From positions 1-43,775 of the forward strand of contig NZ_WTVS01000049.1 of the NCBI RefSeq assembly GCF_012911005.2: a DNA stretch of 43,775 nt. The letters run 5' to 3'. Shown here piece by piece: positions 1 through 43,775 of this stretch. Every line of letters starts with the position of its first letter. Positions within the stretch are counted from its first letter, which is position 1. The notes beneath the pieces are model-generated. The model worked only from the letters and a program-made list of their open reading frames with translations, ran no database searches and had not been told where the DNA came from. Position numbers and translations under genes: made by a program. Source of the DNA: Aromatoleum toluolicum (GTDB lineage: Bacteria; Pseudomonadota; Gammaproteobacteria; Burkholderiales; Rhodocyclaceae).

Positions 1-18
1 CCCCTGCCGAGTAAGCGC

Positions 19-792
19 ATGCAAGCACGACAACTTCCGGCCCAGCGCGGCTTCGCGTGGCTCGGCGAAGGCCTGCAACTGTGGCGACGCAACCCCGCGC
101 TGCTCACCTTCGCGTCCTTCGGCTACCTGCTGCTGCTGATCCTCGTCAGCGTCGCGCCGTTCATCGGGCAGGTCCTCGCGTCGCTGCTGATGCCCGTCCT
201 GTCGCTGGGCGTGCTCAACACCTGCCGGGCCATCGACGCCGGCCGCAAGGCGGGGCCGGACGTGCTGTTCTCCGGCTTCCAGCAGAATCTCCCCGCGCTG
301 GTCGCGATCGGCGGCCTCTACCTTGCCGGCAGCCTGCTGGTGCTGGCGCTCACCGCCGTCGCCGACGGCGGCACCCTGTTCGGGATCATGACCAGCGGCG
401 GCAAGCTCGAGCCGGAGATCGCCACCAGCACCGGCTTCACGATGGCGCTGCTGATCGCGATCTCGCTGTCGACGCCGGTGATGATGGCCTACTGGTTCGC
501 GCCGCTCCTCGCAGGCTGGTGGAAGGTGTCGGCCCCCAAGGCAATGTTCTTCAGCTTCTTTGCGTGCCTGCGCAACTGGCGCCCGTTCCTCGCCTACTCG
601 ATCGCGCTGGCGCTGTTCGGCGCGATCCTGCCGGGCATCGTGCTCGGCATCGTCGGGATGGTGTCGCCGACGCTCGCGACGCTGCTCTCGGTACCGCTGC
701 CGCTGCTGCTGGTCCCCATCGTCTTCGCCAGCTTCTACGCCAACGCGCGCGACATCTTCGGCGAACCGGACAATGCCCCCGAGCAAGCCTGA
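19..792 (+). CDS. BPSS1780-type integral membrane protein
   Basis: A 257-residue protein with about six hydrophobic segments separated by short polar loops, starting after a basic N-terminus that contains the motif WRRNP. The arrangement resembles the BPSS1780 family of betaproteobacterial inner-membrane proteins, whose function is unknown. The gene lies directly before nadD and its last 20 bases overlap the nadD start, so the two are probably co-transcribed. The ATG at 19 is the first in frame in the window; an earlier start cannot be excluded because the upstream sequence is missing. No catalytic motif is visible. Confidence 0.75.
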   Translation: MQARQLPAQRGFAWLGEGLQLWRRNPALLTFASFGYLLLLILVSVAPFIGQVLASLLMPVLSLGVLNTCRAIDAGRKAGPDVLFSGFQQNLPALVAIGGLYLAGSLLVLALTAVADGGTLFGIMTSGGKLEPEIATSTGFTMALLIAISLSTPVMMAYWFAPLLAGWWKVSAPKAMFFSFFACLRNWRPFLAYSIALALFGAILPGIVLGIVGMVSPTLATLLSVPLPLLLVPIVFASFYANARDIFGEPDNAPEQA

Positions 793-1456
793 CGCGGGCG
801 CACTGGGGGTGCTGGGCGGCACCTTCGACCCGATCCACTATGGCCACCTGCGCCTCGCCGAGGAGGCCCGCGAGGCGCTCGGGCTCGCGCAGGTCGCCCT
901 GATCCCCGCCGGCCAGCCGCCGCACCGCGACGTGCCGCAGTCCCCCGCCACCGACCGCCTGGCGATGGTACGGCTGGCGAGCGCCGGCAATCCCGGCCTC
1001 GTCGTCGACGACGGCGAAGTGTTCGCGCCGAGCAAGAGCTACACGATGCTGACGCTGGAGCGCCTGCGCGCACTGCACGGCGCGGAGCGCCCGCTGGTGC
1101 TGATCCTCGGTGCCGACGCCTTCAACGGCCTGCCGGGCTGGCACCGCTGGCAGGAACTCTTCGGCCTCGCCCATATCGCCGTCGCCAACCGCCCGGGGTT
1201 CGCCCCGCACGACCGGCGCTGGCCCGGCACGCTGTCGCCGGAACTCGACGCGGCGTGCGCGGGTCGCATCGACACGGACCCCGCCGTCCTGCACCGGAGC
1301 CCTGCCGGGCGGGTCGTTCCCTTCGACATGACGCCGCTGGCGATTTCCGCGTCGCTGATCCGCGACCTCATCCACGGCGGGCAGAGTGCCCGCTATTTGC
1401 TGCCCGATTCAGTTCTCGACTATATTGGGCTGCACCACCTTTACCGCAGAACCTGA
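773..1456 (+). CDS. nadD: Nicotinate-nucleotide adenylyltransferase
   Basis: NadD transfers the AMP moiety of ATP to nicotinate mononucleotide, giving deamido-NAD in NAD biosynthesis. The 227-residue protein begins MPPSKPDAG and carries the nucleotidyltransferase motif GGTFDPIHYGH near residues 15-25, with the HxGH-type histidines, and the C-terminal ISASLIRDLI motif that corresponds to ISxTxxR. An open frame continues upstream to 560, but the ATG at 773 gives the normal family length and places the start just inside the preceding gene. The stop codon overlaps the rsfS start as TGATG, which indicates translational coupling. The order nadD-rsfS-rlmH is widely conserved. Confidence 0.95.
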   Translation: MPPSKPDAGALGVLGGTFDPIHYGHLRLAEEAREALGLAQVALIPAGQPPHRDVPQSPATDRLAMVRLASAGNPGLVVDDGEVFAPSKSYTMLTLERLRALHGAERPLVLILGADAFNGLPGWHRWQELFGLAHIAVANRPGFAPHDRRWPGTLSPELDAACAGRIDTDPAVLHRSPAGRVVPFDMTPLAISASLIRDLIHGGQSARYLLPDSVLDYIGLHHLYRRT

Positions 1457-1824
1457 TGGACACCCGCACACTCGAAAAGACCGTCGTCGCCGCCCTCGAA
1501 GACATCAAGGCCAAGGACATCGAAGTCATCGACACCACCCGACTGACCTCGCTGTTCGACCGCATCGTCATCGCCACCGGCGACTCCAACCGCCAGACGC
1601 GGGCGCTGGCGCGCAATGTGCAGGAAAAGGTGCGCGAAGCCGGCGCCCCGGTCGTCAGCGTGGAAGGCGAGGAAACCGGGGAATGGGTGCTCGTCGACCT
1701 TGGCGACATCGTCGTGCACATCATGCAGCCGGCGATCCGCAGCTACTACAACCTCGAGGAACTGTGGGCCGCCCCCTCGACCCTGCGGCGCGGTCGCGCG
1801 GCGGCAGGCGTCGCGGCGCAGTGA
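1456..1824 (+). CDS. rsfS: Ribosomal silencing factor RsfS
   Basis: RsfS (YbeB/DUF143 family) binds ribosomal protein uL14 on the large subunit and blocks subunit joining when nutrients are scarce. The 122-residue protein has the family core, with [10 protein letters not shown] near residue 35, the [14 protein letters not shown] stretch, and [18 protein letters not shown] near the C-terminus. The ATG overlaps the nadD stop. Length is normal for the family. The last 15 residues are alanine- and arginine-rich and not conserved. The rlmH start follows 52 bp downstream. Confidence 0.95.
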
Positions 1825-1876
1825 CACGCCTCCAGCGGCCGGCTACGGGCTGGCCGCGCGTCCTGCACACTCATCC

Positions 1877-2347
1877 ATGAAACTGCTGATCGTCGCCGTC
1901 GGCACGCGCATGCCCGCGTGGGTAGAGGCCGGCTTCGACGAATTCGCGCGCCGCATGCCGCGCGAGCTGCCGCTGCAGCTCGTCGAGGTGAAGGCCGAGC
2001 CGCGCACCACCGGCAAGACCGTCGAGGCGATGATGACGGCCGAAGCGGCGCGCATCGAGGCGGCCCTGCCGCCGCGCTGTCGCCGCGTGATCCTCGACGA
2101 ACGCGGCAGCGACCTCACCACCGTCGAGCTGTCGCGCCGACTGGAAGCCTGGCAGGCGGACGGGGCCGACGTCGCGCTGATCGTCGGCGGCCCCGATGGG
2201 CTGTCGCCGACGCTGAAGTCGAGCGCGCACGAGCGGATCCGCCTGTCGAGCCTCACGCTTCCGCACGCGCTGGTGCGCCCGCTGCTCGCCGAAGCCCTGT
2301 ATCGCGGGTGGACGGTGCTGAAGAATCACCCCTACCACCGGGAGTGA
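1877..2347 (+). CDS. rlmH: 23S rRNA pseudouridine(1915) N3-methyltransferase
   Basis: RlmH is a SPOUT-fold methyltransferase that methylates pseudouridine 1915 in helix 69 of 23S rRNA on assembled 70S ribosomes. The 156-residue protein begins [10 protein letters not shown], carries the SAM-binding [14 protein letters not shown] knot region, and ends with the diagnostic [12 protein letters not shown] tail. The ATG at 1877 gives exactly the family length. It closes the forward nadD-rsfS-rlmH block. In many betaproteobacteria maf and rng follow immediately, but here a reverse-strand operon intervenes. Confidence 0.95.
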
Positions 2348-2355
2348 GCGGCGGC

Positions 2356-2841
2356 CTACGGGACGATGCGGACGATACCTTCCATGCCGTCGTCGCGATG
2401 CCCGGGCAGGCTGCAGAAGAAGGAATACTCGCCCGGCATGAGCGGCACGAGCCAGAGCTCGATGGTGTTGTGCGAGCGCACGTAGACGGAATTCACGTAG
2501 TCGGCGATGACGCGCCCGACGCTGGAATTCACCATGCGCAGCGCGATCACCTTTTCGTCGAAAAGCGATCCGCCAACCATGTCGTGCGCCACCGCGCCGA
2601 CGTTGCGCAGCACCAGCTTGTACGGCTGGCCGACCTTGAGGCGGATCTCGTCAGGCTCGTAGCTGTGATCCTTGAGCGCGACCTCGACTTCGCTCACTTC
2701 CGTCCAGTCGATGCCGGCGAGCGCCGGATGCATGCGCACGACCGGCTCGTCCTCGGCCCACGCCGCCCCCGCAGCGAACGCGAGCAGGAAAGCGAGCAGC
2801 GTCGCGCGCAGCGCGCCCGCCAGCGCATGCCGCACGCTCAT
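2356..2841 (-). CDS. Periplasmic cupredoxin-domain protein (distal gene)
   Basis: A 161-residue secreted protein with an N-terminal signal peptide ending around AGAAWA and a single cupredoxin fold. The type 1 copper ligands are visible as His86 (VAHDM) and the C-terminal loop Cys143, His148, Met153 (CSLPGHRDDGM). This predicts a periplasmic one-electron carrier or copper-binding protein. Its ATG overlaps the stop of the preceding haem-binding protein gene by ATGA, so the two are translationally coupled. It differs in sequence from the other cupredoxin of the operon (3763-4227) but shares the ligand spacing C-x4-H-x4-M. Its redox partner is unknown. Confidence 0.8.
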   Translation of the reverse strand: MSVRHALAGALRATLLAFLLAFAAGAAWAEDEPVVRMHPALAGIDWTEVSEVEVALKDHSYEPDEIRLKVGQPYKLVLRNVGAVAHDMVGGSLFDEKVIALRMVNSSVGRVIADYVNSVYVRSHNTIELWLVPLMPGEYSFFCSLPGHRDDGMEGIVRIVP

Positions 2842-3731
2842 TTCACCGCGCCGAAGTCGAACACCAGCGGCTCGGACACGCTCTTGTGCTCGGCACTGGC
2901 CTTGTTGAACACGGCGATCTGCCCGGTGATCCGGGCGCCGGGCTTGAGTGCGACGTCATCCGCATGGCCGGAGTCGAGGGCGCGGGAGAATTCGAGGCTC
3001 CAGCGCCCGGCCTTCCACACGCCCTTGGCGGCGACATCCGCGACGCTGCCCGAGGCGTTCGCGGCGGCAAACGACGCCAAGCGCTCACCCTTGTTTTCCT
3101 TCGGCCGTGGCAGCATCTCGTAGGGCGCGACGCCTTCGTCGCGGCGCTTCGTGATGTAGATCACCGGGCCGTCCTTCACCTGGTACTCGGCGGCCGATTC
3201 CTGCAACTTCGTCGTGACGTGGTGCGTCATGTCCTCTGCGATGCCGCCCGCATTAGTCCGCGCCGCCGACCACAGCCAGACGTCGACCTTGTACTCCTTG
3301 GTCGACAGCATCGTGCGATCGAAGTCGCCGGCAAGGTGGAAGCGCACCGCGAACATGTCCTCGAGCTGGTTCTCGCGCTGGTACTTGTCGCCGCGCCAGC
3401 TCCATTCCTTGTGCACGGTGTCGGCGGCATCGTCGGGATAGCGCACGGCAAGATAGAAGCGTCCCGCCGCAACGCCGGCCTTCAGCTCGACCGTCAGGCT
3501 GCCGGCCACATTACGCTCGCCGGCCGGATCGAGGCCGTATTTCGCGCGCTCCTCGCGTTCCAGCGCGGGCTTGACCGGCACTTTGATCCAGCCGCTACCG
3601 CCCCATTCGCCCAGTTCGCCATCCACCTTCGGGGCCGTGGCGAGGTTCGCCACCGCAATGACCTGCGGTGCCGGGGTCTGGGACTGTACCGCGAACGGCA
3701 GCAGCAAGAGGAGCGAGGCAAGGAGCTTCAT
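2838..3731 (-). CDS. Ethylbenzene dehydrogenase gamma-like haem-binding protein
   Basis: A 297-residue protein with a signal peptide (MKLLASLLLLLPF, cleavage near SQT) followed by a beta-rich domain resembling the haem b-binding gamma subunit of ethylbenzene dehydrogenase and related DMSO-reductase-family enzymes. Supporting features are the KVDGELGEWG start of the domain and the regions EDMFAVRFH and DVWLWSAART. There is no CxxCH motif, so a non-covalent haem is expected if it binds haem at all. It is sandwiched between two cupredoxin genes, 31 bp from one and overlapping the other. No molybdopterin catalytic subunit or iron-sulphur subunit is present nearby, so its partner enzyme is unknown. 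Confidence 0.7.
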   Translation of the reverse strand: MKLLASLLLLLPFAVQSQTPAPQVIAVANLATAPKVDGELGEWGGSGWIKVPVKPALEREERAKYGLDPAGERNVAGSLTVELKAGVAAGRFYLAVRYPDDAADTVHKEWSWRGDKYQRENQLEDMFAVRFHLAGDFDRTMLSTKEYKVDVWLWSAARTNAGGIAEDMTHHVTTKLQESAAEYQVKDGPVIYITKRRDEGVAPYEMLPRPKENKGERLASFAAANASGSVADVAAKGVWKAGRWSLEFSRALDSGHADDVALKPGARITGQIAVFNKASAEHKSVSEPLVFDFGAVK

Positions 3732-3762
3732 CGGGCGGCTCGGCTGGGTGGTGGAGGCGGAC

Positions 3763-4227
3763 TTATTCGACGACGATCTTGCCGTCCATGCCCTGATCCT
3801 TGTGGTCCTCGATCGTGCAGATGACGTCGAACACGCCCTTGTTCACGGTGACGAAGAACAGCTCGACCGCGCCGCCATTCTTGTAGGCCTCGACGGCCGT
3901 GAAGTACGGCGCCTTGATCTCGCCGCCGTGCGGCTTGGGCGTCTGCACCTTGCGCCACGCGACCGACTTGAAGAACTCCGCCGCGGTGTAATAGTGGTCC
4001 TTCTGGCCCACGTTCTTGATCACCAGACGGTACGGCTGGCCGGCCTTGAGCTTGAGGTCCTGCGGCGTGAAGCTGTGCTCGGTGAGTTCTACCGTGATCG
4101 TTTCCATCGCGTCCCAGTTGGCCGCCTTCACGATTGCCGCGGCATCGGCGACCGGCTCGGCGGCGCCTGCCGTGAACGAAGCGGAAAGGATTGCCCCGGC
4201 GACGAGAGTGATAATGGACATGCGCAT
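3763..4227 (-). CDS. Periplasmic cupredoxin-domain protein (proximal gene)
   Basis: A 154-residue protein with a short signal peptide ending near FTAGAA and a cupredoxin domain. The predicted copper ligands are His78 (QKDHYY), Cys137, His142 and Met147 (CTIEDHKDQGM). The region before the Cys loop carries an insertion (about residues 86-118) compared with minimal cupredoxins. The start at 4227 is chosen because GGAG lies 9 nt upstream; ATGs at 4221 and 4260 are alternatives. It is the first gene of a reverse-strand operon with the haem-binding protein and the second cupredoxin, which suggests a small periplasmic electron-transfer chain. Confidence 0.8.
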   Translation of the reverse strand: MRMSIITLVAGAILSASFTAGAAEPVADAAAIVKAANWDAMETITVELTEHSFTPQDLKLKAGQPYRLVIKNVGQKDHYYTAAEFFKSVAWRKVQTPKPHGGEIKAPYFTAVEAYKNGGAVELFFVTVNKGVFDVICTIEDHKDQGMDGKIVVE

Positions 4228-4515
4228 GCGGACTTGCTCCAGGGTAAGCGGGCGACGCATCGGCGCCGGCCCGGTTGGACGATGCCGGATCGGACTGCGT
4301 GCATCGACGACGTGAGTCGCAAGCACGCAGGCATTTGATGACCAGGAAATTGTATCAACTAAATGCAATGACCACGATGACAGACGAACACAACGGACCA
4401 CCCCCTCCGCGTGCAATCGCGGCAACGCACGCGCGTGCACGGGTCGCCGCGCCGCAAGGAGGGTAGAATTCGCCCCAATAACCGCCGGTATTCCGCACCC
4501 GACCACCCGACCGCC
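4228..4515. promoter_or_regulatory. Divergent intergenic region with imperfect palindrome
   Basis: This 288-bp stretch separates the reverse cupredoxin operon from forward maf. It is locally AT-rich around 4331-4370, where GCATTT (4331-4336) faces AAATGC (4361-4366) and TTGAT (4335-4339) faces ATCAA (4354-4358). The two sets of arms are offset, so the palindrome is imperfect. The TTGAT/ATCAA half-sites resemble FNR half-sites, but the 14-nt spacing is wrong for FNR (4 nt). A TAGAAT at 4464-4469 could be a -10 box for maf, but without a convincing -35. Regulatory function is only inferred. Confidence 0.3.
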
Positions 4516-5136
4516 ATGAGCAACCTCCAAGCCCGAATCTATCTCGCGTCGCGCAGCCCGCGCCGGCGAGAGCTCCTGCGCCAGATCGGCGTGCATTTCG
4601 ACCTGCTGGTGTTCCGCGGCACGGAGCGTGGCGCGGACGCCGACGTCGACGAGACACCGCTGGTGGACGAGAACGTCGAACACTACGTCGAGCGCGTCGC
4701 GCTGACCAAGGCCCAGGCCGGATGCCGGCGCCTGCAATGGCGCACGCTGCCGCAGCACCCGGTGCTGTCGGCGGACACGACGCTGGAGCTCGACGGCGAC
4801 ATCATCGGCAAGCCGGCCGACGCGGTCGATGCCGCCGCGATCCTGCGCCGCCTTTCGGGCCGCACGCATCGCGTGCTGACCGCGGTGGCGATCAGCGACG
4901 GCGCGCGCACGCGCAGCTGCATCAATGCCAGCGAGGTGCGCTTTCGCGACCTCACCGACAACGAGATCCGCCACTACATCGCGACCGGGGAGCCGATGGA
5001 CAAGGCTGGCGCCTACGGCATCCAGGGGCGCGCCGCTGTCTTCATCGAGGAGATCCGCGGCAGCTACACCGGGATCATGGGCCTGCCGCTGTTCGAGACC
5101 GCACAGCTCCTCGACGCCTTCGGCTATCCCCTGTAA
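4516..5136 (+). CDS. maf: Maf-family nucleoside triphosphate pyrophosphatase
   Basis: Maf proteins hydrolyse dTTP/UTP or modified nucleotides to the monophosphate and diphosphate, sanitising the nucleotide pool. The 206-residue protein starts near the signature LASRSPRRRELL (residues 10-21), which binds the triphosphate, and contains SADTTLELDG with the catalytic aspartate, KPADAVDAAAIL, and the GAYGIQGRAAVFIEEIRGSYTGIMGLPL region. The ATG at 4516 precedes MSNLQARIYLASRS and gives the family length. rng follows 106 bp downstream, which is the usual neighbourhood of maf in betaproteobacteria. Confidence 0.93.
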   Translation: MSNLQARIYLASRSPRRRELLRQIGVHFDLLVFRGTERGADADVDETPLVDENVEHYVERVALTKAQAGCRRLQWRTLPQHPVLSADTTLELDGDIIGKPADAVDAAAILRRLSGRTHRVLTAVAISDGARTRSCINASEVRFRDLTDNEIRHYIATGEPMDKAGAYGIQGRAAVFIEEIRGSYTGIMGLPLFETAQLLDAFGYPL

Positions 5137-5242
5137 GCTCGGCAGGTCCCTGCCCGGGGTTTTCCGGGCCGCGCCCTCGATGGGCAATGCGCAATCGGTG
5201 CCTCACGTCTGCGCTTGCGCATTTCCCATTGGCAGCCATCCC

Positions 5243-6697
5243 ATGAGCATCGAATTCCTTATCAACTTCACGCCGCAGGAGACGCGCGTAGCGATCGTCG
5301 AACAGGGTGTAGTGCAGGAGCTGCACGTCGAGCGCACTGCCAGCCGCGGCATCGTCGGCAACATCTACCTCGGCAAGGTCGTGCGCGTACTGCCGGGCAT
5401 GCAGTCGGCCTTCATCGACATCGGCCTCGAACGCACGGCCTTCCTGCATGTCGCGGACATCTGGAGCGACCGCCACAACGGCGACACCGGCAAGCCGATC
5501 GAACGCATCCTCGTCGAGGGCCAGAACCTCACCGTGCAGGTGCTGAAGGATCCGATCGGCACCAAGGGCGCGCGCCTGTCGACGCAGATCAGCATCGCCG
5601 GCCGGCTGCTCGTTTACCTGCCCCAGGAAAAGCACATCGGCATCTCGCAGCGCATCGAGGACGAGGCCGAGCGCGAGGCGCTGCGCGAGCGGCTCACGCG
5701 GCTGGTGCCCGAGGACGAGGCCGGCGGCTTCATCGTGCGCACGATGGCCGAATCGGCCTCGGACGAGGAGCTCGCCGCGGACATCGCCTACCTGCGCAAG
5801 CTATGGGGCGAGATCCGCAACAGCGCAACCGGCCGCTTCCCGCCGAGCGTGCTGTACGAGGATCTGGGCCTCGGCCAGCGCGTGCTGCGCGACCTCGTCA
5901 ATGACGACACGACGCGCATCCTGGTCGACTCGCGCGAGAACTTCCAGAAGCTCACCGCCTTCGCCTCCGAGTACAGCCCCAAGGTGCTGCCGCTGCTCGA
6001 ACACTACGGTGGCGAGCGGCCACTGTTCGACCTGCACAGCATCGAGGAGGAAATCCAGAAGGCGCTCGCGCGGCGCGTCAGCCTGAAATCCGGCGGCTAC
6101 CTGATCATCGACCAGACCGAGGCAATGACGACCGTGGACGTGAACACCGGCGGCTTCGTCGGCGCGCGCAACTTCGACGACACGATCTTCAAGACCAACC
6201 TCGAAGCGGCGCAGACCATCGCGCGCCAGCTGCGCCTCAGGAACCTCGGCGGCATCATCATCATCGACTTCATCGACATGGAAAACCCCGAGCACCGCGA
6301 CATGGTGCTCGACGAATTCCGCAAGGCGCTCGCGCGCGACCACACCAAGATGACGGTGAACGGCTTCACCGCGCTGGGCCTCGTCGAGATGACGCGCAAG
6401 CGCACGCGAGAATCGCTCGCCCACCTGCTGTGCGAGCCCTGCCCGACCTGCGGCGGCCGCGGCGAGGTCAAGACCGCACGCACCGTGTGCTACGAGATCC
6501 TGCGCGAGCTGCTGCGCGAGGCGCGCCAGTTCAACGCGCGCGAGTTCCGCGTGCTTGCGGCCCCCAACGTGATCGACCTCTTCCTCGACGAGGAATCACA
6601 ATCGCTCGCGATGCTGTCAGACTTCATCGGCAAGAAGATCTCGCTGCACCCGGAGGCGAGCTACTCGCAGGAACAGTTCGACATCGTGCTGCTGTAA
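5243..6697 (+). CDS. rng: Ribonuclease G
   Basis: RNase G is an endoribonuclease that matures the 5' end of 16S rRNA and cuts some mRNAs in AU-rich single-stranded regions. The 484-residue protein has the N-terminal S1 domain (GNIYLGKVVRVLPGMQSAF, about residues 36-55), the DNase I-like catalytic region with TTVDVNTGGFVG and IIIIDFIDM, whose aspartates bind magnesium, and the zinc-link cysteines CEPCPTCGGRG. It lacks the long C-terminal scaffold of RNase E, and the length fits RNase G. An in-frame extension reaches 4925, but the ATG at 5243 opens the conserved MSIEFLINFTPQETRVA start. Confidence 0.95.
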   Translation: MSIEFLINFTPQETRVAIVEQGVVQELHVERTASRGIVGNIYLGKVVRVLPGMQSAFIDIGLERTAFLHVADIWSDRHNGDTGKPIERILVEGQNLTVQVLKDPIGTKGARLSTQISIAGRLLVYLPQEKHIGISQRIEDEAEREALRERLTRLVPEDEAGGFIVRTMAESASDEELAADIAYLRKLWGEIRNSATGRFPPSVLYEDLGLGQRVLRDLVNDDTTRILVDSRENFQKLTAFASEYSPKVLPLLEHYGGERPLFDLHSIEEEIQKALARRVSLKSGGYLIIDQTEAMTTVDVNTGGFVGARNFDDTIFKTNLEAAQTIARQLRLRNLGGIIIIDFIDMENPEHRDMVLDEFRKALARDHTKMTVNGFTALGLVEMTRKRTRESLAHLLCEPCPTCGGRGEVKTARTVCYEILRELLREARQFNAREFRVLAAPNVIDLFLDEESQSLAMLSDFIGKKISLHPEASYSQEQFDIVLL

Positions 6698-6718
6698 CAC
6701 TCCCGGACTCCCGCCACC

Positions 6719-7318
6719 ATGATCGGACGCATCGCCGGCATCCTGCTGGAAAAGAACCCGCCCCAGATCGTCGTCGACGTGCATGGCGTCGGCTACGAGA
6801 TCGACGTGCCGATGAGCACCTTCTACGGCCTGCCCGCGACCGGCCAGGCGGTGACGCTGTTCACGCATCTCGCGGTACGCGAGGACGGCCACTTCCTCTA
6901 CGGCTTCGCCGGCGCCGACGAGCGTGCGGCCTTCCGCCAGCTGCTGAAGGTCTCCGGCATCGGCGCGCGCACCGCGCTGGCAGTGCTGTCCGGCCTGTCG
7001 GTGACCGACCTCGCACAGGCCGTCGCGCTGCAGGAATCCGGTCGCCTCGTGAAGATTCCGGGCATCGGCAAGAAGACCGCCGAACGCCTGCTGCTGGAAC
7101 TGCGTGACAAGCTCGGCAAGGTGCTGCCGACGCTCGGCGCGACTGCGCCCGCCGGCGCCGCCCCCCTGCCCGCCGACAACCGCAGCGACATCCTCAATGC
7201 GCTGCTCGCGCTCGGGTACAACGAGAAGGAAGCGCTCGGCGCGATGAAGGCGGTGCCCGAGGACAGCGGCGTCTCCGACGGCATCCGCCTGGCACTCAAG
7301 AGCCTGTCGAAGGCCTGA
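6719..7318 (+). CDS. ruvA: Holliday junction branch migration protein RuvA
   Basis: RuvA binds four-way DNA junctions as a tetramer and loads the RuvB motor. The 199-residue protein has the N-terminal OB domain ([20 protein letters not shown]), two helix-hairpin-helix motifs ([19 protein letters not shown] and [19 protein letters not shown]) and a C-terminal three-helix domain (about residues 155-199) joined by an alanine/proline-rich linker. It starts 21 bp after rng and is followed 32 bp later by ruvB. The resolvase gene ruvC, often located directly upstream, is absent here. Confidence 0.97.
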
Positions 7319-7350
7319 GCCGGCGGCCCGCGCTGCGCTAAACTTCCGCC

Positions 7351-8397
7351 ATGATCGAAACCGACAAGCTGCACGCCCCGCGCATCATCTCCGCACAGAC
7401 CGCCGACCGCCAGGAAGACGTCGTCGAACGCGCGCTGCGCCCGAAGCGGCTCGCCGAATACGTCGGTCAGGCGAAGATCCGCGAACAGCTCGAGATCTTC
7501 ATCGCCGCGGCGCGCCAGCGCGGCGACGCGCTCGACCACGTGCTGCTGTTCGGCCCGCCGGGCCTGGGCAAGACCACGCTCGCGCACATTGTCGCAGCCG
7601 AGATGGGCGTGAATCTGCGCTCGACCTCCGGCCCGGTGCTGGAACGGGCCGGCGACCTCGCGGCGCTGCTGACCAACCTCGAACCGCACGACGTGCTCTT
7701 CATCGACGAGATCCACCGCCTGTCGCCGGTCGTCGAGGAGATCCTGTACCCCGCGCTCGAGGACTTCCAGATCGACATCATGATCGGCGAAGGCCCGGCG
7801 GCGCGCTCGGTGAAGCTCGACCTGCCGCCCTTCACGCTGGTCGGCGCGACGACGCGCGCGGGCATGCTGACGAACCCGTTGCGCGACCGCTTCGGCATCG
7901 TGTCGCGACTGGAGTTCTACACGCCGGACGAGCTCGCCTTCATCGTCAGCCGCTCTGCGCACCTGCTCGACGTGACGATCGACGACAGCGGCGCCTTCGA
8001 GATCGCACGCCGCTCGCGCGGCACCCCGCGCATCGCCAACCGCCTGCTGCGCCGCGTGCGCGACTACGCGCAGGTGAAGGCGGACGGCGACATCACTGCC
8101 AAAGTCGCGGATGCGGCACTGCGCATGCTCGACGTCGACCACCTCGGCCTGGACCTGATGGACCGCAAGCTGCTCGGCGCGATGCTGGAGAAGTTCGCCG
8201 GCGGCCCGGTCGGCCTCGACAACCTCGCCGCCGCGATCGGCGAGTCGTCCGACACCATCGAGGACGTGCTCGAGCCCTACCTTATCCAGCAGGGCTACCT
8301 GCAGCGCACGCCGCGCGGGCGCATCGCCACCGCCGCCATCTGGGAACACTTCGGGCTCGCACGCCCGTCACGCGACGGCGACCTGTTCGGCGCCTGA
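7351..8397 (+). CDS. ruvB: Holliday junction ATP-dependent DNA helicase RuvB
   Basis: RuvB is the AAA+ hexameric motor that drives branch migration of Holliday junctions with RuvA. The 348-residue protein carries Walker A ([13 protein letters not shown]), Walker B ([10 protein letters not shown]), sensor 1 ([18 protein letters not shown]) and the C-terminal winged-helix DNA-binding domain with [14 protein letters not shown]. The length is normal. It forms an operon with ruvA, and a small membrane protein gene follows only 9 bp downstream. Confidence 0.97.
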
Positions 8398-8406
8398 ACG
8401 CGGGCG

Positions 8407-8760
8407 ATGCGCACCTTCATCGCCTTCACGATGACGCTGTGCCTGCTCGGCGGCGCGTGGCTGCTGCGGGGGCCGGCCTTCTTCTGGCCAGACCGCTTCG
8501 ACCCCTCGCAGGGGGTGTTCCTCGACGGACTCTCCGCGCAGCTGCTGGGCGCGGGCCTGCTGACCATCGCGACCCTCGGTGCGATGGTGATCGCACGCGC
8601 GGCGCGCGGCGTGCGCGGCGCGGCGACGCGCGGATGGCAGGTCCGCTATTTCCTGCTGATCCTGATCGCGCTGGGCCTCGTCAGCGCAGCCTTCAGCCTC
8701 GGCGAACGCGGGCCGAATCCTGACTGGCGCCCCCCGGGCGCCACCGCCGATCCGATGTAG
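8407..8760 (+). CDS. Small membrane protein of unknown function
   Basis: A 117-residue protein with three predicted membrane segments (about residues 3-20, 44-66 and 78-98) and a polar proline-rich C-terminus. No known family was recognised. It begins 9 bp after ruvB, so it is probably co-transcribed. A REP-like palindrome begins in the last sense codon and includes the TAG stop codon, so the palindrome may have been placed at, or have supplied, the end of the gene. Coding status is supported by the strongly biased third codon positions, the hydrophobic pattern and tight spacing. Confidence 0.65.
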   Translation: MRTFIAFTMTLCLLGGAWLLRGPAFFWPDRFDPSQGVFLDGLSAQLLGAGLLTIATLGAMVIARAARGVRGAATRGWQVRYFLLILIALGLVSAAFSLGERGPNPDWRPPGATADPM

Positions 8761-8790
8761 GGCGGGAGTAGCCAAAGGCGCATCCCGCCA
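8757..8790 (+). repeat. REP-like palindrome, copy 1
   Basis: This 34-bp element has the form GTAGGGCGGGAG followed by a variable centre and ATCCCGCCA, which folds as GGCGGGA/TCCCGCC. It is the most diverged of three copies in the window and includes the stop codon of the upstream gene. Together with copy 2 in inverted orientation 31 bp away it forms a doublet like those seen in bacterial interspersed mosaic elements. Confidence 0.7.
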
Positions 8791-8821
8791 CCTGGCCCCT
8801 TGAGGCCCCGATACGCCTGCA

Positions 8822-8853
8822 TGGCGGGATACGCTGTGCTCCTCCCGCCCTAC
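8822..8853 (-). repeat. REP-like palindrome, copy 2 (inverted)
   Basis: Read on the reverse strand this 32-bp element is GTAGGGCGGGAG, a short centre with GAGCACAGCG, then TATCCCGCCA. It matches copy 3 at 13477-13508 at nearly every position and is inverted relative to copy 1. It lies between two convergent genes (small membrane protein and rlmI), a typical location for REP elements, and the doublet could act as a transcription or mRNA-stability barrier. Confidence 0.75.
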
Positions 8854-8879
8854 GGCGGCAAGCCCGGTGCGGACGTCGA

Positions 8880-10070
8880 TCACCCGACCTGAACCGCCAG
8901 CCCCTTGAGGTATTCCCCTTCCGGCACCGCGAGCCCGATCGGGTGATCCGCCGCAGCCGACAGCCGGTGCAGGATGCGCGCGTCGACGCCGGAGTCGCTC
9001 GCCGCGCCGGCGACGATCTTCTGGAAGAGCTCCAGCCCGATGCCGCCCGAGCACGAGTAAGTCATCAGGATGCCGCCCGGGTTGAGCAGGCGGAAGCCGA
9101 AGAGGTTGATGTCCTTGTAGGCACGCGCGGCACGGTCCGCATGCGCGGCGGACGGCGCGAACTTGGGCGGATCGAGCACGATGAGATCGAAAGTCCGCGC
9201 CTCGGCCTTGAGCGTGCGCAGCGCGGCGAACACGTCGGCCTCCATCCACTCCGCACGTTCCGCGTCGAGCTGCGGGTTGCACGCGACGTTGCGGCGCGCG
9301 ACCTCCAGCGCCGGCCCCGAGGAATCGATCGACAATACCGACGTCGCACCGCCCGCGAGCGCCTGCAGCGAGAAGCCGCCGGTGTAGCAGAAGCAGTTGA
9401 GCACGCTGCGCCCGGCAGCGAGCAGCCCGGTGAGGCGGCGGTTGTCACGCTGGTCAAGGTAGAAACCGGTCTTGTGCCCGGCGACGACGTCGACTTCCAT
9501 GCGCACGCCGTTCTCGACGATGGTCAGCGCCTCCTGTGGCAGCTCGCCGTACACGCAGCCGGTCTGCGGCCCCAGCCCTTCGAGCTTGCGCACGTCGGAG
9601 TCGGAACGCTCGTACACCGCCTTGCAGCCCGTCGCCTGCACCAGCCCGGCGACGATCGCGTCGCGCCACTTTTCGGCGCCGGCGCTGGTGAGCTGCACGA
9701 CCACCACGTCGCCGAAGCGATCCGCGATCACGCCCGGCAGGCCGTCGGACTCACCGTGGATCAGGCGCACGCCGCTCTCGTTCGCGAGCAGCGGATGGGT
9801 CGCGCGGCGGGCGACCGACTCGGCGATGCGCCGCTTGAAGAAGACGTGGTCGATCGACACGTCCGGCGCAAAGGTCCACATGCGCGCGCGGATCTGCGAC
9901 TCGGGCGACCACGCGGCGCGACCGAGCGGGCGGCCGTCGTCCGCGACGACCTCGACGGTATCGCCGGGTCGCGCGCGGCCCTCCAGGCGGGCCACGGAAC
10001 CGGCGAACACCCACGGGTGGCGGCGCAGGAGCGAACGCTCCTTGCCGGGATTGAGTACGAGCTTGGACAT
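8880..10070 (-). CDS. rlmI: 23S rRNA (cytosine(1962)-C5)-methyltransferase-type protein
   Basis: RlmI methylates C1962 of 23S rRNA using S-adenosylmethionine. The 396-residue protein has an N-terminal PUA domain (about residues 1-75), then a Rossmann methyltransferase domain with NCFCYTGGFSLQAL (SAM binding), LDPPKFAPS and the C-terminal MTYSCSGG containing the likely catalytic cysteine. An open frame extends to 10388, but the ATG at 10070 (MSKLVLNPGKERSLL) fits the family. Distinguishing RlmI from closely related RlmK/L-type enzymes rests on the PUA domain and length. Confidence 0.88.
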   Translation of the reverse strand: MSKLVLNPGKERSLLRRHPWVFAGSVARLEGRARPGDTVEVVADDGRPLGRAAWSPESQIRARMWTFAPDVSIDHVFFKRRIAESVARRATHPLLANESGVRLIHGESDGLPGVIADRFGDVVVVQLTSAGAEKWRDAIVAGLVQATGCKAVYERSDSDVRKLEGLGPQTGCVYGELPQEALTIVENGVRMEVDVVAGHKTGFYLDQRDNRRLTGLLAAGRSVLNCFCYTGGFSLQALAGGATSVLSIDSSGPALEVARRNVACNPQLDAERAEWMEADVFAALRTLKAEARTFDLIVLDPPKFAPSAAHADRAARAYKDINLFGFRLLNPGGILMTYSCSGGIGLELFQKIVAGAASDSGVDARILHRLSAAADHPIGLAVPEGEYLKGLAVQVG

Positions 10071-10165
10071 GGCGCAGACCGCGGTAGGATTCAGGCGCGT
10101 GAGTGTATAGCCACGCGCCGCGCGTCGCCAGCGAACGAGCGACGGCGCAGCGGCCCCGACCGGCT

Positions 10166-10672
10166 TCAGTTCTGCATGCGCTTGCGGATGCGGTCGGCGG
10201 TATCGAGCAATTCCGGCAGGTCGCGCGAGCCCAGAAGCTGGCCGAAATGCTCGATCGCACGCGCGGTCAGGAACAGGTGTCCGTTGCCGCGACGCGTGAT
10301 CCAGCCGAGCTCGACGAGGCGCACGATCTTGCGCCGCACCGTCTCGCGCGGCAGGCCGGTCGCCGCGGCGATCGAATAGGCATTGCACGGGCGCATGACG
10401 GCGGCGAACTTGTCGCCATCGAGACTCAGAATGGCCTCGCCGCTGTTCTCGAGTGCGCCGATGTTATGCAAAGCGATTTCGCCGAGCAGCAGCGGCAACA
10501 GGATGTCGCGCTCGAACTCTTCGAACAGGCGCCTCAGGCTGCGTATCTGGTAGCGGGCCAGCAGGATCGCCGCAGTACGCAGGGGTGAGGGACAGGAGCC
10601 CTCTGCCACCGCATAGCCCCGCTCTCCGCCATTGGGGCTGTCGGCCTCTGGTTTCTTTGTCGTACGGTGCAT
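10166..10672 (-). CDS. Winged-helix/HTH putative transcription regulator
   Basis: A 168-residue protein whose N-terminal 35 residues are polar and probably disordered, followed by a helical region with many leucines, then a helix-turn-helix at about residues 100-135 (SIAAATGLPRETVRRKIVRL, followed by GWITRR, the wing). This resembles MarR/IclR-like winged helices, but no precise family was recognised. A ligand-binding domain is not evident. It lies between rlmI and xerC on the same strand, 194 bp from xerC. Its targets cannot be read from the sequence. Confidence 0.65.
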   Translation of the reverse strand: MHRTTKKPEADSPNGGERGYAVAEGSCPSPLRTAAILLARYQIRSLRRLFEEFERDILLPLLLGEIALHNIGALENSGEAILSLDGDKFAAVMRPCNAYSIAAATGLPRETVRRKIVRLVELGWITRRGNGHLFLTARAIEHFGQLLGSRDLPELLDTADRIRKRMQN

Positions 10673-10866
10673 GGCTGCCTTTCTCCCAACGCCCGCAACT
10701 GGGGGCGTGAGGCAGACTTGTCGGGGTGGAACGCCGTGGTTTTATTGGGGACTTCTTGCGTCGAGCATAGCGCAGACCCGCCCCGCAGCCGGGATTTTCG
10801 CTTCCCGGTGTAGGCAGGATTTCACAACCCTGAATTTTTAACCAAATATTTCCGACGAGAGGCGGA

Positions 10867-11790
10867 TCAACGGCGACGCGCGCGCGGATGCGCGGCATCA
10901 TAGACTTTTGCTAGATGCTGAAAATCAAGATGGGTATAGACCTGCGTGCTGCGGATGCTCGCATGGCCGAGCAGTTCCTGCACCGCCCGGAGATCGCCGC
11001 TCGACTGCAGCACATGGCTCGCGAAACTGTGGCGCAGCATGTGCGGATGCACGTGGACGCCGAGGCCGCGCAGCTGCGCCCAGCGCGTCAAGCGCGAGCG
11101 GATCGCTCCCGAACTCATGCGCGTGCCACTGCGCGTGACGAAGAGTGCGGGCTCGTCGCCCCGGGCCAGTGCGTCGCGCTGCGCGAGCCACGCCGCGAGG
11201 GCGGCGACGGCCTGCGTGCCGACCGGCACGGCACGCATCTTGTTACGCTTTCCCCGCACGGTGACCATGCGTTCGGCGAGATCGAGCGCGGGGCCGACGT
11301 CGAGCGCCGCAAGTTCAGCAAGACGTAGCCCGGACGAATACATCAGCTCGAACATCGCATGATCGCGCACGTCCAGCCCGTCCTCGGCATCGGCGTCGAG
11401 CAGCGCCTGCGCCTGGTCGGGCGACAGCGCCTTCGGCAGCGGCTGCGGCGACTTCGGCGGACGCACCCCTTCGGCGGGATTCACTTCCATCTCGCCGAGC
11501 TGGCGGATGAACCAGCGGAACAGCCCGCGCCACGCCGACAGCACGCGCGCGATCGAACGTCCGCCCAGGCCTTCGCCATGCATGCGCGCGACGAATCGGC
11601 GGATGTCGTGGGAAGTCAGGGTCGGCGGCGCACGCCCGTCGGCAAGCCGCTGCAGGCGCTCGAGATCGCGCCGGTAGTTCTCCAGCGTCAGCGCGGCGGC
11701 GCGCCGCTGGGTCGCGAGATAGCCGAGATAGGCCGCCAGCCACTCGGGCGGCGGTTGCGCGACAACGGCAGGGTCGTCGCCGCCGGTCAT
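10867..11790 (-). CDS. xerC: Tyrosine recombinase XerC
   Basis: XerC acts with XerD at dif to resolve chromosome dimers. The 307-residue protein has the N-terminal core-binding domain (WLAAYLGYLATQRRAA) and the C-terminal catalytic domain with the Arg of SGLRLAEL, the Lys of VRGKRNK, His-x-x-Arg in HMLRHSF, the His of ELLGHAS and the nucleophilic Tyr of TQVYTH. The ATG at 11790 follows the DUF484 stop by 2 bp. The order dapF-DUF484-xerC is conserved in proteobacteria, which supports XerC over XerD or a phage integrase. Confidence 0.93.
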   Translation of the reverse strand: MTGGDDPAVVAQPPPEWLAAYLGYLATQRRAAALTLENYRRDLERLQRLADGRAPPTLTSHDIRRFVARMHGEGLGGRSIARVLSAWRGLFRWFIRQLGEMEVNPAEGVRPPKSPQPLPKALSPDQAQALLDADAEDGLDVRDHAMFELMYSSGLRLAELAALDVGPALDLAERMVTVRGKRNKMRAVPVGTQAVAALAAWLAQRDALARGDEPALFVTRSGTRMSSGAIRSRLTRWAQLRGLGVHVHPHMLRHSFASHVLQSSGDLRAVQELLGHASIRSTQVYTHLDFQHLAKVYDAAHPRARRR

Positions 11791-11792
11791 GC

Positions 11793-12443
11793 TCAGCCGA
11801 GCTGCCGGCGCAGCGCCGAAGCGACGATGTCGCCGATGCGCGAGACGTAGAGCGTGCCCATCTCGGGGTAGAAGCGCTCGCTCTCCTGACTGCCGAGGGC
11901 GAGCAGGCCGAACGTCTGCGCGTCGCGGCGCAGCGGGATCAGCGCGACCGAACGCACATGCGCCGAGGCGTCGCCGAACCATTCCAGCACTTCGAGATTG
12001 ACCGGCGCACCGCAAAAGGGATGGCGCATGTCGCCGGCGAAGAAGCGCATCGCCTCGCTGACGGGCGCGAAATCCTCGCCCTCGCGGGTCAGCACCGAGT
12101 TCCACACGCGCAGCGCAATGCTGGGCACGGAGAAATCGTCGCGCAGGTTCTCGAACAGCGCGTGCCGCAGCGTTTCGTAATCCTCGGCCTCGAGCAGCGC
12201 GAGCGTCAGGCGATGCACCTTCTCGCCGATCTCGTCGTTCTCCTCGCCGAAGCGGATCAGCTCGGCGAGCTTGCCTTCGAGGAGCCGGATCTTGTCGCGC
12301 AGCGCGTGCAGCTGGCGCTCGGCGAGCGAGATCGCCTGTCCGCCGTGCGGATGCGGGACGGTCAGCTGGGTGAAGAGTTCGCCGTGCTCGGCGAGGAAAT
12401 CCGGATGTTCCTTGAGATATCGTGCGACGTCGGCTGCATTCAT
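11793..12443 (-). CDS. DUF484 family protein
   Basis: A 216-residue protein with an N-terminal helix (DVARYLKEHPDFLAEH), a coiled-coil-like segment (residues about 35-75, SLAERQLHALRDKIRLLEGKL) and a C-terminal GAF-like domain (about residues 85-210). DUF484 proteins have no established function but almost always sit between dapF and xerC, as here. The ATG at 12443 opens MNAADVARYL; an upstream ATG at 12494 would add 17 residues without family support. Stop and xerC start are 2 bp apart. Confidence 0.9.
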   Translation of the reverse strand: MNAADVARYLKEHPDFLAEHGELFTQLTVPHPHGGQAISLAERQLHALRDKIRLLEGKLAELIRFGEENDEIGEKVHRLTLALLEAEDYETLRHALFENLRDDFSVPSIALRVWNSVLTREGEDFAPVSEAMRFFAGDMRHPFCGAPVNLEVLEWFGDASAHVRSVALIPLRRDAQTFGLLALGSQESERFYPEMGTLYVSRIGDIVASALRRQLG

Positions 12444-12534
12444 GGAAAGACCGCTCCCTGCGGACGGTTCGCGTCCGCGCGTGTTCATTGGCAACCGGGC
12501 CGGCGCGTGGATTGCACGGCGCCGCCCGGCCCGA

Positions 12535-13368
12535 TCATGCGAGTTCGATCTCGCCTGCGAATACCGTCACGGCCGGCCCGGTCATCAGCACCGGCTCGCC
12601 GACGCCCGCCCACGCGATCTCCAGTTCGCCGCCGCGCGTCTCCACGCGCACCGGCGACGCCAGCAGCTCGCGCCGGATACCCGCGACCACCGCGGCGCAC
12701 GCGCCCGTGCCGCAGGCGAGCGTCTCGCCCGCACCGCGCTCGTACACGCGCAGGCGGATGCGGTGCTCATCCACCACCTCCATGAAGCCGGCATTTACGC
12801 GGGCGGGGAAGCGCGGATGGTTCTCGATCAGCGGCCCCTGCACCGCCACCGGCGCGGCATCGACGTCGGCGACGACCTGCACCGCGTGCGGGTTACCCAT
12901 CGACACCGCGGTGATCGCGACCGTCGTGCCGGCGACGTCGAGCGGCTGCACGACAGTGTCCGAGTCCGAGACGAAGGGCACGCGCGCGGGCTCGAACACC
13001 GGCACGCCCATGTCGACGGTGACCAGGCCGCTGTCCTCGAGGCGCGGCGCGATCACGCCGGACTTCGTCTCGACACGGATCTCGCGCTTGGCGGTGAGTC
13101 CCTGCTCATGCACGAAACGCACGAAGCAGCGCGCACCGTTGCCGCACTGCTCGACCTCGCCGCCGTCGGCGTTGAAGATGCGATAGCGGAAATCCACGCC
13201 GGCCTGCCCGGCCGGCTCGACAACCAGCAACTGGTCGCAGCCGACGCCGAAATGGCGGTCGGCGAGGAAGCGGACACGCTCGGGCGTGAGTTCGACGTGC
13301 TGGCGCACGGCATCGATGACGACGAAGTCGTTGCCGAGGCCGTGCATTTTGGCGAAGCGCAGATGCAT
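12535..13368 (-). CDS. dapF: Diaminopimelate epimerase
   Basis: DapF interconverts LL- and meso-diaminopimelate in lysine and peptidoglycan synthesis through a two-cysteine mechanism. The 277-residue protein starts [17 protein letters not shown] and has both active-site cysteines, in [11 protein letters not shown] and [12 protein letters not shown]. The open frame reaches 13509, into the REP-like element, but the ATG at 13368 matches the family start. It precedes DUF484 and xerC on the same strand with a gap of 91 bp. Confidence 0.97.
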
Positions 13369-13476
13369 GGAAAATGTTCCGCTCAGAAGATTCGAATCGG
13401 CGCGAGCCGAACTGTGGAATTCTCGCGCAGCCTCCCGGGGGAGTCCAGCGACATGCTGGCCATTGCACGGGCTCTC

Positions 13477-13508
13477 GTAGGGCGGGAGCAGCGCAGCGTA
13501 TCCCGCCA
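13477..13508 (+). repeat. REP-like palindrome, copy 3
   Basis: This 32-bp element begins GTAGGGCGGGAG, has centre CAGCGCAGCG and ends TATCCCGCCA. It folds as a GGCGGGA/TCCCGCC hairpin and is nearly identical to copy 2. It lies in the 196-bp space between an acyltransferase gene and dapF, both on the reverse strand. The remainder of that space holds nothing recognisable. Confidence 0.75.
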
Positions 13509-13564
13509 CGCGGCGGTCGGGCAGATTCAGGCGACCGGTCCGCCCCCGCCCGCCTCCAAGCCCC

Positions 13565-14452
13565 TCAGTACGGCCGTTTCTCCCCCGGCGGGCGCGTCTT
13601 GAAGCGGCGATGCACCCAGTAATACTGCTCCGGCATCGTGCGCACGACCGACTCGATCCACTGGTTCATGCGCAGCGTGTCGGCCTCGACGTCCGCGGTC
13701 GGGAAGTCCGCCCACGGTTCGCCCAGCCGCGTCACGTAGCCCTGGCCGTCCGGCAGCATCTCGGTCACGCAGGGCACGACGGCCGCGCGCGCGAGGCGCG
13801 ACAGGCGCGACAGGCCGGTGATCGTCGCCGCCGGCACGCCGAAGAAGGGCACGAAGATCGAATCCTCGCGCCCGTAGTCCATGTCCGGCAGGTAGTAGAA
13901 CGGGCGCCCCGCCTTCATCGCCTTCACCGTGCCGCGCACGCCGTCCTGGCGCGACAGCAGCAGCTGGTCGCCGAAGCGGCTGCGCCCGTGGAACAGCCAG
14001 CGGTCGAACACCGGGTTGTTCTGGCGCGCGTAGACGCTGACGCTATCGAACTCCATCGCGAAGCGCGCGCCGCCCATGTCGAGACCGAGGAAATGCGGCG
14101 CCAGCAGCAGCACCGGACGCCCCGCGGCGATCAGGACATCGACGTGCTCGCGCCCTTCGAGCCGGATCATGCCCTTCAGGCGCTCCTCGTTCGCCCACCA
14201 CAACAGGCCGCGCTCGAGCATGCTGCGACCCAGCGCATGGAAGTGCGCCCGCGCGATGCGCGCGCGCTCCGCCTCGTCCATCGCGGGAAAGCACAGGCGC
14301 AGGTTCACGTTGACGATATGGCGGCGCCGGCCCGCGAAGCGGTACAGCAGCTCGCCCACTGCCGCGCCGATGCGCGCCTGCACGCCCAGCGGCAGCCAGT
14401 GCAGCAGCCAGAAGAGCGCGACGGCGATCCAGCTCGCGACGCGCGCCATCAT
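13565..14452 (-). CDS. lpxL: LpxL/HtrB-type lipid A acyltransferase
   Basis: Members of this family add secondary acyl chains to the Kdo-lipid A precursor at the inner membrane. The 295-residue protein has an N-terminal membrane anchor ([15 protein letters not shown]) and the catalytic HX4D motif as HFLGLD, followed by the [17 protein letters not shown] region that contacts substrate. The ATG at 14452 overlaps the stop of the upstream acyltransferase gene (ATGA), so the two are coupled. Which acyl position it modifies cannot be told from sequence; the assignment to LpxL over LpxM is tentative. Confidence 0.82.
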
Positions 14453-15309
14453 CGTTCGCCCTCCGGCGCCGGCACGCCCGACGGGCGCTTGTAACGGTTG
14501 TAGCCCCACAGGTACTGCGCCGGGCCGGCGAGGATCAGGCGCTCGATCTCGCGGTTGATCGCGACGCAGCGCTCCTCCAGTGTTCCGGCGATCGGCTCGA
14601 CCGGCTCGGAAATGCGCACGACGTAGCCCTCGCCGCGCGGCAGGCGCTCGGTCCAGATCATCAGCGCCTTCACGCCCTTCACCTCGGACAGGCGCGCCGC
14701 GAGCGTCATCGTCCACGCCGGCTTGCCGAAGAAGGGCGCCCACACGCCCTCGCCCTGCCCCGGCGCCTGGTCGGGCAGCATGCCGACCATCTCGCCGCTC
14801 CTGAGCGCCTTCACCAGCCGCCGCACGCCCGACACGTCGGCCGGCGCGACGCGGATCTCGCCGCGCGCGCGCCCCGCCTCCATCAGCGGACCGAGCGCAG
14901 CCTTGCGCGGCTCGCGGAACAGCACCGTGATCGGGCCGTGCGTGGAACAGTACTGCGCGCACATCTCGAAGCAGCCCAGATGCGGCGTCAGGAACAGCAC
15001 GCTGGCCCCCTCGGCGCGGGCGCGCTCGATCAGCTCGCGCCCTTCGACGCGCACGACGCGCGCCAGCACCTCGTCCTGCGGACGCAGCCACACGAAGGGC
15101 AGTTCGAGCGCCTGGCGGCCGGCCTCGGCGATGGCCGCCTTCAGCAGCGCCGGATCGGCGCGCCCGAGCGCGTTCGCGAGATTGGCCTCGAGCCTGCGCG
15201 CGTAGGACGGCGAGAAGCGCCACGTGAGCCAGCCGGCCCAGCCGCCGAGGCGGTGGAGCCACGCGAGCGGCAGTCGCGCGAGAATCCGGAAGAGTATATT
15301 GACGATCAC
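14449..15309 (-). CDS. Second lipid A-type lysophospholipid acyltransferase
   Basis: A 286-residue protein of the same family as its downstream neighbour, with an N-terminal hydrophobic segment (ILFRILARLPLAWLHRL), the catalytic HX4E as HLGCFE, and LPDQAPGQGEGVWAPFFG. The start is uncertain: the GTG at 15309 (VIVNILFRIL) fits family alignments, whereas a TTG at 15363 would add 18 unconserved residues and run into the metK promoter. Paired acyltransferase genes suggest stepwise acylation of lipid A, or lipid A plus an ornithine/aminolipid substrate. It diverges from metK across about 230 bp. Confidence 0.8.
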   Translation of the reverse strand: MIVNILFRILARLPLAWLHRLGGWAGWLTWRFSPSYARRLEANLANALGRADPALLKAAIAEAGRQALELPFVWLRPQDEVLARVVRVEGRELIERARAEGASVLFLTPHLGCFEMCAQYCSTHGPITVLFREPRKAALGPLMEAGRARGEIRVAPADVSGVRRLVKALRSGEMVGMLPDQAPGQGEGVWAPFFGKPAWTMTLAARLSEVKGVKALMIWTERLPRGEGYVVRISEPVEPIAGTLEERCVAINREIERLILAGPAQYLWGYNRYKRPSGVPAPEGER

Positions 15310-15345
15310 GGGCGAAGGGCCGGGCCACGGGCAGGAAGTCCGCGA

Positions 15346-15373
15346 TTGACCGGCCGGGTCCAAAGACTATAAT
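15346..15373 (+). promoter_or_regulatory. Sigma-70 promoter of metK
   Basis: TTGACC (15346-15351) and TATAAT (15368-15373) are separated by 16 bp, close to the sigma-70 consensus. The expected transcription start is near 15380, immediately before the structured leader. On the opposite strand the same AT-rich patch could supply a -10 for the acyltransferase operon, but no matching -35 was seen. Confidence 0.8.
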
Positions 15374-15382
15374 TATCGCCTA

Positions 15383-15466
15383 GCCGCCGAGTTAATACGA
15401 CAACTTGCAGGGCGGCGCCCGAACGTACCTGAGCGGTCGAGGCAAACAAATACTGCTAAAGCGTCG
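15383..15466 (+). promoter_or_regulatory. SAM-II-like riboswitch aptamer upstream of metK
   Basis: The leader can form the SAM-II pseudoknot fold. P1 pairs GCCGCC (15383-15388) with GGCGGC (15411-15416). Its loop starts GAGTTAATA, like the GAUUUAA of SAM-II. The 3' part of the loop pairs with the tail: TTGC (15405-15408) with GC(T)AA (15455-15459), and CGAC (15398-15401) with GTCG (15463-15466). The conserved A-rich plus GCTAAA segment (AAATACTGCTAAA) is present. A 38-nt joining loop, longer than the minimal class, holds an extra small hairpin. Placement directly before metK fits SAM feedback. The call is from manual comparison with the remembered consensus. Confidence 0.65.
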
Positions 15467-15477
15467 CCTGCTCGACG

Positions 15478-15525
15478 AAATCCCCGGAGCCGGCCACGCC
15501 GGAAATCTCTGGGGATTTTTGTTTT
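15478..15525 (+). terminator. Intrinsic terminator/attenuator in metK leader
   Basis: AAATCCCC-GGAG-CCGGC (15478-15494) pairs with GCCGG-CTCT-GGGGATTT (15498-15518) with one AAAT bulge, and is followed by TTTTTGTTTT. This is a strong rho-independent terminator shape lying between the aptamer and the metK ribosome binding site (AGGAG, 15527-15531). It suggests premature termination when SAM is abundant. A competing helix GTCGAGGC (15436-15443) with GCC and CTCGAC (15466-15476) would break the aptamer pseudoknot; how it is linked to the terminator is not obvious. Confidence 0.75.
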
Positions 15526-15537
15526 CAGGAGCAGTGC

Positions 15538-16704
15538 ATGAGCAGGGAATTCCTCTTCACCTCGGAATCGGTCTCGGAAGGTCATCCGGACAAGGTCGCC
15601 GACCAGGTCTCCGACGGCGTCCTCGACGCGATCCTCGCCGAAGACCCGAAGGCGCGCGTCGCGTGCGAGACGCTGGTGTCGACCGGTCTCGTCGTGATCT
15701 CGGGCGAGATCACCACCACCGCCCACCCGAACTACCGCGAGATCGCGCAGGAAGTCATCCGCCGCATCGGCTACGACAACTCCGACATCGGTTTCGACTA
15801 CAAGAGCTGCGCGGTGCTCGCCGCGATCAACCGCCAGTCCGCGGACATCGCACAGGGCGTGAATGAAGGCGAAGGCCTGGACCTCGATCAGGGCGCCGGC
15901 GACCAGGGTCTGATGTTCGGCTACGCGTGCAGCGAGACGCCCAGCCTGATGCCGCTGCCGATCTACTACGCGCACCGCGTGATGCAGCGCCAGGCCGAGC
16001 TGCGCAAGGACGGCCGCCTGCCGTGGCTGCGCCCGGACGCGAAGAGCCAGCTGACGGTGAAATACGTCGACGGCAAGCCGGTCGCGATCGACACCGTCGT
16101 GGTGTCCACGCAGCACAGCCCGGAGGTCTCGCATGCGCAGATCGCCGAGGCCGTGATCGAGGAGATCATCAAGCCGGTTCTGCCGAAGGAATTGATGCAG
16201 GGCGAGGTGCGCTACCTGATCAACCCGACCGGCCGCTTCGTCATCGGCGGCCCGCACGGCGACTGCGGCCTCACCGGGCGCAAGATCATCGTCGACACCT
16301 ACGGCGGCGCAGCCCACCACGGTGGCGGCGCGTTCTCGGGCAAGGATCCGTCGAAGGTCGACCGCTCGGCCGCCTACGCCGGCCGCTGGGTCGCGAAGAA
16401 CATCGTCGCGGCCGGACTCGCCGAGCGCTGCGAGGTGCAGGTCGCGTACGCGATCGGCGTCGCCAAGCCGGTGTCGATGATGGTCGAGACCTTCGGCACG
16501 GGCAGGATCGCCGACGAGAAGATCGTCGAGCTGATCCAGCGCCACTTCGACCTGCGCCCGAAGGCGATCATCCAGGGCCTCAACCTGCTGCGCCCGATCT
16601 ACGGCAAGACCGCCGCCTACGGCCACTTCGGCCGTGACGAGCCGGAGTTCGCGTGGGAGAACACCGACAAGGCCGCCGCACTGCGCGCCGACGCCGGGCT
16701 GTAA
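15538..16704 (+). CDS. metK: S-adenosylmethionine synthetase
   Basis: MetK makes S-adenosylmethionine from methionine and ATP in the cytoplasm. The 388-residue protein has the motifs [18 protein letters not shown] (ATP/methionine site), [12 protein letters not shown] (signature 1) and [16 protein letters not shown] (signature 2, phosphate-binding). The ATG at 15538 has AGGAG 6 nt upstream. Its own leader carries a SAM-II-like element and a terminator, so it is probably repressed by its product. It stands alone, with a GC hairpin after the stop. Confidence 0.97.
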
Positions 16705-16712
16705 GCCTGCGG

Positions 16713-16740
16713 GCCGGGACGGCTGCCAGGCCGTCCCGGC
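16713..16740 (+). terminator. GC hairpin after metK
   Basis: GCCGGGACGG (16713-16722) pairs with CCGTCCCGGC (16731-16740), 8 bp after the metK stop. No T-tract follows, so termination may be weak. The remaining 90 bp to the next hairpin hold no tRNA or gene. Confidence 0.5.
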
Positions 16741-16830
16741 GTTCCGCCGTGGCATCCGACTCGCCCAGTTCTTACCGTTGCGACACGGGACTGCGGAGTT
16801 GCGCGGCAACGAGAAACAATCATCGAAATT

Positions 16831-16870
16831 CGGCCGTCGGCGGCTTGCATGCTGCTTAAGCCGGCGGCCG
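16831..16870 (-). terminator. Hairpin after the RTX gene
   Basis: On the reverse strand CGGCCGCCGGCTT (16870-16858) pairs imperfectly with AAGCCGCCGACGGCCG (16846-16831), 21 bp past the RTX stop. It is followed by AATTTCG instead of a long T-tract, so it is a plausible but weak terminator. Confidence 0.4.
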
Positions 16871-16890
16871 GTCTTTCATATCCCCACCCG

Positions 16891-19800
16891 TCAGAGGACT
16901 AGGATGTCATTGTTGTCGAAGACGTCGGACGGGTTGGACAGGTTAATGGTTGCAAAGAGCGTCCGCCCCGCCGCGTCGCCGCCGTTGTCATCGTAGTAAA
17001 GCTGTCCGGTGGCGTTGTCGTAGATGACGTGAACGCTGCTGTCGACCGTGTCTCCGGCTCCGCTACCGTTACTTGTTGCGAATGCGGAGGCCGCCAACGT
17101 TGAACCGCTTGAGAGCGCCGAAAAGGCACTCAAAGCGAGTTCGAGCATGTCCCCGCTACCGGCGACTCCGGACGCGTTAAAGTCGGTGATCGTCTCCACT
17201 GCATTCGGCGCGGTGTTGAATACAAAGGTGTCGCTGCCGCTGCCGCCCGTGAGGATGTCGGCTCCATCCCCACCGACGAGGCGATCGTTGCCGTCACCGC
17301 CGGCAATCGTGTCATTTCCACCACCCCCGCGAAGCTCGTCCGCCGAACTTGACCCGGTGAGCGTATCGGCGAACGCGGTGCCGATGATGCCCTCGAAGTT
17401 CTTATAGGAGTCGGTCCCAAGCCCCGTCGCGCTGAAAGGCGTAGCCGAAGAACCTTGAACCAGCGCAAAACTGATCGATCCCGTCGCATCTGAGAAATCG
17501 AGCAGGTCGTTCCCACCGGCACCGTCGAGCGTATCGTTGCCGCCGCCGCCGCGGATGATGTCGTTGGACGAACTGCCGGTGATCGTGTCGGAGTTGCCCG
17601 TTCCGATCACGCCCTCCATGTTGGCGTATGTGTCGTTATTGCCGAGGCCGCCGGTGCCATTGGCGATCAACATCGAATTGGAGCTTTGCACCAAGGTGAA
17701 ATTGATAGCAGAGGTGCCGTTGGAATAATCGAGCAGGTCTTCGCTACCGCTGCCACCATCCATTGAATCCCCGTTGCCTAGCCCGCCACGAAGAATGTCA
17801 TTGCCCGCCCCGCCGGACAGAGCGTCGTTGCCGTCGCCACCGACGAGCAGATCGTTTCCGTCGCTACCGATGAGAGTGTCCGCGCTATTGCCCGCACCGC
17901 CGATCAGGATATCGCCGCCCATGGCGCCGGTAAGGGAGTCGGCGCCATTTTTTCCGTCAATGTACGACGCCTGATAGTTGCCGACCAACGAAAGGTCGAC
18001 GGTGTCTGCGGTGTTCCCGTTAGAAACAGAGCGCACATCAATGGTCACCGTCGCGGTAGTACTCCCCCCGGCCCCGTCTGCTACGGTGTACTGGAAGCTG
18101 CCAGCAGTGTTGCCGGTCGTGAAGCTGATCGTGCCGTCGGGATTCAAGGTCAGGCTGGAAATGCCGCTGGCGCCCCCCACGCCCGTGATGAAGAGTGCCG
18201 CACCATCAATATCCTTGTCGTTGCCCAAGAGCACACTGGCAGAGAGGGTGGCAATCGTGTTGGTTGTGACAATCAGTTTGTCAGCAGCTGCGGCCGGGGC
18301 GTCGTTGTCCGCGGTGACCGTGATGGCCGCCGTGTCGGTCGCACTCGAAAATGCACTTGATCCGCCATTGGTCGAAGTGTCCACCTTTGTGCCGGCCGTG
18401 CCGCTGGTCTGATCCCAGGCGCGGAACGTGAGCGAATCAGTGATCGTGCCGTTGTAGTTCGAATTGCCCTGGAAGTAGATGCGCGTGTTCGCATCGGCCG
18501 CAAGCAGCAGTGCTGAGGTGTCCGCCACGGCACCTATCTGCGTCCAAGTTCCACCATTGTTGGTTGAATACCACCACGTGCCGTTGCTTGAATTTGCACC
18601 AGAGACCGCAATCCCGGTGACGCTGCCGTCCGCATCTGTCACGTTGTCGAGCCCCCCAGGTGGCGGATTGAGGTTGACCAGTGTCGAAACCAGCGTTCCA
18701 ACGGTGCCTGACGGCGCGCCGGCATCCTCGGCGACATTGGACAAGGACGGAGAGGCCGTAGCGATAAGAATCGGGGCATCGTTGACGTTGGCCACCTGCT
18801 GCGCATCGCTGGTGAAACCGGTGGTGCCGCCGTAGGCATCCGTGGTGGTGGCGTTCAGGCGCACGTACTGGTCGACATAGCTCTGGTCATCGGGGATGAC
18901 CAGATCGGCGCCGGTGGCGCCGGCGATGTCGGTGAAGTCCACACCGTTGGCGCTGATCTGCCACTGGTAGGCCACGTCCTGGATGCCGCCATCGACGTCG
19001 GCGAGACCGGCGATGTCCGCGCTGAGCGTGGCGCCTTCCGCGGCCGTGCCGCTCACGCCGAGCGTGCCGCTGGCCTCGTCCTCGACGTTGGCCACCTGCT
19101 GCGCATCGCTGGTGAAGCCGGTGGTGCCGCCGTAGGCATCCGTGGTGGTGGCGTTCAGGCGCACGTACTGGTCGACATAGCTCTGGTCATCGGGGATGAC
19201 CAGATCGGCGCCGGTGGCGCCGGCGATGTCGGTGAAGTCCACACCGTTGGTGCTGATCTGCCACTGGTAGGCCACGTCCTGGATGCCGCCATCGACGTCG
19301 GCGAGACCGGCGATGTCCGCGCTGAGCGTGGCGCCTTCCGCGGCCGTGCCGCTCACGCCGAGCGTGCCGCTGGCTGCATCATCGACGACTGCCAAATTGT
19401 ACTTAAGAGACGCAGCCGTGCTGCCACCGTTGCCATCGACAACGTTGTAGCTGAGGGTGACCGGGCCATTGTAGTTCTGGCTCGGTGTGATGGTGTAGGT
19501 GCCATCATGGTTGTCAGTGACCGTTCCGTTGCTGCTCGTCAGACCCGAAACGTTCAGCGTGTCGCCGTCAAGGTCATGGAAGCCGTCCAGCAGTTGATTC
19601 ATCGTCACGGTGTAGGGTTCGTCCTCGTGACCGTCCACTCCCGTTGCGGCGGTTGTTCCAGACAGGGTGAAGGGCTTGTGCAGATCAATGACGGTTAGTC
19701 CGATCTTGACCTCCAGCTTTTCCGTCATCTGAACCTTGAGGGTGCTGCCATCCGTGAATTTGAAGGTAAAGTCTTGGGCTGCCCCATTGGCGACTTCCCC

Positions 19801-20268
19801 CGTGACAGGGTCACGCGCGACGGTCGACATGTGTTGAATGAAGCGCGCCAGCTCCGCTTGAATGCCAAGAGCGTTAGCCAGGTACTGCTGCGTGGTCATT
19901 TCAAGCCGCAGGGTGTCCACACCGGAGCCGCCGGTATAGATATCCACCGCCTTGATGCCGCCGTCGTTGAGCGTGAAGATCAGGGTGTCGTTGCCCGAAT
20001 CCCCGTTGAGCGAATCGCTGCCCGCTTGGCCATCGAGAATGTCATTGCCGCTGCCACCGACCAGGGTATCGTTTCCCGTTCCGCCAAGCAGTGTATCGTT
20101 GCCCGATCCCCCGACGAGCTTGTCGTTGTCGGCGCCGCCGTCGAGCAGATCGGCACCCGCGCCACCGCTCAGCGTGTCATTGCCGCTGCCGCCATACAGG
20201 GTGTCGGCACCGCTACCGCCGTTCAGATTGTCGCTACTGCCGGTGCCGGTGAGATAGGTGTCGGCCAT
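16891..20268 (-). CDS. Large RTX/cadherin-like calcium-binding secreted protein
   Basis: A 1125-residue acidic protein without a signal peptide. The order is: N-terminal RTX nonapeptide repeats GGxGxDxLx (about residues 15-95), a cadherin-like domain (GTYTITPSQNYNG, about 200-290), two almost identical 100-residue Ig-like modules (about 296-495), a further module with NVNDAP, another cadherin-like segment (about 655-745), then clustered RTX repeats (about 770-1020) and a C-terminal region ending DVFDNNDILVL, as in type I secretion substrates. It is probably exported by a type I system and may act as an adhesin or biofilm protein. No ABC transporter, HlyD or TolC gene is in the window. Third codon positions are less GC-rich than in neighbours, which hints at a separate history. 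Confidence 0.85.
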   Translation of the reverse strand: MADTYLTGTGSSDNLNGGSGADTLYGGSGNDTLSGGAGADLLDGGADNDKLVGGSGNDTLLGGTGNDTLVGGSGNDILDGQAGSDSLNGDSGNDTLIFTLNDGGIKAVDIYTGGSGVDTLRLEMTTQQYLANALGIQAELARFIQHMSTVARDPVTGEVANGAAQDFTFKFTDGSTLKVQMTEKLEVKIGLTVIDLHKPFTLSGTTAATGVDGHEDEPYTVTMNQLLDGFHDLDGDTLNVSGLTSSNGTVTDNHDGTYTITPSQNYNGPVTLSYNVVDGNGGSTAASLKYNLAVVDDAASGTLGVSGTAAEGATLSADIAGLADVDGGIQDVAYQWQISTNGVDFTDIAGATGADLVIPDDQSYVDQYVRLNATTTDAYGGTTGFTSDAQQVANVEDEASGTLGVSGTAAEGATLSADIAGLADVDGGIQDVAYQWQISANGVDFTDIAGATGADLVIPDDQSYVDQYVRLNATTTDAYGGTTGFTSDAQQVANVNDAPILIATASPSLSNVAEDAGAPSGTVGTLVSTLVNLNPPPGGLDNVTDADGSVTGIAVSGANSSNGTWWYSTNNGGTWTQIGAVADTSALLLAADANTRIYFQGNSNYNGTITDSLTFRAWDQTSGTAGTKVDTSTNGGSSAFSSATDTAAITVTADNDAPAAAADKLIVTTNTIATLSASVLLGNDKDIDGAALFITGVGGASGISSLTLNPDGTISFTTGNTAGSFQYTVADGAGGSTTATVTIDVRSVSNGNTADTVDLSLVGNYQASYIDGKNGADSLTGAMGGDILIGGAGNSADTLIGSDGNDLLVGGDGNDALSGGAGNDILRGGLGNGDSMDGGSGSEDLLDYSNGTSAINFTLVQSSNSMLIANGTGGLGNNDTYANMEGVIGTGNSDTITGSSSNDIIRGGGGNDTLDGAGGNDLLDFSDATGSISFALVQGSSATPFSATGLGTDSYKNFEGIIGTAFADTLTGSSSADELRGGGGNDTIAGGDGNDRLVGGDGADILTGGSGSDTFVFNTAPNAVETITDFNASGVAGSGDMLELALSAFSALSSGSTLAASAFATSNGSGAGDTVDSSVHVIYDNATGQLYYDDNGGDAAGRTLFATINLSNPSDVFDNNDILVL
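18784..19374. repeat. 300-bp tandem duplication inside the RTX gene
   Basis: Positions 18784-19074 and 19084-19374 align over 291 bp with only two mismatches (18817 A versus G, 18951 C versus T), at an exact 300-bp period. One difference is synonymous, the other changes Ala to Thr in the QIS(A/T)NGVD segment. The near-identity at the DNA level means the duplication is recent or kept homogeneous by recombination, so copy number may vary between strains. Confidence 0.95.
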
Positions 20269-20287
20269 GATTGTCCCCTTTGCGGTG

Positions 20288-20575
20288 TTAGTTGCCGGCC
20301 ACGAGTCGCGAGGCCTGGATGCGTACTGCCAAGCCGGTGCGGCCGGCGTGTTTTTCGATCCGCACGATGTCCCCGTGCCCCTTCAGCTCGAACGTGCGGT
20401 CGGCAAGGGTCAGTTCGACGGTGAAGTCGATTTCGCTGCCAAGAGGCGCGTCGCTGTTGAGCTCGAAGAACAGGCCCGAGGCGCTGATGTCGCGGGTGGC
20501 ACCGCCAACACCGTCCTCTGCACTGATCGGGAGCGCGATCCGTTCTCGGACTTCGGAGCGAAGTTCATTTTCCAT
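20288..20575 (-). CDS. PilZ-domain c-di-GMP-binding protein
   Basis: A 95-residue single-domain protein. It has both halves of the PilZ cyclic di-GMP-binding signature: RxxxR at residues 6-10 (RSEVR) and D-x-S-x-x-G at residues 29-34 (DISASG). Stand-alone PilZ proteins act as adaptor effectors of c-di-GMP. It lies directly upstream of the RTX gene on the same strand, with 19 bp between its stop and the RTX start, so the two are probably one transcript. That context suggests c-di-GMP control of the secreted protein or its export, which is inference. Confidence 0.82.
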   Translation of the reverse strand: MENELRSEVRERIALPISAEDGVGGATRDISASGLFFELNSDAPLGSEIDFTVELTLADRTFELKGHGDIVRIEKHAGRTGLAVRIQASRLVAGN

Positions 20576-20725
20576 ACGCGTAATCTAGGCGCATGGCGCT
20601 TGGGGGGCACGAGAGAAAGCGCCCAATTTTCTAGTCATTCTTAACTGGCCGACAGCCCCAAAAATAGGAGAATGGTCCTAGAATTGGGCTCTCAAAAATA
20701 ACAACCCAAGAATCGAGGTGCGGTC

Positions 20726-21409
20726 GTGAATCTCAGGGAGGCCGCTACGCCCATTTGCGTCATGGTGATGAGCGAGTTCCCGCTCGTGGCGTGGGGGCTC
20801 GAACAGCTTGTGGCAGGGCGCGCGCCGTTGATGCGCCCTGGGGGCGTGGCGAAGAGTGTGGCGGAGGCAACGGCGCTGCTGAATGCGGGTACCCACGATG
20901 TGGTGATCGTGGACATCGACGGGGAGGCTGGCTTGGCGGCGGTGGCAGGGATACATACCTGCACGCGCAGCCGGATCCTGGCCTTGACTTCCGAGCACGA
21001 TGTGGCCCTGCACGACGCGGCGGTGCTGGCGGGGGCATGCGGGATTGTGCGCAAGACGGAGCCGGTGGAGACGCTGCTGAAGGCAATCGAGTGCGTTCAC
21101 GGCGGTGAAGTCTGGGTCGACCGGATGGCCGCGGGGCGCATATTCCTGGAGCTGGCGCGCAGGAAGAAAGCGGAGTCGCAACCGGGCCCGGAGACGGCGA
21201 GGATCGGGCTGTTGACGCGCAAGGAGCGCCTGACTGTGGCGGAAGTGGCACGTGACGCCTCAGCAACACCGCTCCAGATCGCCGAACGCCTGCACATCAG
21301 CGAAAACACCCTGCGCAATCACCTGACGTCGATTTACGCCAAGCTGGGGTTGGTCAACCGGCTGGAGTTGCATGCCTATGCCCATCGGCATGGCCTTGCG
21401 GCCAGCTGA
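20726..21409 (+). CDS. LuxR/NarL-type response regulator with atypical receiver
   Basis: A 227-residue protein with an N-terminal receiver-like domain and a C-terminal LuxR-type HTH (LTRKERLTVAEVARDASATP, then QIAERLHISENTLRNHLTSIY and KLGLVNRLEL, about residues 158-222). The phosphorylation-site aspartate is probably Asp63 (VVIVDIDG) and the conserved lysine is in VRKTEP, but the usual acidic pair near the N-terminus is replaced by Ser16-Glu17 (VMSEFPLV), so phosphorylation may be altered. The GTG at 20726 is preceded by GAGGTG. It is divergent from the PilZ-RTX operon across 150 bp and could regulate it. No histidine kinase is adjacent. Confidence 0.8.
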   Translation: MNLREAATPICVMVMSEFPLVAWGLEQLVAGRAPLMRPGGVAKSVAEATALLNAGTHDVVIVDIDGEAGLAAVAGIHTCTRSRILALTSEHDVALHDAAVLAGACGIVRKTEPVETLLKAIECVHGGEVWVDRMAAGRIFLELARRKKAESQPGPETARIGLLTRKERLTVAEVARDASATPLQIAERLHISENTLRNHLTSIYAKLGLVNRLELHAYAHRHGLAAS

Positions 21410-21550
21410 ACGGACTGCCCCGTGGCGTTCGGGCCGATTCTCATATCGTTCGCTGCCGGCAATTGCATGCTTCGAGACGCCTGCGGACGCGTGATGAACC
21501 GCGCGCGGATAACCCCTACGCCCGCAAGCCATCTAATTGGCCGCCGTGCC

Positions 21551-22045
21551 TTAAGGCAGTTCGGCCGGATGCGTGAACACGAAGTCCCTGTCCTTCACCG
21601 GCTGGTGGCAGCCGAAACACTCCTGCACGAAGTTCGCGTCCGCGCCGTAAGGCTTCTGTGCCTTGCCGAGCCAGCGCGCAAAGCCCCAGCCACCGGTCGC
21701 GGCGTATTTCGCGCTGTCCTTGACCATGAATTCGGCATGGACGAAATCGCCCGGCGCGAGTGCCGTGTCCCAGCGGTCGTGCTTGACCGCCTTCCACACC
21801 AGCTTGCCGAGGATCGCACCGTCGGGCCACGGATTGGTCCGCCCCTCGCGCGCCGCCTTCGCGGCCGCGTCGTTGCCGAGCACCGCGCGCAGCGTGTTGT
21901 TGTCGGAGCGGTGGTGGACCGCGAGCACCTGCCACTCGCGGTAGCCGTCCGGCAGGGTGATGCCGTTGGGGGCGGGTTCGACCGCGGATGCGGAGGCTGC
22001 GGCGCAAAGCAGGGCGCCGGCCAGCAATGGAAATCGTCTGCTCAT
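21551..22045 (-). CDS. Cytochrome P460 family protein
   Basis: A 164-residue periplasmic protein with signal peptide (LLAGALLCAAASASA) and one c-type haem motif near the C-terminus, CFGCH (Cys143, Cys146, His147). The sequence features of the P460 family are visible (LPDGYREWQV, TNPWPDGAILGKLVWK, FVHAEFMVKD). Family members oxidise hydroxylamine or detoxify nitrogen oxides, and some act simply as electron carriers; the substrate here is unknown. The ATG at 22045 is chosen because it opens the signal peptide. It is monocistronic, with infA upstream on the same strand. Confidence 0.85.
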   Translation of the reverse strand: MSRRFPLLAGALLCAAASASAVEPAPNGITLPDGYREWQVLAVHHRSDNNTLRAVLGNDAAAKAAREGRTNPWPDGAILGKLVWKAVKHDRWDTALAPGDFVHAEFMVKDSAKYAATGGWGFARWLGKAQKPYGADANFVQECFGCHQPVKDRDFVFTHPAELP

Positions 22046-22144
22046 GGAAAATCCTCGCTGTCGGAGAAAGCCGTGGTCGCCAGAGCGGCCCACGTCTCAG
22101 TCAAACATCCGACGGACGGGAATTGTTCCAGGCAGGGGAAAAAA

Positions 22145-22405
22145 TCAGCGGCGGCGCCGCTGCTGCGGGCTCACCGGACCGCGGCCTTCGATGTGGCGGA
22201 AGGTGATGCGCCCCTTGCTCAGGTCGTAGGGCGACAGTTCCAGCGAAACCTTGTCTCCGCACAGGATGCGGATGTGGTGCTTGCGCATCTTGCCGGCAGA
22301 GTACGCAACGAGATTGTGACCATTGTCCAGCGTCACACGGAATCGGGCATCAGGCAGCACTTCGACTACCACTCCACCCATTTCGATCAGTTCTTCCTTG
22401 GCGAT
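22145..22405 (-). CDS. infA: Translation initiation factor IF-1, apparent ATC start
   Basis: IF-1 binds the ribosomal A site during initiation and strengthens IF-2 and IF-3. The protein matches betaproteobacterial IF-1 throughout ([39 protein letters not shown]) with a basic tail. The conserved N-terminus (M)AKEELIEM is encoded, but its first codon is ATC at 22405-22403, with GGAG (22417-22414) 8 nt upstream. The first ATG in frame (22381) lies eight codons later and would remove the conserved KEELIE segment. No in-frame ATG, GTG or TTG is suitably placed upstream. The 86-residue product therefore seems to start at ATC, as infC starts at ATT in E. coli. A sequencing error is the alternative. 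Confidence 0.85.
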
Positions 22406-22428
22406 GACGTCTTCTCCTGGGAAAGGCG

Positions 22429-22462
22429 AAAAAAGAAAAGGCCGGGCTTGTGCCAGGCCTTT
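22429..22462 (-). terminator. Rho-independent terminator of the cold-shock gene
   Basis: On the reverse strand AAAGGCCTGGC pairs with GCCCGGCCTTT around an ACAA loop (22462-22437), followed by TTTTCTTTTTT. It ends transcription of the cold-shock gene just upstream of infA and makes infA separately expressed or dependent on read-through. Confidence 0.88.
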
Positions 22463-22545
22463 CGGGGATGCGTTCCGGAACGGATTCCGGTTACCGGCCC
22501 CGCCTGGGACCGGAGGCGCGGCACTGCTGCCGCGCCGGCGCGGGC

Positions 22546-22752
22546 TTAGTCAGCCGCGCGGATGTTCGACGCCTGCTGGCCCTTGGGGCCGGTCGTCACG
22601 TCGAAAGTGACGCGCTGACCTTCGGCCAGGGTCTTGAAACCCGAACCCTGAATCGCGGAGAAATGCGCGAACAGATCGTCGCCGCCGCTTTCCGGGGTGA
22701 TGAAACCGAAGCCCTTGGAGTCATTGAACCACTTCACAGTACCGTTTGCCAT
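22546..22752 (-). CDS. cspA: Cold-shock protein, CspA family
   Basis: A 68-residue OB-fold nucleic-acid-binding protein that acts as an RNA chaperone. RNP1 (KGFGFITP) and RNP2 (DLFAHFSAI) motifs are present, and the start [17 protein letters not shown] is typical. The length equals the family norm. AGGAAA lies about 10 nt before the ATG. A strong terminator follows. Cold induction cannot be read from the sequence, though the AT-rich leader fits. Confidence 0.95.
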
Positions 22753-23115
22753 GTCTTGTATTTCCTGAAAATAAATTGAATTGCCCTAAGGCGAGGGCGA
22801 ATGTCAAGACGGCAGGGTGAAGAGGTGAGGAATACCGCAACAGCAGATACCGGACCAAACAACAACTGTGCTACTTGAAAATCGCTGCTGCGCACTGTGG
22901 ACTGCATTGGCCCACATTGCAACAAATAAATTTACTTACATCCTCGCGGCACCACGAAAAGCGCCTCCGCCTTGCCGACGGAAGCCGATACAACGCACGC
23001 GCTCACTCGCGCCGCAACGCCGGGCGCAGGGCCTCGACACGGCCGGGGTGCTGAACCGCGACGCGCCCGGATGCTCTAATATCCGGTCTTGCACCTCCAC
23101 TCCGGATTTCCCCCC
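22753..23115. other. Intergenic region, cold-shock leader
   Basis: This 363-bp region between the divergent cold-shock and lipoprotein genes is AT-rich near the cold-shock gene. On the reverse strand it has TTGACA (22807-22802) without a clean -10, and a TTTATTTGTTG stretch near 22930. A long structured 5' leader for the cold-shock mRNA is likely by analogy, but no specific element could be identified. For the forward lipoprotein gene TCTAAT near 23074 is a weak -10 candidate. Confidence 0.35.
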
Positions 23116-23631
23116 ATGTTGCATCTCGCGCGTCGCGCCCATGTGCTGTTGCTGTCCGGGCTGCTGCTCGCCGGCTGCGCGTCCGCGCCGCCGCCCGCCT
23201 ATCGCAGCGAGACCTTCGCCGCCGAATCGCCCTTCGTCACGTGGAGCACGCGCGACCCCGACGCGGCCTGCGAGGTCGGCAAGCGCGCGCTGCTGAGCCA
23301 GGGCTACCAGGTCGACGCATCCAACGCGACGCGCATCCGCGGCGAGAAGTACTTCCTGCCGAAGACCGACTACGGCATGACGCTCAACATCACGCTGGTG
23401 TGCCTGCCGAGCAACGTCGGCACCGCGATCTACGCGAACGCGCTGCAGACGCGCTACGAGCTGAAGTCCGCAGCGACCAGCGCCGGCGTCGGCGTCGCGG
23501 GCATCGGCTCGATCTCGCTGCCGTGGACCGCCGACAAGGAGGCGCTGATCAAGGTCGGCGAGGAAACGATTTCCGACCCGGACTTCTACAAGCGCCTCTT
23601 CGGCCTGATCGACTCGCTGCAGGGCAGCTGA
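23116..23631 (+). CDS. DUF2242 lipoprotein
   Basis: A 171-residue lipoprotein with signal sequence and lipobox LLAGC (acylated Cys near residue 22), followed by a DUF2242-like domain (CEVGKRALLSQGYQVD, GEKYFLPKTDYGMTLNITLVC). The function of DUF2242 is unknown; the protein is expected to be anchored in the outer or inner membrane. A TTG at 23089 would add nine residues before the signal peptide, so the ATG at 23116 is preferred. It is followed by the ahcY promoter 20 bp after its stop. Confidence 0.8.
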   Translation: MLHLARRAHVLLLSGLLLAGCASAPPPAYRSETFAAESPFVTWSTRDPDAACEVGKRALLSQGYQVDASNATRIRGEKYFLPKTDYGMTLNITLVCLPSNVGTAIYANALQTRYELKSAATSAGVGVAGIGSISLPWTADKEALIKVGEETISDPDFYKRLFGLIDSLQGS

Positions 23632-23651
23632 TCCACGTTGCCGCCGGCGCC

Positions 23652-23682
23652 TTGCGGCATCCGGGAACTCCTACGCTATAAT
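23652..23682 (+). promoter_or_regulatory. Promoter of ahcY
   Basis: TATAAT (23677-23682) is a perfect -10. TTGCGG (23652-23657) is a possible -35 with a long 19-bp spacer. The predicted start near 23689 is directly before the SAH riboswitch aptamer. Confidence 0.6.
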
Positions 23683-23690
23683 CCGCCCTT

Positions 23691-23821
23691 GCCGAGGAGC
23701 GCTGCGAGACTTTCGTCCCAGGCTCGGCTATCCGGAACTGCGCTCACCTTAACCCGTGCCGGGCACGGGGTGACGAGGTGAGCTCACCCGCAGCACCCCT
23801 TCCCGGCCACACGTTCAGGAG
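23691..23821 (+). promoter_or_regulatory. SAH riboswitch upstream of ahcY
   Basis: The leader matches the SAH riboswitch consensus: GCCGAG (23691-23696) pairs with CTCGGC (23723-23728), CCAGGCTCGG is present, and GAGCGC (23697-23702) forms the pseudoknot with GCGCTC (23740-23745) before ACC. Downstream, GGTGAGC (23777-23783) can pair with GCTCACC (23742-23748), so the aptamer pseudoknot and an alternative helix are mutually exclusive. The ribosome binding site AGGAG ends at 23821. This class senses S-adenosylhomocysteine and turns on ahcY. Confidence 0.88.
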
Positions 23822-23826
23822 TTCAC

Positions 23827-25251
<1,425 letters not shown>

Positions 25252-25263
25252 TCGGAGCGCGCC

Positions 25264-26097
25264 ATGGCCAAACCTGAAGTTTCGATCGAGTTCTTCCCGC
25301 CCCAGACGCCCGAGGGCGACGACAAGCTGCGCGCGACGCGCGACAAGCTCGCACGCCTGACGCCGGCGTTCTTCTCGGTGACCTACGGCGCCGGCGGCTC
25401 GACGCGCGAGCGCACCTTCGCGACGGTCAAGGAGATCGCCGCGCAGGGCTTCGAAGCCGCACCGCACCTGTCGTGCATCGGCTCGACGCGCGCCGGCATC
25501 CGCGAGATCCTCGACGACTACACGGCCGCCGGTATCCGCCGCATCGTCGCGTTGCGCGGCGACCTGCCCTCCGGCGTGGGCGACCCCGGCGAGTTCCGTT
25601 ACGCGAACGAGCTGGTGGAATTCATCCGCGCCGAGACCGGCGACCGCTTCCGCATCGAGGTCGCGGCCTACCCGGAATGGCACCCGCAGGCGCGGAGCCC
25701 GCAGGACGATCTGCGGGCATTCAAGCGCAAGGTCGAGGCCGGCGCGGACTCGGCGATCACGCAATATTTCTACAATGCGGAGGCCTACCTGCACTACGTC
25801 GATGCGGTGCGCGCAATGGGGCTGGACACGCCCATCGTGCCCGGGGTCATGCCGATCGCGAGTTTCCACAAGCTCGCGCGCTTCTCCGACGCATGCGGCG
25901 CCGAGATCCCGCGCTGGATGCGCCGCAAGTTCGAGTCCTACGGCGACGACACGGAGTCGATCCGCGCATTCGGCCTCGACGTGGTGACCGCGCTGTGCGA
26001 GCGCCTGCTCGCGAACGGCGCGCCCGGCCTGCACTTCTACAGCATGAACCAGGCCAGCCTCACGACGGCCATCTGCGAGCGCCTCAAGCTCGTCTGA
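25264..26097 (+). CDS. metF: 5,10-methylenetetrahydrofolate reductase
   Basis: MetF is an FAD enzyme that reduces methylene-tetrahydrofolate to methyl-tetrahydrofolate, the methyl donor for methionine synthesis from homocysteine. The 277-residue protein has SIEFFPPQTPEG with the catalytic Glu, FFSVTYGAGGSTRERT, HLSCIG and RGDLPSG, and PGVMPIAS. It is co-transcribed with ahcY (12-bp gap, GGAG before the ATG), linking homocysteine release to its remethylation. Confidence 0.96.
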   Translation: MAKPEVSIEFFPPQTPEGDDKLRATRDKLARLTPAFFSVTYGAGGSTRERTFATVKEIAAQGFEAAPHLSCIGSTRAGIREILDDYTAAGIRRIVALRGDLPSGVGDPGEFRYANELVEFIRAETGDRFRIEVAAYPEWHPQARSPQDDLRAFKRKVEAGADSAITQYFYNAEAYLHYVDAVRAMGLDTPIVPGVMPIASFHKLARFSDACGAEIPRWMRRKFESYGDDTESIRAFGLDVVTALCERLLANGAPGLHFYSMNQASLTTAICERLKLV

Positions 26098-26101
26098 AAC
26101 G

Positions 26102-26137
26102 ACGGGCACCCCCCGCTGCGTGGGCGGGGGTGCCCGT
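26102..26137 (+). terminator. Terminator after metF
   Basis: A GC-rich stem starts with ACGGGCACCCC (26102-26112) and ends with GGGGTGCCCGT (26127-26137), extended by GC pairs inside. It lies 4 bp after the metF stop. Only GTT follows, so the T-tract is poor; the stem itself is very stable. Confidence 0.65.
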
Positions 26138-26349
26138 GTTCGCGCGGCGCGCCTCAGCTCGAGCGTTCGCCCACCCCGTTCGATGTCCTGCTGCCCGGAC
26201 TGGCTGAACGGTTCCCTGCACCGAAACCAGCGACTCGCCGTAGGTACCGAGGTTTCCGAACAGCGCGCCGAGCATCTCCGTGCGCCGGGCCGGCGCCGGA
26301 AGGCTCGGGGCAATGCACGGCAGCGCCCAGCCTAGGCTGCCGGACGTCA
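26138..26349. other. Intergenic region without a supported gene
   Basis: A 212-bp stretch between the metF terminator and the next promoter. On the reverse strand an open frame reads from 26349 towards metF and has a moderately biased third position, but it ends inside metF and crosses the terminator, and no family was recognised. It may be a decayed gene fragment or chance. Confidence 0.25.
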
Positions 26350-26401
26350 TTGACGAGGCTCCAGCGACGACTATATATGTAGAGTGAGACGCAATCTCAC
26401 T
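26350..26401 (+). promoter_or_regulatory. Promoter with perfect palindrome before DUF1326 operon
   Basis: TTGACG (26350-26355) is followed after 16 bp by TATATA (26372-26377). Directly downstream is a perfect inverted repeat, AGTGAGA-N5-TCTCACT (26383-26401), covering the expected start site. That position fits a repressor operator. The factor is unknown and no regulator gene is adjacent. A 5' leader of about 110-120 nt precedes the first gene. Confidence 0.6.
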
Positions 26402-26509
26402 ACCCCGACGGGGCGGTATCCGCGCCCTCCGCCGACCGCCTTTTCCGGTCGACGGGACTGTCTGCACCCGACCCGCCCGCTGGCCAACCAGTCAAGAAGG
26501 AGAACAGAC

Positions 26510-27112
26510 ATGGCCTACCGGATCGAAGGACGACTTCTGGAAGTGTGTACCTGCAAGGCGATCTGTCCGTGTTGGATCGGTGACGATCCCGATGGCGGCA
26601 CCTGCGACGGCACGCTCGCGTGGCACATCGACAAGGGCGAGGTCGGCGGCACCGATGTGTCGGGGCTCACCTTCGGCATGCTGGCGCACATTCCCGGCAA
26701 CGTGCTGAAGGGCAACTGGCGCGCCCTCGCGTTCGTCGACGAGCACGCCAGCAAAGAACAGGAAGAAGCGTTGCTGGCGGTGTTCACCGGCAAGCTCGGC
26801 GGGCCGGTCGCGGACCTAGCGCAACTGGTCGGCGAGGTGGTCGGCGTGGAACGCGTCGGGATCGAGTTCGACGTCAAGGAAGGCTCCGGGCGGCTGCGCA
26901 TCGGCAACACCGTCGCAGCCGACCTCGAATGCGCGCGCGGGCCCGACGGCCGGGCGACCGTGATGAGCGACACGATCTTCTCGACGATTCCGGGCTCGCC
27001 CGCCTACATCGGCCGCGCGCCGCTCTACCGTGCACAGTCGGAGCCGCTCGGCATCAACGTCAACCTGAGCGGCTACAACTCGGTGCAAGGCGCGTTCTGC
27101 TTCCAGGCCTAG
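26510..27112 (+). CDS. DUF1326 domain protein
   Basis: A 200-residue protein with a cysteine-rich N-terminus (CTCKAICPCW, with another Cys in GGTCDG), typical of DUF1326, whose function is unknown. The cysteine cluster suggests metal or thiol chemistry. AAGGAG lies at good distance before the ATG at 26510. It has no signal peptide and no membrane segment. It forms an operon with a DUF2182 membrane protein 33 bp downstream, a pairing seen repeatedly in proteobacteria, so the two probably act together, but the substrate is not known. Confidence 0.82.
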   Translation: MAYRIEGRLLEVCTCKAICPCWIGDDPDGGTCDGTLAWHIDKGEVGGTDVSGLTFGMLAHIPGNVLKGNWRALAFVDEHASKEQEEALLAVFTGKLGGPVADLAQLVGEVVGVERVGIEFDVKEGSGRLRIGNTVAADLECARGPDGRATVMSDTIFSTIPGSPAYIGRAPLYRAQSEPLGINVNLSGYNSVQGAFCFQA

Positions 27113-27145
27113 ACACCGGCAACACCCGACAGGCAGACACAGTCC

Positions 27146-27943
27146 ATGGCCGCGGCGCAAGCTCCGCTGCGCGCGATCTCCCGGCGCGACACGTTCGCCG
27201 TCACGCTGGGAGCGCTCGTGCTCGCGGCATGGGCCGCCTTGTGGCTGTGGGAGCGATCGCCCTACGGCCGCTACCTCAACCATGCCGAACTCGGCGGCCT
27301 CGCGCACGCCGCGACGGTCGATGCGGTGCTGGCGCAGTCGGCCCTGTACGTCGGCGGCTGGCTGCTGATGACGATCGCGATGATGCTGCCGACGACCCTG
27401 CCGCTGCTCGACGCCTTCCGCCGCATGACCGCGCTGCGCGACGACCGCCGCCGCCTGCTCGCGCTCGTGATCGTCAGCTACCTCGGCGTGTGGCTCGTCG
27501 CCGGCGTGGTGATGCATCTCTTCGATTTCGGGCTGCACGAGGCCTTCGAGCGCCTCGCGTGGCTGCAGGCCAACCCTTGGGTGTTCGGCGCCGCGCCGCT
27601 GCTGCTGGCGGGCGCCTTCCAGTTCTCGGACCTCAAGCACCGCTGCCTCGAGCGTTGTCGTGCGCCGGTCGGTTTCGTCATCCAGCACTGGCGCGGCGGC
27701 AGCCCCGCGCTCCAGTCGCTGGCGATCGGCGCACACCACGGCCTGTTCTGCGTCGGCTGCTGCTGGGCGCTGATGCTGCTGATGTTCGCAGTCGGCACCG
27801 GCAGCATGGGCTGGATGCTCGCGCTCGGCGCCGTGATGGCGATCGAGAAGAACCTCAGCTGGGGCCGCCGCCTCAGCGCGCCGCTGGGTGCCGCGCTGCT
27901 GCTGTGGGGCGGCGCGATCGCCCTCCCGCAGCTCCTTGGCTGA
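27146..27943 (+). CDS. DUF2182 metal-binding-type membrane protein
   Basis: A 265-residue protein with about six membrane segments. Conserved DUF2182 features include WLLMTIAMMLPTTLPLL, YLGVWL, the His/Cys-containing DLKHRCLERCR, and GLFCVGCCWALMLLMF. The Met-, His- and Cys-rich membrane motifs suggest metal binding or transport. It is the second gene of the DUF1326 operon. Function is unproven. Confidence 0.82.
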   Translation: MAAAQAPLRAISRRDTFAVTLGALVLAAWAALWLWERSPYGRYLNHAELGGLAHAATVDAVLAQSALYVGGWLLMTIAMMLPTTLPLLDAFRRMTALRDDRRRLLALVIVSYLGVWLVAGVVMHLFDFGLHEAFERLAWLQANPWVFGAAPLLLAGAFQFSDLKHRCLERCRAPVGFVIQHWRGGSPALQSLAIGAHHGLFCVGCCWALMLLMFAVGTGSMGWMLALGAVMAIEKNLSWGRRLSAPLGAALLLWGGAIALPQLLG

Positions 27944-27958
27944 ACGGCGGACGACCGC

Positions 27959-28255
27959 TCACCCCATGCCGTGACGGTGCATCCAGGCGTGGAAGTCGCG
28001 CTTCGCCATGGCGCCGCGCAGACGCCCCAAGTGCAGCACGAGATTCTCGACCATCGTGTGCGCCGCGATCGCGGCCATGACCTCCAGCCGGGCCTCCGCA
28101 CTCATGCCGTGGTCGGCGAGCTTGTGGTCGATGTCGCAGAAATGGCGCGCCATCAGGCTGCGTGCCTCGTGCTCGCCGATGGCGAGGTCGCCGAAATCGA
28201 TGTGATCCTCGGCTTCGATCTCGGCGATCAGTGACTCGACGGATTCTGGCGTCAT
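27959..28255 (-). CDS. Small helical protein of unknown function
   Basis: A 98-residue, mostly helical protein with an acidic N-terminus (ESVESLIAEIEAEDHIDFGD) and a histidine-rich C-terminus (FHAWMHRHGMG). No family was recognised. The start at 28255 (MTPES) is preferred over an ATG at 28282. It converges with the DUF2182 gene (15-bp gap) and has the EamA gene 73 bp upstream on the same strand. Confidence 0.55.
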   Translation of the reverse strand: MTPESVESLIAEIEAEDHIDFGDLAIGEHEARSLMARHFCDIDHKLADHGMSAEARLEVMAAIAAHTMVENLVLHLGRLRGAMAKRDFHAWMHRHGMG

Positions 28256-28328
28256 GGCGAAACCTCGCGCGGATGGTGACATCCGCTTGGACCGCCGCTG
28301 TTCGCCGCGAGTTGCCGCGAACCTGCCG

Positions 28329-29219
28329 TCAGCGCCGCGCCATCACCAGCACGCCGGCGATCACGAGGGCGGCGCCGGCGAGCTGCGCGACGCCAAGCGC
28401 CTCGTCGAGCAGCAGCCAACCGAGGAAGATCGTCACGACCGGGCCCAGCGTGCCCATCAGCGACACCGGCCCGGCACCGAGGCGGCGGATCGCCTCCGAC
28501 ACCAGCCACACCGGCGCGACCGTCGACAGCAACGCCATCGCGGCGCCGAGCGCGTACACCTGCCACGGCAGATCGAGCGCGGACACCGGCCGCAGCACGA
28601 AGAACTGGCCGATGCACAGCACGCACGCGACGCTCGTCGCGAACGCGGTCACGCGCATCGCACCGAGCCGGCCGACGACCTGACCGTTGCCCATCAGGTA
28701 CAGCGCATAGGACAGCGCGCTCGCGAACACCAGCGCACCGCCGATTGCCACGTCCCGCGCCTCGCCGGCGATGCGCAGGTCGTGCCCCACCGCCAGCCCG
28801 ATGCCGCAATAGCACAGCGCCAACGCCGCCAGCGTGCGCCGGCCGATCGGCTTTGCGAGGAAGAGCGCCGACAGGAGGATCACGAGCGTTGGATACAGGA
28901 ACAGGATCAGGCGCTCGAGCGCGGCGGTGATGTAGCGCAGGCCGAGGAAATCGAGGTAGCTCGAAAGGTAGTAGCCGGAAAAACCCAGCGCGACCATCCA
29001 CAGCCACTCGCGCCCGTCCAGGCGGTGCGCGGCGCGCGCGTCGGCGACCAGGCCCATCACGACGAAGAAGGGCAGCGACAGGCCCATGCGCAGCGCGAGC
29101 AGGGTCTCCGCGTCCACGCCGTAGCGGTACGCGAGCTTGACGAAGATCGCCTTGAACGAGAATCCGATCGCACCGAGCGTCGCAAACAGCAGCCCGGCGC
29201 GATTCGAGGCGAGGCTCAT
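28329..29219 (-). CDS. EamA-family (DMT) transporter
   Basis: A 296-residue inner-membrane protein with about ten hydrophobic segments in two EamA repeats, typical of the drug/metabolite transporter superfamily. Substrates of this family range from amino acids to nucleosides and drugs, and cannot be assigned here. It starts 18 bp after the HerA-like ATPase gene on the same strand, so the two may be co-transcribed. Confidence 0.88.
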   Translation of the reverse strand: MSLASNRAGLLFATLGAIGFSFKAIFVKLAYRYGVDAETLLALRMGLSLPFFVVMGLVADARAAHRLDGREWLWMVALGFSGYYLSSYLDFLGLRYITAALERLILFLYPTLVILLSALFLAKPIGRRTLAALALCYCGIGLAVGHDLRIAGEARDVAIGGALVFASALSYALYLMGNGQVVGRLGAMRVTAFATSVACVLCIGQFFVLRPVSALDLPWQVYALGAAMALLSTVAPVWLVSEAIRRLGAGPVSLMGTLGPVVTIFLGWLLLDEALGVAQLAGAALVIAGVLVMARR

Positions 29220-29237
29220 CCGCTCAGTTTCGGCGCC

Positions 29238-30773
29238 TCATCGGCGGCGTCCGCCCAGCAGCGAACCGAGCAGCCCGCGCACGATCTCGCGCCCGACCGA
29301 ACTGCCGATCGTGCGCACGACGGTCTTCGCGGCGATCTCGACCAGACCCTCGCGCTTGCCGCCGCGCGGTCCGGTCGAACCGAACAGGATGTCGCCCATG
29401 CCGCCCAAGGCGCCGCCGCCGTCCTGCCCCGCGCCAGCCCCCTGCCCTGCAGGCGCACCGGCAGAAGCCCCGCCGGAAGCCCCGGCCGCGGCGCCCCCCG
29501 CCTGCGCGCGCAGCATCTCGTAGGCCGACTCGCGATCGAGCAGCTTCTCGTAATGGCCGTACAGCACCGAGCCCTGGATCGCGGCCTTGCGCTCGTCAGC
29601 CGTCAGCGGGCCGAGGCGCGACGCGGGCGCGATCACGGAGGCGCGCTCGACGACCTCCGGGCGTCCCTTGTCGTCGAGGAAGGACACCAGCGCCTCGCCC
29701 ACGCCCAGTTCGGTGATCGCGGTCGCCGCGTCGAAGGACGGGTTCGCGCGCATCGTGTCGGCGGCGGCCTTCACCGCCTTCTGGTCGCGCGGCGTGAAGG
29801 CGCGCAGCGCGTGCTGCACGCGGTTGCCGAGCTGACCGAGCACCGTCTCGGGCACGTCGAGCGGGTTCTGCGTCACGAAGTACACGCCGACACCCTTCGA
29901 GCGGATCAGGCGCACGACCTGCTCGACCTTCTCGACCAATGCCTTGGGCGCGTCGTTGAACAGCAGATGCGCCTCGTCGAAGAAGAACACGAGCTTGGGC
30001 TTGTCCAGGTCGCCGACTTCGGGGAGCTGTTCGAACAGCTCCGCCAGCATCCACAGCAGGAAGGTCGAATACAGCTTGGGCGAGTGGTAGAGCTTTTCCG
30101 CGGCGAGGATGTTGATCACGCCGCGGCCCTCGTTGTCGGTCTGGATCAGGTCGGCGAGGTCCAGCATCGGCTCGCCGAAGAAGCTGTCGCCGCCTTCCTG
30201 TTCGAGCGCGAGCAGGCCGCGCTGGATAGCGCCGATCGAGGCGGCCGAGACGTTGCCGTACTCCGTCGTGAACGACTTCGCGTTGTCGCCCACGTACTGG
30301 ATCATCGCGCGCAGGTCCTTCAGGTCGAGGAGCAGCAGGCCGTTGTCGTCGGCGATCTTGAACACCAGCTGCAGCACGCCCGCCTGCGTCTCGTTGAGGT
30401 TCAGCAGGCGCGCGATGAGCAGCGGCCCCATGTCGGAGATCGTCGCGCGCACGGGATGCCCGAGTTCGCCGAACACGTCCCAGAACACCACCGCGTTCGC
30501 ACGCGGCGCGTATTCGGTGATGCCCAGCGCGGCGAGGCGCTGCATGAGCTTGTCGGACGCGACGCCGGCCGCGCCGGCGCCCGACAGGTCGCCCTTCACG
30601 TCGGCCACGAACACCGGCACGCCGATCGACGCGAAGGCCTCGGCCATCTTCTGCAACGTCACGGTCTTGCCGGTACCGGTCGCCCCGGTGATCAGGCCGT
30701 GGCGGTTGGCGAGGCGGGGCAGCAGGGTGATGTCCTTGTGGGCGTTCTTTGCAATCAGCAGCGGCTCGGCCAT
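29238..30773 (-). CDS. HerA-like ATPase, DUF853/YjgR family
   Basis: A 511-residue cytosolic ATPase. It has Walker A GATGTGKT (residues 30-37), Walker [13 protein letters not shown], and the [15 protein letters not shown] region typical of the DUF853 (YjgR) family. A low-complexity Gly/Ala-rich linker (about 425-460) precedes a conserved C-terminal tail ending [11 protein letters not shown]. HerA/FtsK-type motors translocate DNA, but the role of YjgR is unknown. The start at 30773 gives [10 protein letters not shown]. The gene stands upstream of the EamA gene. Confidence 0.88.
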
Positions 30774-30837
30774 GTCGGAATGCCTCTCTTGTTCGTTTGT
30801 GTCGGATTCAGTGTAGCAGCGGCGCGACGGGCGTCCG

Positions 30838-31473
30838 TCACGGCGGCGAGCGGAAATCGCACAGGGTCACGCAGCGCTCGTAGGCGTCGTCGCACGCGAC
30901 GCTGTGCGGGGCACAGGCCCGCAGCCGCTCCCCGCAGCCGCGCACACAGGCATTCCATTCGGGCTGTGCCGGCGTCGGCCGCGTGAGCAGGCCCTTGGCC
31001 GCGCTGTCTGCCGTGCACGCGCGCAGCGCGAAAGTCCGCGGCGGCCCCGGGATGCGCTCCCACTCGTCGGCGGAAAACTGCAGGTCGCGTTCGAGCGCGT
31101 CGATGCGCGCCGCATCGAGCAGCCCGGAACGCAGCAGCGAGTCGAGCCCGTGGCAGTCCGCGCGCCGCGCATCGGCCGCCGTGCGAGCGCCATCGACCGG
31201 CAAACCGAGGTTGTGGCGGGCGCATTCGTGTGCGAACAGGAACAGGCGCGACTCCGCCGTCAGGCGCGGCAGCACCGCCTCGTTGTAGCGGAGCTCGGGG
31301 GCGCCCCCCGGACGGCTCGCGACCACGCGATCGAGTGCGGGATCGCTCACTGCGGCCACGGTGCGGCCGTCGGCGTCGGTGCAGCCGTGGTAGCTCGTCC
31401 GCTCCTGGGCCTGCGCCCCGCCCCCCACGCACAATTGCGCGAGTACCGCGCCCAGCAAGAGCCTACGCCGCAT
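30838..31473 (-). CDS. Secreted Cys-rich protein with degenerate metallopeptidase motif
   Basis: A 211-residue protein with signal peptide ([18 protein letters not shown]) and a C-terminal cysteine cluster ([24 protein letters not shown]). The segment [14 protein letters not shown] resembles the HExxH zinc site of small M48-like peptidases, followed by RRADC, but the second histidine is one residue displaced (HECARH), so it may be inactive or bind differently. The start at 31473 or 31485 is uncertain. It is divergent from yebC. Confidence 0.6.
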
Positions 31474-31597
31474 CGTCTCCCCCATTCGCCACGCCGGTCC
31501 TCCGGCATGCGCAGTCGCAAAATAATGACGGGAATCTACCAGAGCCGGCCGACTTGTGGGCGGATCGGCGGCAGTGAAGATGGGTGCGGCACCCCTG

Positions 31598-31603
31598 TAT
31601 AAT
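31598..31603 (+). promoter_or_regulatory. -10 element of yebC promoter
   Basis: TATAAT in TGTATAAT (extended-type TG one base before) at 31598-31603, 51 bp before the yebC ATG. No good -35 lies 17 bp upstream. An extended -10 promoter is plausible. Confidence 0.5.
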
Positions 31604-31653
31604 GCGCGCGGTTCAGTTCTTTCAACGCCACCCGGCAGGATTCGAGGTTTTTT

Positions 31654-32382
31654 ATGGCTGGTCATTCCAAATGGGCCAACATCCAGCACCGCAAGGGCCG
31701 TCAGGACGCGAAGCGGGGCAAGGTCTTCACCAAGCTGATCAAGGAAATCACCGTCGCCGCGCGCATGGGCGGGGGCGACCCGAACTTCAACCCGCGCCTG
31801 CGCCTCGCCGTCGATAACGCGAAGACGCAGAACATGCCGGGCGAGAACATCGACCGCGCGATCAAGCGCGGCACCGGCGAACTCGAAGGCGTGAGCTACG
31901 AGGAAGCGCGTTACGAAGGCTACGGCATCGCCGGCGCCGCGGTGATGGTCGACTGTCTCACCGACAACAAGACCCGCACCGTCGCCGACGTGCGCCACGC
32001 CTTCTCCAAGTACGGCGGCAACATGGGCACCGACGGCTGCGTGGCGTTCCAGTTCAAGCACTGTGGCCAGCTGATGTTCGCCCCGGGCACGAACGAGGAC
32101 GCGCTGATGGAAGCCGCGCTCGAAGCCGGTGCCGAGGACGTGATCCCCAACGACGACGGCTCAATCGAAGTCGTCACGGCACCGTACGAGTTCTCCACCG
32201 TGAAGGAAGCGCTCGAGAAAGCCGGCTTCAAGGCCGAATTCGGCGAAGTCACGATGAAGCCGCTGAACGAGACCGAACTCGAAGGCGACGAGGCGGTGCG
32301 CATGCAGAAGCTGCTCGATGTGCTCGACTCGCTCGACGACGTGCAGAACGTGTATACGTCGGCGGTGATCGACGAGGAATAA
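31654..32382 (+). CDS. yebC: YebC/PmpR family protein
   Basis: YebC-family proteins bind nucleic acid and have been described both as transcription regulators and as factors that aid translation of difficult peptides. The 242-residue protein has the invariant start [21 protein letters not shown], then [15 protein letters not shown] and [10 protein letters not shown], and ends [10 protein letters not shown]. In many bacteria ruvC-ruvA-ruvB follow, but here ruvAB are about 24 kb away. An intrinsic terminator follows. Confidence 0.95.
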
Positions 32383-32436
32383 GCCCCGCGGCTTTTCGCG
32401 CCGCTGCACGCACTGACGCGGCGGCGCGACGAAACG

Positions 32437-32462
32437 AACAGGGCCGGACATCCGGCCCTGTT
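32437..32462. terminator. Bidirectional terminator between yebC and cytochrome gene
   Basis: AACAGGGCCGGA (32437-32448) pairs with TCCGGCCCTGTT (32451-32462), with a 2-nt loop. It lies between convergent genes and is followed by GCTTT on the forward strand and CGTTTCG on the reverse strand, so it can stop both. Confidence 0.75.
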
Positions 32463-32484
32463 GCTTTGCGGCCCCCGCCTGCCG

Positions 32485-34536
32485 TCAGTGCGAGCCGAAG
32501 AAACCGATCGCGACCAGCGTCAGCAGCGTCAGTCCGGCGGCGATCAGCGTGAAGCCGAGGATCTTCGACCCCAGCGCCATCGGGCGCGAGGGCGCATCCA
32601 CGATGTACTTCTCCAGCTCGCCGCTCTTCATCAGGCGCTCGTATTCCAGCGCGTGCTCGCGGCGGTACTCCTCGACCGACATCGAGCCCGTGAACATCAC
32701 GACTTCCAGCGGGAACTTGTCGGGACGGAAGTGGTTGTTGAAGAAATGCACGGTGAACAGGAACACCACCGCCAGGAAGGCTTCCTCGCTGTGGAAGATC
32801 GCCGCGACGTTGAACACCCAGCCCGGCAGGAAGGTGGCCGTGATTGTCGAGGCCCACATCAGCAGTCCGCTCACGCCGATGATGGTCACCCCCCAGAACG
32901 GCGCCCAGTAGTCGAACTTCTCCCAGTAGGTCCAGCGGTCGAACACGGGACGCTCGCCCTTGCCGAAGAACCACTTCAGCATCGCGAGGAAGTCCTTGCC
33001 GTCCTGCAGGCCCGGCACCAGCGAGGTGGGGCCGAAGATGCGGAACTCCTTCCAGTCGCGCGCGAGCCGCAGGGCGACGTAGGCGAGGTGCCAGAAGAAC
33101 ACGGCAGCGAAGATCACCGCGTTGATGCGATGGATCGTCCCCGCGACCTGCGGTCCACCCAGCCCCTTCATGAGCGGCGCGGCCCAGGGGGCGTCCGGAT
33201 AGAAGAGCGGCAGGCCCGTCAGCGTCAGGATCATCAGGCTTAGCGCGAAGATGAGGTGCGCAGCGCGCCAGGTCGCGCTAAAGCGGCGGAAGTGCTTGCC
33301 CGCGTGACTGTCACCAGCCAGGCCCGGTGCGTCGGCGCGCACGTGCGGGCGCACCTTGCCCTGCTGGCGGTCGCGCAGTTCGCGCCAGAACCACAGCAGC
33401 GTGTGCAGCCAGAAGAAGCCGAAGGTGCCGACCAGCAGCTGCACCATCAGCTGGTTCGCGAGCCACATCTGCGGGTAGCGCTCGAAGTCGCCCGTGTGGC
33501 CGTGCGGCTGGTAGCTGGCGAAACCCGGCGGCGCCTCGGGCAGGTCCTTCTTGCCGTTGTGGCATTCCTTGCAGGTCTTCATCCGGTTGTCCGGATGCAC
33601 CTTGGCGTCCGGGTTCTTGACCGCCAGCACGTCGTGGCTGCCATGGCAGTCGAAACACTTGGCGGTATAGGCGTAGCCCAGTGTGTTGATCTGGCCGTGG
33701 TAGGTCGCCTTGTAGGACTTGAAATTTTCCTCGTGACAGTTGCCGCATTCGGCCGTCACGGCAAGCTTGAACGGGGCGAGCGAGGTGTTGCCGACGGCGT
33801 GGGCGCTGTGACAGTCGCTGCACACGGCCGCCTTGGCGTCCTTCTTCTGGAAGATCGCCTCGCCGTGGATCGATTCGGTGAAGGTTTCGAGCGATTCCTC
33901 GTGGCAGCTCTTGCCACAGGTCTCGGGCACCCCCAGGCGCCACTCGGCATACTGCGGCGAGTCCTTGGGCGGGACATTGAAACTATGGCTGCTGTGACAT
34001 TCGTCACAGCTCGCGTTCGGCCGTGTGGGGTCGTCGGCGTTCTTGCGTGCGTGGAAGGACTCCTTGTACGCGGCGATGTTGTCGACGACCACGCCGAGGC
34101 GCGGCTTGTCCTTTGCGGCCCCCTGCTGCTTGGCACGCTCCCACAGTTCTTCGTGACAGGACGCGCAATCCTTCACCTTCTGCGCCGGATCCCTGCGGTG
34201 GGCGTTGTCGGTCTCGGCGTTGTCGCTGATCTCGGTGTGACACGCGACACAGTCCATCTTCGCGTGCGCGCCGCTCGCGAATGCATCGGCCGGCACGGCA
34301 TGGAGTTCGCGGGATTCGCCGTCTGCGCCGGGCACCGCTATCGCGGCCCTGCCGGCGCCGTGACAACTCAGGCACTTCGCGTTGTCCAGCCCGGGGGCGG
34401 CGGCGACGGCGGGCCCGCCGAGACCGACGAGCAGGAGGGCCAGGACGGCGGTCGTCGCCGCACGCAAATCGAGACGGCATGCGACACGGAACGGGACACT
34501 GAAAGGGACACGGAAAGCGAATCGTTTCAGGCGCAT
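32485..34536 (-). CDS. Nine-haem cytochrome c fused to cytochrome b561-type domain
   Basis: A 683-residue membrane protein. After an N-terminal signal/anchor come nine haem-attachment sites between residues 55 and 326: eight CxxCH (CLSCH, CVACH, CASCH, CDECH, CSDCH, CGNCH, CFDCH, CKECH) and one unusual CxxxCH (CGKSCH, 207-212). From about residue 360 there are several membrane segments with histidines (IHRINAVIF, FFWHLAYVALRL, VHFFNNHF) typical of cytochrome b561/formate-dehydrogenase-gamma-type quinone-reactive domains. The fusion predicts electron flow between the quinone pool and the periplasm. It is the last gene of the frd cluster. The ATG at 34536 is preferred; 34560 is an alternative. 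Confidence 0.85.
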   Translation of the reverse strand: MRLKRFAFRVPFSVPFRVACRLDLRAATTAVLALLLVGLGGPAVAAAPGLDNAKCLSCHGAGRAAIAVPGADGESRELHAVPADAFASGAHAKMDCVACHTEISDNAETDNAHRRDPAQKVKDCASCHEELWERAKQQGAAKDKPRLGVVVDNIAAYKESFHARKNADDPTRPNASCDECHSSHSFNVPPKDSPQYAEWRLGVPETCGKSCHEESLETFTESIHGEAIFQKKDAKAAVCSDCHSAHAVGNTSLAPFKLAVTAECGNCHEENFKSYKATYHGQINTLGYAYTAKCFDCHGSHDVLAVKNPDAKVHPDNRMKTCKECHNGKKDLPEAPPGFASYQPHGHTGDFERYPQMWLANQLMVQLLVGTFGFFWLHTLLWFWRELRDRQQGKVRPHVRADAPGLAGDSHAGKHFRRFSATWRAAHLIFALSLMILTLTGLPLFYPDAPWAAPLMKGLGGPQVAGTIHRINAVIFAAVFFWHLAYVALRLARDWKEFRIFGPTSLVPGLQDGKDFLAMLKWFFGKGERPVFDRWTYWEKFDYWAPFWGVTIIGVSGLLMWASTITATFLPGWVFNVAAIFHSEEAFLAVVFLFTVHFFNNHFRPDKFPLEVVMFTGSMSVEEYRREHALEYERLMKSGELEKYIVDAPSRPMALGSKILGFTLIAAGLTLLTLVAIGFFGSH

Positions 34537-34639
34537 GGGCGAGCTTCCGCAAGGGTCCATGAAAACGCCGCGACGTGCGCGGCGCCGATTAGCTGCACGG
34601 CCCCCCGGCTTGCAGGGGGCGTCGGCCGCAGAGGCTGCG

Positions 34640-35941
34640 TTACGGCAACTTCACCGCCTTGATGTCGGCCTTGGAGCCGAACCCGATCGTCTTGACGAAC
34701 GACACCTGGTGGCCGCGCGTAGTGATGTTGTCATCATGCACAGCGAAGCCGACATTGTATACACCTCCGGCCTTCAGGGCTTTATCGTCGTCATTGGCGA
34801 GACCGAGCGGACGGACCATGACGACCGCCCACATGCCGTCCTTCCAGCTCGCGATGGCGTTGTTGTCGGCGGCCGACCCCTTGGCGTCGGCGCGACTGAC
34901 GATGTAGTCGGGGATCATGTCGCCTTCCTTCCAGCCGGCGTTCGGATCGAAGGGCACGGCGTTCTGCTCGCGGATGAGATAGTGGTCGCCCTTGCGCAGC
35001 TGGTCGACGGTGATCGACTTGTAGCCGACCTTGCTGGCGTCCCACATGAACTTCGGCTGATGCGTCTTCGCATCCGCATTGCCGCCGAACATGTCCTTGC
35101 CGGAATCGCTGAGGCGGAATTCCAGCACGTAGCCGTCGTCGGTCATGCCGACCGGGTTGCTGCGGTGCGCGCGCCACTGGATCAGGTCCACGAAGCCGCC
35201 CGCCGCCTTGATCTTGGCGATGTCCTCGACGCTCTTGCCGGTCTTCCAGTCGGACGGGTCGGTACGGGTGTCGGGCAGGTACTTGCGCACGTCGCGCTTC
35301 TTGATCGCCTGCAGCAGCGCGTTGCCGGCGACCTCGTCCTTGGTGAATTGCTTGGCCATGTCGCGCTGGCCGTCGTGGCAGGTGAGCCAGCAGCCCTGGT
35401 TCGCGAAGCCCAGCACCTTGCCGTCGTCGATCATGATCGACATGCGGTCTTCGTAGATGCCCATTTCCTGTCCGTCCTGCACCGGCTTGTCGAGCTTCGG
35501 ATAGCCGAACACCTTCCACTCCTTGCCGTCGAAGCGCAGGTACTGGTGCTCGCTGCCCGGATAGGCGTTGTCGGTCTTCCACTGGAATCGCAGGTAGGCA
35601 TTCTTCGCGTCGTACGCGGCCTGCACCTTCAGGGCCTTGTAGCCGGACTTGCCCTTCACCGGGCGGGGCTCGAGCCGGCCGCCCTTGACGATCTCCTCGC
35701 CGATGTCCTTCTCGGCGTCTTCCTCGTCGTGACACGAGGTACAGGAATCGCCGCGCACGACCTCCTTGACGGCCCCTTCGTGCGCCTCGCTGCGCAGCCA
35801 TTCGTAGGACGACTGGCCGGGGAAGAACAGCGGCACGGTCACCGCAGGGATCTTACCCCAGTTGATTTTTGCCGGATCGGCGGCGTGCGCCGCACCGATG
35901 CCCAGAACCGCCAGACTCACGAGCAATGCCGTTTTTTTCAT
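34640..35941 (-). CDS. c-type haem protein with ethylbenzene dehydrogenase gamma-like domain
   Basis: A 433-residue periplasmic protein with signal peptide (LLVSLAVLGIGAAHA) and two covalent haem sites: CTSCH (67-71) and the noncanonical CWLTCH (184-189, CxxxCH). The rest resembles the haem-binding gamma subunit family of ethylbenzene dehydrogenase (LRFQWKTDNAYPGS, GYVLEFRL, WAVVMVRPLG). AGGGGA lies 8 nt before the ATG. It sits 119 bp after frdD and 103 bp before the nine-haem cytochrome gene, all on one strand, so it is likely a partner in periplasmic electron transfer. It differs from the haem-free-motif homologue at 2838-3731. Confidence 0.8.
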   Translation of the reverse strand: MKKTALLVSLAVLGIGAAHAADPAKINWGKIPAVTVPLFFPGQSSYEWLRSEAHEGAVKEVVRGDSCTSCHDEEDAEKDIGEEIVKGGRLEPRPVKGKSGYKALKVQAAYDAKNAYLRFQWKTDNAYPGSEHQYLRFDGKEWKVFGYPKLDKPVQDGQEMGIYEDRMSIMIDDGKVLGFANQGCWLTCHDGQRDMAKQFTKDEVAGNALLQAIKKRDVRKYLPDTRTDPSDWKTGKSVEDIAKIKAAGGFVDLIQWRAHRSNPVGMTDDGYVLEFRLSDSGKDMFGGNADAKTHQPKFMWDASKVGYKSITVDQLRKGDHYLIREQNAVPFDPNAGWKEGDMIPDYIVSRADAKGSAADNNAIASWKDGMWAVVMVRPLGLANDDDKALKAGGVYNVGFAVHDDNITTRGHQVSFVKTIGFGSKADIKAVKLP

Positions 35942-36060
35942 TTTGCGTTCCCCTGTTTTCCGAGATGACAAGACGGCCCGACAGATCGGGTCCATCGCGA
36001 TTGCGAGCCGAGGCCCGCGCAGTGCGAAGACATGCACCGCCCTCTCTGCGGAGGTTCCTT

Positions 36061-36429
36061 TCAGAATCCGAGCGCCAGCAACACCCACGCCGCGACGATC
36101 GATACCAGCAGGGCAAGGCCATAGCACGCGATCTTCAGCGCGGCGCCCGCGTGCACGCCGAGGTCGTGCAGGCTGTGGAGGATGCGGTGCATGGCGTGCC
36201 ACATGAACAATGCGACGACGACGAACAGCAGCCCCTTGCCCGCCCAATGCTGCGCGAAGGCCTGCATGTGCGCCCAGCTCATCGCATCGGAGGGAAGGAT
36301 GAAGCCCAGCGGCACCGCGATGCCGGTCATGAACACGAGCACCGGGCCGAAGAGCGCGGCAAGCATGCCGCCGGCACCGAACAGCCCCCAGAAGACGGGC
36401 GCATTGGAGCGTCTGGGAATCGGTTTCAT
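36061..36429 (-). CDS. frdD: Fumarate reductase membrane subunit D
   Basis: A 122-residue membrane protein with three predicted helices that anchors fumarate reductase and binds quinone together with FrdC. It starts MKPIPRRSNAPVFWGLFGAGGM and includes the conserved MHRILHSLHDLGVH between helices 2 and 3. The ATG overlaps the frdC stop (ATGA). The length agrees with E. coli FrdD. The open frame continues far upstream, but translational coupling and family length fix the start. Confidence 0.9.
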   Translation of the reverse strand: MKPIPRRSNAPVFWGLFGAGGMLAALFGPVLVFMTGIAVPLGFILPSDAMSWAHMQAFAQHWAGKGLLFVVVALFMWHAMHRILHSLHDLGVHAGAALKIACYGLALLVSIVAAWVLLALGF

Positions 36430-36833
36430 CGCGTCGCCCCCCACGCCACAACCAGCACCACGAGACTGCAGACCACCGTCGCAGCCACGCCGCAGGCCGT
36501 GATCACGCCCGGAGCGACGCGCTTGCCGCGGATGACGAGGGGCGGCATGGTCTTGGGCATGATGCGGAACCAGGTCCAGCAGTGGTAAACAAAGGCGGCC
36601 AGCAGCACGACGTGGAATACCAGCGCCACGGGGCTGCGCAGCGCGTCCAGCCACCCGTTCCATGCCGCTTCGCCTTGCGCGAGCCGCAGCAGCCCGACCA
36701 GCAGCACGAGGGCATAGGCGGCGACGAAGAGTGCGGTCGCCTCATGCACCATGTATTCGACGAAGAAGGGATTGCGGCGCCACCAGCCGGCCATCGGGCG
36801 CACGTAGGGGCGACGCGGATCGGGCGTATTCAC
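36426..36833 (-). CDS. frdC: Fumarate reductase membrane subunit C
   Basis: A 135-residue membrane protein with three helices. Its start VNTPDPRRPYVRPMAGWW resembles E. coli FrdC (PYVRPM and WW). The GTG at 36833 overlaps the frdB stop (GTGA), so it is chosen over the ATG near residue 15. It supplies quinone-binding residues with FrdD. No haem b ligand pattern of the one-subunit SdhC type is needed in this quinol:fumarate reductase class. Confidence 0.9.
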   Translation of the reverse strand: MNTPDPRRPYVRPMAGWWRRNPFFVEYMVHEATALFVAAYALVLLVGLLRLAQGEAAWNGWLDALRSPVALVFHVVLLAAFVYHCWTWFRIMPKTMPPLVIRGKRVAPGVITACGVAATVVCSLVVLVVAWGATR

Positions 36834-37594
36834 TTGGCGCCTCCCTTTCCGGTGACGAGTCGCAGGAAATAGTCCCCGGCCGCGCGCGTCTTGTTCTGGT
36901 TGACCGCGTTGGCGGGATCGACGTGCTTCGGACACACCTCGGAGCAGTAGCCGACCGCGGTGCAGTTGAACACCCCCGCTTCCGACCCGGCGACCTCCAT
37001 GCGCGCTGACGCGCCGCCGTCGCGCGAATCGGCGTTGTAGCGGTGCAGGAGCGCCATGATGCCCGGTCCGACGAAGTCGGGATTGAGACCGTACTGGGGG
37101 CACGCGGCGTAGCACAGCAGGCAGTTGATGCAGGAACTGAACTGCTCGTATACGTCGAGTTCGGCGGGCGTCTGCAGGTACTCGCCCTGCGCGAGGCTGC
37201 GTGCTTCCTTCGGGATGATGTAGGGCTTGATGCTTTCGAGCTTGGCGAGGAAGTCGTCCATGCGGATCACGAGATCGCGCTCGATCGGGAAGTGCGCGAG
37301 CGCCTCGACGCGCACGCTGCCGGCAGGAAAATCGCGCAGGAAGGTCTTGCACGCGAGGCGCGGCTCGCCGTCTATCATCATCCCGCAACTGCCGCAGATC
37401 GCCATGCGGCACGACCAGCGGAAGCTCAGCGTGCCGTCGAGCCAGTCCTTGATGTACTGCAGCCCCTGCAGCACCGACATGTCGTCGCTGTAGGGCACGT
37501 CGTAGCCTTGCAGGAAGGGCTCCGCGTCCTGTTCGGGGCGATAGCGCAGGACCTCGATGCGCATGCGCTTGCCGGTATCACTCGTATCAGCCAC
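36830..37594 (-). CDS. frdB: Fumarate reductase iron-sulphur subunit
   Basis: A 254-residue protein that carries electrons from quinol to FrdA through three iron-sulphur clusters. The [2Fe-2S] ligands lie in SCRMAICGSCGMMIDGEP plus a later Cys (LACKTF); the [4Fe-4S] ligands in CINCLLCYAACP, and the [3Fe-4S] ligands in CTAVGYCSEVCPKHVDP. The GTG at 37594 has GGGGAGG 6 nt upstream and overlaps the frdA stop by 8 bp; an internal ATG at 37564 is an alternative. The open frame reaches 37678 inside frdA. Confidence 0.93.
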   Translation of the reverse strand: MADTSDTGKRMRIEVLRYRPEQDAEPFLQGYDVPYSDDMSVLQGLQYIKDWLDGTLSFRWSCRMAICGSCGMMIDGEPRLACKTFLRDFPAGSVRVEALAHFPIERDLVIRMDDFLAKLESIKPYIIPKEARSLAQGEYLQTPAELDVYEQFSSCINCLLCYAACPQYGLNPDFVGPGIMALLHRYNADSRDGGASARMEVAGSEAGVFNCTAVGYCSEVCPKHVDPANAVNQNKTRAAGDYFLRLVTGKGGAK

Positions 37595-39407
37595 GGTGCG
37601 CCTCCCCTGCCGGACCGGGCTGTGCGGCCCGCTCCTGTTCCGCCTTCTCGGCCTGCTCGCCGGCGGCGCCGTAGGCACGCGTGCCCGGCGCAGAGCGGGT
37701 AATCTTCACGTCGCCGTAACCGATGCGCGGCGCGTCGGCGCCGGCGTGATACGCCAGCGAATGCCTGAGGAAATTGACGTCGTCGCGCTCGCCGTAGCCA
37801 TCGAGGCGCTGGTGCGCGCCACGCGACTCGCGACGCTCGAGCGCGGACCACGCCATCGCCTGCGCGACTTCGAGCTGGTAGCCGAGCTCGATCGCGAGCA
37901 GCCATTCGGTGTTCCACACGCTCGACGTGTCCTCGACCCTGACCCGGCGATAGCGCTCGCGCAGTTCGGCGAGCTTGTCGCAAGTCGCCTGCATGGTGTC
38001 GGCCTGCCGGTAGATGCCGCAACCGTCCTCCATGCTCTGCGCCATCTCCTTGCGCAGGGTGGCGATGCGCTCCGTGCCGGACGTGTCGGTCACGAGCGCG
38101 AGCGCGCGCTGCTGCGACGCCCCGGCCTGTTTCAGCAGCACGTCTGCGCGACCGTGCGCCACCGATTTCGCGAAGGCGGCGGCCTCGACGCCGGCCGTCT
38201 TGCCGAACACGCACAGTTCGGCGAGCGAGTTGGAGCCGAGGCGGTTGGCACCGTGGATGCCGACGCTGGAACATTCGCCGGCGGCGTACAAGCCGGGCAG
38301 CGGCGCGGCACAGCGCCCATCGACGAGGATGCCGCCCATCGTGTAATGCACCGCGGGCCGCACCGGGATCGGTGTCTTCGCCGGATCGACGCCGAGGAAT
38401 TCCTCGGCGAGCTCGTAGATCTGCGGCAAGCGCTCGCGCAGCTTGGCTTCGCCGAGGTGGCGCAGATCCAGATGCACGACCGCCCCGTGCGGACCGTCTA
38501 TCGTGCGCCCCTTCTGCTGCTCGTACCAGAAGGCCTGACTGAGGCGGTCGCGCGGCCCGAGCTCCATCGCCTTGTTGCGCGGTGTCGGTTCGGCCGGCCC
38601 GAGGCCGTAGTCCTGCAGGTAGCGGTAGCCGTCGCGGTTCAGCAGGAAGCCGCCCTCGCCGCGGCAGGCCTCGGTGAACAGCAGGCCGGTGCCGGGCATG
38701 CAGGTGGGGTGGTACTGGACGAACTCCATGTCGCGCAGCGGCACGCCGTGGCGGTAGGCGAGCGCCATGCCGTCGCCAGTGACGATGCCGCCGTTGGTGT
38801 TCTCGCGGAACACGCGCCCGGCGCCGCCGGTGGCGAGGATCACTGCGTTGGCCTGGATCAGCGTGAAGCGGCGCGAGGCGATGTCGACGACCACGACGCC
38901 CTGCACGCGACCGTCCTCGACGACCAGGTCGAGGCAGAAATGCTCGTCGAAGCGCCGGATCGACGGGTACTTGATCGAGGTCTGGAACAGGGTGTGCAGC
39001 ATGTGGAAGCCGGTCTTGTCGGCGGCGAACCACGTGCGCTCGATCTTCATGCCGCCGAAGGCGCGCACGTTGATGTGGCCGTCCGCCTTGCGGCTCCACG
39101 GACAGCCCCAGTGCTCGAGCTGCACCATCTCCTCGGTGCTGCGCGCGACGAAGTCCTCGACCACGTCCTGCTCGCACAGCCAGTCGCCGCCGGCGACCGT
39201 GTCGTGGAAGTGGTGCTCGAGGCTGTCGTGGGCCTGCACGACGCCGGCGGAGCCGCCCTCTGCGGCCACCGTGTGGCTGCGCATCGGGTAGACCTTGGAG
39301 ACCAGCGCGATCTTCAGCGACGGGTCGGACTCGGCGGCCGCGATCGCGGCGCGCAGGCCGGCTCCGCCTGCACCGACGATGGCGACGTCTGCCTTCCAGA
39401 CATCCAT
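37587..39407 (-). CDS. frdA: Fumarate reductase flavoprotein subunit
   Basis: FrdA holds covalent FAD and reduces fumarate to succinate in anaerobic respiration. The 606-residue protein has the Rossmann motif VGAGGAGLRAA (11-21), His45 in RSHTVAAEGG as the FAD attachment site, GRVFRENTN, and the substrate region RPAVHYTMGGI. GGGGG lies before the ATG. It is first in frdABCD. The distinction from succinate dehydrogenase rests on the separate FrdC and FrdD subunits; enzymes of this class can run both ways. Confidence 0.94.
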   Translation of the reverse strand: MDVWKADVAIVGAGGAGLRAAIAAAESDPSLKIALVSKVYPMRSHTVAAEGGSAGVVQAHDSLEHHFHDTVAGGDWLCEQDVVEDFVARSTEEMVQLEHWGCPWSRKADGHINVRAFGGMKIERTWFAADKTGFHMLHTLFQTSIKYPSIRRFDEHFCLDLVVEDGRVQGVVVVDIASRRFTLIQANAVILATGGAGRVFRENTNGGIVTGDGMALAYRHGVPLRDMEFVQYHPTCMPGTGLLFTEACRGEGGFLLNRDGYRYLQDYGLGPAEPTPRNKAMELGPRDRLSQAFWYEQQKGRTIDGPHGAVVHLDLRHLGEAKLRERLPQIYELAEEFLGVDPAKTPIPVRPAVHYTMGGILVDGRCAAPLPGLYAAGECSSVGIHGANRLGSNSLAELCVFGKTAGVEAAAFAKSVAHGRADVLLKQAGASQQRALALVTDTSGTERIATLRKEMAQSMEDGCGIYRQADTMQATCDKLAELRERYRRVRVEDTSSVWNTEWLLAIELGYQLEVAQAMAWSALERRESRGAHQRLDGYGERDDVNFLRHSLAYHAGADAPRIGYGDVKITRSAPGTRAYGAAGEQAEKAEQERAAQPGPAGEAHRG

Positions 39408-39730
39408 GACGCTTTCCCCCTTTCGGCGGGCCCGGCAATGCGCGAGCCCCGGAAGACTCCTGCGTCCGAAGGGAAAGCTATCCGCCTTTCGGGCGTGGAG
39501 ACGACAATATTCTTCTTATATACCAACGTCACCAACCGGACTATGACGTTGTTGCAATCCAGTGTAACTCTCGGCCCGCACGCCCACAATGCGGACGAGG
39601 TCTCGAATCGCCAGACCTGCGAGAAAATTCATCGGACGACGATTCGGCGACGACACGCACGCATCAACGTGCAGGTAAGATGGGCTGCTTCCGCCCTGCC
39701 GGGCCCGCACACGCACGTTCCCGACACGCC
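39408..39730. promoter_or_regulatory. Divergent region between frdA and exporter, with palindrome
   Basis: The 323-bp space between divergent frdA and the EamA gene contains a perfect 8-bp inverted repeat CAACGTCA (39524-39531) and TGACGTTG (39544-39551) with a 12-bp spacer. On the reverse strand it lies just upstream of TATATAAG, a possible -10 for frd that has no good -35. This suggests activator control, but no FNR consensus (TTGAT-N4-ATCAA) was seen. Confidence 0.45.
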
Positions 39731-40612
39731 ATGGCCATCCTCCACCCCCGCCTGACCTCCGCAGCCCCGCTCCTCTTCGTCCTGCTGTGGAGCACCGGCT
39801 TCATCGGCGCGAAATTCGGCCTGCCCTTCGCCGAGCCCCTGACCTTCCTGAGCACCCGCTACGTACTGGTCATCACGCTGATGGGCGCCCTGGCGTTCGC
39901 CATGCGCGCGCCCTGGCCGCGCGACTGGCGTCAGGTGATGCACATCGCGGTGGCCGGCCTGCTGGTGCAGGCGACTTATCTCGGCGGGGTGTTCATGTCG
40001 ATCGACCGCGGCCTGCCCGCCGGGGTCTCCGCCCTGGTGGTCGGCATGCAACCGCTGCTGACCGCGCTCGGCGCCGGCTGGCTGCTGGGCGAGCGGGTCA
40101 CGCGACGCCAATGGGGCGGGCTCGTGCTGGGCTTCGTCGGCGTCACGCTGGTGGTGAGCAACAAGGTCGCGGTCGGCGTGTCGGCGGCGGAGCTGGGCTG
40201 GAAGCTGGCGCCGGCCCTTGCGGCGCTGGCCGGCATCACCGTCGGCACGCTGTACCAGAAGCGCTTCTGCCCGAGCTTCGACCTGCGCACCGGTTCGGTC
40301 GTGCAGTTCATCCCCAGCCTGATCGTCACCGCCTTCATTGCCAGCCGCACCGAGACGATGCACGTCGACTGGAGCGGGCAATTCGTCTTCGCCCTGCTGT
40401 GGCTCGTGCTGGTGCTCTCGCTCGGCGCGATCAGCCTGCTCAACCTGCTGATCCGCAGCGGCAGCGCCGTGAACGTCGCCAGCCTGTTCTACCTGACGCC
40501 GCCGACGACGGCGCTGATGGCCTGGCTGCTGTTCGGCGAGACCCTCTCCGGCCTCGCGCTCGCCGGCATGGCCGTCGCCGTGCTGGGCGTGTGGCTCGCG
40601 CGCAAGGCCTGA
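39731..40612 (+). CDS. EamA-family (DMT) transporter
   Basis: A 293-residue inner-membrane protein with about ten membrane segments and two EamA repeats, including LLWSTGFIGAKFGLPFAEP at the first repeat and SLFYLTPPTTALMAWLLFGE at the second. The ATG at 39731 (MAILHPRL) is preferred over 39680. It is not a recent duplicate of the EamA gene at 28329-29219, which differs strongly in sequence. Substrate unknown. The IS1182-type element begins 49 bp after its stop. Confidence 0.88.
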   Translation: MAILHPRLTSAAPLLFVLLWSTGFIGAKFGLPFAEPLTFLSTRYVLVITLMGALAFAMRAPWPRDWRQVMHIAVAGLLVQATYLGGVFMSIDRGLPAGVSALVVGMQPLLTALGAGWLLGERVTRRQWGGLVLGFVGVTLVVSNKVAVGVSAAELGWKLAPALAALAGITVGTLYQKRFCPSFDLRTGSVVQFIPSLIVTAFIASRTETMHVDWSGQFVFALLWLVLVLSLGAISLLNLLIRSGSAVNVASLFYLTPPTTALMAWLLFGETLSGLALAGMAVAVLGVWLARKA

Positions 40613-40664
40613 CGCCTCCTTCCTCCCGCATTCGCCTTCGGCCGCATGCCCCTGCGCCGTCTAG

Positions 40665-40678
40665 CAGTCCGTCGGACT
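40665..40678 (+). repeat. Left terminal inverted repeat of the IS
   Basis: CAGTCCGTCGGACT, itself partly palindromic (AGTCCG/CGGACT), identical to the reverse complement of the right end. It directly follows CTAG and lies 54 bp before the transposase ATG. Confidence 0.9.
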
Positions 40679-40731
40679 TTGAGCGGGATAGGCGATAATC
40701 CTAGCGGGGCGAACTGACGGGATTTTCGGAA

Positions 40732-42087
40732 ATGGCTTTCCAGCCGATAGACCGGGACACTGATTTTCTGCTGCCACCGTCGGTGCAGGAGTGGTTGCCA
40801 GAAGCGCATCTGGCGCGTTACGTGGTGGAGGTCGTCGAGCAGCTGGATCTGACGGCGATCGAGCGGGCCTACGCCGGACGAGGCAGCGACGCCTATCATC
40901 CGGCAACGCTGCTTGCGCTGCTGATCTACGGCTACGCCACCGGGACCTTCTCGAGCCGCAAGATCGAGCGGGCGACGTATGACTCGCTGGCGTTCCGTTA
41001 CATCGCCTGCAACCGGCATCCCGATCACGACACGCTGGCGTCCTTCAGGAAACGTTTCGGCGGGGAGTTCGAAGCCGCCTTTGTCCAGGTCCTGCAGGTG
41101 GCGCGCGAGAACCAGCTCTCGCGCTTTGGCACGGTGAGTCTGGACGGGACCAAGATCCACGCCAATGCGAGCCGGCACAGTGCGCTGTCCTATGGTCACG
41201 CCGAGAAGATCGAGGCGCAGCTCAAGGCCGAAGTGCAGGAACTCATGAAGCTGGCCGAGGCGGCCGATCAATCCTCGCTGCCGGACGGGGTGAAGCTGCC
41301 CGACGAGATTCGTCGTCGTGAGGACCGGCTGGCGGCGATCGCGGCCGCGAAGGCCAAGATCGAGGCTCGAGCGGCCGAGCGCTTCGCGCGCGAACAGGCC
41401 GAGCACCAGGCGAAGCTCGCCGCGCGCGCAAAGAAGGAAGCCGAAACGGGCAAGAAGCCCAAGGGCAAAGGGCCGAAACCGCCGCCAGCCGGGCCGTGCG
41501 CCGGCGAGCAGATCAACCTGACCGACGAAGAGTCACGAATCATGCCGGTGCCGGGCGGCGGATTCGAGCAAAGCTACAACGCGCAGGCGGTGGTCGATAC
41601 CGAATCGATGCTGATCCTCGCCACTCACGTAACCCAGGCAACCAACGACAAGGAACAGATCGAGCCGATGCTGGCGAAGGTCCAGTCCAATCCTGAGGGA
41701 TTGAACCAGCCGGCGACCTGGCTCGCGGACACCGGCTACTACAGCGAGAAGAACGTCACTGCGTGCATCGCCGCGAAGATCGAACCGCTGATCGCAGTCA
41801 GGCGCGATGCGCATCACCCGGATTGGCGGGAACGTTTCAGCGAACCCGAACCGCTGGCCGAGGGTGCCTCGGCGGTTGAGACGATGAAGCACCGCTTGAA
41901 GACACGTGCCGGACGCGCGGCTTATGCGCTGCGCAAACAAACCGTCGAGCCGGTGTTCGGCATCATCAAGTCGGTGATGGGCTTCCGGCAGTTTCTGCTG
42001 CGCGGCCTCGAAAACGTGACGAACGAATGGACCCTCGTTTGCCTCGCCTGGAATCTGAAGCGCATGGCCGTATTGCGTCCGCAGTAA
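40732..42087 (+). CDS. IS1182-family transposase
   Basis: A 451-residue DDE transposase. The N-terminal part (YHPATLLALLIYGYATG, RHPDHDTLASFRKRF) is the DUF772 domain. The catalytic residues are probably Asp in VSLDGTKIHANAS, Asp in WLADTGYYSE and Glu in QTVEPVFGIIKSVMG. A lysine/alanine-rich coiled segment (about residues 180-250) lies inside the catalytic core. The frame is complete. Confidence 0.92.
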   Translation: MAFQPIDRDTDFLLPPSVQEWLPEAHLARYVVEVVEQLDLTAIERAYAGRGSDAYHPATLLALLIYGYATGTFSSRKIERATYDSLAFRYIACNRHPDHDTLASFRKRFGGEFEAAFVQVLQVARENQLSRFGTVSLDGTKIHANASRHSALSYGHAEKIEAQLKAEVQELMKLAEAADQSSLPDGVKLPDEIRRREDRLAAIAAAKAKIEARAAERFAREQAEHQAKLAARAKKEAETGKKPKGKGPKPPPAGPCAGEQINLTDEESRIMPVPGGGFEQSYNAQAVVDTESMLILATHVTQATNDKEQIEPMLAKVQSNPEGLNQPATWLADTGYYSEKNVTACIAAKIEPLIAVRRDAHHPDWRERFSEPEPLAEGASAVETMKHRLKTRAGRAAYALRKQTVEPVFGIIKSVMGFRQFLLRGLENVTNEWTLVCLAWNLKRMAVLRPQ

Positions 42088-42173
42088 GGAAACTGGCGGG
42101 GAATCGTGCGCTCTCTCGCAGAAATCTCGCTGAAAACAGCCTTCAAGCCCAATTCACATTTCGCATCGCGAAC

Positions 42174-42198
42174 ACTACGCCACCGTGGGTGGCGTAGT
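42174..42198. repeat. Perfect hairpin at the right end of the IS
   Basis: ACTACGCCACC (42174-42184), a 3-nt loop and GGTGGCGTAGT (42188-42198). The last 3 bases overlap the right terminal repeat. It may limit read-through out of the element or be part of the transposase binding end; there is no T-tract. Confidence 0.7.
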
Positions 42199-42209
42199 CC
42201 GACGGACTG
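42196..42209 (-). repeat. Right terminal inverted repeat of the IS
   Basis: AGTCCGACGGACTG, exact inverted copy of the left end, followed by CTAG. It ends 95 bp before the likely dctA start. Confidence 0.9.
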
Positions 42210-42304
42210 CTAGGTGATATCCACAATGCGGAAGTTCACACTGCACATGATCGTCCTCGATCGAAATAATCGCGGCCACGCAGTAAATAACCGAGGAGAT
42301 GGGT

Positions 42305-43690
42305 TTGGCCAAGAAACCGTTTTATACGTCGCTGTACTTCCAGGTCATCGTCGCGATCGTGATCGGCGTGCTGCTGGGGCATTTCTACCCGCAGACCGGC
42401 GCCGCGATGAAACCGCTGGGTGACGGCTTCATCAAGCTGATCAAGATGATCATCGCCCCGATCATCTTCTGTACCGTCGTCGTCGGCATCGCCGGCATGG
42501 AGGACATGAAGAAGGTCGGCAAGACCGGCGGCTTCGCGCTGCTGTATTTCGAGATCGTCAGCACGATCGCGCTGATCGTCGGCCTTGTGATCGTCAACGT
42601 CGTCAAGCCGGGCGCCGGCATGAACATCGACGTGACGACGCTGGATACGAAAGCGATCGCCGCCTATACCGACCCGTCGAAGATGCAGAGCACGACGGAC
42701 TTCCTGCTGCACGTGATCCCGACGACCGTCGTCGACGCCTTCGCCAAGGGCGAGATCCTGCAGGTGCTGCTGTTCTCGGTGCTGTTCGGCTTCGCACTGC
42801 ACAAGTTCGGCGGCCGCGGCACGCTGGTGTTCGACTTCATCGAGAAGTTCTCGCACGTGCTGTTCGGCATCGTCGGCTACATCATGAAGGTCGCCCCGAT
42901 CGGCGCCTTCGGTGCGATGGCCTTCACGATCGGCAAGCACGGCGTCGGCGCGCTGGCGCAGCTGGGCATGCTGATGGCGACCTTCTACCTGACCTGCATC
43001 GTGTTCATCTTCGGCGTGCTGGGGACGATCGCGAAAGCGCATGGCTTCTCGGTGGTCAAGCTGATCCGCTACATCAAGGAAGAGCTGCTGATCGTGCTGG
43101 GCACCTCGTCGTCGGAATCGGCCCTGCCGCGCCTGATGGCGAAGATGGAGAACCTCGGCTGCAAGAAGTCGACGGTCGGCCTGGTGGTCCCGACGGGCTA
43201 CTCGTTCAACCTCGACGGTACCTCGATCTACCTGACCATGGCGGCCGTGTTCATCGCCCAGGCGACCAACACCCCGCTCGACCTCACGCAGCAGCTGACC
43301 CTGCTCGCGGTGCTGCTGCTGACCTCGAAGGGCGCCGCAGGCATCACCGGCAGCGGCTTCATCGTGCTCGCGGCGACGCTGTCGGCCGTCGGTGGCGTGC
43401 CGGTGGCGGGCCTCGCGCTGATCCTCGGCATCGACCGCTTCATGTCGGAAGCGCGTGCGCTGACCAACCTGATCGGCAACAGCGTGGCGACCGTGGTCGT
43501 CGCGAAGTGGTGCAAGGACGTCGACATGAAGGTGCTCAACAGCCACCTCAACAACGAGACCCTCGAGGAGGCCAACGACCCCGAGGCCGTGCTCGACCAA
43601 CAGGACGCACACATGGACGTGCGCCCGGCGGTCGCGCAGGTGGAAGAGGCTGACGAGATGCCGCAACACGCGGTGCCCGCGCGCGCGTAA
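42305..43690 (+). CDS. dctA: C4-dicarboxylate transporter DctA
   Basis: DctA imports succinate, fumarate and malate with protons or sodium ions across the inner membrane. The 461-residue protein has the family features ([40 protein letters not shown] with the serine-rich hairpin loop, [19 protein letters not shown]). A TTG at 42305 (TTG GCC AAG AAG) is the best start, because GAGGAG lies 6 nt upstream and it opens (M)AKKPFY; the ATG at 42299 is too close to that site. The C-terminal 30 residues are acidic and unconserved. The IS insertion leaves only 91 bp of native upstream DNA, so the normal promoter may be displaced. Confidence 0.93.
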
Positions 43691-43716
43691 GCACGCCGCC
43701 TAAGGCAGCAGGAAGC

Positions 43717-43757
43717 AAATCGGCCCGCCAGCAGATGCTGGCGGGCCGATTTTTTTG
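43717..43757 (+). terminator. Rho-independent terminator after dctA
   Basis: AATCGGCCCGCCAGCA pairs with TGCTGGCGGGCCGATT around a short loop and is followed by a run of seven T (43751-43757). It lies 26 bp after the dctA stop and is a classical strong terminator. Confidence 0.95.
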
Positions 43758-43775
43758 TCGCGCGGGGGCGGCCCC

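Follow-up and report, generated by a model that had tools for sequence, protein, structure and literature searches.

The window analyzed here is a 43,775-nucleotide stretch of the Aromatoleum toluolicum genome (contig NZ_WTVS01000049.1). On its minus strand, a cold-shock-domain gene (csp) is followed by infA, which encodes translation initiation factor IF-1, and a terminator-like hairpin lies between the two (Table 1). The genome carries three infA copies, which we call A, B, and C, copy C being the one in the window. Its stop codon ends the coding sequence at 22145. A cytochrome P460 gene lies downstream of infA (21551–22045), and an S-adenosylhomocysteinase gene is found on the other strand (23827–25251).

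Read directly, the minus strand runs cccAGGAGaagacgtc and then ATC gcc aag gaa gaa ctg atc gaa ATG ggt, which bears out the initial annotation in placing the IF-1 N-terminus AKEELIEM in frame behind ATC (22405–22403), with GGAG 8 nt upstream. In the list of open reading frames with ATG, GTG, or TTG starts, the first such codon of copy C is the ninth, ATG9 (22381–22379), and none occurs between ATC and the in-frame upstream stop. Copy C scores 104.8 bits against the NCBIfam IF-1 profile TIGR00008 (cut-off 61.15; profile positions 1–69 of 69), and E. coli IF-1 (PDB 1ah9) aligns with it from the Ala after the start codon. The version starting at ATG9 still reaches 96.8 bits, a score at which an automatic pipeline could let a truncated gene model pass.

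Table 1. Features of the csp–infA locus in the window.
Feature	Positions	Strand	Basis
csp, cold-shock-domain gene, 140 nt upstream of ATC	22546..22752	-	sequence, profile
csp–infA intergenic hairpin, terminator-like (22463-22436), with U-rich tail	22429..22463	-	-17.4 kcal/mol, z -3.91
Shine–Dalgarno AGGAG, 8 nt before ATC	22414..22418	-	duplex -7.4 kcal/mol
infA, csp-linked copy (copy C), IF-1; 86 codons from ATC, plus stop	22145..22405	-	sequence, ORF list, profile
ATC start codon of infA copy C	22403..22405	-	ATC in 16/16 genus orthologues
ATC and codons 2-9 of infA copy C, ending at ATG9	22379..22405	-	24/27 columns invariant, 16 orthologues

The initial annotation had named the start codons of related genomes as the check on ATC, and the ATC start withstands it. 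Copy C sits behind csp in 16 of the 17 genomes of the genus, among them that of Azoarcus sp. Aa7, and begins with ATC in every one. Being related, these 16 genomes amount to a single evolutionary event. GGAG is kept in each orthologue, 8 nt upstream of ATC (7 nt in L012), with predicted Shine–Dalgarno duplex energies, computed against a typed anti-Shine–Dalgarno sequence, of −5.9 to −8.9 kcal/mol. Across the 16 orthologues, 9 of 40 alignment columns just before ATC are invariant, compared to 24 of 27 from ATC to ATG9. The earlier statement that no ATG, GTG, or TTG is suitably placed also extends to the orthologues, which share no conserved alternative start. Seven of them, including that of the window, have no such codon in frame back to the stop; in the other nine it lies 27 to 288 nt away, at places that differ between species or are common to small subgroups alone. 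The csp and infA genes run in the same direction in all 16, 138–153 nt apart, and are thus adjacent as expected for an operon; the length of this gap varies, so no upstream frame is conserved. An in-frame start farther upstream was considered and is unlikely, since upstream start codons are unconserved and the gap lengths do not change in steps of three. Copy C combines a conserved N-terminus behind an ATH codon with the lack of any conserved usable in-frame ATG, GTG, or TTG, and its rare start, conserved in all 16 orthologues, belongs to the class rejected by IF-3. As judged from these comparisons, ATC is well supported as the start codon of csp-linked infA.

In the 17th genome (G010), no csp-linked infA is among the three infA matches. 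The best further infA there (L182, on contig C111 near 4084–4347) starts with TTG, shows 73% identity, and has no csp just upstream. Its neighbours are a GGDEF/EAL-type ORF on one side and glycosyltransferase-type ORFs on the other, with ORFs that we take to be queC/queE-like about 3 kb away. Given this different setting and the lack of csp, the TTG copy is taken not to be an orthologue of copy C; a gap in the G010 assembly may hide the csp-linked copy.

The reading frame of copy C is highly constrained. Among codons 10–80, 60 of 71 (Met excluded) specify one amino acid in all 16 orthologues, indicating strong purifying selection on the protein, and residues 2–8 vary solely by E/D and L/V. With Met and Trp excluded, the amino-acid-invariant codons are identical in DNA at 5/5 positions within codons 2–9 versus 9/60 later (Fisher p 2.4e-4). 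The ATG-start copy B, compared in 16 genomes, has no such early excess (1/7 versus 5/60); the copy B of G010 (L181) and six broken copies A were left out of the comparison. Copy A, which also starts with ATG, shows milder early freezing in 11 sequences (7/8 versus 25/62, p 0.015, by a cruder all-codon count), so early freezing alone is no proof of a weak-start context.

The initial annotation did not include the presence of copies A and B. Copy A, the ribosomal-operon copy, precedes what we take to be rpmJ- and rpsM-like genes, to which copy B is unlinked. Copy B starts with ATG in 17/17 genomes of the genus, and 11 of these genomes have an intact copy A, also with ATG. In the remaining six (G004, G006, G007, G008, G011, and G013; L193–L198), frameshifts or stops have made copy A a pseudogene, and the intact infA genes found are B and C, the latter with the same ATC. 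Since every intact A or B begins with ATG, ATC is no quirk of infA in these hosts, and any feedback would touch part of the IF-1 supply.

The initial annotation had compared copy C with infC, the IF-3 gene known for rare start codons, and the parallel proves stronger than it had proposed, as infC of these same genomes is also ATC-started. All 17 genomes of the genus open infC with ATC, and in 16 of them a stop codon lies in frame two codons before it. At 13 other infC loci of the family, the 11 that could be parsed (all except L155 and L163) have ATC in 10 cases and ATA in one. The layouts are alike, with GGAG 9 nt before the infC start and 8 nt before that of infA copy C. Two initiation-factor genes thus share a start of the type rejected by IF-3.

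Beyond the genus, this start is rare. A pattern that requires an intact AKE[E/D]-type N-terminus finds ATH-start infA in 16 of 395 genomes of the family, every one in this genus, and in 0 of the 378 other family genomes, 288 of which match the ATG/GTG/TTG form. Over the whole family, 305 of 395 match that form, and 90 match neither form and are uninformative. Scans matched 1 of 399 genomes in the order (the own genome) and, with a slightly different pattern, 2 of 398 in the phylum (the own genome and L200), with the canonical form counted for the family only. The L200 match was dropped because its translation is not infA; we take the product to resemble a DsrC/TusE-type protein. Among 80 named relatives, 79 were parsed, giving ATG in 67, TTG in 9, ATC in 2, and GTG in 1; the remaining one, L069, has ATG by eye. 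Relatives in other genera start infA with ATG or TTG, apart from the one GTG and one further ATC, the two ATC cases being Azoarcus sp. Aa7, a genus member, and a Sideroxydans metagenome-assembled genome (MAG), L045. The latter has an in-frame TGA at −18, and no ATG, GTG, or TTG separates this TGA from ATC; this single MAG is the sole ATH-pattern match in 150 genomes of its family. Many TTG-start infA copies occur in the family genera g86, g73, and g90.

We also compared 110 infA loci (L004–L113), of which 106 were parsed (all except L100, L103, L110, and L111). Csp-linked loci start with ATC in 18 cases (one duplicate), ATG in 34 (one duplicate), and TTG in 4; unlinked loci start with ATG in 42, TTG in 8, and ATC in none. 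In a tree from which the duplicates L034 (= L007) and L052 (= L024) were excluded, the ATC copies of the genus cluster together (SH-aLRT 94). Overall resolution is weak, with 28 of 51 inner branches open. By parsimony, ATC in L045 is apparently a second gain; the best-supported branches alone are compatible with one origin. One MAG record titled Rickettsia typhi (L081) is probably mislabelled, as its csp–infA locus falls among Comamonadaceae and Burkholderiales records.

We looked for regulatory structure around the start site. The hairpin between csp and infA was not reported by a pattern scan, and a consensus scan found no sigma-70-like promoter between 22000 and 23100. Folds of the Shine–Dalgarno/ATC region show no excess stability over shuffled sequences (z 0.01 for 106 nt including the hairpin; 0.47 for 46 nt), which leaves the hairpin as the one notable structure, and 131-nt folds of three orthologues give two z values near −2 and one of 0.14. 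The csp product scores best against a CspE antiterminator model, at 115.3 bits, below the cut-off of 120. On visual inspection, csp-linked infA of some other genera (L021, L023, L024, L025, and L045) is likewise preceded by GC-rich arms and a U-rich tail.

Repression of rare starts by IF-3 is already known. Initiation complexes on noncanonical codons are lost faster in the presence of IF-3 (passages of PMC8266586), and in this way IF-3 autoregulates infC. With its AUU or AUC start, infC is likewise an initiation-factor gene that combines an ATH-type start with a GGAG Shine–Dalgarno sequence; there the gene's own product is the regulator, whereas the presumed regulator of infA copy C, IF-3, is another protein and would act on a single member of a set of up to three infA genes. 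An extract of PMC5472188 states that in Streptomyces, where infC starts with ATC, IF-3 represses sigR through a GTC start, and that few bacterial genes besides infC have been characterized with a start codon rejected by IF-3. Like copy C, sigR is a non-infC gene with a genus-conserved noncanonical start; it differs in codon and gene class, and its control by IF-3 was shown by experiment, whereas for copy C it is proposed by analogy. Chloroplast infA reportedly begins with UUG (PMC9845219, citing Hirose et al. 1999). Like copy C, it is an infA gene with a weak start other than AUG, which there restricts expression; unlike AUC, UUG is a common alternative start, and that gene is organellar.

E. 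coli has a single infA with an ordinary start, whereas copy C is a paralogue directly behind csp and starts with ATC. IF-1, cold shock, and a Csp protein are nevertheless linked in both, since E. coli infA has a cold-shock transcript from promoter P1 and CspA stimulates its translation in the cold (passages of PMC9947658). Also in E. coli, IF-1, IF-2, and IF-3 rise in the cold, and IF-1 strengthens the cold-shock action of IF-3 in selectivity (from part of PMC7873864). Among 61,358 reconstructed AUG starts, a portion of PMC5622118 lists one switch to AUU and none to AUC. Our searches of open-licence papers found no bacterial infA with AUC/ATC or another non-AUG start, and a report elsewhere is possible.

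We favor, at a probability of roughly 60%, genuine but weak initiation at AUC that is probably repressed by IF-3, which would place an IF-1 paralogue under the control that governs infC. Support comes from the conservation of ATC, the lack of another conserved start, selection on the frame, and the start shared with infC; from these we infer AUC initiation, IF-3 repression, co-transcription with csp, and a feedback loop. In the ancestor of the genus, ATC would have replaced a canonical start, either ATG or the TTG that some relatives use, and then persisted. Initiator tRNA would pair with AUC with a third-position mismatch; initiation should thus be weak and, by analogy with AUU/AUC at infC, rejected by IF-3. 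IF-1 would then be produced from copy C chiefly at low IF-3 activity per initiating ribosome, in step with infC. IF-1 strengthens the action of IF-3 in start-codon choice, so this synthesis would close a negative loop. Transcription may come from the csp promoter upstream, through a leaky or antiterminated hairpin. The genus-wide ATC in copy C suggests that the output of this IF-1 is held down like that of IF-3.

A different explanation accepts AUC as genuine and has it keep a spare or cold-shock IF-1 at a steady low level, with no feedback through IF-3 of regulatory importance. Such spare capacity exists, as 11 of 17 genomes have two ATG-start infA genes besides copy C and the rest have one. 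TTG, another weak start, also recurs in infA (at least 23 copies in the family and 9 of the 79 parsed named relatives), so weak starts may be favored for extra copies. We nevertheless consider constant output unlikely: ATC, unlike TTG, belongs to the class against which IF-3 discriminates and is used by infC of the same genomes, and the single substitution that would restore ATG is seen in 0/16 orthologues. The possibility that ATC is unused and a short IF-1 starts at ATG9 draws on the AAGGA (−5.4 kcal/mol) upstream of that in-frame codon and on the profile match of the shortened protein. However, this AAGGA lies ~13 nt from ATG9, its letters are ordinary Ala-Lys-Glu codons that also occur in the upstream-starting copies A and B, and the same stretch in L045 pairs weakly (−2.1). 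The conserved GGAG 7–8 nt before ATC and the E/D and L/V changes that alone affect residues 2–8 point the same way, as do csp-linked relatives outside the genus, whose ATG or TTG start occupies the position of this ATC. A start at ATG9 is thus quite improbable.

Copy C might instead be redundant, its start decaying by drift toward a pseudogene, and copy A, one of three copies and a pseudogene in 6/17 genomes, sets a precedent for such decay. In those same six genomes copy C is intact with its ATC, which counts against a dying spare; its frame is under strong purifying selection, and a decaying start would be expected to vary between species. We regard drift as very improbable. The initial annotation had offered a sequencing error (G read as C) as the main alternative, and the own genome, with 289 contigs and 4.84% contamination, might raise suspicion of an assembly error or a contaminant contig. 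This is refuted by 15 more assemblies with the same codon, 8 of which comprise ≤10 contigs, and the csp-linked ATC in 16/16 orthologues leaves error a negligible prospect.

The favored reading of weak, IF-3-repressed AUC initiation leads to a broader and more tentative proposal, to which we give somewhat less than even odds. Through an AUC start common to both genes, IF-3 would govern the synthesis of an IF-1 paralogue as well as its own. The outcome would be a small regulon of initiation factors that operates by start-codon fidelity and is linked to cold shock through the upstream csp; it would have arisen once in the genus and apparently again in the Sideroxydans lineage. The two other infA copies, which could make copy C dispensable, count against the favored reading. 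A genus-fixed AUC in an IF-1 gene allows a direct test of whether initiation factors control one another through start-codon fidelity, and paralogues of an essential factor may split into differently controlled copies. Gene callers limited to ATG, GTG, and TTG can truncate genes like infA copy C. The copy C protein also has a fixed Cys at codon 49 (LCGD, 16/16), where the other IF-1 proteins examined have Ala, Thr, Pro, or Met.
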